Assembly: GCA_963969395.1 (NCBI GenBank)
Contig: OZ017798.1
Span: 25,040,173 to 25,104,172, forward strand
From: Pseudoscleropodium purum
Lineage: Eukaryota > Streptophyta > Bryopsida > Hypnales > Brachytheciaceae
Direction of reading: 5' to 3'
DNA length: 64,000 bases
Positions 1 to 64,000 of the stretch are shown piece after piece. Each line of letters starts with the position of its first letter. The first letter of the stretch is position 1. The position numbers and the translations under genes were made by a program. The notes under the pieces were generated by a model that saw nothing but the letters and a program-made list of their open reading frames with translations, ran no database searches and was not told where the DNA came from.

Positions 1-818
1 AACTTGCCTTGAAGAATGAATCCAAAGGGTAACCACCATTTTGGACATTTTTTCATACAAATGTGACCTTGTGAAATGCAGCTGCCCGTATTTTCACAGG
101 GTCAAAAAAAGGATATTTGTCACTTCAAACGTTAATATCTTGCAATCTACACGGTGGAAAATTCTGAAATTTTTTCCACAACTTTTCAAACTAGTTTACT
201 ACAAGATCCTACGGTTACATGCTTGAAAAATTTCAGATCATTTGGAATTATACAACATACAGGAAAAAAAATAGTAAGTAGACAATAGTATAGAATGATT
301 CAAAATACTAAATTGTTAAGAATTTAATTATGGAATTGAAAAATGACAATCCCAATGGTTGCAATATTGTAATAATTAATCTACATCCTTTGTTTTTATT
401 TTTTTTCCAAAATATTGAAAATTGGATAAGGTAAAGGATTTCAAACTTTATTTTAGAGTAGGGAATTTATAATTGCTTGAAAAAAAAATCCTTATAATTT
501 TTGATTCATTGATCCAAATGGAATGATTCAAATATTTTTATATATACATAATTCTAAAAAACAATTTCAAATTTTTGTTTTTAAAAAAAGTGATTTTTTT
601 TATTTGCATAGACTACCTATTTACAAAAAAAAGTAACAAATTAGGCCATAACTTTGACTCATATTTCTATATGTCATGAAATTTAGTGCATATGAAAGAT
701 AATCCTCGTCCCCATATTCTATTAAAATTTGGGCCAAAAATATGGAAATCTCTAGTCACACGTACTTGCCCAAAATTTTTATGTAATTAAAAACACAACT
801 TGGTCCTTTAGAGGTTAA
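1..818. repeat. AT-rich dispersed repeat, copy also at 59.0-61.7 kb
   Basis: Bases 1-240 closely match 59,020-59,250, and bases 230-700 match about 61,137-61,620. Parts also recur inverted at 58,840-59,010 and 61,660-61,790. The segment ends in CCTTTAGAGG followed by TTAA at 815-818, the same kind of end seen on other TTAA-flanked elements in this window. It looks like a non-autonomous DNA element cut by the window edge. No coding capacity was recognised; the 61-residue open frame at 41-226 lies wholly in the repeat. Confidence 0.55.
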
Positions 819-1229
819 TAGGTGATCCTCAAATGTAACATATAGTGTTTGTCCATCAATCTATTTCTTTTTAGAAGTGGTTTTATTCATCTTAACAATT
901 TTTTTCCTCACTATGTGAAGGGCATGCAACATGGTGGAAGAAGCACTTGCAATTGTAGTGATAGGAGGATTGAACATAGCTCTTGGTACCATACGACAAC
1001 CGACAACTTGTTTGATGGAAATTCAAAAAGAAAGACACAATTTGTATCTTCTTTTAAAGTTTTAAAAAAAATGTGTCAAATGAGATCTTACAAATCCTTT
1101 TCTCTATTTTGGAATGTAAATTACTTTGCAGATTTACTAGGATTAGTACACAACTCTTATGTTTATTTATTGTCCAATCACTTGATAGAAGTTTGTGAAG
1201 GAGCTCAATTGAATGGCCAAATAATCGAA

Positions 1230-1801
1230 ATTAGATGTGTTGATCGATGTGCAAGAGCTAGTTGTAGTTGATGCAAGTTATCTTGGTAATAAGAATGTTC
1301 TTATGCTTTGGGTTAGACTATGTCTTCCTAGACTATATTTCAAACAATCATCTACATATATAGTGATGGAATGAGCATTTGATATTTTAAAAAGAATTTG
1401 GAGGATGTTGAAAACCCCTTTGGTTAGTCATGATCTAAAGAGGGTTTGACACTATAAGAAATCCATATTTTAAGTGATGAGCCTAATTTTTTTAAACAGA
1501 TTTTAGGTGACATCTAATGCAACAAAGCCATGTTTTTATGTCAATATTAATGTTATGTTGAACATATTGTTGACATAAAAACATGAATTTGTTGCATTGG
1601 ATGTCACATAAAATCCGTTTAAAAAAATTAGGCTCGTCACCTAAAACATGGGTTTCTTATAGTGTGAAGTTTGATATTAGCTTCTTGTATACTTCACACA
1701 ATATTGTCATTGATAGAAATGATGAAATTGATGAGTCCATTGTATTGTGGGGTCATTACAATCAAGGCTACAAACAATATATAGTGAGAAATCTTCTATA
1801 G
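1230..1801 (+). pseudogene. Harbinger/PIF-like (DDE_Tnp_4) transposase remnant
   Basis: Reading across the MITE at 1450-1664, the plus strand encodes AFDILKRIWRMLK, then a stretch ending LILASCILH, then NIVIDRNDEIDE after a small frameshift. This resembles the C-terminal end of DDE_Tnp_4 transposases (the FG-LK-R-W-L and I-A-C-LHN signatures). In-frame stops, the frameshift near 1,695 and the inserted MITE show that it is dead. The open frame at 849-1271 just upstream may be more of the same gene, but I do not recognise motifs in it. The family assignment rests on short motifs only. Confidence 0.5.
1450..1664. mobile_element. CACTA-type fold-back MITE
   Basis: The element starts CACTATAAGAAA and ends TTTCTTATAGTG. 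Its two arms of about 95 bp are near-perfect inverted copies around a centre near 1,557, so the whole 215 bp can fold into one hairpin. TGA occurs directly on both sides (1447-1449 and 1665-1667). CACTA ends plus a 3-bp target duplication are diagnostic of the CACTA (En/Spm) superfamily. It has no coding capacity. Removing it rejoins the transposase remnant around it. Confidence 0.85.
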
Positions 1802-2660
1802 AATGATGATGAACGATTACAAGTGGCAATAGCTCAACAATTGGAATGTATGAATTGTAAATACTATTGTAATAAGACATTTTGTGTCTTATTACATTAT
1901 TATGTATTTCAACTTGTATATGTGCATTTTTTATATGGTTCAAGTATGTTCTTGTACAGTTATATAAAGTCAAATTTTAAAAATGCTTTTGGATTTAATG
2001 TGAAAGTTATATTATAGAAATTAGACCTAAATTGGAATTTAACCCAACAAAGTTCAACAAAATTGCCCAAATGATAAAAATAAACCAATTGCTCAATGCT
2101 TCAATCATTCAATGTGTTAAAAAATGACAAATGACACATTGGAAGGTAAGCTAATCTACTCTTAAAGCAACCATTTATGAGCTGATTGACTCTTTAGGGA
2201 AGCTAAACTTCTTGAAACAATTTTAAATAAATTTTTGTAGGAAGAAAAATGGAATTAGCATCCAATCCAAGTTAATTCATATTTTTTGGAACTTTGTAGA
2301 ATTAATCATGATTTTTTGAAGTTGAAATGTAGTGGTCATTAAAGTGACTACGTTTTGAAATGTAAATATTTGATACATTGAAGGAATCAATTGCACTTTT
2401 GTATCATGATTGCTTTTAGAGCATGGTTATTTTTAGAATAGATTATTTAAATAACCTAATTTTCAAAGGCCTTTGGACTGATTATAAATGTATTATAAGC
2501 CATGTTTTTTTTTTAAAGTTTGAATTTCAAAGAATAATTGTAAGGCATGTTGAACACACACATACATAGAAAACTATGCTTGTGTGTGTATAAATTTTTT
2601 TTCAATATTTTCTAGGTGAATCTAGAAATTTTAAATTCACCAAAATAACATTTTGATGAT
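1802..2660. other. AT-rich non-coding stretch
   Basis: AT-rich DNA with no recognisable gene or clear element ends. The open frame at 1823-2017 is short and has no recognisable motif. Confidence 0.4.
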
Positions 2661-3236
2661 TTAACCTCTAAATGTTCAGATCCTTTTCCAAATTTGATGA
2701 TTTGAGAAAAATCATTATAAAGTGCTATTTAGAAGAATATTTTGGAATTGGTATACAAATAAAAGTTGTAGATTTTGAGTTTTAGATTCCATTTGTACGG
2801 CTTGATTCACTAGTGCTATCATCAATTTTTTTTTTTTAATTTTGAAAGGAAAATTTCAAAGTTCCTTCAAACTTCAATTACAAGCAAAATATTATCATTT
2901 TTTGAGTAAAATTTGTTGGAATGGATTTGAAGTGAGGTTCTCTTGATAAAATGATGTTTAAAATTTTTTGTGTTCTTTAAATCTATAACCTCATTATTGC
3001 AAATATAGTTTTGAACCAAAAGTCAATGCAATTTTTGGCTTGATACACTTCCACATTTGTAATTTTAGAAAAATATGAACTCTAATAACACCAAATCCAA
3101 CCATTGAATAGGACAACAACTTCATAAAATATCTTTACAAATTAGATGACTTTCATTCAAGTAACAATGAGAAAGAAAACTAAATTTCAATCTCTTTGTT
3201 GTCCCAAAATTGAACGTTGGAACACTCTAAGGTTAA
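2661..3236 (-). mobile_element. TTAA-flanked MITE, family P1 (copy a)
   Basis: Flanked by TTAA at 2661-2664 and 3233-3236. On the minus strand it begins CCTTAGAGTGTTCCAACG and ends near CATTTAGAGG. It is the same length as, and similar throughout to, the copy at 30,169-30,745 and the interrupted copy at 49,053-50,186. TTAA target duplications with CCY termini are typical of piggyBac-like elements, but no transposase was seen. It also holds an uninterrupted version of the site that element D occupies near 49.24 kb. Confidence 0.65.
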
Positions 3237-3809
3237 GTGTTAATCAAAATATCTTCCAAAATCACTACACTTAGAATATTATATTTCAACCTGATATAAC
3301 AAATTTCATGCATAAATAATCAATATCTGATTTCTAATCAAATTACAAAAGAATTATTAATTTTAAGTTTTTTATCCTATACAAAAGTATTGGTAATTGC
3401 CATTTGGATCTAATTGTTTGGATAGAATCTCAAATTCAAAATGTACATCTTTTATTCATAAATCCTTTTCAAAATATCCTTCTTTTACTTGCATTCTATA
3501 ATGGAAGGAGACAATTTCCTAGATTTGAAGAGTGCTAAAGACATTTAGAGATAACATTTTAATTCATTGTACTTGGTTAAAATTAGAATGTTTGAAAGTG
3601 ATAAAGGTATTCACATGAGTTTTTTTTTTTATCATTTATTTATGTATATATGCAAAGATACAATTGAATTTTTGAAGAGATTGACATTTTTGATATAAAA
3701 ATAAATTTATGTAAATTGCATTGATATTTTAAAATATTACGGAATATTACTCTGTTATTTAAATTCATAATTTTGGTTCAATTCTCTAATAAGATGAATA
3801 TTAACATTG
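3237..3809. other. AT-rich non-coding stretch
   Basis: AT-rich DNA in which I see no gene, splice-like structure or clear transposon ends. Confidence 0.4.
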
Positions 3810-4553
3810 TTAACCCTTAAAGGACAGACCCATGACCATTGATTTCAAGCCTCACTTTCCATCATTCAATTTTCTACCATTTTGCAACTAGATATGAATG
3901 AAATTTTTTCTATTTATTTTTTAGAGATTGAACTACATGTCCTCTATAATTCATAAATTTTTTTAGATTACTTGTGAAAAATCGATTTTTTTGAGAATTT
4001 TTGAAGAAAAAGTGAAGAAAAATCATATCAAATAGAAAAGTATTTCAAAAAATCAGAAAATTTCACTATGTGTGTATATTATGGTGACAAACATCATGGT
4101 GTAAACTTAATTTCCGTATCATTCTGTAATTAGAAAATAATAGACATTGAAAATGCATCCAAAGTTCAAATTGCAATAAAATATTCAATATTAGGAATTT
4201 TTACAAAATCCAAATTGGATAGAAACTGCAGTAGATGACCTTCATTTTGTTATTTGGGCTCAAATTCAAAAGACATCATTTTTGTGGAGAAATTTGAGAC
4301 TTAGAGTAGGGAGCAACAACTTCCCAAAATACACAAAAATAACATATTTTATGATCTGTTTCTTTTAACTAACTTCTCATTTACTTGAAAACAAACACTA
4401 GCAATCTTACAAACTGAATTGAAGACTCTTCATAAGCCACCATGAAAGGTCAACAACAAAAAAGTGGATGAAAAAATGGTTCCAATCTTTGTGTAGAGCA
4501 CAGTAATATCATCCATAAGCCACGAAATGGCTCTGGCGGCATTACTGGGTTAA
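3810..4553 (+). mobile_element. TTAA-flanked AT-rich element, family P3
   Basis: TTAA precedes CCCTTAAAGG at 3810-3813 and follows ATTACTGGG at 4550-4553. The left end matches, in inverted orientation, the sequence ending in CAGGG-TTAA at 31,183-31,186, which marks it as a repeated family. The inverted repeat itself is only about three bases (CCC/GGG), so the right boundary is less sure. Confidence 0.4.
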
Positions 4554-4799
4554 TTCAATATATGGAAAATAAGTTACATTGATCATCAAATGAAATGACA
4601 AATATTAGGCCTAAATATATGTCAATTGCTGCTTTGAAACAACCCAAAGAGGTATATTCTTCAATGAAGTGGGCTTGCAAGGCTGGGAAATTCTGGTGAC
4701 CTCCTGAACCTGCTCCACCCCACTTCCACATGGAAGGGGGAAACTCCAAAATCAAGGATCCCCTAAAGTTGCCTTCGGCATTCTCTGGTAAGCTTTTAG

Positions 4800-4808
4800 A
4801 ACCCTAAA
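4800..4808 (+). promoter_or_regulatory. telo-box-like motif upstream of RidA
   Basis: AACCCTAAA lies 31 bases before the RidA start codon. Telo-boxes (AAACCCTAA type) are common near the start of plant housekeeping genes. Similar motifs lie just upstream of the RPL8 copies and of the 75-residue protein in this window. Confidence 0.45.
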
Positions 4809-4838
4809 TTTTTTGCTCCACTGAGTTGATTTCCGGTG

Positions 4839-7714
4839 ATGGTGCTAGCAACAATGGTGATGGCAACAATGGCGACCGCCTCCAGGTCTCTTGTACGCAT
4901 TGTCACACCTTCTTCTTCATCTTCTTCTTGGTGGAAGGACGCCTCCTCGACGTCCGCCCGGTTCGCCCATGCCGGAGTCTTCTTTGGCGGTTGCGACAAG
5001 CTCATTCTTCAACCACTTGCGCAGACTCGCACCCCGTCTCGTTCCTCTGCACGCAATTCTTCCAACGTTGCAAGTAAGTAAGCTTTCCATGCCGTTGCAT
5101 TGCGAGCATTTATATGCAATTCGTAAGGTTGGGATATCGCCATAGTTCCAATTAGGTCAAAATCAGCACCAAAGAATGCGTTATTTTGATACCGTATGCC
5201 AAAGTTATGGATGTTTGAATTGTTAGTGTGCGTTTGAAGTTTTATTGAGTGTTTGAAGTTTATGGCTTTAAGTTTCATTGATTGTTGTTTTAAATTCATT
5301 TCTATAGGTTCATACTGATTATTGATTAAGGGGATATGCACCAGTTGAAAATCTGATCAAATGGCAATTTGGGGTCCCTGACTTATCATGGTGGTTCAGT
5401 TTCTTTTGGGGCGGCGTTGAAGTAAAATTGGTGTTTCCATTATCTGAACTAATGTGGATTTCGTGCTTGCAGCTGTACAGAAAGAGGCCGTGGTGACAGA
5501 CAAGGCACCGGCGGCTTTGGGACCCTACTCTCAAGCCATTAAATCTGGCAATCTAGTGTTTTGCTCTGGAGTTCTAGGTTTGGTGCCTGAGGTACATGAC
5601 TCTCTTAATGTGTCTCATTTACTCGCAGTGCCATTGTAATGGAAGTCAGTATTGTATAGATTTTAGCTTCCTCTAGAGCTTGAGAGTAATTGAGAAAGCA
5701 CTTAAGCTGTCCGGCTCAATGTATAAGCTCGAAAAGTATTCGTGACTGTTCATTCTTGGTCTTTTTTTACAAATGTTGTCGTTGATTGGATCACTAATCT
5801 TCTTCGAGCTTGGTTTGGAATTGTAGACGGGGAAATTTGTTTCGGAAGATGTGCAAGGCCAAACAGAGCAGGTACGCTTCTTAAGGTAGAGGATATTATT
5901 TGCGGTATTTTATGAGCGTTTTAACATATTCTGGAGTGTGTTATTTTGGATATCATTGTCGAGTTCTGGAGAGATCACTTTGTGAATAAAATAGCCAAAT
6001 TTTTAGATCAAATTTCTATTACTATATATAAGATTCTCCTGAAATTTCAAAGTAGAAGACTGTAGTTCACTATAAGTTATTGTAGACTACACCATTTCCA
6101 TCCAAAGATCAGTGACCATAGACATTTAGCAAAGCCATGCTTACGCCACTTTCTAAGAAGTCCAATCAAGTGTATGAATAGTAGAGAAGTTTGTTGGCAA
6201 CAAGGTATGTATAGGAGACGGGATCAGGCCCCTAATCTATGTAGTATCCTCTACCTTAATTCTGTTTCTCAGAATCTGTTATTTATCAATTTGAATTGCT
6301 ATGCCGTAATGCATCTGTACTGATTTTAGTAGAAAATCAATTAAGTAGTTCCTTTCTCAAGGGAACACTCGTTTGGCTTTTTCTGCAGATAATGAAGAAC
6401 ATGGGTGAGATTTTGAAGGCAGCTGGTGCCAGTTATGACTCTGTTGTTAAGACCACCATTATGTAAGCCTGCGACTTTTTCTCTGGTCCATATGCTTTAG
6501 ATGAAAGTAATTGCTTTAACTAGGTTGCTCGCAGCTTAAACTTGAACAATGTGTCCATTCTGAGTTATGTGTCTTGGGCGCTGCAATTCATGTTTATCTG
6601 GTGCCATCTCGTCTCAACCTGAATCTATAGGGTATCAATCACCGTAACTCATTTTGAACTAGTTCAGCAGCCCTCTGTGCCGCCGTTGATATGAGTTTCT
6701 AGCACTGTTGAATAGTGTTTGGGAGTATTCATGAAGCCAGGAATAATTGTTAGGAATGCGGGTCATTTGTTCATTACTTTTAGAATGTTTCTCTGTGTAC
6801 AGGTTGGCTGATCTTGCAGATTTCAAGGCAGTAAATGAAATCTATGCAAAATGTAAGTGTCGTGCCTTGTCTCTCCCTTTTAAGACTTTTATTGGTTCTC
6901 AAATTTTATCTCCTCGAGTGTAGCATAGTTACTGTATGTCTAGTCAGGTTGGATTAGTTTCAGGAGGCGCTTTCTACATCTGCTCCTAGCGAATATTATT
7001 TTGTGGAATGTAAATGCAATTGTCTCATAAATGACTAAGATAAAAATAGAAACCTACTTTGGAAATATAAAACATGATGTAAATTCCAATTTAACCCACA
7101 ATAATTTCTTGGGAAAATATACTTGATATATGGAGTTTCAAAGCAAATTTGTATTGTTTAGAAATGTAGATTACGGTTTCTTTTTTCTTTGGAACATTTA
7201 TTTTCTTTCTCGGGAGCATGTTTTTTTCTAACTGCTATAAGTGTGGAAGCAGTCAGCATTGGCCATTTGGGCTCTTATATGGGTTAAAACCGTCCTTGTG
7301 CTACTCATTGATGATGAGTTACTCTGCTTAAACCGCACTAAAGTTGGCGGTTAGGTATGCTCATAGAGAGGATATGCATTTTGAGAGGCTAGGTTTATTT
7401 AAATCCGTTGAAGTATTTTTCTTATTCCGAGTTTGGAGTATTACTGTCGGACCAAGTCACTGTCTGAGTTTGGAGTATTCCTGTAGGACCAACTCACTGT
7501 CTGCATACTTGACAGTTATGCAGTAAGAGAGAATGCACTAAGACAAGTTCCACTGTATTTGTATTCAATGGATGTGCCTGAAGATGCTCACATTTTATGG
7601 ATGGCTTCAAATGCAGATTTTCCAGGAACAGCACCAGCACGTTCGACCTATCAAGTTGCTGCCCTCCCTCTGAATGCTCGCATTGAGATTGAGTGCATTG
7701 CAGCGCTATCATAA
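4839..7714 (+). CDS. RIDA: RidA family 2-iminobutanoate/2-iminopropanoate deaminase, organelle-targeted
   Basis: RidA hydrolyses reactive enamine/imine intermediates released by PLP enzymes such as threonine dehydratase, protecting branched-chain amino acid synthesis. Six exons with GT-AG borders join in frame: 4839-5073, 5473-5591, 5827-5871, 6389-6462, 6803-6852 and 7617-7714, giving 206 residues. Residues 1-78 are rich in Ser, Ala, Thr and Arg and lack acidic runs, as in a plastid or mitochondrial transit peptide. The RidA domain follows, with ALGPYSQA (Tyr97), VVKTTIMLADLADF, and the C-terminal signature ARSTYQVAALP with Arg183, the expected catalytic arginine, and IEIE. No key residue is missing. 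The start is the first ATG in frame; other in-frame ATGs follow within 25 bases. Plastid is the likelier compartment by analogy with the plant protein. Confidence 0.93.
7429..7502 (+). repeat. 37-bp tandem duplication in last RidA intron
   Basis: Two adjacent copies of a 37-bp unit beginning GAGTTTGGAGTATT, differing at a few positions. They lie in the intron between exons 5 and 6, so they do not affect the protein. Confidence 0.8.
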
Positions 7715-7903
7715 CTGGGTCCATATATTTTTGGCCTCTGAGACTGCCCAAGTATTCCTGGTGCAAATTCTGTAAGTAGTGATGTTTTCTTGGTAAGTGA
7801 CTGCTTTTAGCACAGGTATACATTTGATCTGCTCATTCACTCGCGGAAGGATGAGATTTTGTTAGGTCTTTAATCATGCAGAAGATAGGGTACGCCTAAA
7901 CTC

Positions 7904-7909
7904 AATAAA
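7904..7909 (+). terminator. possible polyadenylation signal of RidA
   Basis: AATAAA occurs 190 bases after the RidA stop codon in moderately AT-rich sequence. This is a plausible near-upstream polyadenylation element; no transcript evidence is available. Confidence 0.4.
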
Positions 7910-8423
7910 GCTGATAATTCATCGTAGCAGCGATGATCAACTTTTAGCACATCTTTCTTCAACAGCTTTCAGTGTATTTCCATTGAAAATCGTTGGGCTA
8001 CTCGGTGTTCTCCCTGTGTTAGAATGTACTGGCACTGTACATAGTACCCTCAGGTAAAGCAGCCTCATTCCACCCAAATTCCAATTCCAACCTCATGTTA
8101 TTGTGTACATTTTCGTTTAAAATGTACTCCTTGGGAACATAAGGCGGAATCGAGATGAGAGAGGTAATATGTTGGTTGAGTGGTAATACGTTCCCACCCT
8201 GTGTTTGCAAACAACATAATGCACCCACCCTTAATTAGGAATACATGCCAGTTTCACGGAAAAGGTAGTTGCTAATATATACCTTACTAATATGTACCTT
8301 GCTAATATATATCTCACAAAGGTTCAATTTTGTTGATGCTGAAGTGCCAGTATTATTTATCGCCCTGTAAATTACAGCTTGCACTGTCGATGTGCAACTC
8401 CTCCTGCGACTTGGAACACGCGT
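7910..8423. other. intergenic, with short tandem repeat
   Basis: Unique-looking sequence between RidA and the minus-strand gene. A degenerate unit of about 18 bp resembling TTGCTAATATATACC is repeated three times near 8,270-8,318. No gene recognised. Confidence 0.5.
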
Positions 8424-8574
8424 TCAGTCAATCTCCGCGAGTGCCTTGTTGTAAACTGTCTCCCAGATCGTGCTTGTATCCTCATGCGGCACCCTCCCAA
8501 ACTTGGGATCTTCACTTCCCAATTTCAGATGTGCTGGATTTGGATGTTCTCCATGTAGCTCTGCTTGCGCATCT
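8424..8574 (-). other. possible terminal exon of unknown gene
   Basis: A minus-strand frame preceded by a good acceptor (TATCCTGCAG) runs about 50 codons to a stop at 8424-8426. It contains an ordinary-looking composition (HGEHPNPAHLKLGSEDPK). I could not find an upstream exon that joins in phase, and the adjacent 75-residue gene already has its own stop. It could equally be chance or 3' untranslated sequence. Confidence 0.2.
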
Positions 8575-8952
8575 CTGCAGGATACAAAGCCAGCCCTCTT
8601 AAAACTGGCACCAGTCACGTTTACGCGCAACAAAACTCGAAACAAAACCTGACGGTGTAATACCTTTCATCAAACCTTGACCCCTCAAGGAAAAATATAG
8701 TACCACGGTGTGCTAAAACCAGAGCTTAACGAAAGACCTCGTTCAGTAGAATAACGAAAAGCAAGAAATTTGACCTGATTTTCCACCTAGTCCACCTTGT
8801 TTCTCCGGAGCACTTCATCTTGTCAGGAAACAAAAAAAACTGCATAATCACCACTAGCACAATACTAAGTACCAACCCAGCCGCCACTCCATCTATTATG
8901 GAAGACCTCCCTAATACTCATAAACGAGGCCAATACAATAAGCCTGAAGCAC

Positions 8953-9180
8953 TCATTCGTTCTCCTTGATCACAAGCTCCAGCTTCGGGGGGGCTTGAGA
9001 GGCAGCCGTCTGCTTCTGAAAATAGACGTGCCTCTGGTACAAAAGGTTGCCAAGGACGAACACGAAGACACCTGTGCCGATAGCCCCTACCGTGAGGTTG
9101 GGCTTCGCATGGAGCTCCGGATTCACAAGGCGCGAAAAGGTGGTGGACCTCTTCAGCCAGTCGTACTTGTCGGGGCTCAT
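8953..9180 (-). CDS. small single-pass membrane protein, 75 residues
   Basis: Open frame from ATG at 9180 to the stop at 8953. Residues 1-30 are polar with basic residues (SPDKYDWLKRSTTFSRL). One hydrophobic segment at about residues 31-49 (LTVGAIGTGVFVFVLGNLL) could span a membrane. The tail is charged and ends VIKENE. The TTTAGGGTTTAG telo-box lies directly before the ATG. An acceptor at 9249-9250 and a donor at 10,462-10,461 suggest a 1.2-kb intron in the 5' leader, whose first exon (about 10,463-10,600) is GC-richer. The size and layout resemble small organellar respiratory-chain or import subunits, but I do not recognise the family, so no function is assigned. Confidence 0.6.
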   Translation of the reverse strand: MSPDKYDWLKRSTTFSRLVNPELHAKPNLTVGAIGTGVFVFVLGNLLYQRHVYFQKQTAASQAPPKLELVIKENE

Positions 9181-10750
9181 TTTCACTAAACCCTAAATTG
9201 GTTCACAGAAAGCTCCGTCAAATTCCCAGTCTCATAAATTCTTGCCCACTGCGCAAAAACAACAAAACGAACTCGTCAGTACCCTCCCAACAGCAAGGTC
9301 TCGGAAACTTTTCCAAAAATAACTATACAATCTTGTATTACTAATAGAATCTTGGACCAACACTGTCACCTATACTGTCTCGCTGCGAAGAAGGTATCCG
9401 GAGGTCCCAAAACGGCGGTATCAATGATCCGGCACCTCAGAAGGTCACCTATCATGGCAGTTAAACTCAATACTCTTCGCGCTGAGGCACATATATGCAA
9501 CTTCAAATGAATGCATAGAGTTAATGCAATATATGCGAAGAACAGCAGAGTAGGTCGAACATTAATCCCCAAAGCACCAAGGATTCAAGTATGCAAATGA
9601 CCGATTCCATTAATCGTGAAAATTATAACTCAGAAAAGACCATACTCTATATCACAAAAATCAGTGAAGAGCATTACATGTTGAGGTAAAAAATAATTGA
9701 AATTGAACAGAAGAAAGTACCCGTCCGACCTACTCAACTACTTATAAACAGCAGGACCAATTTCTTGTTTTAGGATTGAGGAAGGATGTCTTGGACCGTA
9801 AACGAACGGCAAATGCATATAAGCACAACCACAAAGAGCAACGTTTTAGACTCCAAAGACGATCAACATGTAAGTATATGAAGTTAGCACCATGGAATTT
9901 CCCGGCGAAATGAATGTCTTCCCAAGGTTACGACCTACAAATGGTTTTCCTCGAACCAATCACATGACTGAGTACCCGGGTTTGAATCTCGACATGAAAT
10001 TCCCAAACCCTAGAAGTGTAATTGCCGCCAGTTCCCCCAAAACACAACCACACACTGCGTTTCATATCTGAATGCCGATGGAGGCTACAATACGAAATTC
10101 CACCCTAACAGAAAATCAAAAATTAAAAAAGGATTAAAAGGCTCAGACCGATTCTCGATCACTAGAATATTCAAAACATTCCCAGGTCATCAAAAGACGC
10201 AGAATTATCTTCCATGTCTCCCACAAACCGACCTTCCACAAGTTTCGAATGTCATCTCACCAAATTCACCTCTGGGGCTTCCGACTCTCAGCCCCAGATT
10301 TCAAACAAAAACATTTCTCGATTTCCCAAAGCAGTCAGTAGCGTGTATTGAAATGCTGCCAACAACGAGGAACCCTGTCCAAACAAATGCGCTCCAGCAC
10401 ATAAAATCTTAGGAGCAAGCTGAAACATGATGCAACGTTTCATTTTCGAAAACTCAAATTACCTGCCAGAGAAATCTTGGAGGCTTCGACGTGGAGCGAG
10501 CGGCGATTGCTGGAATGCGCAATAAGGTAAGGAGTGCACTTCTCGAAGCAGAACCGCTCTTTGAAGCTCAAGCGACCGTGTACCGGTTCAGCCCTCTCTG
10601 GCACTCGCTGATAGCCCGTTCACATAGTCAGAAATCAAGTTCACTTTCGGACAATATCAACTTAATTTAGTTTTTTGGAGTTGTAAGGGAGGCCAATTTC
10701 ATGGAGAGAAATTTGGGAGGGGTCACAAGGAAGGCTACAATAGTGAGCCT
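9181..10750 (-). other. 5' leader with intron and upstream region of the 75-residue gene
   Basis: The minus strand shows an acceptor (GTTTTTGCGCAG) before 9248 and a donor (CTGGCAG then GTAATT) after 10,463. The proposed leader exon at about 10,463-10,600 is GC-richer than its surroundings. The intron holds only short open frames without recognisable motifs. The transcription start is not fixed by the sequence. Confidence 0.4.
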
Positions 10751-10755
10751 ACTAA

Positions 10756-11019
10756 GAGCATTCCCACCAGCAAGTTCCATATCCCTAAAAGGTTTAGGGA
10801 GAGGACCTCAAATGCAAATAGAGATGCAAAAAATTTATTGCACCAATCTGTTTCCAAGTTCTATATCTCTAAAATATACAAAAATCTGTAAAACATTGAT
10901 TGAGTTCTGTATCGAAAGGCTTGTATGGAAAACTAGCAAGGTCTCATCTATATAAATTCAAAGTTGACTGCTTTGAGACTTCATGTTTATAGATATAGAA
11001 GAGATTGATGGAGATGCTC
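10756..11019. mobile_element. TAA-flanked MITE 1 (Tourist/Harbinger-like)
   Basis: Starts GAGCATTCCCACCA and ends TGATGGAGATGCTC, imperfect inverted repeats, with TAA directly on both sides (10753-10755 and 11020-11022). A 3-bp TAA duplication suggests the PIF/Harbinger superfamily. Length is 264 bp and it is non-coding. Confidence 0.6.
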
Positions 11020-11022
11020 TAA

Positions 11023-11547
11023 GAACATCCCCATTAATGCCTTCTATATCCCTATCTCCAACTAGATGAAGGGGAGCAAAGATGGGGATAGGGAAGGGAC
11101 ACATCCACAAATTCTTCCCTAAATTTTAAACTTATTACTAAATACATGCAAGGAGAAGTCAAAATGAAATTGTAGAAACAGTTAGAAGGCCACATGAATA
11201 GTATTCCCACGAATTAGTGAAGCACAACTTGTCCTGGAGGAGTAAAACTTGCTTTAGGGATTATTACAATCCAATTCTGTATCTAGGCTTTTGTATAGAA
11301 GATTTAGACCCTCCACTCCCTAAATTTTTAGAAATAGGGAATCAATGAAGTACAACTTATTTTGGAGGGATAAAATTTAGTTTATGCATTACTATGATCC
11401 AATTCTATATTCAAACTCATATGTCTAGGACTTGAACCTTCCCTCCCTAAATTTTTAGAGATAGGGAATGTTGATGGAGGAGAGGTCTTTTCTTTCCAAT
11501 GAAATTCATTTGGATAGGGAAAAGGAAGTCCCTTAGTAGGGATGTTC
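11023..11547. mobile_element. TAA-flanked MITE 2, abutting MITE 1
   Basis: Starts GAACATCCCCATTAATG and ends CCCTTAGTAGGGATGTTC, flanked by TAA at 11020-11022 and 11548-11550. It shares its left TAA with the neighbouring element, so the two sit back to back. Internal blocks of the type TAAATTTTTAGAGATAGGGAAT repeat in degenerate form. It is non-coding. Confidence 0.6.
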
Positions 11548-11550
11548 TAA

Positions 11551-14500
11551 ATGCCTTTTAAATGTTTATAGAAATATCTTTTGAAAAATATTCTATTGCA
11601 TAGAAAACTACCTTGTTACATGTCTTTTTGACAAGACTATGTTAAGCAAAATAAAGCTACTTCTATAGACTAGCTTGACTCAAGAGTATGTGAAAATGAA
11701 AAGCAAATAATATAGAATGGTGGTCAAGTCAGTTGACTTGTTCGTAAGTGTATGTGTAAATGAGCCTTGAGGAGATGACATGGGCTATTACCTTTGAATT
11801 TAAATCCTACACCCATTTTTAGATTTTTTTTGAAAAAATATTTTTTAATATCTACTTACAAAATATTGTTCTTTAACCCTTAAAGGTCTAGAAAGTCTAT
11901 CATCAACAAAGTGTGGTGTTCTTTGAGTATTTGATATAGAAGGTACATGAATTCATTTATACAACAATCCTTCAATTGAGCAAGGTATCATTTGAGTATA
12001 ACACTTGTCAATCTAGGAAAGATAATTCAAATTAGCATCATATTTCAACAAAGAATAAAACATAGTCAAATTGTCCAATTTGTTTTTGATGATCTATTCT
12101 TTTGTTTTGTTTTACCAATTTTGACAATGTCAATTTCCTCATCATTCACAATATGTTTATTGTATTTTTTTTAACATTGGACAATTTCAAAATATTCTAG
12201 TCATTGAATTCTCTATGAAAAATTTACAAACCAAATAAATATTATTCTTAATATGATACTCTAGCATTGGTATGCAAATTAATATATTATCATACAAATC
12301 TATTCATTTCACTAAACCTCTTTGATTACTAAAGGCCTAAACAACGTAGGCAAAAATATACATGTACTATAAATTTGACTATGTTGAAATATTTACAAAA
12401 ATAGAACCTATTTAGTACAATGATGAAAGATCAATTTTAAAGCCAATAAATTCATTAAAAGAGTTTTCAGCCCTCTTACCCTCTAGAGGGTTGCAAGTTC
12501 CCAATAGTTCCCAAACTACGAGAACTACTTTGCAATAGCTCACTAATATGGCACAGCGACTGCCATGTCTAAAAAAAATAAAATTCAAGTTCAAATTTTT
12601 TCTTCATGTCAAGAATGTTTTTGTTTTTGTTTAAATATCTTTTTTGGGAAAAACCGTTTGCCAAAATTGTAGGGAGGAGAACTACAGAGAACACTACCTT
12701 GAAACAACCCTTCCGACCCCCCAAAAATCCTCTAATACATAACTTCTATTTGGGTCTCTGTCAAATCAATTTAGAAGTATTTAACTATGAAAATTCAACA
12801 TAAATATTATTTTTACATTTAGAACTTGAAATTTTTATTAATTGGATATAACTATATCTTACACTATTTTATGGAAAAAAATATTGATGGTGATAACATA
12901 GTTACTTTTTTTAATCAAAAGTGGGACTTAGATACTTTCAATTTTTTCCTACATTAAATGATTCAAACCAAAATGATCTTTATTTAAAATATGGCATTTA
13001 TAAAAACATTAATAAATTAGTCATGTCAAATTTTAGCTTTGTAAGATTAATATTATTTTGGTATAAATGGACCTCTATAGTGCATTTGCAGTTTCACACC
13101 AATTGGATAAGATATAACATAATATGATGAAAAGACAATAAAATTGTTGGAGTTCTCTAAAGGCTCAATTTTTTATTTAGGAGATTGAGGTTGCCTAAGA
13201 AACTTGACATCCCAAGAACTCACCTTACAAAAACTATTGCCACATAGGTATCTATGTTATTTTTTCATCCATGCTTGAAGTTCTTCTCTTGACAAGTCTT
13301 AGCCATGGTGTAAATCCAATCTAGTAAAGAATGAAATTCCCTCAAATCATATTGCTCCATTTCTCTACAATTCTTGACCAACTATGCACCTTCTCCATAA
13401 AGTGACCCTAATATTGGGAAAGATAGTATATCCTCCACCATAATGAAGGATTGAGATTAAAGGAGAATATAATGGGTTTATTTTTACCTTTTAATCATGG
13501 AGGGATTATTTTATCCGCCTCAAAGGTTAAGATGTTCTCCTTGGTGAAATTTTACATTTAATGCCACACCTCAACAATAGAAATGCACATTATTATACCG
13601 GTATAGGATTCTTGTTGTAACTAAAGATGACGCACCATAACTGAACTAGAGAGTGCGGATGATGTTGTTGCCTATGCTTGGGAGTATTACACTCCAATGC
13701 AAAGCATGTGCAAGTTCGTACTTCAATTTATCTCATTCTTTAAAAAAAATTCAAATCCGGAATTTCAGTTTCTAAATGGAAGCTCAAATCTACATGCGCA
13801 AATTAGGACCTAATCTTGTTTTGAGCGATTAGGAAGGCAAGGAGTCATAAACAAATTGTGCAAACCTACAGATTAAGATCTTGGGGAAGGACCATCATTG
13901 CTAAGAACTAAAGCTATTTGAAGTGCAAATCCCCTAGACATGACATCATCCTATCACCCGCATGTGCACACAACATAATATGAAGATCAAATTTAGTTGC
14001 CTGAGATTAGGTCATCCTATCCTTGTTGATTTCAAAATTTCTATAATATGCTGTTATATTATGACTTCACATTCAAATCCAAATACCACATTGCAAATAC
14101 AGAGTCATAATCTAAAGAGCAAGATCATCTTCACAACAATCCCATTTGTGTTCACCTATTTGCTCACCACATTGCAAATACGGAGTTATAATAAGGAGAG
14201 TAAGAACATCATCACAGCAACCCAATTTACACTCGCTTGCCTGCTCCCTAGCCTACACAACAATCTAGATTTACAAGTCAACACACTTCTCGGACCATTG
14301 CGTTTCATTCTATTGTCTCTTTTGTTGTCTCATCGCCTTTCAGTTTGTTGTCTTATCGCGTTTCATTCTATACAATGTAGCTATTGAGGAGCCAATCCTG
14401 AACATTGCCATTACTCTAGAGGAAGAGTTTCTCTCTCGGACCACTTGCCACCGCACTCTACTCAAACACCTACATTGGCACCTTACTTACATGGATTACG

Positions 14501-15167
14501 GTGCCCTAATTGCCCCACATTCTACCTTCAACAACCCCTGTGCTTACTTGGGAAATTGGCCATGTTTGTGTAGATTTTTGCTTCTTCATCTCTTTACTTA
14601 CTTGCTCACCTTCTTGCTCAATTGTTCATTTTCTCAGTAACTTGGTCAAGTTTCTACATCTTACTTACTTGCTCTCTTGTTCATCAAACTACCAAGTTGC
14701 CTATTTAATTGTCCAACAACTTGCCTACTCTTCACTTGCCTAGACAAATAGCTACCTAATCTCCCATCCAATTGCAATTGTATGAAGACCAAGCCTCAAG
14801 ATAAGCTAGTGAAAAAGAACTTAGACTACACCCAAAGCCCAACGCTCTAGTGAACACACAAAGGCAACAAACAATTCCAAGAACAAAAACAAGAGGCTCC
14901 TCGGATAAATCACAAACCACCACTCTACCAATTTCATTTGTGGATGCAGAATTTCAAATTAAAAAACGTCCAACCACAATTACACCTCTACTTCAATACT
15001 CACATACGATACAACTTTTTACCAAAGGTATGATCTTCTATATAGTATATGAATATCTATTAAGACACCTCCTTCTTTTATGTATATATTGTAACCCCAT
15101 TCATACACATGAGACTACTACTTTTGGGAAGGCTACTAAATTATACCTTAAGCGGATCAATCCTTAC
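11551..15167. other. AT-rich intergenic region
   Basis: No gene recognised. The frames at 13,962-14,387, 14,510-14,743 and 14,850-15,218 lie in C-rich, low-complexity DNA and carry no motif I know. A sequence of about 81 bp starting ACCACATTGCAAATAC is tandemly duplicated at about 14,085-14,246. A TTAACCCTTAAAGG-like element end lies near 11,876. Confidence 0.4.
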
Positions 15168-15209
15168 ATCAACTCCACGGTTGACGAATCTCAATGTCCG
15201 CCCCAAAAT

Positions 15210-15375
15210 CAAGGTTGACAGGACGTCCGGACGCGGATGCTGTGTCCGCAGCATCCGTTGACATTCGCGGTCCCCGCGGACGCAGTGTCTGCCGGGACCG
15301 CCCCGTCCGCCTGTCACCCCGTCCGCCCCGTCCGCTTTGACGGCCCTATTTCCCCCGACCGCCCTACCAAAACTG
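15210..15375 (+). repeat. GC-rich left subterminal array of the hAT element
   Basis: Dense CGTCCG/CGGACG motifs in otherwise AT-rich DNA, beginning at the terminal inverted repeat. Short repeated subterminal motifs are known binding sites for hAT transposases. The same motif fills the MITEs of this family and the other GC blocks of this element. Confidence 0.75.
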
Positions 15376-15785
15376 CTTCGCGGTCACTCCCTTAATCTTT
15401 AAACAATTAAATGTTAAATGAAGTGCAATGGTTCACGATTTGTCATTAAAACAATGTCTCTTATAAGTTGAAAGATTATAAAGTTTGACCATGAGTCCAT
15501 GATAGTCTTGAAACTATGAAAAAATTCCAATTCATTTTCAGAAGGCAAACTAAAAAAATTTGTGACTTCAAATATATATATATATATACTATTTAAAAAA
15601 TTGAGATCAACACAAATACAAACATAATCAATATGGGCAAAATATATTGAATTTAATATAGAATACCATACATTGTACACATTTGGCTAATTGCACATAT
15701 AATTTTTTTCATTCCAACTCTATATTTCTAAACTAATTTTTAATGCCTATATAACCTATTCAACTACTACTTCTGCACTACCAAT

Positions 15786-17279
15786 CTAATATAAATGGTG
15801 GAAATGTTCATCTGGCATCGGCCAACGATATGTATTAGAAAATCGCGTAATCACATGGGCCAAACTAGTATTTTCATCATCAGTCTTCGAAGAAATGCGC
15901 TTCAAGTAAGCATAAAATATTTTTGCAAAGTCATGAAAGGAAAATTGTGTCGCACTAGGTGTTTTTCGTAGCACGTTGAAATACGCCTCTGACATGTTGT
16001 TTCCATTCATCCGCCGAGCAATTTTTCGAATGGCATACTCTTCCAACTTACGTGAATACATCGGAATGACTTCCACATCCGCACCTGCTTTATGCAAATA
16101 TACAATACGTGGATCCACCCACCATCTCCTCTGCAAAGTTTGTTTCATCTCATTTGCTGATGTAAATGTGTACAAAGACTTCATTAGCTAAGAAGCTAAG
16201 GTGGTCATGCCCCAATCGCAAATTCCAATGTACACACGTGACTCATTCTCTGGAAAATGCAACAAGATGTTGTCCGGAGAAAGATCATTGTGCAAATGTT
16301 CAGCAAGATGCATTGCATACATTATATGCATAAACGCCCATGTCAACTCCGTGCGCTTCTTCCGATATCGTCCTAAATGGTGAGCTTTTACAACCTCCTC
16401 TTCGGTTGGATTCGTATACATCAAACGGATTTGAATGTTGTCTGGAAAGTCCTTATCCATATTCAACATTTGTCGAAGAGTTCTACCATTCCACCAATAC
16501 GCATAACCTTCACACGTCGTTCCGTGCACCGCAGCAAACCGTATCACACCCGTGTGTGGAATTCGAACAACCATTGATTCGTTTTGATGTTCTAATTTTG
16601 CAAGATCGGGTCGAGTTTGGTGGTGAATGGATTTCTTCGCCGCAAACTCCCAATAAGGAAGTATTCCTGTACATCCTTCAATACGAACCTTTCGAATCAT
16701 TGCATATCCACCTCTCATCGTTCTATCATCAACAGCAATCACGCGTGCTGTATCTGGAAGTGCTATGAGGTGCTGTTTGGTCCTTTCCGCTTTAGCAACT
16801 CCATCATTGTTTTTCCACCAACCAATTGAACCAACTCGATTCTGCGTTTTGGCGAATGGAGCACATCGCCCCCTAAACAAGTCCGCTTTCAGAATCACTT
16901 CTTCAAACTGGGCGTCATTGGGTCGATATTCCTTACCATATTTAACCAAAATGACTTTGGAATTCCACAAAGCGTCATGAACCTTGTTCTGCAAACATTT
17001 GGTGAAGTACATTTTATGCATTTCGTCATGCCACTTCGCCACATTCAATGCATCCAACAACATCTGTATCATGTCTACCTTGAATTTAGACACGCACTCC
17101 TCTTGATATCTGATGTACTTATTGTCTAAAGACAATGTTGTTTCCGATTCATAAAATTGAACGATGCGCTCAATCATGAATTTTTTGTATTCCTCCGAAG
17201 GACTTTGGCGAGCTACTTCCAAGTTTGATGGTCCCTCTCCATGTTTAAGCTTCGCAACCTTCTTCTTCCCCTTCGTCAT
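15786..17279 (-). pseudogene. protein-kinase-like gene carried by the hAT element, one in-frame TAG
   Basis: ATG at 17279; 363 codons run to a TAG at 16190-16188, then the same frame continues to a stop at 15786 (498 codons in all). The N-terminus is basic (MTKGKKKVAK). From about residue 189 a kinase core is visible: a glycine-rich segment (RGGYAMIRKV), a probable ATP lysine (AAKK, 215-216), EGYAYWWNGRTLRQML near the hinge, the catalytic loop HNDLSPDN (Asp332) and DWG at 355-357 in place of DFG. The TAG is six codons after that DWG motif, in the activation segment. After it, RRWWVDPRIVY fits the APE region and the C-lobe continues to SNTYRWPMPDEHFHHLY. With every core motif present it was probably an active kinase. 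It reads away from the transposase. Substrate unknown. Readthrough cannot be excluded. Confidence 0.7.
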
Positions 17280-17446
17280 TGTGACAAATGAAACTGATAT
17301 AGATGAAATTTTCTAATTTAAATGTGAATTCACGCGCAAGTGTTAAAAAAATTGGCAACAAGGGGGCCCCAATAAACCACTCTTGCCTTGCCTCGGAAAG
17401 GAACCAATGGAGGATGAACCACCAAGCTCTCCGCTCCACCTTGCAT

Positions 17447-17650
17447 TCACAAGGGGCAAAGCAAAAGTGACAATGCGGACGGCCCGACCGCCCCTTTTAT
17501 AAGGGCGGACGGCCCTAAACCGTCCGCCCGATCGAACGGTCCAGGGGGGCGGACGGGGCGGACGGCGAACAAGTATCGGGGCGGACGGGGTCTAGGCGGA
17601 CAGGGGTCTGGGCGAATGGGGCGGATAGGTACGAGGGCGGACGGGGCGGT
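17447..17650. repeat. internal GC-rich CGGACG array, left part
   Basis: Many GGGCGGACGG units lie just upstream of the kinase-like gene. The block stops abruptly at TTTCACCCTGAAGCGC, where an AT-rich P1-type element begins. It may be one half of an interrupted block whose other half is at 20,434-20,625, lying between the two divergent genes. Confidence 0.65.
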
Positions 17651-17873
17651 TTCACCCTGAAGCGCTTCGATGTCCATATTTTACACGATAAACAAAGGTC
17701 TTCATGGCACTGTATAGTCCAACTAACTTTTCATTCATTCAATGTAAAATTTGAAATTAAAAAAGGTAGCCTTCCTTTATGACCAAATTTATGAATTCTT
17801 GGTAAATGATATTTTTGTACAAAGATATGAGCTAAAATGTGCAAAAATTCACGAAAGGATTGCGACGTTTAAT
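17651..17873 (+). mobile_element. decayed short P1-type element (copy e)
   Basis: Matches the short element at 42,221-42,433 along its length: CACCCTGAAGCGCTTCGATG at the left, then a shared block including AATGATATTTTTGTACAAAG, then GACGTTTAA at the right. The flanking TTAA and the GGGG end have decayed. It is embedded in the hAT element at the edge of the GC block. Confidence 0.5.
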
Positions 17874-20433
17874 ATAAGTATCCAAATATTCACGTTGCAT
17901 TGTGTATAAAGCAATTATAAGAAGGTAGTTGAATAAAAATTCTACTATTAAATTGAATTAGTTGACGTCTAATCACTTAGTAAACCGCTAAATGTCCAAG
18001 TCCTTGCAAGTGTGTTTTGGCTATCGAAAAGAGCATGGACTTATAGTTATCCCCAATGAAGCAAATTGTTCTTTTTTCAAAATCTAACGGTATAGATGTT
18101 TAGCCCCTAAAGTTCTTTTTACTAAAAACACTTCAAAACTGCCATTAGTAGTGCAAATACCAAGTCTTAGAAGAAAAATACTTTTGGGCATATGTAACTG
18201 TAGGATCTTGTAGTAAATTAGTTGGAAAAGATGTGGAAAAAATTTTAGACAAATCCACCATTTGGATTGTAAGATATTAGATATTGAATGTTTCATTTAA
18301 GGGGGCTATTCAATTATGTCTATTAATGAACAATTGGTAGGCTAACAAACCTAACTTAGCATGTATTTTCATATTTGTTGCAATTGTTTTAGGAATATTA
18401 TAACATAATACTATTATAATATTCTTATAAATGATATAGTACTAAATCATTTCAAAATAAACAACATTCGAACACAATCTATCAATCTTGTTTTCCATAC
18501 TCCTTTAATGATATATATATATATATATACATATATAAAATATATTAGATAAATCAACATGAACAAATCAATGATTATATATTTCATAAATCTATTCTTC
18601 ATCAATCAAATAAGAGTGCATGTTCAAATATAGACAAAGATGGTTTCTCCATTTGTTCCCAAAAATTAAATAAACAAATAGAGAAAGATATGAAGTGAAT
18701 GTTACTTGAAGAATTGGAGGGAATGAAATTGAAGTACTCAATTTCATTTTATTAAATTGGAAAATTGCATGTGGATGGCATAAATTAATCTTCATAGATG
18801 CTAAACTCATACGAGTTGCATTTCAACATTTATGATTTATGCAATTGATTGAATATAAAGCTCTTGTAATTACATTTTCAAATTTTCGATTTAATCATTC
18901 AAATTTGCAAGAGTGATTTATGATAGATTTATAACTTTAAATGTGAAAGCATTCAATGCCTTTATGCGTTTGTTCATCAATATATTAATTTTAAATAAAT
19001 AATATATATTTTTTATAACATATGCATAAACCATTGCATTAAAAAAAACAAAAACTAAGAGCCAAGCCAAATAGGCTGGTCAAATGAAGAGAACAAGAGA
19101 ACAAGAGCCCTACGAGAAAGCAAAGGAAAAAAAAAATATCAAAAGGATTCAAAGGAAGGAGCAAGATGCATTCTTGCAAGACCGTAGAATACATAATGAT
19201 TTCAAAATCCAAACACAAATATATTTTCTATTTCAATGAGAGTCAAAAATGAACTACCCTGCTCTCAAAGATTGTACAATGTACACGTTATACAAAATGA
19301 ACATATAACAGAAAGAGTAGAAGACATCGTTTATCATGATTGAAAACAAAAATGATTTTTTCTTTCTATGTAGAATATTTTATGAAATGTAACAATGTAT
19401 TTAATTATCATAGTAATTGGTAGAAATCTTTGTGCAATACATAGAAACATTTCATTCATGTGGAATTTTTCATTTATTTAGGATTAAAATTGAAGTATTA
19501 TACTCTACAAAGTACAAACTGAAAACAATATCATATACCTAAATTCAAAAGTTTGCAATTGTTTCGTGAATTCATTTTGAAAACTCAAACGAAAAAATAT
19601 TTTATAATCAATATCTTATTTATTTGAATAATTTCAAAATTCGAATTCCGAATTCAATTCCTATTTATAATAGAAATTATGTTTGTCAATTTTTTAGATC
19701 TTTAAACAATGAACCCTCTTTTATTAAATTAATATTTAAAAACATCTAAAATAAGAATATTGGAATTACCTTTCAAAATAAATATAGCACATGTATAAGT
19801 GTATAATGTATTCTACTCAACCAACTCAAGTAACGAATTTTTCTATGTTTTTAAGGAAAAATATAGCCATATATGATTTGAAAGTTAAAACATTGATTCT
19901 TTTTCTTTGTTTTCAAATCTAATCAAAATTTCATTAAAAAATATGAAAGACTCAATGTTCATTTGAAGATCGTGATGCACTTCTAATTAGAAATCACAAC
20001 CTTTCATTAAATATCATGAGGTTGAAATCCATTAAACTGTTATTTTAATTATGTATTGGGGCCTTTTTTTTAAATTTCATTTGCTTATGATGAAAAAGGA
20101 ATTGATTATTTCTGCAAAACATTTGATTTCCTGATGAACTTTAAAAAAATCCCCACCATCTTCAGATCTTCTCAAAACCTATTTAGAAGGATAATATGAG
20201 TAAATAATCCAAACATATTCAACTTAACCACATTCCCCTCATTCGTAAAACAATTTAGGGGAGAAAAGAAAAGGTTTAGGGTAATTAGGGTATAGGGTTT
20301 AGGGTTTACATTTAAAAAAAAAAAAATGATAAATCAATTACATTGATCCTCATTTAGCAGTGATTATTAGGCTGTTTTTTTTTGGAAATGTTACCGCTCT
20401 TTTTGAGTAATATCGGCCTCATAGGATGCTCCA
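17874..20433. other. AT-rich DNA inside the hAT element
   Basis: No gene recognised. A degenerate element end (TTTAGCCCCTAAAG) near 18,099 starts a segment of about 200 bp that matches 60,802 onward and, inverted, 59,240-59,344. A (TA)n run lies at about 18,510-18,530. Telomere-like TTTAGGG units occur at about 20,273-20,309. The block separates the two GC-rich arrays and is probably an insertion or captured host DNA. Confidence 0.5.
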
Positions 20434-20625
20434 ATGGACAGCTGGGCAGACGCCGTTGGCGGTCAGTGTTTAAGTGGGGCAGTCGACGTGTCCAAAGCGT
20501 GGACGGCGTCGGAAGGCGGACAGTGCAGACAGTCCCGTTCGACCGCCCCGTCCGCCGCGTCCGATTGCCCGTCCGACCCGTCTGGCCTGTCCGCCCGCCT
20601 GCCCCGTCCGGGCTGTTGCTTGTTT
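20434..20625. repeat. internal GC-rich CGTCCG array, right part
   Basis: Dense CCGTCC and GGACGG units lie about 300 bases upstream of the transposase start, mirroring the block before the kinase-like gene. Together the two blocks could act as a shared control region for the divergent genes; this is inference from position only. Confidence 0.65.
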
Positions 20626-20926
20626 TTGAATGGAAACCCTAAAAATGAACCTTTAATTTTCTAGAAGGGACTATAAATGTTAGAAGAGAAGCTTTGGTAT
20701 TCACTCTCGAAAAATCGAACGCTAAGATTTCCAAGGGCTATGAGCTTCAATTTATTGAGTCTCTTGCTTGGTAATGCATAGTTCGGTGGACGGGGGGGGC
20801 TTTGATTTCCAAAGCTTTGTGTGACTAATTTCATTGATATTGTATACATTGTCACGTTTTGGGTTTCAAATTTAAAACATTTTATTGGTTTCTTTTGAAA
20901 TTGAGGTAAAACATACACTTGTCAGT

Positions 20927-23900
20927 ATGGTGGCCAAACCGACGAGGGATTTTTCTCCTTGGTTTAGTGTGCAAGAGGGTGGTAAAGTAAAATGTAGGCT
21001 TTGCAAAGCGAGCATGTCAAAGAAGCTCAGCCGTATGTTCAGCCACTTAGGCTATTCTGGGCCTGGAGGTGTACGTGATAAAGGGGTGAGCCTTTGTTCA
21101 CGATTATCAATGGCAGTTTGAGATTTATTTCGGCATTGCGAAGGAGTTTTTCCAAAACGCGTTGTAATGGACAATGTGGATGGCAACCCTAGCCCTTCAA
21201 ATGTCCAAGAGTTTTCGGCCGGAAAGGCTGTGTCGCATTTTGACTACAAAGATTCTTGTCCAGCGTCTAAAGAATTGGTATCAATGGTATGTGCTACAAC
21301 TGAAATGACTTTGAGTACGGAAGCTTCTGGAGAACGTGAAACCCCGAGGGCATCAAGTTCTAGGCCTCAGAGGCAAGGCAACTTAATGAATGGGTTTGAA
21401 AAAGGTCATAGACGCAAATTACATTCAATGTGGGCAAATTTTTTTTATTCGGCAAACATACCATTTTCCGTGGCTCAAAATCCAGCTTTTAAAGAAGCAG
21501 TGAAGAAAACGGCTATGTTTGGTAGGCCATACATTCCTCCCTCATACCACGACCTTCGGTACAAATTGTTGAATGAGGCGAAGACCAACATTCAGACACA
21601 GTTGAATGCACGGATCAAAGATAGCATTCGAAAATTTGGAGCAACATTGTCCATTGATGGATGGAGCTCAGTGACTAATCGACCTCTCATCAATGCCATG
21701 CTTGTATCATTCGCAGGTGAAGAATTTCTTGGATCTGTGGATACAAGTGGTTGTTAAAAAAATGCGAAGTACTTGGCAGCTGTGTTGGAAAAGTTCATTA
21801 AACAAGTGGGGTCCAAGAACGTCGTGTTAATAACTACGGATAATGCTCCCATGAATCCGTCCGCATGGGATGTAATATCTGCAAAATATCCTCATATTTT
21901 TTACCAAGGGTGCGTGGTACATGCATTGAATTTGTTGTTGAAAGATTGGGCTGCACAGAAATGGATTGCTTCCAAATTGGATAAAGAAGTTCTTGTAGAT
22001 AAATTTATCAGGAAGAGACATATGCCGCTAACTCTATTGCGAAAGTATTCGCCAAATCTTGGTCTCTTGATGCCTGGGGATACAAGGTTCGCCTCTAAAT
22101 TTATCATGATGGAACGTTTGACAAAATTGAGAGGAGCATTGGAACAAACGGTGGTAGATCCGCAATAGGTTGAGTATGTATATACTCTCAAGAAGAAACG
22201 TGGAGCCAAAGTCCAACCAAAAGACTTGGCCTTAGCGATGAAGAAAATTGTTCTTGATGACCATTTTTGGAATTGGTCCATCAATTATGTGGAGATGGTT
22301 GAACCAATCATATGTGCACTCTGCGATTTGGATTCAAAATCACCATGCATGGGGAAGGTGTTGCATATCATGAGGAAGTTAGAGAAACACGTGAACGGAT
22401 TACAAAGTCCACCATTTTGTTTGCTAGAAGAACTTGCAATTCCATTGGTAGTCTTTTTATGCCCAAAGAAGAATGGTAGACAACGATCTCCAATCAGCCG
22501 CAGCTCTTTTGAATCCATACCTTCTTCATGACAAAAAGCTAGCAAATGACACAGATACAATGTTAGGATGTAAGAAAGTTTTGGAGAGAATATGTAAACC
22601 GGATGAATATGCAGCAGTGGTGAAGGAATTTGTGGCTTTTCGACACAAGGAACCTCCATTCCACAATATGTTGAATCCGGGAGATCAAATGTTGTCCGCA
22701 CATGCTTGGTGGGATTTTGAAGGTGCATGTGGCAAGTTTATAGCTCCATTAGCGAAGAGGATATTGGCTCAACCGGTGTCATCATCTTCATGTGAACGGA
22801 ATTGGAGCAACTATTCTTTTGTTCACAACAAATCTCGAAATAAATTGAAGCCGGAGAGAGCAGCGGATTTGGTGTACGTGTATACCAATTCCAAAGTATT
22901 AAACGCATTGAAAGAAAAAGATGAAAAAAAATGGTATAATGATAATGTGGATCCGATGGAATCAGAGGATTTAGATAGACCGACGTTAGGAGACGATGAT
23001 GATGATGATGACGAGGATTTGGAAAGGGCCCTTTCAGCTGTAGATGGCGGAGATGACTTCAATCGTGCGACAGCATGGGGAGATGAAGACGTGATAGAAG
23101 GCTTTCCCGATTTGGTGAATGATACGCATGATTATCATCTAAACCGCAAGGATGTCGTTCCCGACAATGCAAACGATGCATATACCTTTTGTGAAGACGA
23201 GGACAATGTAGAGGTACAGGAGAATCTACCTTCTTTAACTGCATATTACAATGGAATGGGATTCTTGAATAGCGAAAACATTCTATCGGTAAAGGCAAAC
23301 GCTATTGCCAAAGAGGTGAAAATCAATGAGAATGCTATTGGTGATGATGGGAGAAATGAAGAAATTTTAATTTCTCAATCTCCATCTGTGGCATTAAATG
23401 TAGTGCAAGGAAACAACAAAAGAAAAGATGCGGTCATGGAGGTGGACGTTCCAAAAGATGTGGGCAATAATAGTGGTGATGAGGGGGAACCAAATATTGG
23501 GGTACAGAAAAATAGTGATTCAGTTGGGATGGCAGTCACAAATTCGGCAATTGTAAAGAGTGATAAAGAAAAAGAGCCAATGAAGTCAATTTTTGAAGTA
23601 CCGAGATCTAGTGCTTTTCCACCAATACCGTTGAAGTCTGTTAGCACACGATTGAATGATTCTCAAAGCTTTGGATATGGAAAACGCCTAATGAACATTT
23701 CCAAAGAAATTTCTACAGGCGGTAATCTACGGAAAGTAGCGTCATCACCTACAAGTCTAAGTGAAACGGATAGTGATCGGATGCCATTGGCATCTTTGTG
23801 TGCTCGCATTTTAGGAAAAGGAATGGCGCAAGAACCCATCAAATCAACAAACGGCACTCTATTACTTCAAAAGAAAGCCAAAGTGGAGATAACCGTTCAT

Positions 23901-24272
23901 GGACATGTCGACCCTACATCGAGATTGATGGTTCAAGAATCGAGTAACGTGAAAGCGAAAAGAGAAATGCAACCTTTTGCTATCTCTCCAATGAAGAATA
24001 GGACCCCTTTTGATGAAAATGTTGCTACTTTGTCAAATAGAAAGAAAAGAAAGGTTCCTATTCAAAAAGCCTTTAATCGTTCTGTCAAAGTAAAAAAAGA
24101 AAAATTAAATTCGAAAGAAGGGAGTAAACCTACTTCAAGAGAAGACTTGAAGGAGACAACGATACTTGATTTCAACAATGAAGATGACTCCGATAATGAA
24201 GATTTTGAACGGAGAGCTGCAGGAGAGAGTAGTGGGGCTGAGGTTAGAGGAGATGTGGATTGGCGTCCATAG
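20927..24272 (+). pseudogene. hAT transposase (BED finger, DUF659, hAT dimerisation) with long C-terminal tail
   Basis: ATG at 20927. A BED-type finger (KCRLCKASMSKKLSRMFSHL) is followed by DUF659-like catalytic segments SIDGWSSVTNRPL and LITTDNAPMN, then CVVHALNLLLKDWA. The hAT C-terminal domain includes SSSSCERNWSNYSFVHNKS and AADLVYVYTNSKVL. Three in-frame stops (TGA at 21119, TAA at 21755, TAG at 22166) and one frameshift near 22,470 break the first half. The last 599 codons from 22,473 are open. About 440 residues after the hAT domain form an unusual tail: a run of Asp residues (near 22,998-23,020), polar linkers and a basic NLS-like RKKRKV near the end. Typical hAT transposases end soon after the dimerisation domain. 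The protein would cut and join the element ends. Confidence 0.8.
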
Positions 24273-24617
24273 GAATTGTGGAGATGTGAATTTAGATGTT
24301 TGATTGTTTAGTTGCTCATGATATATGGAGCTCATGTTGACAAATGACAATGGTTTCTTCAATCATTTTATTATGAAATTGTTTGTTTATTGATGATATA
24401 CATCTCGCTGGATTTTAAAGTGATTTTGTTTCTGAATCAAAATGAAATTCAACAAAAAAAATTAAAAATATATTTCATATTTTAGCTTTTACATAAATAG
24501 TGATATACAACTCTATTGAATCGCAATTGCAATAGAAGAAAAATCAAAATCAAAATGACTTCACTCTCAATCTCTCATTGGTGAAAACAATCAAAACAAA
24601 AAACCCAAAACGGGTTT

Positions 24618-24745
24618 TCTAAGCCGCCCCGCCCGGCCCCGCGCGTCCGCCTTCCGACGGCGGGAGGGACGCTGCGTCCGCTAGCGTCCGAACGTCCGGA
24701 AAACCGACACTATTTTGGGGCGGACGTAGAGATTCGTCAACCCTG
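24618..24745 (+). repeat. GC-rich right subterminal array of the hAT element
   Basis: CGTCCG-rich right end finishing GGGGCGGACGTAGAGATTCGTCAACCCTG-like sequence. The last 28 bases are nearly identical to the right end of the MITE at 36,476-36,684, showing common ends for the large element and the MITEs. Confidence 0.75.
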
Positions 24746-25163
24746 CCCAAAATAGCGTCCGTTTTCCAGACGTTCGGACGCAGCGTCCCGACCACCGTCG
24801 AAAAGCGGACAGGCGGGGCGGACGCCCAGATAGTGCGGACCAGATCAGTCCGCGCGTTGATCGGATGGCCGTAATCGGGTGGACGGGCGGACGGGGCGGA
24901 CGAGCGGACAGGCGGATGCTGCGTCCGCTGCGGACACAGCGTCCGCGTCCGGACGTCGTATCAACCCTGATCAACCCTATTGCAATATATAGCAAAATCC
25001 AATGCATTATATCCATTATAACAACTAATCGCTGAAAATAGACCAACATCTCAAATTTTTAGTCTCTTTCAAAAATAGTGAATCCTTTTGCCTTAAAAAT
25101 GTTCAACATACCCTATTCCTTTATTTATGGTCTCCTAATCAAATACAACTTAATATAAGCACA

Positions 25164-26834
25164 ATGTCAAATCCCTCACATAGCAACAAGGCACAAAGGC
25201 ATATATCCTATCTTGACAAAGTTGAGATGGAAGATGCTTCTAGTTCATACAAATGCATTACTCTAGAAATTGACAAGTCCAAGCAAAAGAAATCTAAAGG
25301 AGCCATCACCACCATGATTTTGTTTAAAGACCCAATATTGTACAATTTTGGTATGGTTTTCCTACTATAGAAACCTTTGCCTATGAAGCCATCATGCCAC
25401 CACTCATCAATAAAGCATCCATAACTTAATTCATTGCCCAAGGGTATAATGTACAAAAAGTAGCTAAATTCTCTACAGTTCATATTTCATTCCTCCATAT
25501 TCAATAAAAATTATGGCCAACATCCAAACTTGATAACATTGTAGGCTGGCATTTCAATTTAACATAAATTTCCTTTGACGTGGAGGTAAATATGAATACT
25601 CAATTAGCTCTTGACTATCACATATTGTTGCACTTTGAAAAACCTATGATCCCATTGATCCCAAAACAAGCCATGACAAGATTTTTTCTTTGTTTCCGAT
25701 AAATCAATATATAAATAGGAGATAGCATTATTGACCCTATAGCAATCTTATGTCATGGTGCCAAAATTCCAAAGTCTAGTCATATATGGCTAGGATCCAC
25801 TTATTGAACCCTGAAGTTGATGGTAAAGTCCAACTTTGTAGCACTAGAATGTTTGCACTCCTCTTTAACAATAAAATGCTAACAATTGCCAAAGTTGCTA
25901 AGTCATTTGATCCCATAGTCTCCAACACCATATTTTCTATTAAGATCAATAGCAAAACCATCAAGAACATGGAATCTCACCATCTCTTCAAACAAACCTT
26001 AGAAGAAAGCTTTTATGGGGGATTTAAATTTGAACTAAACCAAGTTCAAAAACCCACTACTGAGTTTTATAACTGGCTAACAACAATATCTAAACAACTC
26101 GTAAAGATCAACTAGCAACAGATTGCAATATTGGAAGAGATCCTACAACTGGTCAACCTTGATCTAAACCAGCTAATTTGCAAGGAAGTGAACAAGAGAA
26201 ATTGCCTAGTCTTGATTGTCAAAAACATAAACCTCACTAAATTCATCGTTGAAGTGTCTTAGTGACTATTTGCTCACATTGGTCTCAAGAATGTCCAATC
26301 CATCTTCTTCCCATGTCACAAAAGAGATGCTCATAGCGGCATAATCAACATCGAATGTCTCAATGCAACAATATATAAACACGTGAAGAAATAGGCATGC
26401 TTTCATCTCAAATGGGTGGAGTTTCAACCCCAACCAACTCTCTTGATGGGTTTGTGAAACTCATTGATGAAACACTTCAGAAATGGATTTTTTTGGATAT
26501 GAACGCTGCTCTAGCTAATAGAATCAAAGCAATGCAAAACATAGTACCAACCTTTACTCCAAAACAATCATTAATTAGAAAAGAACTATTGGCTTTAATA
26601 AGAGAGGTTGTCTCTAAAGAAAATTCAAAGCTACGAATTGAATTCAAGTCTGACATGAGCCAAATGAAAGAAGATTTGCAAATAGAGACACAAAGTTATG
26701 CAAATAAGATAGACCAAGAGTTTAGAGGTGGTCTCACAAACCTGGAAGACATTTTACGTCAGAGCATGCAAGTTGTCCAAAACTTAGCTTGTCTAACCAT
26801 TAATGCTCCAAAACCCTCTTCATTGCCAAACTAG
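25164..26834 (+). pseudogene. LINE ORF1-like region, broken
   Basis: Several frames separated by stops: 25,164-25,370, 25,786-26,115 and 26,397-26,834. The last (145 residues) is rich in Glu, Lys and Gln with heptad-like spacing (IRKELLALIREVVSKEN), suggesting a coiled coil as in many ORF1 proteins. No zinc knuckle was seen. Assignment to ORF1 rests mainly on position upstream of the endonuclease. Confidence 0.35.
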
Positions 26835-26941
26835 TTAAGCTATACAATGCCATCACTCAAAAATAAAATGTCATAGTTATATACCTTAATATTACACCAC
26901 CCCTTATTTGCATTTTATTATTGTATACCGACACTTGCTGG

Positions 26942-26943
<2 letters not shown>

Positions 26944-27001
<58 letters not shown>
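26944..27001. repeat. (TA)n microsatellite
   Basis: About 28 uninterrupted TA units between the ORF1-like and endonuclease regions of the LINE. Confidence 0.95.
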
Positions 27002-27002
<1 letters not shown>

Positions 27003-27793
27003 TGTGTATATATGTATATATATCCTCCTCAATTTCTAACCCCTCTTTTCTTATACAATGTCAAAACATACCAACTAAATGCCCATAAGTCACACTCATA
27101 TACACATAAAATTCATTTATATGCTAGCACCCATGTTAATAAATTTATACAAACTTGCCATTACAATCAAATCAAATACTATCAAGGCATCAAGCTAACT
27201 TCAAAACACCCAAAACTTCTACTGCATCTACTAATTCTTCTATATAGAAATATGAAAACCAATCTAAGACCTATGCCTAATATATTTATAAACAAAGATG
27301 TAAAATATATTTTAGACCTTGTACAATAAAACTACAACGCAAATATCAATATCTAGCAAAAAAATTCACACCTATAATAAACATCACACATCTTCAACAC
27401 ACCACTACAACTACAAACTACCAGCACTTATCACAATACATTTACCAAAACCAACATTGCCTATGACAAAGACTTTTATTTGCACTTATTATCACAATTA
27501 GCCCACAATTAGAAACATGTGACCAATAACTAATACAAATACTATCTCCATATTGGACCACGTTTCTACTAGAAAAAATGACTTTATTACAAAATCCACC
27601 TAAACGGCACATAACAACACCACATCCATACACACAATTTAAAGATAGAAACCAAAAAATCATTAAACTCTCTAATTCTATTTATAATTTTACTAAATAA
27701 AATAATGAACCATTAATTTTTAAAAATATGCTTAAAATTTTTTTATTTTAATCCAAAAACTTACTCATAGAAGCACTAAAATGTAATGACACC

Positions 27794-28440
27794 TTGGAAG
27801 AATACTCCCACACTCTTTCAGTACCCAACTTACCCTCAACCCATGCAACAAGAACACAAAGAATAAACCATAATACATTTATCACCACATGGAATGTCTC
27901 AATAGTTAATATAGCTCTACTAAACCTTCATCAATTAATATCACTCATATCAAATACTCCTACTATAATAACAATCCAAGAAACCAAAATAACTACAATG
28001 AAATCTACAAACTACATTCAAAATCTATTCCCACAATATAAACTAATTTTTAACAATACACATGGATTAATTACATGTACACAATAAAGGAGACCATATT
28101 CACCAAGAGAAGGTGGAGTCCTTAACCTCATAAATAAAAAATATATATACCCTAGCAACATCACCCAAATCCCAACTTGAGTTGAATTCTCACCATAAAA
28201 AAATAAACAATCACCTACTACAACTATGGCTATTACATATATATATATATGTCCTTGCATATAGATGACCTACAACTAATACCAAAAATTCAACAACACA
28301 TAATCCATCAAATCTCCCTATACCCACCATACACGTACATTTTGTGTGATGACTTCAACAAAGACATTGCCCTCACTGGAAGACAAAATGAATTTAACAT
28401 AGAAGACATAGAATGGCACACATTTATAGACAACCTTTAA
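27794..28440 (+). pseudogene. LINE AP-type endonuclease domain, broken
   Basis: The frame from 27,794 shows FITTWNVSIVN then IITIQETKITT, the N and E catalytic motifs of exonuclease-endonuclease-phosphatase proteins. After stops, GGVLNLINKKY follows in the next stretch, and then ILCDDFNKDI, the equivalent of the GDFN motif. Multiple stops show decay. Confidence 0.6.
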
Positions 28441-29479
28441 CTCACTTACATACCTACCAATAGCCCATTCTCTAAACAAGCAGGTAATAACTATACTCAA
28501 ACTAGTCTTATAAATAGTTACTACATAAAAGTACCTAATCCTACCTTGTATACATCAACCACAAATCATGATCACAATCTCAACTCACATCAGTCACCCG
28601 TTATATTACGTATACCACCAAATACACTACTAGTACATCTCATACTATCAATACAAAACAAACCACCAAAAGTTCTAAACCCTATTCTACAAGAAAATAT
28701 ATAAAAAGATAAAACAAATGTTTTTGAAGAACACATATTACAAATAAACAAACTCACAGCTATCCTCAATAATGAACATCTAATAGACCATCAATGGCAC
28801 ATAGTATGGACCACCCTAAATCACCTCATACAAAGTATATATAATAAAATACTTGAAAATTGTAGTGCACCTCCACTTCTCTAATAAACAAACTATATAT
28901 CACAATAAGGTGGTTGTTTGCCAAGAAAATTACAAAAAAATGGAAAGTCCCCTCTCTACATACTATTTAACCAAAAAAAACAATTTATATAATGAGAAAC
29001 ACCACAAGCTAGACAACTCATCCAATAAGAAGAAAAAGTACAAAATCACACTCATGACTGCATTCCACCACCTCCAATACAAGAACCCAACCAACAAGAA
29101 TGGTTTAAAACAGTAGCCAACTTAGCCAAAAATGAAAATATGTAGGCTCGCAAGATTACTACACAATATACTCAAAATTGTATCAAAAAAGCAATATCAA
29201 AATATAGACAACTATATGAAAAAGCCTTCAAAAAATAAATAAATAAAAGTATTTAGAAACCTAAACACACCTCTACTTGACTACATTATAGATAGACACA
29301 ATAACTTACTAACCAATCTTGAAGACCTTGCCAACAAAATACACATTCAACAATCAAATAGTAATAGACCTATAGTTTCAACATGCTATTATTTACGAGA
29401 ACACCCGCCACAATGTATGGGTCGAGTATACCAATACCCATAGCATGATTTAGATGATTTCATCATAGACAAAAGAGAG

Positions 29480-29925
29480 ACTTCCAAAACCCTTTTACAT
29501 AACTTATTCAACAAAGCAACATATGGCATATGCTTAAAAAACGTAGCCAATAGTAAAACACTGGACCCAAACTTAATCCCTAATATAATCCTAAAAAATA
29601 TGCCACAGTGTTTCTATAGTCTACTTTTCCTATTTTTCAAACAATTTTATAAACAAAAAAAAATCCTTGCATCTTGGAAAACTAGTATAACTATATTACT
29701 CTATAAAAATTACCAAATCCTTCATGATAGCCAAGAGGGATTCAGAGTAAAAAGAAGCACATTACAACAGCTACAACTCCTCATAGCAACTCTAGAAGAT
29801 GCACAATTTTCAAATCAAGACATTTATACACTATACATAGATTTTAAAAATACCTTTGGATCAATAGACCATGCAAGACTACTTGCCGTAATGTTAGACC
29901 TTGGATACTTAGGAGGCAGTCCATG
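29480..29925 (+). pseudogene. LINE reverse transcriptase fragment
   Basis: Plus-strand frames give NSKTLDPNLIPNIILKNMP, then SWKTSITILLYKN, a jump (deletion of about 40 residues), then SQEGFRVKRST and LYIDFKNTFGSIDHARLL. These are reverse transcriptase blocks of non-LTR type; the first catalytic Asp is in IDFKNTF. The YADD box is absent because the copy ends soon after LDLGY. Confidence 0.65.
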
Positions 29926-30168
29926 AAAAAAATAAAGATACACGTGCAAATACCCACTAATTTATAGGGGGTTATTATTTTTTGTCTACTATTTTTTGGC
30001 ACTCTACCCTTAACACTTTTTAGACATTTCAAAGTTAATCCCATAACAGTGATGAAGACTTTTTGTGTCTTTGGATGATTTGAGGACTTATAGGATTGAA
30101 AAAAAATCATTTTTCATCAAAAAAATTTGGGGGGGGGGGGAGAGTTGCCTAATTATGAAAGAATAGTA
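29926..30168. other. AT-rich spacer with poly-G run
   Basis: Non-coding. Contains an uninterrupted run of about 13 G at 30,129-30,141, a possible assembly or sequencing weak point. Confidence 0.5.
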
Positions 30169-30745
30169 TTAACCCTGGAGTGCTCCGACGTCCATTTTTT
30201 GGATGATGAATTGATTGAAGTTCTTGTTTCTATCTCATTTCTGCTTGGATGAAAGTCTTTCAAATTTTTGGTGATACTCTATTAAGTTCTTGTCTTATCT
30301 AATGGTTAGATTTGGTGTTACTAGAATACTAATTTTTCTAAAATTACAAATGCAGAAGTATGTCAATTGGTCAAATTGCATTGACTCTAATTCAAAATCA
30401 GATTAGCAAAAATGAGGTCCTAGATGTAATGAACGCAAAAATTTCAAAAAATCAACATATCAAGATAACCTCATTTCAAATCTGTTCCAACAAGTTTTAC
30501 TCAAAAAATGATAATAGTTTGCTTGTCATTGAATTTAGAAGAAATTCTGAAATTCCCCTTTCAAAATTTATAGAAAAATATTGGTGATAGCACTAGTGAA
30601 TAATACAATATGGATAGAATCTACAATTCAAAATCTACAACTTTCATTTGTACATCAATTCCAAAATATTCTTCCAAATAACACTTAATAACAGTTTTTC
30701 TTGAATCTTCAAATTTGGAAATGGATCTAGAGGTTTAGAGGTTAA
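30169..30745 (+). mobile_element. TTAA-flanked MITE, family P1 (copy b)
   Basis: TTAA at 30169-30172 is followed by CCCTGGAGTGCTCCGACG. The right end is GGTTTAGAGG followed by TTAA at 30742-30745. Full length is 577 bp. It is similar throughout to copies a and c. It shows the uninterrupted sequence where copy c is split by element D (AAATGCAGAAGTATGTCAA near 30,350-30,368). Confidence 0.7.
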
Positions 30746-31186
30746 ATATTCCCTTACTATTGCATTACTAATGATTCAAAAGGAAAAAACGCAAAATCTA
30801 CAAATCACCCTTTTGAATGTTTTGTCCATTTCTTGCTCTTTACTCTATGTGAGTTTTAACCATAAAATTGATATTTTTTGAATTTGTACCCAACTTATGA
30901 AATGAAGTATGTCAAGTGTAGTTTCTACTTCAATTGAAAAATATGAAAAATTCAATATTCTATTTCAATTTGCACTTTGGGCCTATATCCATGGTTTGTT
31001 GATTTTACAACTTTGGTTTACACCATGACTTTACATCTTTTCTGTAAAGAATCAACATTCATTTCAAATTTTCACAAAAATACTTGAAATATTTATGACT
31101 CGTAGAAAACATTGAAATGGCAGAAACAGAGTGAAGGATTTGTAAGCCTTGAATCCGTGGTAATGGCCCCATTCTTTCAGGGTTAA
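30746..31186 (-). mobile_element. inverted partial copy of family P3
   Basis: The right end is CTTTCAGGG followed by TTAA at 31183-31186. Read on the minus strand the first 60 or so bases match the start of the element at 3,810. The other end is not clear, so the left boundary is only the end of the neighbouring element. Confidence 0.35.
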
Positions 31187-31796
31187 TTCACTGCATGGTG
31201 GTCCAAAACTCCTTTACGAAAGAATGACAGCTTTACGTCCATAGTCTGACTACAATGGCCAATTCCCAGGCTGCCTGGATTGGGTATAATCTCTGGAATA
31301 CGCATGAGGAATTGGTGAGAACACATTGTGACATTACCGGTAGTGAAGTAGATATGTAAGAAGTCTGTATGTACCAGAGATTGAGTCCAGCGTCACTTGG
31401 CTAATGCAGTGGTCACATCCAATCATTCTACAAACATATACGAGACTCTAGGGTTATCGTTGTCCGTTCCAATGACGTTGAGAATACTTGATGCAAATTC
31501 TATTCAGTTATCATAGAATTCCATCTATAGACGAAACCATTCCTGGGGTGGTCCATTTCGACGATATCTAAACCTATGATAGCCTCGAAGACTCCAAACA
31601 ATCACCGCTTTACTTAGCGACGGCCTGTAAATCAGCTCCTACACTTCAAACGACACTTGCATACAAACGAAAGTTCAAATCTCACCTACCACCACAGAAT
31701 AAACCGCATTAAAGTCCTCCCAAATCATAGCAGCACAAGGACGATCCAGTAGGAATAAACTAAAAACGGTATAGACAAGGAGCAAAATCCAGAAAC
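31187..31796. other. unique-looking flank of the left RPL8 copy
   Basis: Composition is more balanced than the surrounding AT-rich repeats and no long open frame is present. It lies downstream of the minus-strand RPL8 copy but is not shared with the right copy, whose own flank (43,993 onward) is different. No gene recognised. Confidence 0.4.
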
Positions 31797-33308
<1,512 letters not shown>

Positions 33309-36300
33309 TAATTAAATTAATTTTAATATTATAAAATTAAAAACCTTTAATCCTTAGAGATCTATGAAACGGAATTTGGGTTGCAATATGATGTCTTTGT
33401 GTATTTGACATACAAGTTGTTCTAATTGATATATCAATTATTAGAGTTTGTATTTATCATGAAGTAAATTCTATAACAAATAGTGTTTCAAATATTATCA
33501 ATGTTTTACCTCCTACATGTCTATGAAGTTGCAAAATGGTCATGTATTTCACATGTATATGATAAGGCTTTCAAATGAAAATGACCACCAAATGAAAGGT
33601 GTTAGTTGGTGAATTTTCAATTCAAAAATGGATATCTTTCTATATTTTAGTGCATACTTTGTGTTCTAAGGAAAAAAATACTTGATCATGTATTTGGGCC
33701 CCATCAAATCTTTAAAAGAAAACTATGTAATACATTCTAATTGGTAGCTAGTGTATCCTAAGGAATTGAAATAAATCATTATATCATTTTAAAAGCTTAA
33801 AAGAATTAGAAAATTAATAAATGATTGTAAAATGAAAAAAACAAAAAAAAACAAAAAAAAACAAAAAAACTTTACATTTGCACGACAAAAAGAACTATAA
33901 AAATTATTGAAACAAATCAAAATAAATGTTTTCATGTATTGGCCTTGAGCTTTATTACACTTATGCAAGTGATGATTGATGCATTTATAATTGGTATCCT
34001 TAAACACTTGGTAAATTGATATAAGATGATCTTCATTTAGATTATTCTAAAGTAAACTTATTCAATGAAGGAATTATACATTTATACAATCTATATGTGG
34101 TTTGTAAAGAGATCTTTTCACATTTTAATATGGATTAATGTAGATTTCTTTGTTGTATTGGAATAAAAAAAAATTATTGAATTTTCTAGATTTAATATTG
34201 AATTACCTTTGCCAAGTTTCATGATGCTTTGAGCAAAATTAATTCCAATCATGTTTTATCATTGGAATTTATTAATCCCTTAATCCTTAAAAGATCAACA
34301 TGGACCTCCTTCTAAAAATCACTTCTAAACTACCATTTTTAAAGATCAATAAAAAAAAGTTCTCACAATCATTTTAAAAAAAAAAATAACCATAGGATCT
34401 TCTTTACTATAATCAAATTAGCGAACCCTCTAATTTTCAAAGAAATTTATCATATTGGTTTTGAGATACTTGCAATCTACTAGTGTAAATCTTCACCTAA
34501 AAAAACATTTGGATGATGGTTTTGTGTTTAATTTGCATTTTTTAAAATGCAATATTGTTCATTTCAGTTCAAATTTAATATAATTTAACCATTGTTTGAA
34601 TTTTTTTTTTTGAATATACATTTGTATCAGTAAATCAAAGACAATGAGTTTTTTTCTTGGGTAGAATGACTTGAAAGGGGCACATCCAAAATGTTAACTA
34701 ATGAAAAGTTTGTCTTCTATGACCAAATGCATTAATGAATAGTTAACCCTTCACCACCTAAGGGGACCAAAAGTGTCCTCACATAGTCTACAAGTCTAAT
34801 TTGAAGTGCTGTAACTTTTGCATCCTACATTTATATTTAATAAAAACTTGTTGGAAATTATGTGCATTCTTTTCTAGTTTGAATAATAAATTCAAGATAA
34901 ACCCAAAATGTATTGATTTTTTGGAAGCCATTCAAAGTTCACAAGTTCAATTTGAGTTCACCAAATTGCATTTTGATGGTTGCAACTTTAGGGGCTTGCA
35001 TCTCTTCATCCAATGATTGTTTTCAGTAAAATTTATTGGATTATGTTGCCTTTGAAGTCTAGTTATTGTGGTAAAATGTTCATGCCAATATATACAAAGT
35101 ATCTTGAATGTTGGAAGCAATTCAAAGTTGAAGAACTAGACATTTTTGGATTACTATGAACTTTGGCAATCTAATTCTTCTTTATACAATGTCTATTTCC
35201 AATAAAAAAAATATTGGTATAAGTTTCACATACTAGTCTAGCTTGTGTGGTTAAACTATCATATCAATCTAAGAAATTATAGGTGATAGAGAAGCATTTT
35301 AGTAGAAGAAGGTTCAACCTTCAATGTATTTTTTGCAACTTTTTGAGCTATTTTTTGACATTTCAAAGTCATTTTACAAACACAATGAGTCAATTGAATG
35401 ATGTTTTCCTTCACCAATGTGTTTGTATGTTGGATTTGAAACTCTATACAGTTTTTCTTTTTTTTCATTTGAATAGGTTTAGAAATTGAATTGCACCTCC
35501 AAATGAGTTGCTAGGAAAATATCAACATTTTTTTTCTACACTACAACATTAAAATCTGGCAATCTATATGGCCAAATGACTTCAAATTTGATTCACGTCA
35601 TCTGTAACATGTACACTACAAGATTGTACAATTGAAATTTCTATACCTTAATGACATTTTGGATTGTAACACTTGAAAAGCAATGGTGTTTTTAAACTCC
35701 AAAAGGCATTGACCTTGAGAGATTAAGAATATGCATGTTATTTCTACAAGTATTAGAACAATAGAAGATTACTTACAAAGCCTTGTAATCAGTGAAGGTA
35801 AATTAGGAAATCAATAATTCCACTTGACTAAGCCGATTAAGAATTTGCTCCAATCAATTAACCGTTGTCCACTTATACTACTTTTAGAATATTTTTGGAG
35901 GGATGACCTTTCATTTGCTAGGTCCCTTTCAAGACAATTTGCTCTAAATATTCTTTGATATGTTTAAGTTTGAAAAATCACCCAAGATGGAGTTTTTGTC
36001 CGGATCAAGATTTGTTTTGGGCTATAGAAAGATAACATGACAAACTACATAAGAAAAATAAGAACTTCATTTTTATTTTTTTATAGGATCTAGGCAACCT
36101 CTAAAGTTAGTCATCGACTATAAATTGGTTTATTGGATCTTAGGGGGTAAGATTAGGAGATAGTCCAAATTTTCAAAATTATGAAGACCTATTTTAAAAT
36201 GCAACTTAAGAATAATAATTTAATAAAGACTTTCAAATAAAAGTTGGAATATGTAATCTATAGATCATATCCATGCACTTGAATATATTACTATACTATC

Positions 36301-36467
36301 CAATATTTATCAATAAAATTTCAAGCACAAATTCAAAATTTCTTCAATGATTAGTTCTATGTTGAATATTTGTAATTTAACATGAATTTCTTTGTTCTTT
36401 TCAAAATTTTGAACTCTAATTATGGTTTTTAAAAAAAGATTTTTGTTTTATTCATTTACAAAAGTCA
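33309..36467. other. AT-rich intergenic region
   Basis: No gene recognised. Contains an A-rich (A9C)n-like tract at 33,835-33,870, and TTAACCCTTCACCACC and similar element ends (for example near 34,743). The many short frames are chance in AT-rich DNA. Confidence 0.4.
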
Positions 36468-36475
36468 TTTTTGAA

Positions 36476-36684
36476 CAAGGTTGACAGGACGGTCAGACGT
36501 TCAGGACGTCCGGACGCGGACGCCATTCGCCCCGTCCGCCCTGCCCGCCCTGTTCGCCCCGCCCTGTCCGCCCTCGTCCGCCTTCCGACGGGGGGAGGGA
36601 CGCTGCGTCCGCTGGCGTCCGTGCGTCTGGACGTCCGGGTTACGGACGCTATTTTGGGGCGGACGTAGAGATTCGTCAACCCTG
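36476..36684 (+). mobile_element. hAT MITE, copy A
   Basis: Starts CAAGGTTGACAGGACGG and ends GATTCGTCAACCCTG. A perfect 8-bp target duplication TTTTTGAA lies at 36468-36475 and 36685-36692. Its 209 bp are packed with CGTCCG/CGGACG and show the same ends as the 9.5-kb element at 15,210, of which it looks like an internally deleted derivative. Confidence 0.93.
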
Positions 36685-36692
36685 TTTTTGAA

Positions 36693-37319
36693 GGATAATT
36701 TTTAGAATTAGAAAAAATTATTTTCAAGTGAAACATACTACCACCTTTTGAGTTACAGTATACAAGATAGAATGTTTTCAAAATCTATACCATATAAATA
36801 CCTTGGGTACTTCAATAGGGATTACTTTAGAAATATGAAACTTACTACATGGTACATTTTAAATGCCAAAGCTATTAATTTAAAAAAAAATTCAAGTTCT
36901 CATAGCATCACTTACTTAAAGTATACTATATTACGACCACTACTACTATATATATATATATGTAAAATTTTTGGAAGACAATTATTGTCTCTTTTGAGTA
37001 CATTATGTGGAAATGTTACTTTTGAGCCCAAAATGAATATAATTTTCAAAGGGTCCACATGGCGACATCCTATCAGTCGTTAAAATTTTCAAAAGGAGTA
37101 AAAAAATTTCAAAAAACAAAAATTCAGATTTTGATTTCACCAAGCATAAACACATGACACAATGCAATGTACTCAAAATTAAGTGTGAAAAAAGTGTAGA
37201 AAGGTGTTCAAAATGTCCAAAATTAAACATTATCACATCCACAATGTTCAAAATTAGAGTACCATGTGCTTTGAGTCTAAAATTGCAAACTAGAGTAACA
37301 AATAATTTTTACATCATAG
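36693..37319. other. AT-rich non-coding stretch
   Basis: No gene recognised; a short (TA)n tract lies near 36,948-36,962. It leads into the 3' end of the minus-strand HUH relic. Confidence 0.4.
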
Positions 37320-38620
37320 CCTCCAAAAACAACCGGGATGTGTAATGGGGAAGCTATCATATGAAGTCCTACATCACCATTGGTGCCGGATATCTCTGCA
37401 TTTGAGACAATTGTATCTAGTGTGCCATGGATTACAATGATGTTGTTTGACTATGGTTGTGGGTGGAGTGGAACATCATCTGCACTAACAAAATGACTTC
37501 AATTAATTGGATATGAAAAAAAGCAAGATTTATGTAAAAAAAATTTAAATGGAATACTTGTAGAAAAGTGAGAGTGTTTGAAAATATTACCTGGACAAAC
37601 ATAATCATGGGTAGCTCCTTCTCAAGCCTCTTTCAAATCCATTGCAAGTCGTTGGCAATCCAAATCAACCAAGCATGAACTGGGATTTGTGTGCTCAAAG
37701 AAAATTTGGGTCACATTATCCATCTCAACAGAATCCAGATTCATCATGCACTTCCAAAGTGTAGTTGCCCTTGCGTACTCCATGGCACCTTAACAAGCAT
37801 ACAAAAATCAAGAGGCCAAAGGAATGTATTGCTCTAAATGTAGCATTGGCAAAAGAGTACCAAGTAGAGTACTTTCCAACTGCTTCCTTGGTTTTAATTT
37901 GCAATACATTGCAATGTGCTCGATCAGGTTTGTGTGTGTGAAAAACAATTGTGTTCTTTGCAAATGGTGTTCCATACTTGATGTATTCCTCAGCTCCTTC
38001 TTACATTTGTTGAGAAGTCACATTTTCATGAACACATTGAAAGTGCTCCTCACCCTTGTCTTTAGTACAATAACCGAGCATTCCAATGTAAGTATGTAAT
38101 CTAGTATTTTGAAGGGCTTTTGTAAGGATGTGGTGTCCCACTGGGGCCTTTCCAACATCGTGCCAACCAAGATACATTTTCAAACGTTTGCTATTTGTGG
38201 CAGCAAAAGTAGCCATTAAGCGGCATACCATCTACAAATGTAGTCTAGATAGTGCTCCACTCCTCTCAATGGAGCACAATCCAAAAATACACTCCTTTTG
38301 TAAAAATTCATCAACTTTTGCGAGTAGCTCAACATTGATATTAGCACTACCCATTGATATTGTAACATTGACGTCCATTTTGGGGGGTTGTGGAGAGGTA
38401 CGTTTTGGAGGGTTTTAGTGGCAGGCTCTAAAAGGGGCTTTTTTTGGATGTTTTTTCCATCATGTTGTACATATAGGATGATGGTTTGTGGAGATTGTGC
38501 ACAACTCTTCAACTTCTTACCCTTCCTAGTTGCTCCTTTTATGAGCTGTAATACGAGAGGTACCATTGCGAAACCTCTACAAAACCAAGGAAACCAATCA
38601 ATGAACCTATTTGAAGCAAA
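37320..38620 (-). pseudogene. HUH endonuclease gene relic, Replitron-like
   Basis: One minus-strand frame starting MDVNVTISM at about 38,380 reads through a single stop into HUH-type motifs: SIERSGALSRLHL then a TAG (a degenerate H-U-H, first His replaced by Arg), then GMLGYCTKDKGEEHF with a Y-x-x-K motif, then EGAEEYIKYG. After another stop and a frameshift near 37,800 it continues EYARATTLWKCMMNLDSVEM and VTQIFFEHTNPSSC. A GT-AG intron (37,590-37,480) joins DYVCP in frame to a further coding stretch near 37,479-37,330. A proline/lysine-rich N-terminus may extend to 38,620. HUH proteins nick and religate single-stranded DNA by a tyrosine link. The single-domain layout without a helicase, and motifs as I recall them, point to Replitrons and not Helitrons. 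Several stops make it inactive. Confidence 0.6.
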
Positions 38621-38920
38621 CAACTATGAAACTTTCATAAAGCAATCAAATGGAAAATGAAATAAAAATTGCAATTCTAAAACAAAACAAAAGATGGATC
38701 TAACCTACTACTTGGTTGCAATTTGACTTGCGAGGGTGCCAAAGCTTGCTACTTTAACTTGCCACCAAAAGAGACACTGTTAGTTGTCAACTTTTTTGGT
38801 TTGTGATAGAAATTTGGGATGGAATCTAAGTATATGTGGAAATAAAATGACAACAATTTTTTTTTATCATTGAGCACACTTGTTCTTAGGAAGGTAGTAA
38901 TTTTGATGCCCAATATCCTT

Positions 38921-40287
38921 GAATGACAATGAGGCAAAAAGAGTGTTAAATTCTTGTTTTGTATCAAATTTCCCTTCTTTCCCCTTTTTGCCAAATAAAT
39001 TTAGCCGTCCAATTTGATACAAAAATTACCCCCCCCCTTTGGTACCACTAATTAATCTACCCAATGACTTTCTACACTAATCCTAAATAATGCACATGAA
39101 AATTCTCCTTTCTTTACATGACTTATTTCAATGCAATGAAGGAAAATGCTGACAACTAAGCCCTCAAAGCCATTTTGGATATTTAGGTAAATTTTCTCTT
39201 CCATGTACTCCAAAGAGCTCCAAACAAAAGGTTTGCATCACCAGGCAATGTCTCGATCAAACTTTGCAATAGTTGGTTATTATCAAACAAAGTATTATTT
39301 TTAGGAATTGAATGAAAAATCTTGAATTTCAACGCAATCCTTCTAAAATACAGAGGTCTACTTCAATTGATAGAAATCAAAAGCTAGTACATTCAAGAGA
39401 CAACTTGCCCAACACACATGGATTGATCAAACTTGCAAAAACAAGGAAACGCCAGAGAAATTGACCTCTAATGCCCTCAAAACCATTTTTGGTATATAGG
39501 TAGATTGTTTCTCTCATGCATCTGAAGGCTTCTCAAAGAAGCATTTGTATCACTAGGCAGATTACACTATTGACTACTTATAGACTCAGAAACCTCAACT
39601 GAAGATAGGCTAAGAACAACCACCGTTGTTGCACGATTTGTCACTCTACAAGAAGCTCAAACTTTCATTGGGTTCCATACAAACACAACAAGTGAAACAC
39701 AAAAGTAAACCAAACACAGAAATATGAACAAGCAAATTGATATTTAGTTAGATACTTAGGTACTATAAATAGTTAGATCAAAATAGAGCTAGTTGATGAT
39801 GCTATAATACTACAACATTGATCTTGTGTTAACTTACATAGCATGAACAAGAATATAGACACTCAATCAAAACCCCAATACAAAAAAAGAAAAGGGGGAA
39901 TTCAAGTGAAGATACCTCACTTCTTCAAGGCAAAAGCTTTTCCTTCTCTTCTATTTCCTTGCTCCAAAAACTCACAAAGAAAACCTTGCCGAATGAAGCA
40001 ACAAAACTCTAAAACTTGAGTGCCAAACCCTATCAACACTCCATCAATGGCTAATATTTTTTCATTGATGGTGCTCCATCAACAACTTTGAGAGGTACAC
40101 TTATTATTCCAATCAAGATCTATAGTCATTATTCAATGCCATTTGCGGTGGATTCATCAATGGTACCAAGGGGGATGTTTTAATTTTTGTATCAGATCGG
40201 ACGGCTGAATTTATTTGGCAAGAGGGGGGAGGAGGGGGAATTTGACACAAAACAAGAATTTGACACTCTTTTTGCCTCATTGTCATT
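38921..40287. mobile_element. 1.37-kb element with inverted repeats of about 125 bp
   Basis: The sequence starting AATGACAATGAGGCAAAAAG at 38,922 and running to about 39,045 is repeated, inverted and with scattered differences, from 40,287 back to about 40,160. The arms share TTGCCAAATAAATT-AGCCGTCC. The interior is non-coding and holds a degenerate internal repeat (39,130-39,240 and 39,463-39,570, both with CCCTCAAA-GCCATTTT). No convincing target duplication was found, so the superfamily is open. Confidence 0.6.
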
Positions 40288-40594
40288 GTGACATTGTAAT
40301 GATTTGTAGTATATAATATATATAAATCTACACAAAGGGTAGTATAATAGGGAAGAAAAGAACTTGCATGAAGAGCTTCTATTTTCCATCTAAAAATAGA
40401 CAAAATATTAAACAATGTCTTATTTTGGGCTATATATGTATGTAGTTATTTTTTTTCTACACAGAAGCTATTGTTATACAATTTTTTGAATTCTAAACAA
40501 TGAAAACAACTACATTTGTACATGCATAAATTAGGCTTATATAGCCAATATAATACTTGTGAGGTTTTCAACTTTTGTGGTTTTTTCTCCTATT

Positions 40595-40595
40595 G

Positions 40596-40637
<42 letters not shown>
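40595..40637. repeat. (TA)n(GA)n microsatellite
   Basis: A TA run passes directly into about 14 GA units. Confidence 0.95.
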
Positions 40638-40641
<4 letters not shown>

Positions 40642-42220
40642 TCATTTGTATGAATTAATGATGTTTGTACATGTGTCATTGTATGAGTTGTGTTCAACAA
40701 TAGTTAAAGTGTAACTACATGTTGTATTGATCAACCTTAAAACCATGTATAAATTTTGAATTACAATAGGGACATATTCAAATGCCTTAAATTTTAGTTT
40801 TAATTGCCATACAATGTATAAAAATGGGCAAAAAGTAGAAGTAGGATAAATTAGGGATACATCTATTGTAAAATTATAGCTGAATAACCCTCTTAATTAA
40901 AAGTTTTGATGCACATGTATATAGATTGCAAGCTATTGTATAGTACATGAGATAAATGTTAATCCCTAAAAGCCCAAGGGATTTGGACAAAAATCAAGTT
41001 TATTATAAAATATAAGTCTCACAATGTTTTTAAAATTTGCATCAAAGAAAATAATGTGAAGGATAAAAAGTCAAAGATATTTGTATCGTCAAAATCACTA
41101 AACTATTTTTTGAATTCTCTTCAAATAAATTTTGAAAATTTAAATTCAAAAATTCATCAAAAATATAATTTCTACCTTTATCATTTGAATTTCTTTTAGT
41201 AAAATTGTAGTTTCTATTCATTTGATAAAACTGTATAAGATATAGTAATGTGAACATTAGAGGAGATTTGAGAGCAATAACACGCCATTTTCCTTGTAGC
41301 GAAGGATATGGTTGGCTGTTAGAAAAAATAATTTCAAAAAAATAATAATAATAATTCTTAAAATGCAAAAAATAGTTGAACATTAAAAAAAAATTTGAAA
41401 AATGATGTGGCACTTTCTTGGCCACACCAGATTGTGTTGTTGGCTATGTTCACAACGTTTTCAGGTCTGAAAAACTTGCAGCCTTGTTTTGGCCTCAAAA
41501 ATCCTCTAATGATATTTTTTTTTTAAATAATAAATTTTCCAATATAATGAAAATTCTAAATACTTTGTACTATTTCTATTATAATTTTCATTTAACTATA
41601 GTGATCTTAGTTTTGAATATAAAATTAAAAAACAATCAAATTTCATTATCTAAAAAGAATTCGATTTTTTTTTTTTTTTTAATCCAAAAATCTTGCCTAA
41701 AGTCAAATCACAACTATGAAATGGTCACTCAAGTGCTTAGGGGTTAACCCTTAACTATTTGAGCAACCACATTGGTCACTCAAAATTTCAATCCATTTGT
41801 ATGTGTAATTGAGTTCCTTTAGCTGTTCTAAAAATTTTAATAAAGAAAATTGAAGGTTAACTATTGGATAATTTATATTTCATTTAAAAAATAATAATTG
41901 ATCTTTGAGAGGTCCTAAAAGGCATATATTTACCATTAGTGGAAGTGTAAAATTTTCCAACTTTGAGGAAAGCTTGTCAATTTCACTTTACTTGAGATCT
42001 TAAAAATTGTACGTATCCATTTGCTTTGAAAATAGTCCCAATGAAAAAGAAAAGTACTTTCATGATTTTTACTCTTGAATGTTTCACCCTTGAATGTTGG
42101 TGGACAAAAGTGCAACTATTCATCTTCAAAATTTGACTACTTTTGCAATTTTGGAGGCTAGTGATTCACACAATAATAGAAAAGGATGATTTTGAGGGTT
42201 GCCCCATCAACATTTAAGAC
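40638..42220. other. AT-rich region with TTAA-type element ends
   Basis: No gene. A possible element begins TTAATCCCTAAAAGCCC near 40,960 and ends GTGCTTAGGGGTTAA near 41,746, where a second TTAACCCTTAACTATT start abuts it. Confidence 0.4.
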
Positions 42221-42433
42221 TTAACCCTGAAGTGCTCCGATGATGAATAGAGCACTTCTAGGTGCTGTATTGTCTAGCAAACTTTTCATTCATCCAATCT
42301 AATATTTGAATCTTGAAGAGAAAACCTTCCTATATGACAAATTTCTTGAAATTGCAGTAAATGATATTTCTGTAAAAAGATATAAGCCAAAATGTGCAAA
42401 AATTGAAAAAGGATTGAGGCGTTTAGGGGTTAA
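42221..42433 (+). mobile_element. short TTAA-flanked MITE, P1-type (copy d)
   Basis: TTAA at 42221-42224 followed by CCCTGAAGTGCTCCGATG; right end GGCGTTTAGGGG followed by TTAA at 42430-42433. Length 213 bp. Its ends match the longer P1 elements but the interior is shorter. It lies 47 bases from the inner edge of the right RPL8 arm. Confidence 0.7.
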
Positions 42434-42537
42434 ACATGCAAATGTTGATTCAATGGAGTTACTTGCGATTTATACTGATGCATTTCAAGGCAACTCAAGG
42501 GAACGCGAAAGGGAACATCGTCTCTCTCATTCTGGAA

Positions 42538-42546
42538 TTAGGGTTT
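42538..42546 (-). promoter_or_regulatory. telo-box upstream of RPL8 (right copy)
   Basis: TTAGGGTTT (AAACCCTAA on the other strand) lies about 120 bases before the RPL8 start. This motif is typical of plant ribosomal-protein promoters. The mirror copy is at 33,243-33,251. Confidence 0.55.
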
Positions 42547-42662
42547 CGAGCTGCGTCGCTCGCTGGGGTTCAGGACCGGGTGGTGCGACGTCATTCCTCC
42601 TTTTCTCTCTTGCTCCCTCGCAAGTCTCTTCGGGGGTTCTGCACCTCATTCCTCCATCAGCC

Positions 42663-43793
<1,131 letters not shown>

Positions 43794-43992
43794 AAGAGGA
43801 GTCGAGGTCAGCGTGGTGGTGGCAGTTGCGATGGAGGAAGTTAGTGGTGATGAGTTTCATGTCGTGCACGTGTATTTTTTTATGATGAATACAATCAGTG
43901 ATGAGGGAGGACGCGCATTCGAACACCCGTTCCAGAATTGTTGAAGTTTTCTCTTGCAGGTCTTTGTTGCAGTTCATGTATCTTCTCTGGTG

Positions 43993-45350
43993 ATTGTGGG
44001 TTTGGTGATGCTTTAGGCTGCGTGAAGCATATGACGACGGGATGTCAGGATGACAGAGAGTGTTGGGACGGTGATAGAACCGGTTAGGCTATTTCCTGGA
44101 ATTGCTTACACGTCTAGCATTATGTCTTTTACCACGGTCTCTATTGCATGTGCCCTTGGATGTTCTGGAAACTAAAGTTTTGTTTTTCTGAGGTGAGTGC
44201 CTACATTCGTTGTGATGCAGATTGATTTTTTAATTCTGAGCTTTGTCTTCGGTTTTGGGCCTGAGATGGTCTCTGCTTCTTGGGTTAATTAGAACATTGG
44301 AATTTTGCCTGATTTTTGTTGATGTTCCGATATTGGTTTTGCTTTCTGGCTTTATAGTGGAGGTGTTTGGTCCACAGTACATCTCTGCATTGCTCGTGTA
44401 AGAACTTTGGAGCTCGGAACTAGTAAGTGAGTGCTGCAGACCCTTACAAACGCTTACTGCTTGAACGTCTTCTTGCTAATCAGTGTCATCGACCAGCTTA
44501 CTCGCAGTTTTGGGAGGTTTCACAAGTTGCAATCTTCAATTTTGTGCCAATGGGTCATGCAATTGTTGGCTGAGATTATTTTTGACGCCACCAGAGGTTG
44601 AATGGGGAATTTTCAATGAACTTCAGATGGGACAGCATGGCACTACGTGACTGCGGAGGCTTCAGTTTTCCGTTAGTGTACTGAGAAATGTTGTCCGCAC
44701 ACCGAATGGTGTGTAGCAGCCATCTTTCTCTGGTTACCCTGTTTCCAACTTCGAGTGCTGTAGCCATATCGCCTTTCTAGAACTTCTGAATTGTAATATT
44801 GCTTGTTGAAGGAAGGAATTAGCATGACATTTACTCCTGGATCTTCACAGCTGTTTTGTGGAGCGTTTCAGAGGTACAGAGTAGCTATACTTCGGGCTTC
44901 CCTCGTCATGATGATATGGGGAGATGTATTCTCGGGGACCTTGAGGTGATCAAATTTGTGTGGGTAGAGATGGGAGTATGGTGCTGGCGACCTGCTGTGT
45001 CCAGTCTCATCTTCCGTGCCAGGATGTTTAGGAAATCATCTTGCTTGAGTTGGATGGCGTGTGTTTTCGCAAAACTTAACTTATCGCTGGATGATGTGCA
45101 TAGTCTAAGTGGGCCAGCAGGAGATTGGCGTTGTTTGTGTTGTATTAAGTATCAACCTCAGAGCATCGCCACCCAAACTTAAGAAGAATTGGCTGGCCTG
45201 GCATGGCATTTTCAAGTGTTGCTCGTTACCTCAACCATGCCCTCAAATTTTCTTGTGGAGGTTTTATAGATTTTATAATTCATTGGCCATGACCAACATG
45301 AAGAGAATGTGGTGGGCCTTAACTACTTCTATGCTAAATGATTAGTGCTG
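43993..45350. other. GC-richer flank after the right RPL8 copy
   Basis: Composition near that of the gene regions, unlike the AT-rich repeats on both sides. Frames at 44,856-45,182 and 45,109-45,345 have no recognisable motif. It could hold a long 3' untranslated region or promoter-proximal DNA; I see no supportable gene. Confidence 0.4.
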
Positions 45351-48002
45351 GAAGAGTGGTTTGGTACTTTGTAAATAGAGATTAAGTGTGGGGCTTGGGC
45401 AAAAGAAGGGATAAAATAAATTATTTGAGTTTGAAAAGAGACACTTCATGAGTTAGGTTTGGAGAGTAATGGTAGCAATGCCTTCATTTGAATGATATTG
45501 GAAGGAGCTTTGCTAAGTTGAGCATATTGATAGCATTTTGGTTTCATTTGTGTATGCTTGACTTTAGATAAGTAGGCCCTATGTGTAGACTATTGGGTTT
45601 TCTATGAGTTGTGGTTCAGTTTGAAAATGTAATTGGATAAGAGAAAGAAAATGAATCTAAATGGTATTCAATCAACAATCCAGTTCATTGTGTAATTCAT
45701 AGTATGTGGTTTCAAAATTGTCTTCCAAAATTCAACTTGTAGTAGGGCCTTCAATTAATGCAACTCAACTAGATTAGATTACAATTGAGTTTGATTATCA
45801 ACATAATTATGTGCATAAGACTTAGTTATTAAATCAAAACTAAAAAGTCGATCCAAATGTCAATTCAATTGTCTATGAATGATTAGAGAAAGAGCTCAAG
45901 TATTCATTTTTCCAATTAGAATGAGATTTATGGTAAGTGGTTTGGAGTATGGAATGCTAGGATCTTTAATTAAGGTTTTGGATCTATGTTTTTTGTACAA
46001 GGACTTTAGAACAAAGTATTCAAATGAAGATTTTGGTAGAAAGCCCACCGAGGCATTTAGCATGCCATTTTTTGCATAGGATTTTTGAATGAGGATTAGC
46101 TTGTGGTTTTTATGTTGAGATTTAATTTTGGCATGTAGTTTTAACATCATAACAATATAAAGTTGATCTATGTTAATCATTGGTCCAAAAGTAATTGAAC
46201 GCTACATTCTATATATAAAATGTAAAGTTTAACATTTGTTAAAATTAGTAGACAAATTTGAAATTTATTGATAGAGTTCTATGATAACTTTTTTAAATCA
46301 ATATTTATTTTTTAGATTTTCCAAATAAATGTCTTATATATAAAAAATATTTTTTCTAAGTTTTTCATTCTCAAGATTTTTATAATTTTTAGTAATATAA
46401 AGCACCCAAATTTAATAATTTGAAGGTAACCTATTAGATGTATATTCTTCTAAGACGCTAATATTTACCATGCAACAATGCCTAAACATTGTAAAATCCA
46501 TGGCCTCTACATAGGTAGCTAGGCATTAAGGAAATTCTTTTGTGTACACTATAAACATTCAAAAATGCTATTCTATTGCACTTAAAGAAGCATTCAATAC
46601 TATAGCTAATTTTTAGATTTTCTCCCTTGAGTCCCTCCCTCCCTACTATTTTTTTTATTAATGATTTAGGAGTTCATGTGCTTCTATAGTAATACGAGGT
46701 ATACATCATTGGTCCAAACTCTATAGTATTTTAATGAACGCTTTTTAAGAGTAAGGTCATTGCAAAAAACAATGTGTGATTTGTGTAGCATTTGTCATAA
46801 TACTTGTTGTATTATGCCCTTTTGGAAAAAAATTTAAGAATAAAATAAGTTATAGATAATTAGTATAATAAATTTTGAAGAAAATAGACACTTAAGCATT
46901 TTAATTTTTTTTAAAAAGGAAATGCAATTTACAAATAAACTAAAAATTGGCCATTTGGAAGGACTTCATGGTGATGAGATAAAACAAAAAGAATGATCTT
47001 GAAATCATTTTCAATGTTTAGTAGTAGTCATGCAATGGCACTATTTGTGTGGACATCAAAGACATAAAATAATATATTTTTAAATGCTCTTTGGTAGGTA
47101 TATAGCCACCTACTATGTGGACCACACTAGACCACAAAAATTTCAACTCTAAATCATCCAATTGAGGTGTTCCAAACATAGTGGAAAACCCTAAATCTCA
47201 AATTGTGACAAATTATCAAATTCATTTAAAATTTTGATTATTATTTTGATTTCTGAAAAATAAGAGATTTAATTACCATCAAATTAGATAGCTCCAATAA
47301 AAATTTCATGTTCATCAATTAGGCTTATACTTCAAAGTTATAGTGGATGATAACAACATCACTTCAAATGCTTGCAAAAAATAGTATTTTTTGCAAGCAC
47401 CCAATATGAGAAATATAGAATGATATCAAAGGTTGACAGTTGAGAGTTTAGTTGCCATCAAAAGTGGTCCACAATACTTGTATTTTGTTTGAATGCAATA
47501 AATAGAAGAAGTGTTTCATGCTTTCACCCAAACTTACTAAATAAAGTTTTAAAATATCCTAATATAAAATATGAAGATTAATGTAAAATCATGATGTACT
47601 CATGTATAAAATTTAATCAAATTAAAGTATAAGTAAATTTAGAGAGTATCATTAAAATGTGTAAATTGAATTAGTGTACTCAATGCATCATGATGTAGTA
47701 CTTGTTGAGTATAAAGAACCTTATGGGGAGTAAAAATAGATGTTTTTTACTAAATTTTTCCAATTTCTCTTAGTACCTTGGGTGGATATAGATTGTAGAA
47801 ACTTAAATTTTGTCCTAGGTTCAATTTGTATAGACCAATTTTAAGGTACAAGAATAGTGCAATGTATATAATGCATTGTGACAAAAAACTTAGTACACAC
47901 CTTGACTATATTTGTAATACATTAATACATTATCTAAAATTGAAATACTTTTAACTCAATTTTTTGTAATGGTTGTCTATGAATATTTTTGCTTAGGAGA
48001 CT
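45351..48002. other. AT-rich intergenic region
   Basis: No gene or clear transposon boundaries recognised. Short frames such as 45,879-46,079 have no motif. Confidence 0.4.
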
Positions 48003-48006
48003 TTAA

Positions 48007-48267
48007 CCCCTATGTGTCAGAGTGGTTGATTTTTGGATGCTGAGAAACAAAGATCTGTGGACTACCATGTTCATCAAATATTATAATCTTGAAATTTGCA
48101 CAACGGATTCCCTTATAGATTTCAGATTTGCACTCATGAGTAAGTTGGCTTCAAATTTAAGCTGTGAAAACTTTAGTAAGTGAATAATTTTGAAATTATT
48201 TCAAGTATTTTGGATCCAACAAAAAATTGTTCTTCACTTATGTTGTTCTCTCTATGACACATAGGGG
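48007..48267. mobile_element. TTAA-flanked MITE with perfect 13-bp TIR
   Basis: CCCCTATGTGTCA at the left and TGACACATAGGGG at the right are exact inverted repeats, each bordered by TTAA (48003-48006 and 48268-48271). No larger flanking duplication exists, so TTAA is the target duplication. Length 261 bp, non-coding. The structure is piggyBac-like. Confidence 0.8.
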
Positions 48268-48659
48268 TTAATATGTGCATCAAGCCCATTTTCTTTGATG
48301 CACTCATTTCGAGAATCTAGGGGAGTCAAAATACATGATTGCATGTTTGTTTCTTTGATGGACAAAAGAGTTGTCTACATCATTTCTTCTTCTTTGCCTT
48401 GAAGTTGAATTCTTTACTTTTATATTGAAAAATTAAGTGAAAAACTTTAGATGATTTTTCAAGCCTCTAGAGGATTGTTTCAAGGTCATTTCCAAAACTG
48501 TAAACAAGTATACAAATTGGTTAGAATATAAAATAGTTTTAAATTTAAAAATAAATTAAAAACTTTAAATAAAGTATTAAAATAGTAATTAATTAATATT
48601 ATCTAATGTAGTAGGGTCTCAATCATGTTAAATTGTTGATATGCCAGAGTTCATAGGAT

Positions 48660-48915
48660 CAGGGTTGACAAGACGTCCGGACGCGAACGCTGTGTCCACA
48701 ATGTCTGCTGGCATTCACGGTCCCGTCCGCCTGTCCCCTCGTCTGCCTATTTGCTCGTCCGCCCCGCTTGTCCCGCCCTGCCTCGTCCTGTCCTGTCCGC
48801 CCCGCCCGTTCACCTTCTGATGGCGGGAGGGACGCTGTGTCCGCTGGCGTTTGTGAGGACAGACGTCCGGATTACGGACGCTATTTTTGGGCGGATGTAC
48901 TGATTTGTCAACCCT
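48660..48915 (+). mobile_element. hAT MITE, copy B
   Basis: Starts CAGGGTTGACAAGACGTCC and ends GATTTGTCAACCCTA. The 8-bp target duplication is CATAGGAT at 48652-48659 and CCTAGGAT at 48916-48923 (7 of 8). GC-rich CGTCCG interior as in copy A; somewhat diverged, so probably older. Confidence 0.88.
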
Positions 48916-49242
48916 ACCTAGGATGTCTTCAAGTTCCTGATAGTCTAGGAACTTACAATCTTCTTTTGGCTTAAAAAAAAATCCTCTAATGTGAGTGACA
49001 TTTTTTAGTCTTCATTTTCTCTTCTTTGCCCTTGAAATTGGATTCTTTTCTTTTAACATTGGAGTGCTCCGACATCCAATTTCTAGACGATGAACAAATT
49101 GGAATTTGGTTTTCTTTCTTATTACTGCTTGGATGAAAGTCATCTAATTTGTAGAGATACTTTATCAAGTTGTTGTCCTATCCAATAGTTGGATTTGATG
49201 TTACTAGAGTTTATATTTTTCTAAAATTACAAATGTGGAAGT

Positions 49243-49789
49243 CATGGTTGTCATAACGGGCAAGTTAGGGTCATCGGACAGGACGGACGGACGGGCAAAC
49301 CGGACCAAACCAGGGTTGACGAATCTCTACGTCCGCTTGAAAAAGGTGTCCGTAATCCAGACATCTGTCCTCACGGACGCCAGCGGACGCAGCGTCCCTC
49401 CCACCGTCGGAAGGCGGACGGGTGGGGCGGGGCGGACGGCCCAAGGTGGACGCCCAAATCATGCGGACCAAATCAGTCCGCATGTCGATCGGACAGCCGT
49501 ATCGGGGCGGATGGGGCGGACGGCGTCCGCGAATGTCAGCGGACATTGCGGACACAGTGTCCGCGTCCGGACGCCCTGTCAACCCTGGACCAGACGAATG
49601 GATAGTCCGAATGGCTTTAATTTTGTAACCTAACGATCTCGTCCGCGCCCAACATATTCCTTAATCCACATGGCATCCACGTGGCTTTTTTTTCCATTAT
49701 CAGAAAGTCAACTATGTGTTGATTGTATCGGACGGGTGGGACCTCTAACGGACGGGCGAACCAGACGTCTGTCCACTATGACAACCATG
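49243..49789. mobile_element. hAT MITE of a second family (D), hosting copy C
   Basis: Starts CATGGTTGTCATA and ends CTATGACAACCATG, a near-perfect inverted repeat. A perfect 8-bp duplication GTGGAAGT lies at 49235-49242 and 49790-49797. Without copy C and its duplication the element is 262 bp. It shares CGGACGG-type subterminal motifs with the CAGGGTTGAC family but has different termini. Confidence 0.88.
49311..49587 (-). mobile_element. hAT MITE, copy C, nested in D
   Basis: In reverse orientation it starts CAGGGTTGACGAATCTC and ends CCTGTCAACCCTG. The 8-bp duplication is GACCAAAC at 49303-49310 and GACCAGAC at 49588-49595 (7 of 8). Length 277 bp. Same family as copies A and B and the 9.5-kb element. 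Confidence 0.9.
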
Positions 49790-50186
49790 GTGGAAGTGTG
49801 TCAAGCCAAAAATTGCAAAGATTTTAGTTCAAAATTGAATTTGCAAAAGTGAGATCATTGATTAAAAGAACATAAAAATTTCAAAAAATCACTATAGATC
49901 AAGAGAACCTCATTTCAAATCCATTCCAACAAGTTTTACTCAAAAAATGATAATATTTTGCTTGTAATTGAATTTAGAAGGAATTTAGAAATTTCCCTTT
50001 CAAAATTTATTAAAAAAAATATTGGTGATAGCACTAGTGGATCTAACCATATGGATGGAATCTAAAATTCAATATCTACAACTTTTATTTGTATGTCAAT
50101 TCTAAAATATTCTTCCAAATAGCACTTTATAACGATTTTTCCCAAATTGTCGATTTTGGAAAAGGATCTGGACGTTTAGGGGTTGA

Positions 50187-51311
50187 GCTGAAAAGTTTAG
50201 TGAAAAGTGACATTCTTAGATTTTCAAAGCTCTCATTTGCTGGAAATTTCCTCACCTTGCAATTGCTCCACTCTCCTTTAGTGTAAAGAGGGCTCGGAGT
50301 ATCCTACTCAGCAAAATGGGTCTGGACTCTGGAGCTTTGGAGAGGTTCATTGGTTCCCCCATGAGGCCCAAACATGTAAACCACGAAACCTACGTTAGGC
50401 CTGCAGATCCTGACAGGGTGTTGAACTTCGTGTGTACCGATTCCTAGAGTCACTGATAGTGTCTAGAGAACTGCCAGTCCATGTGTTCTTCGATTTATTG
50501 TAGGCATGCATACTGTACCACATGAATTTGTACTGCCTCCTCCGATCAAGGAACCAATGAATCAAGGAGTCCCTCGTGAATGATTTGAGAACTTCTCTGA
50601 CCACGTCCGCAATATCCTAGGCATTTCGACCCGTGTTAGCTTGTTTGAAAAATTCTCACTCAATAGCGCTCTTCTGGTTTACCTGAACATCACACATTCC
50701 AGCAAGAACCTCGAATTTGTTAAAAATTAAATAGCCATACTCCCGGTTAGTTGCAATTCTTCTGGAATACGTCAACAACTTGTATTTTCAGTCACTGCAG
50801 TTTGGAAATTAATTTATCTATCAGTTTGAATTCATGTCACGTAAGTGTTGGGCAAGTGAGTCCGTCGCTTAATCAACAATGAGCTGGAACTCAGCAATCC
50901 CACATTATCACATGCAGAGAGATTTCATACAAAACTTAGATGTTTCATAAATCTCATGAGCTGAGGGGTATATATGTCTATCAGCTGTTTCCCGTGCTGC
51001 TGCGATACCCCTCTAGATCGGAGACGTAGAATTTCTACGGAACACGCATTATCAATAGTCTACGTATTGATCGACATATGCAGTAAAAGTGGCTATTTCT
51101 GCACGAATGTCGTCATTCATAGAAATCAAAATTCATAGCTCATATTCGTTTGACTGGCGGATCTCAGTGAACCTCAGATCTATCCCTGTCCTAGTTTTCC
51201 AAAGTTCTGGGCAGTTAGAATTGAAACATCACTCTGAAACACGTCATTGTAACGAATGAGTCCTTTAGTACTTGACAGGCTATTTCTGGTAGTCCACTTT
51301 CAAGCTCAGGC
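50187..51311. other. downstream region of the zinc-finger gene
   Basis: Balanced composition, unlike the AT-rich repeats. Probably includes the 3' untranslated region of the minus-strand gene. The frame at 50,604-50,395 (with FTRDSLIHWFLDRRRQYKFM) could be another exon, but I could not join it in phase. A second open frame over 51,382-51,236 (VCQNCCSMSRRKYETVGGG) overlaps the proposed last exon and may reflect alternative splicing. Confidence 0.35.
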
Positions 51312-54300
51312 TCAATGATGAATGGACCTCCACCAACTGTTTCGTACTTTCTTCTCGACATGCTGCAGCAGTTTTGACAGACCTGCACAATTCAAACACG
51401 ATTGTTTTGTGAGCACTTTGTCAGCTGTGAACGAAACGATAACGCTAGGATTGGAAGTGCGGACATCAGACTATATTACACTCGCAGTAGTGTTTTGAAA
51501 CAAATATTGAGTGACTAGCTAGCTGAATATTACTAACCGGAATTACTGCAGCAACTGGAAAAACACTTAAACGTCAATATGGTTTATTTCCGGATTGTCT
51601 AGACATCATGATGAGGTAGATTTACTTGTGAATTTGGCATCCACACAAGTTGAGCAGGTCCATTCCGTCGGTAGAAGCGAATGCCACTCATGAATATCGT
51701 CTCGATTGCTGATTTGTGTAATCGTTCGTTTCGTCTCAGGAGGATCGCATCTGCCTTCGTGACCGGTCGTCTTTGAATTGGATTCTGGAGACTCCATATT
51801 CACACAAGAACCATTGCCTAGTTTCAGCTCAATAGCACCTTGATCAACAAGAGATACTGCAGGCTCACTGTTTCTGGGTTCTTGCATATCAGAAAATGCT
51901 TTACCATGGGCGAGGAGAAGTGTTTTCCTGAAATCTCTCAATTTCTGGATACTGCATTTTCAGAGAATACTAAAGTAGTTAATAACTACTACATTGCACA
52001 AAGTAATGAGCATTGAACTTGACTTGACAAGACTCTCAAATAGTCAAATGCATTTCATTTGTGAATCATAATATTAGAATTTATGATACGATCAATTATC
52101 AATTATCAATTTTTTTGTCAAAACAATTATAAACCATCATAGAATTCAGTGGACATAGTAACATTAGTACTACTTCAACAATGTTGTCAATACATGCAGC
52201 TATAACAACAAACTTTTGAAAATTTATTCAAAATTTAACTAAAGTATTAAGTGAATTTTATAAAAAATTTTAAACATGTATATTGAATAGACTATTTTAG
52301 AATGAATATATTGCATGAACACTTTTGTGCAATATATAATCATTCTAAGACAATCTATTTCATGTATATGTTTAAAACTATGTAAAATGCACTTGATATA
52401 TTAACTAAATATTCAATAATATTTTAAAAGTTTGCTATTACAACTGCATGTATTGATAATTAATAATGTTGAAGTAGAACTGATGTTGCTATGACCGCTG
52501 ATTTCTACAATGATATAGATGAGAAAAGAAATGCACATTGGAAACCAGCTTACGTATATTCATCACCAAAACAACAACCGATAGGTGAGTACACTGTCTT
52601 CGGATCAAGCACACTGTCGTGCTTATTCTGGAGAACGTATCTCAAGGCATTGATGAGAGCTGTTTGTGGCACCGCACATTCATTCCTTGGTCCCTCGTTT
52701 GGTCCCTCCGCCTGCAACATTATCAATGTCATGGTCATAAACTCATATCGTCATGCTCTTCAAAATAGCGCGATTAACTCAGAGTGCCAAATCTGTGACT
52801 CTTCTAGTGCCCAGAGCTCTGAAAACTAGGACTGGGTAGTATAGATCGATAAAAGCAAGGGCTCAGGAAACTGAGTAATTTCCACCGAAATCCACCGTCT
52901 CAACAAACGTGAGATAATGTTCGACCAACTAATGATATTAGTTTTTAGATGTTGCAAATCTATGTTCAAGTTACATACTAACATACCCTTACCAAACACG
53001 GAAGAAAGGAAACTAGGCTCTGACGCTAACTCCGTGAACGATCTAATTAAGAGTCTGTATACTGTTTGTTTACGAACCCATGGACTGCCATGTGTGTATA
53101 CAACATGAACTCAGCGGACAGATGAAGCATCGGGAACACGTTCAAGCCGAGGTGGTCTTACAATAGCTTTATTCGGCATTTGCAAGTTTTTGGCAGTTTT
53201 GACCGTACACATATATTGATTACTCTGGCGGGGTTGTCATGTGCAAGCTAGCTAGTTAATTAGGATGGAGGCCACTTACATGCATAGCAACGGCTGATGG
53301 CAGTTTGAAGGAAGCATGGCAAATGAAACATATCCCATCCTTATGAACTGCAGACAAGTGGCTGTCCAGTTCCTCCCGGGTGCTGAAGTCGCCCTTCTTG
53401 CACGCTTTGCAGTACAGACGATGCTTCGTGTTGTAATGTTTCCGCATTTCTCTTTCCACATCGCTGGTGAACGGTATCATTTCCCCGCAGTAGTTGCATT
53501 GGGCGTGGAAGCTGAAATGAGGCATCACTTTGGGATCTACGTTGCAGATCTGCGCACCTTCCGACCACACCCGCTTACTGGAGTCTCCCATTGAGCACGT
53601 ATTGCTCATTTCCACCACCAGTTCTAACTCACCTTCTAGCAGGTCTAGCGACTATTACGAATAAATGCTAATATTTAGCAGTGACTTCCTGACTCCCTAC
53701 TGGCAACTCACTCAGATCCTTGATTCCTTGTTTCTAGATAGTTCTAGATGCTAACAACCCTCTCATCTCTATTTCTAGAGCGTTCTAAGCTTCGAGATGA
53801 ATTCGACGCTGGACTACAAAACTTTTGTAGCTCGGAATATTTACAGATATCCTGTTGCTCAGAGTTCAGACTGGCCCTGAAAGCGAAGTCACTCGTATTA
53901 ACACTACCTTAGAAGTTCTCCTTAAAACACAGAATCTGTCACCCGCAAGAACATCGATCGAATACTAACCCAGCTGTGCCTTCGAAACCGTTCCTAAGGT
54001 TACCTCTCAAGGGGTACGGCAACTTGTTCATTCAGAGCGAAGGCCCAGCTAACGAAACCAGTTCAGTCAGAGCGAAGTTTCAGCGTAGTTCACATCGTAC
54101 GTAGTGGACTAGCGTGCGACAGACCGCCGCAAATCACTGAAACCGAAATTACCCGAGAAGATGGGCATACATATTTCCAACGTAGTACTAGCAATCACTC
54201 AACGAACTAACTTGCATAGCCTCACTGGGCTTCAGAAAGGGAGGAACCCACTAATTCAGACAGATGAAGCGCAATCGATCACACTAAAAAGCGGGCTAGC

Positions 54301-54393
54301 CAGCTAGCTGTACGTAGGCGCGCGCAGAGAAGTACGTAACGGAGCTGCAATTACTTCAGCTGGCGAATCTGAGTACTTACAAGGGTGCCTCAT
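51312..54393 (-). CDS. C2H2 zinc-finger protein, five exons (proposed model)
   Basis: Proposed exons: 54393-54381, 53644-53280, 52711-52554, 51951-51626 and 51382-51312. All have GT-AG borders, join in phase and sum to 933 bases, giving 310 residues. Finger 1 is Cys54, Cys57, His74, His79; finger 2 is Cys83, Cys86, His100, His105. A third has Cys110, Cys113, His126. Its last His is lost on splicing but present (His131, same x4 spacing) if the intron after 53280 is read, which ends in LHPN and a stop. So a 132-residue three-finger isoform is possible, or an exon is missing from my model. The rest is polar, with a second Cys pair (WTCSTC). A nucleic-acid-binding role is inferred only from the fingers. 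I do not recognise the family. Exon 1 carries only four and a third codons and is the least certain part. Confidence 0.55.
52012..52490. other. AT-rich part of the zinc-finger gene's third intron
   Basis: No coding signal. Two nearly complementary stretches (about 52,140-52,270 and 52,370-52,480, both with ACATGCAG/TGCATGTATTGA and TTGAAGTAG words) form an imperfect inverted repeat, suggesting a small fold-back element in the intron. Confidence 0.45.
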
Positions 54394-54554
54394 GCCGCTG
54401 AGGTTGCTACTGAAGGGCCGGGCACAAGCAAGTGAGATCCAGTGAAGAAATCTGTCATCCAAGTGGAGGCCTAGATGTGCAGCTCCGTCGATTGTGTCAG
54501 GCGCCGATTATAATGGATCTGTTTGTGACACCACTGGACTGAGGGGCGAGCAAA

Positions 54555-54561
54555 TTTATAA
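54555..54561 (-). promoter_or_regulatory. TATA box of the zinc-finger gene
   Basis: On the minus strand CTTATAAATTTG lies about 165 bases before the proposed start codon in a GC-richer, repeat-free stretch. The position suits transcription starting near 54,525 and a leader of about 130 bases. Confidence 0.5.
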
Positions 54562-54769
54562 GCTGGTGCAGGTGGATGGTCTGGCAGGGGGTGAATAAGA
54601 GTCTTAGCCGCGGGCAGGGCTCTGGACCGTTCCAACGCCACGCTACCCTCCAAACAGCGGCACCGGGGGGTGATCCACGAATCCTCCAATCTGTGATATT
54701 CTCTATTATCAGTTGGTACCATAACACAAGGTAATTGTTCGCATGTTCCCAAACGACATACTCCGTAAT

Positions 54770-56206
54770 ATTCTTAGTTAAGGTAAAATATTATGTCCTT
54801 TGAGTTGGAGAAAATTCCGGTAGAAGATCAAACATGTAACGTAGGATAAAAACGGGCAGCGACGTCAGAGGCGACATTCTAAGGGTGCATGTAGCCAACC
54901 TAGACATCCATACTCTCACACGTGTGTGTCCAAGTGTCCTACTGTACAGTATGTGAAGCATCCGTGGTGACTGGGCGGCATACTATGTGGATTAAGCTTA
55001 ACCCTGAAACACCGGGCTGGTCACCCTGGAAATCATGTTTTGGGGTACCGTGAAAATCATTTGGTTAAAAAAAACAGAAGAGCACTCATTGGACCTATCC
55101 TTTTCAGACAAAATTTCAAGGAATCAAGGATGAACATCTACACTTTTGTCTTAAATAGAAGGATTCTTTGTCATCCATTGGACACTTAGTATCTGGAATG
55201 ACATTACAAGGTTAAGGTAAACCCTTCTAAAGTCACATTGTGCTTCAATCCATAAACATTGAAGGGGTGACCCTTGAAACCATCCTTTTCTATTACAGTG
55301 TGAATCACTAGCCTCCAAAATTGCAAAAATTATCATTGCAAGTCAAACTACTATAGAAGATCTTTCCTTTCCAAAACTAATCTTGAGGATGAATAATTGC
55401 ACTTTTGTCCTATACAATTGATAATTGATTCTTTGTCATCGATTGGATACAAAACATCCACCTTGTCATTCAAGGATTAAAGTGCTACTTCTTGAGATGG
55501 TAGCACCGTATACATCTCTTAATTTTATATGTACCTCAAAAAATTGATCCTTCATAACCTTTGCATATGGGATCCAATTGATGCATTCTTTGTTGCATTG
55601 AAATCTCCTATCACTTGCCAATCATAAATTTTAGAAACTTCACCAATCTACCAATAGAAACTATCTACTATAGAAAAAATGGCAATTTGAGGTTGCCTAC
55701 CTTAAGTAGGTATATCCATGTTCACATGAATTTCCTTGTTGAATAGCCAACATGTTGTTGACCACATTAGACATGCAAAGCCAAGACTTGACAACATTTA
55801 ATTCAATGTGTTCAAATAAATTTCAATTATAGATATATACATTACATTGGTAGAAAAGAAGTCTTAGAGTACACACTCTTCCAATCTAATTTGGTGACTC
55901 ATGACCTCTTCTATAATTTCTACTAAAAGTTAAAGCATTGGCAATTACTCTTCTATTGGATATTTTTAATATACATGCTTGTGGTTTGAACTTGGATAAA
56001 TTGAAGTGACACTTTCTTAGTTGTAGATTGCCTTCAGTTTTGTTTACATTGCCTTGTCCATTATTTTCAATAAATGATTGAATAAATTGGTTATAAATTT
56101 GAAACATTAAAAAAATATAGAATAATGCTTTTGCAATTTGCATTAGGCATCCAAAAAGTACAAGTCTTATACAAGCTAAATTAGGACTTCCAAATTCTTA
56201 GAGAAT
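54770..56206. other. intergenic, AT-rich repeats
   Basis: No gene recognised. A TTAA-type element end (TTAACCCTGAAACACC) occurs at 54,998. A degenerate duplicated motif around TTCTTTGTCATC-ATTGGA occurs near 55,164 and 55,430. Confidence 0.4.
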
Positions 56207-57364
56207 CACTACAAAAAATGGATGTTGGATGATTGTAAAAAACACTTGCTTTTTTTTTTACCTCAAATGGCTATATTTTAGTGCATATAACACTTTTTGG
56301 AATACTTTTTTTCAATATAATTATATATATAATATTTATAAATAATTAAAAATAATATGCTTACAGAAATTCAAGTCTAAAATTTTTATTTTGAAATAAA
56401 ATTTATGCACAAAGAAGAATGATGAAAAATGCCAAGAAAATGGATACTTTGATGTTTGATTTTAGGAAAATTCAAGAAATAAAATAAAAATTGGTCATTT
56501 TTCTTAACTAATCTAATTTTCTTTTTAAATTGTGTTCGTTGCACTTGTGCAAAGGTAGCAATTTGAGCACATAAAGAAAGTAGATACTTTATTATTTTCT
56601 TAGAATCTCTTTGTCGGCTTGTATAACTTTAGTAGAAGACCTCATAGTCCAAAAAATCACATTATATAACATGATTTTCTAGATTACCTAAGTAGGCTAC
56701 CCGACTATTCATCTAAAATATCTAGGCAATCCAAATTTTCCACCCAATATTTTTAGATTACCCACTTGTGCTTGAGTTACTTGATTAACTCAAGACAACT
56801 AATATGCAAATGCTAGGATTTGAAGCCCTTACCTCATGGTTAGTGGTGGGAATTCATAGTATTTTACAACATGTATGAAGCTAGAGATTTTATAGAAGTT
56901 TATACAAAATATAAAAAGATATGTCTATTTAGCATTTCTTGCACCATTGATCTTCTTTTTTCAAGGTATACAATTCTTTAAAATATTTTTTGCTTAAATT
57001 TCTTTAAAAGGCAAGAAGAAGCTAAATCAAAACCAAATTGTCTTTTTTATTTTTTAAGCCTTTGTGGAATTAGTTATGAATTTTCAAAGTGAAAAACTTT
57101 TTTTATACATTTTTATTGTCACTTTTTCTTACACACTATCCAATGCACTTTCCTATATTCTTCCCGACACTCTTTCTAATGCTTTTTCTGACACTCTTCC
57201 CAACACTCTTTTTCAAACACTTTTTCCACCACTCTAATGACACTTTAAGGTTGAAAAAAGCGTCAAAAAGTTCAAAATTTTAATGACATCTCATTTTTCT
57301 TTCTACATTTTGGTGTCAAAAGAAAAAAGTGTAAAATGTCAAAGACAACATCCTTATTTCAGTG
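56207..57364. mobile_element. possible CACTA-like element
   Basis: The left end CACTACAAAAAATGGATGTTG and the right end, inverted, CACTGAAATAAGGATGTTG are similar. The bases next to the ends (AAT and GTG) do not match, so no target duplication supports it. A pyrimidine-rich degenerate minisatellite with ACACTCTTT units lies at about 57,150-57,240. No coding region seen. Confidence 0.3.
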
Positions 57365-57438
57365 GTGACTAGCCTAGTGGATGCCACCACAATCCAAAAC
57401 TCATATACGTTAACAAGTGGCGTAAGAACCATCAGAAC

Positions 57439-58061
57439 TCATGACGGAATGAGCCTCACTGTGTCGGTTGCTCGCTCGCTTTGGGGAGCAACATTTGGCT
57501 TTTGTGAGAGCACACCTTGGGCTGTACATTTGGCTGCAATGTGAGCGACATTTGGCTTTAGTTGCCGGCCAGTGCAAAAGTAAGATAGGCTCCTACTGCT
57601 ACGAAACTGCACCGATGCTTCGAACGGGAGAATCTTCGCCTGACACGGTCTCCCCACTGGAACGCCGACGAATACAATTCTCTGAGTGAGGTGTTGCATC
57701 CCTGTGCACATCATTCCCGAACCCAATCGGTGCGGCCTCATGTAAGTTAAATACATAACATAAAGCAGTGATCCCTGGATTCCGCAGTGATCGAGAGCAT
57801 CACTCGGAAGAATCAATCGCTTGGCCAGGCACTGTGTAAGAATACGAACTTCGTCTTGTTTTCCTTGGAATAACTTACTGACGGTGGATTCATAAGATAA
57901 ACTAAGCTTAAACAACAATGAAGCCGGACAAACTCTCGGTCAGGCTCACGCGGCACGGCCAGGTCAACTTGCGAATAGCTGAAGATTGCCGTCTGGAATT
58001 CTGGACCATATTCTATGATACTTATTAGCTTGGTGAAAGCTACTGCAACAGAAAACCTCAT
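57439..58061 (-). pseudogene. unrecognised gene-like block, frameshifted
   Basis: Two overlapping minus-strand frames look coding: 58,061-57,813 (SIIEYGPEFQTAIFSYSQVD) and 57,918-57,439 (SKLFQGKQDEVRILTQCLAK, then ILPSDALDHCGIQGS). They could be joined by a frameshift or by a 47-base GTAAGT...ACACAG intron, which is short for a plant. The block is GC-richer than its surroundings. I recognise no family; it may be a gene fragment. Confidence 0.3.
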
Positions 58062-58285
58062 TCAGTTTTTGCAGCACGTGTCGAGAACCTCTTGGCAAAT
58101 GGTTTTTTGACACTCTTCAAACATTCCCTGAAGCCGGACAGAATGTGGTTCCTTAGGTTGGTGAAAGCTACCACAACAAGAAATCTCATTCGGTCCTTGC
58201 ATCACGTATCAAGAAACTCTTGACAAATGATTTTTCAACACTCTTCATTCATCCCCTAAAGGAAGAGAGAATGTGGTTCCTATCA
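58030..58285. repeat. 128-bp tandem duplication
   Basis: Two adjacent copies starting TTGGTGAAAGCTAC (58,030 and 58,158), similar but diverged, next to the gene-like block. Confidence 0.75.
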
Positions 58286-61200
58286 ACCAAGCCAGCAAAA
58301 ATGGTACCCCCTCAAGAAAGAATGCAACTTTGAGATTTTTGAGCGGGACCAAATTTTTGAGCGGGACCAATTTTTTCACTCTCAAGAATGAAATGATTTA
58401 GAGCACACCAAAACCTCTAGAAGATGGTAGAGCAAAGAATGTCTTTGCCAATGTGAAGACGAGGTTAGAGAGAAAGTATTAGCCATCTTTGTCAAAATTA
58501 CCAAAGGGGAATACATATAACCTCTGAATGCCCAAAGTGCATTTTTTGGCAACATAGAAATTTTGGGTAGTTCACCACAAATGGAGTTTTTATTTTTTTT
58601 CATTGAAATTTTAACACAACATGTGCCCAAGGAGTAGCTTTAAGGCCCAACAATTAACATAGCTTTTGACTACATAGTTAAGAAGTTATTGTATGATATG
58701 TACTTTTCTATACTTAACAGCAGCTCAAGCAACAAAAAAAACTTCTTTAAATTTTATTTTTTTTAAATTAAAATTTGAAATTGATTCTCTAGATTTATGT
58801 ATACTTGAATTTTTAATATTTTGGGAAAAAAAATAAAAACATCAAATATAGATTGTTTATTATAATATTACAACCATTGGAATTGGCATTTTTCAATTCC
58901 ATAAATAAATTGTTGACAACTTAGTATTTTGAATCATTCTCTACTCCTTTCTACTTACTATTTTTGTCCTATATGTTGTATGATTCCAAATGATCTGAAA
59001 TTTTTCAAGCATGTAGCCAACTTCACTTAAAAAAAATGAATCCGAAGAGTAACCACCATTTTGGACATTTTTTCATACAAATGTGATCTTGTGAAGTGCA
59101 GTTGCCTGGTTTTTTGCAAGGCACAAAAAAGGCTTTTTGTCACTTCAAATGCTAACATCTTGCAATCTACACTGTATAAATTTCTGAAGTTTTTTCCACA
59201 TATTCTCAAACAAGATTAATACAAGATCATATGGTTATATGTGTCCAAAGATGTTTTTTTTCTAAATTTTTTTTTATATGTACTACAAATGGTAGTTTCA
59301 GAGCGGTTTTGGTGAAAACATAGTCAAAACCATTTAGGGGTTAATGGCTTCTCTCCACAATAGAAACTCTTTTGTGTGGCAAATGTCTTTAAATTTTTCC
59401 CTTACCCTATGAACAATGTAACAAGATCTCAATCTTTTTCAACTACTCTATATGTTTTGTGGCCTTTATAAAACAACCTTGGTAGCTTTGACAATCATGA
59501 AAGAATCCCATAACCAAGCTCCAATTAGCAGTGGATAGGCCACCAAAGTTTGCAAGCTAAAGGAAGAGTTGAATCTTTGTAAATCTATTTTTATTCAAAT
59601 ATACATGTAGATCTTAGGCTTGGATTTCTACTTTGTCAACTTGAGCTCTACAAGCTTGGTAAAGAATCTAGAAAGAAAGGACTTTGATTGATTACATGCT
59701 AATTCAATACCTAAGGCAAGTAGAGTAGTTGAGAAAGGAGTAGGTTTTGACAAACAAACTAGTCTTTCAATTCCATTCTCCTAAGTCAAAGTTGAGGTCT
59801 TAGATCACTCTTTGCAACCACAAAACACTTGAGAAACTCTTCTTTGAATTGATTTGGATGTTGTGGAGGTCTCTACTACAAGTAATAATTTTATCTTTCA
59901 ACATTTTAAGGGGAAAAAAAATGTCCTATATCTTATGACTCTTATGCATTTTAGTCAATATTTTGGAAATGGGTTGAGATCATATGGAAAAAAAATTAAC
60001 TACAAAAACTTTTTTATTCATCTTTAAGTAGATTATAAATTGGAATGTAATATTGAATGAAAGAAAAAATTAAACTACTAGTAACTTTTACAAGAAAATG
60101 AGAATTGTGAATGTGAATAGTGAGAATGTTCTAGTAAACAATTGGCACCCTTCAATTTTTTCTTTTTTTAAATTCTGAAAATCTGCAAAATAAAACTCTT
60201 CCAAACTTTCAAAACTACATGGTTGAAATGTTTTTGAATTAGTAACAATCTATGGAATCCAAAAATGGTAATTAATATTTTTTTAGAATATATTTTTTGT
60301 TGCTTGGTTCGACATTGAATTCGTTTTAAAAAGGTCTAACTTTTGTAATATTTATTGGAATGGCGTGAAACAAAACTTCATACATAGATTATGATAATTA
60401 GCATCCATTTTAAAATTTTCATGAAAAATTCCAAATTGTGAAGTCAAAGGAGCCTACCCAAATTTTGAGGAGCCCCAAGTGGACTCCTTGATTGTTGAGG
60501 AGTTAAAATCATTGTTCATTATTTATCCTATTAACCTTATATAAATCCTTTGCAGTATAAAATCTACATAGATTATATGATGTCTTTGAACATTTTTTCT
60601 ATGGAGTGTGGTAGGTGTGATGAACCCTATTAGTACTTTCTAACGAATTACAATGTTCCATGATGAATTATAATCCTTGACAAATTAACCCCTAAAGGAC
60701 CAAACTACATTTGGGAGCAACATAGAGATTTGGAGCTATTTACTAAGAATGAAATTTTTTTTCTTTGAAATTTTCATAAAGCATGTGCTCGAAGTGTAGT
60801 TTTAACCCCTAAAGTTTTATGACTATGTTTTCACTATAAACACTTGAAAACTACCATTCTCAGTACAAGTATCAAATTTTTGAATTTTAAAAAAAAAATG
60901 TAATTGTAGGATCTTGTAGTAAGCTAACTTGAGAATATGAAGTAAAAATTTCAAAAATTTTCACTGTGTGGATTGCATGACATAAGCATTCAAATTCATT
61001 GAAATCATTTTCTGGACCCTACAAAAAAACTAGACAACAACACTTCACAAGCTCAATTTTCTATGAAAAAACATTCAAAATTTTGGTGATTCTTTTGATT
61101 CTTTTTCCTAGACAAGTTGGCCACATACTTGAAAGATTTCAAATCATTTAGAATTGTACAATATATAGGAAAAAAATAGTAAGTAGACAGTAGTATAGAA

Positions 61201-61800
61201 TGATTTAAAATACTAAATTGTTAAGAATTTAATTATGGAATTAAAAATACCAATTCCAAAGGTTGCAATGGTATAATAAAAAATCTACATCCTATAAGTT
61301 TTTTTTCCAAAAATATTGAAAATTGAGTAAGATAAAGGACTTCAAAGTTTATTTTAGAGTAGAGAATCCATAATTGCCCACAAACAAAAACTCTTCATAA
61401 CTTGTGACTCATTGATCAAAATAGAATGATTTAAAGCTTTCCACATATACATAACTCTCAAAAACCAATTTCAAATTTTTATTTTAAAAAAAAGTGATTC
61501 CCTTTTATTTGCCTAGACTACCTATTTACAAAAGAAGTAACATATTAGGCCATAACCTTGGACTCATATTTCTAAATGTCATAAAATGTAGAGCATATCA
61601 AAGATATTCCTAGTCAATTTTCAATATTTTGCGAAGAAAATAAAATCATAGGATGTAGATTGTTTATTACAGAATACAACATTACAACCATTGGAACTGG
61701 TATTTTTAATTCCATAACTAAATTCTTAACAATTTAGTATTTTGAATCACTCTCTTTTTCTTTCTACCTACACTATACTATTTTTTTCAAGTATGAGTAC
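58286..61800. repeat. cluster of AT-rich TTAA-type repeats
   Basis: No gene. Element ends of the form AGGGG-TTAA (59,341) and TTAA-CCCCTAAAG (60,685 and 60,802) occur. 58,490-58,640 resembles 60,690-60,800. 59,020-59,250 matches bases 1-240 of the window, and 61,137-61,620 matches 230-700. 58,840-59,010 and 61,660-61,790 are inverted copies of part of that repeat. Confidence 0.55.
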
Positions 61801-64000
61801 AAAATCCATTTAAAAAAATTTTATATGTGTTTCCAACTTATTTCTTCAACATATTATAGAGAGTTGCAAGTTGTAGGATCTACCGATTTTGGAGTAAAAT
61901 GTTTGAAAGATGAAATCTAGCCATTTAAAAAGAGTTGAAAATATTTTTGTTTAAAATCCAAACATTAGAATCTTGCAATTTGTAAGTTTTTTTACTTTGA
62001 ACTATTAGGAATATATTCTAATAAGTTAATTAAAAGATAATATGTTTGGATTTGTTAAATAATAAACATAGATGAAGATTTTAGCCTCACTTTGAAAACT
62101 AGTATTTTTAAGTAGTTTTGTGCCTTTAAACATAAAAGAATTTTAAAATTTTAATTTCTTTTGATCAAATGGTTGTTAAGTAGAATTCATCCATGTAGAT
62201 GTGCATGAATATGTACTACCATTTGCATGCCAACATTTGAGGTGCAAGAATTTGACAACTTGATTGTTAGCCTTTTGATTTTGAAGAATTTTAGATGTAG
62301 AGCGTCAAAATTAATAAATTATTGATCATGGGCACCCTACAAGTATATTATTTGCCCTTTCAAGCAAACTTAGGGCAGACTTTTGGGGAGTTTTAGGGCA
62401 ATCGGACACATTTTGAACCCAAATGAACTATCGGAGGTACACAAAGGAATCACATTTATAGTTGTGCAATGAACCAATTGTGGTGCCCATTTTGCCCATG
62501 TATTTTATTCTTAAAGAAAACACATAAACATTTTATTTGCCACACATGATAAAGTTAGCAAATTTTGAGTATATATTTGCAATGAAATGCCCCAAATTAG
62601 TTAGGTGGATAAAAGTAGAAAATTAATTAATCAAATACAAAACAAGGGGGCATTTCTTTACATTCATTTTTGGCTCGACCCTTGACCACATTTAGAAGGT
62701 TGCACAACTATAGTAACTAGCTACATCTAAAATGGCCCACTCATAATTGATCCCTATTTTTGAAGGAAAATTGAATTGAGAAGATACCCAAAATGGTACA
62801 CATGACAAGGACAAATATAAGGTGAATTCTGAATAGTGTACAATTTTATTTATAATATTGTGGAGTTGGCGACATTACAAGTGGTCAATTTAGGGTATAC
62901 TTTTTGTTGTTTTAACTTCTGTTTAGTGCCATTTCTTCATGGGCATCAAATGCATTTTGGCATCACCTATATAACACTTTTAATCCTCTACACCTTGCAT
63001 TTTTGGAAATTTGTAACTAATTCACAATGCATCCAAAAATTATAGAGCCACTTGCATTTTGATTCATTGTCCCTTGACAACGTGTAAAAATTGTTATTCA
63101 TTTTTTAAAGCATATTGATTATGTCACACAATTTAGGTGTAGTTACCTTCCAAGCACGGCTCATAGAGAGGGACATTCTTTGTCAAGGCTAGATTCAATT
63201 TGCTCTCAATGGGTTGATAAAGTAAACTCACGAATAACTAAGTATTTAAACAATTTTGGAGCAGATCATTAATGGTACTAGGTGGTGGAAAATTTTCCTG
63301 TATAGAAAAATAAGAAATATAGGGATTGCAAATTTTTAAGAATTTTATATCCAAAATTAAAATTATCTATGAATTTTCGGAGCCAGAAAGTGCAACTCAC
63401 CAGTAGCCAATGTTTAGAATCTTCCAATTCTGATTATTCAAAAACTGCTTTCTTGCTCACTACTTGGGGACATGTATCATGATTTTATTAGTCTCAACTT
63501 TGAAAAGAACAATAACAAAAACAAATTCTAAGCTTAAGATCTATTCTAAGGTTGGAAATCGTGCATCCAATAGGTTGGTTATTGGGCGCGGTTGGCCATT
63601 GGTGTGTTTACCTTATACAATTGCTACCCTACTATACTTGTCCCCAATTCAAACATGGACCACATATGATAGGGATTTTAAGGGCCATTATTTATTTTAT
63701 CTCCATTAAATTAACAAAGTGGAGGCCATGTCGGTTCTATAAAGCGGAGGATTTTGTTTGTACTTGGAAACTTACTAATGAGGTACTGCACCATCACTGG
63801 TGGAACTTTGGGCACATTTGTGGAGGAAGTAAAAGATAAGTTAGTATACCCACACGTGCAGCCACGCTGTAGAAATGGTCGGCAACAGCCCCCTTTCTTT
63901 TCACTTTTTGAGAAAAGTGCCAGGATGGTAATAATCACCTAAAATTTGGTGAAGTATGGTATTTCTACAGTACATTCATCGGTTTTTGAACCAAGAAACA
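61801..64000. other. AT-rich right edge
   Basis: No gene recognised. 63,400-64,000 is more balanced in composition, and frames at 63,464-63,942 overlap one another without known motifs; a gene crossing the window edge is possible. Confidence 0.35.

Follow-up and report, generated by a model that had tools for sequence, protein, structure and literature searches.

hAT elements usually carry one gene, and the tuning of transposase activity is generally ascribed to kinases of the host. Among transposons of other superfamilies, MuDR, En/Spm, and PIF/Harbinger encode a second protein in addition to the transposase, which is not known to be a kinase. The pieces of cellular genes captured by Pack-type transposons are usually copy-specific and incomplete.

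The hAT element described here lies in the window, i.e., the whole analysed stretch of 64,000 nucleotides of the Pseudoscleropodium purum genome. Like MuDR, En/Spm, and PIF/Harbinger, it has a second protein of its own, but it differs from them in superfamily. Like Pack-type transposons, it contains a gene of cellular type; however, this gene is full-length, common to the whole family, and present in a sister family as well. Ac/Ds of maize (PMC3260210) and Hermes (PMC10368747) share with it the hAT domains, 8-bp duplications, short inverted ends, subterminal repeats, and small non-autonomous relatives, but it is unlike both in its recurrent, divergently oriented protein-kinase gene and in the long acidic tail of its transposase. 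A literature search that covered titles and the beginnings of abstracts, with a minority of subscription papers and no preprints in its scope, returned no hAT element with a kinase gene.

Borders of the element and the enclosing MITE

A single hAT element occupies positions 15210-24745 of the window (9,536 bp) and is inserted in a 250-bp MITE with related ends. The features of the locus are as follows:

15168..15175: left flank 8-mer of the outer MITE, ATCAACTC, 7/8 identical to 24970-24977
15176..15209, plus strand: left part of the outer MITE, ending in the 8-base target CCCAAAAT
15202..15209: 8-bp target-site duplication to the left of the element, CCCAAAAT
15210..24745: hAT element, 9,536 bp; collinear full copies L040 and L043 have exact duplications of their own
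15210..15219, plus strand: left terminal inverted repeat, CAAGGTTGAC
15210..15380 (limits approximate): left subterminal GC-rich array of GTCCG repeats
15412..15464: window-specific stretch of about 55 nt, skipped by the aligned pieces of L039, L040, L041, and L043
15786..17279, minus strand: kinase-like gene, about 498 codons, in-frame TAG at 16188-16190
17440..17660 (limits approximate): GC-rich array upstream of the kinase gene, at the same place in L040 and L043
20420..20620 (limits approximate): GC-rich array upstream of the transposase gene, at the same place in L040 and L043
20927..24272, plus strand: hAT transposase gene, stops at 21119, 21755, and 22166, frameshift between 22452 and 22480
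24620..24745 (limits approximate): right subterminal array and end
24736..24745, minus strand: right terminal inverted repeat, plus-strand letters GTCAACCCTG
24746..24753: 8-bp target-site duplication to the right of the element, CCCAAAAT, identical to that on the left
24754..24969, plus strand: right part of the outer MITE
24970..24977: right flank 8-mer of the outer MITE, ATCAACCC

The sequence-only reading of this locus had proposed one 9,536-bp unit bounded by a perfect 8-bp duplication, with a kinase-like gene (minus strand) and a hAT transposase gene (plus strand) inside it. The exact CCCAAAAT on both sides bears out the former, and the position of both genes within the unit the latter, although both reading frames are broken here. 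The short terminal inverted repeats begin with CA(G/A)GG, as is characteristic of hAT elements. The outer MITE, composed of 15176-15209 and 24754-24969 (250 bp with the duplication counted once), was also recognised in that reading, but the 8-bp duplication ascribed to it is imperfect (ATCAACTC vs. ATCAACCC, 7/8). Its left arm pairs over 34 nt with the right end of the element, and its right arm over 45 nt with the left end, in both cases at 91%, a pattern to be expected if the two belong to one family and are oppositely oriented. The sequence CARGGTTGAC, with at most one mismatch, occurs 16 times in the window vs. 5.97 times expected, a number reached in none of 100 shuffles, and three further MITE-like units are present (36476-36684, 48660-48916, and 49311-49587).

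Own-family MITE sequence hosts four of the 15 copies with resolved ends (that of the window, L017, L018, and L037), the surrounding MITE being recognised only in parts in L017 and L037, and the inner duplication of L018 matching at 6/8 positions. With the window left out (3/14), the probability of such an outcome by chance is 0.0018 at the MITE share of the window (1.8%) and 0.03 at a share of 5%; since the share derives from one window, self-targeting stays a lead.

Certain intergenic parts of the element resemble other repeats of the window at 69-77%, namely, 17687-17871 (with 42242-42425) and 18116-18288 (with 59144-59318 and 60828-60986); judging from this likeness, the intergenic region may include old nested pieces. 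Elsewhere in the window, an inverted duplication of 1,515 bp (31794-33308 and 42481-43995, 99.9% identical) contains the start of a ribosomal protein L8/uL2 gene.

The kinase and transposase genes and their arrays

The kinase frame of the window copy is interrupted by one stop, so the full protein is not made from this copy. Its score with the Pkinase profile is 23.2 bits, and those of its homologues are 24-27.4 bits, all below the Pfam cut-off of 31.7 bits. For homologue P0002, structure prediction gives a protein-kinase fold at residues 168-490, and four positions (K216, D333, N338, and D356) are invariant in 25/25 aligned sequences, i.e., the window copy and 24 homologues that are 39-71% identical and keep the length, the frame, and the catalytic positions. 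The motifs HND and DWG occupy in this alignment the places of HRD and DFG, which are usual in eukaryotic protein kinases. The N-terminal 170 residues are modelled as a helical domain, for which no solved structure matched at E 0.001 or better. The modelled fold and the catalytic positions are those of eukaryotic protein kinases, from which the protein differs by its N-terminal helical domain and by its low identity (about 12-16%) to the listed kinases of solved structure. The matches did not single out any named kinase family. The model and these positions point to a protein kinase with putative phosphotransfer activity.

A protein search identified 46 homologues of the kinase, mostly on short metagenome contigs and with no plant-named gene among them, and a profile search identified 49, three of them new, with no wider family. 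Among viral contigs (29 pattern matches) and GTDB genome contigs (113 pattern matches), no relatives of the kinase were found. Homologue P0003, from a 2.9-kb contig, bears a Bacilli label and is probably a contamination, i.e., eukaryotic DNA in a bacterial bin. An explanation of every stop in the element by C-to-T decay was dropped, because the TAG in the kinase gene replaces Glu or Asp of most relatives.

The transposase gene is about 1,116 codons long. In the window copy it is interrupted by three stops in frame and by one frameshift, and the full transposase is not made from this copy either; the frameshift site is read in one frame by L040 and L043. The Dimer_Tnp_hAT domain (36.8 bits vs. 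a cut-off of 21.4) and DUF659 on the two halves (43.5 and 58.2 bits vs. 34.7) pass the thresholds in the window copy and also in its relatives. An N-terminal zf-BED match stays below its cut-off (15.9 vs. 20.6 bits), and none was reported at E 0.01 in five homologues. The alignment contains candidate motifs of the hAT catalytic acidic triad. While the 19 closest relatives have mostly 900-1,123 residues, plant matches outside the lineage have 613-713, and the named distant matches are from plants. The tail of the transposase is long (about 450 residues) and acidic.

No transposase relatives were found in viral contigs (31 pattern matches). Three were found in GTDB genome contigs (71 pattern matches), where no kinase accompanied them; L104 begins within the transposase, so its kinase side is absent, and L105 and L106 are weak. 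The label of L104 is Synechococcales, and this contig is probably eukaryotic DNA in a bacterial bin. The longest contig is of 27,639 bases both for kinase homologue P0034 and for transposase homologue P0057, which probably come from one contig carrying both genes.

In the window copy, L040, and L043, clusters of GTCCG/CGGAC are located at each end of the element and also upstream of each gene. In the case of Hermes, repeats of the left end are described as bound by BED domains of the transposase (PMC10368747). The arrays of the present element are candidate binding sites of its own transposase.

Recurrence of the gene pair and a sister family

Relatives of the element are abundant in the genome (313-Mb assembly, 52 contigs). 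With the kinase as query, a first pass brought up 1,552 candidates; the best 86 scored comprise the window copy and 85 others of 91-93% identity and about full length, and 33 of these 86 have no stop. The transposase query gave 1,001 candidates, with 26 of the best 83 scored free of stops in the matched part. These candidate numbers are not copy numbers, and the scored matches, being the best ones, are not random samples.

A kinase gene was listed within 20 kb for 26 of the 83 transposase matches, in divergent orientation in 26/26 cases, at 3.6-5.6 kb from start to start. Among 20 of the other 57 taken at random, an opposite-strand kinase was in place in 15, while the remaining five had element DNA (one), a short inverted match (one), or nothing (three, two of them being a look-alike inverted pair). 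Conversely, probing 20 kinase copies 4.0-4.9 kb upstream revealed the transposase in 15, element interior in three, and neither in two, one of which has the transposase 5.6 kb upstream. In five copies selected for an intact kinase and fetched nearly whole, both genes were present in 5/5 and the transposase was broken in 5/5. Left-end DNA alone matched the genome 41 times; the best eight matches, one being the window, were fetched, and a kinase lies beside the end in all eight, and thus at 7/7 of the other loci.

For L040 and L043, the fetched stretch includes both ends, flanked by the exact duplications TTCAAGAG and TTTTTGGA, respectively. Right ends were sought in 20 further copies, including the other three of the five nearly whole ones: ten have exact duplications, one matches at 7/8 and one at 6/8 positions, two are mismatched, and six have no right end recognisable by pattern. 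Altogether, 12 of the 22 other copies checked at both ends have exact 8-bp duplications, all of them different. The divergent co-occurrence of the two genes in independent insertions is supported by the 26/26 listed pairs and these duplications. L040 and L043 are collinear with the window copy from end to end, the largest indel being 23 nt, except for the stretch at 15412-15464 (about 55 nt), which is located between the left end and the stop of the kinase gene. The possibility that the kinase segment has insertion borders of its own is thus unsupported, as the two full copies show no junctions. The pattern differs from that of Pack-type cargo, present in few copies and with its own junctions, in the 7/7 left-end loci and the two junction-free copies. 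No full-length copy devoid of the kinase was found, yet five of the 20 sampled transposase copies have no kinase in place, the ends of these five being undefined.

Several transposase matches of equal score lie on opposite strands 15-25 kb apart (C1:12222284/12241362, C40:20618957/20639788, C46:390693/406350, and C49:12646472/12671367); we take these pairs to be recent inverted duplications or assembly effects. Beside two copies, transposase pieces 32-40% identical to that of the window were noticed (L007, 1-1429; L030, 4084-4491), which perhaps belong to the sister family described below.

A genome search with the distant transposase homologue P0068 gave 44 scored matches, the first 28 of which are set apart from the rest by a small gap in score; these 28 do not overlap with the 83 window-type transposase matches. 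Three that were fetched represent a second hAT family, of which one copy was delimited:

C48:7704767-7721012 (16,246 bp; L114, L112, L109, L113): sister element bounded by CAGGGTTGTC and GACAACCCTG and flanked by an exact duplication, TTGGAGCT

Over residues 4-699, the transposase of this copy shares 35% identity with that of the window. Near the left end, on the minus strand, the element has a kinase gene, known from this one copy; the gene is interrupted by two or more stops in frame and probably also by a frameshift close to its start. The sister kinase is 27% identical to P0001 in a translated search, scores 193 bits with the profile of the kinase family, passes the Pkinase cut-off (36.0 vs. 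31.7 bits), and keeps the presumed ATP-binding lysine, the catalytic aspartate, the asparagine, and the metal-binding aspartate. The element also encodes on the minus strand a coiled-coil frame of 699 codons, a second piece of which (70% identical) is on the plus strand; we name it RING-like, as its zf-RING_2 match (23.9 bits, E 5.1e-5) is below the cut-off of 27.3. A RING-like frame of 755 codons is present in L108, while L107 has other DNA at that place. Repeats of GTCCCCGCC occur at each end and also upstream of the kinase, RING-like, and transposase genes. A genome search with the distant kinase homologue P0033 gave, as the best 86 matches, sequences at 41-44% that look like the window's kinase family, and no second kinase type; this proves little, because the sister kinase was also missing from the matches listed.

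Origin and possible role of the kinase

The architecture itself, i.e., two divergent genes in one element, can be regarded as highly probable, and a chance neighbourhood or an assembly artefact as virtually impossible, being refuted by the occurrence of the same pair with different flanks on many contigs. The same pairing in many copies and in one distant sister copy suggests that these elements keep their own kinase. Of the two origins considered in the sequence-only reading, that of a regular second gene of the lineage is favoured by the 26/26 divergent pairs and the lack of inner borders; as to a captured host gene, a recent capture is unlikely, because the sister family, known in this respect from one copy, has the kinase too, while a remote origin of this kind is unaffected. 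A long-standing, regular second gene therefore seems the better description of the kinase than a gene captured recently.

Our preferred explanation, moderately probable as a whole, is that the unit represents a degraded member of an hAT lineage of high copy number, whose elements have a long-tailed transposase and, in divergent orientation, a kinase with a helical domain at its N-terminus. This kinase most likely entered the lineage before the split of the two families now present in the genome, and would then have been retained as a regular accessory gene. The transposase may bind the arrays, the terminal ones as well as those upstream of the two genes, and through these shared arrays both genes would be switched together. 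The kinase, acting in the nucleus, would phosphorylate the transposase, probably on the acidic tail, and thereby set its activity, assembly, or timing. The tail is the most likely target, and the first candidate substrate because of the greater length of the close relatives compared to matches outside the lineage; host factors are the second candidate. Counting against this explanation are the broken state of both genes in the window, that of the transposase in all five nearly whole copies, and that of the sister kinase frame in its one copy, as well as the five of 20 sampled transposase copies with no kinase in place and the absence of the sister kinase from the 86 matches to P0033. The lower ratio of nonsynonymous changes among shared kinase changes, given below, derives from copies picked by protein score.

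The same architecture could also serve a kinase acting on host proteins, such as silencing, DNA repair, or cell-cycle factors. The conserved N-terminal helical domain, which has no solved match, could bind a host target, and the sister element adds a RING-like gene, of a class often acting on other proteins; yet no host target is visible, and a transposase whose long tail could be the substrate is always encoded nearby, which makes this alternative rather unlikely. It seems improbable that the kinase is a passenger, captured once from the host and copied along without use to the element, although both genes gather stops in genome copies. Among 30 genome copies of the kinase, the per-site ratio of nonsynonymous to synonymous changes is 0.40 for changes shared by at least two copies and 0.68 for private ones, the latter being like that of the transposase (0.66 private and 0.78 shared; N-terminal part, 20 copies). 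The difference between the two genes is partly a selection artefact, since the kinase copies were the best by protein score and the transposase pieces were not so picked. The alignment of homologues appears to be the stronger argument for constraint: their retention of length, frame, and invariant catalytic positions at 39-71% identity, together with the kinase gene of the sister family, requires long selection. That the protein is a pseudokinase working as a binding partner is highly improbable; the window copy scores under the Pkinase cut-off and has HND and DWG at the places of the usual motifs, but the lysine, the catalytic aspartate, the asparagine, and the metal-binding aspartate are invariant in all 25 sequences and present in the sister kinase.

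Beyond the explanation that we prefer, i.e., a kept accessory kinase acting on the transposase, a broader reading is possible but tentative: that of a deep hAT lineage with signalling-type enzymes of its own, a kinase as the rule, joined in one family or more by a RING-like protein, perhaps a ubiquitin ligase. These enzymes would be expressed from transposase-bound repeats and control the transposase or override the host, and the elements would tend to land in their own MITEs.

If the kinase has been kept across a deep divergence, the regulation of transposition would become directly testable with one gene and one candidate substrate, with the many copies providing natural variants. The additional RING-like gene of the sister family suggests that the accessory region is modular, and the counts of kinase genes in such genomes may be inflated by transposons.
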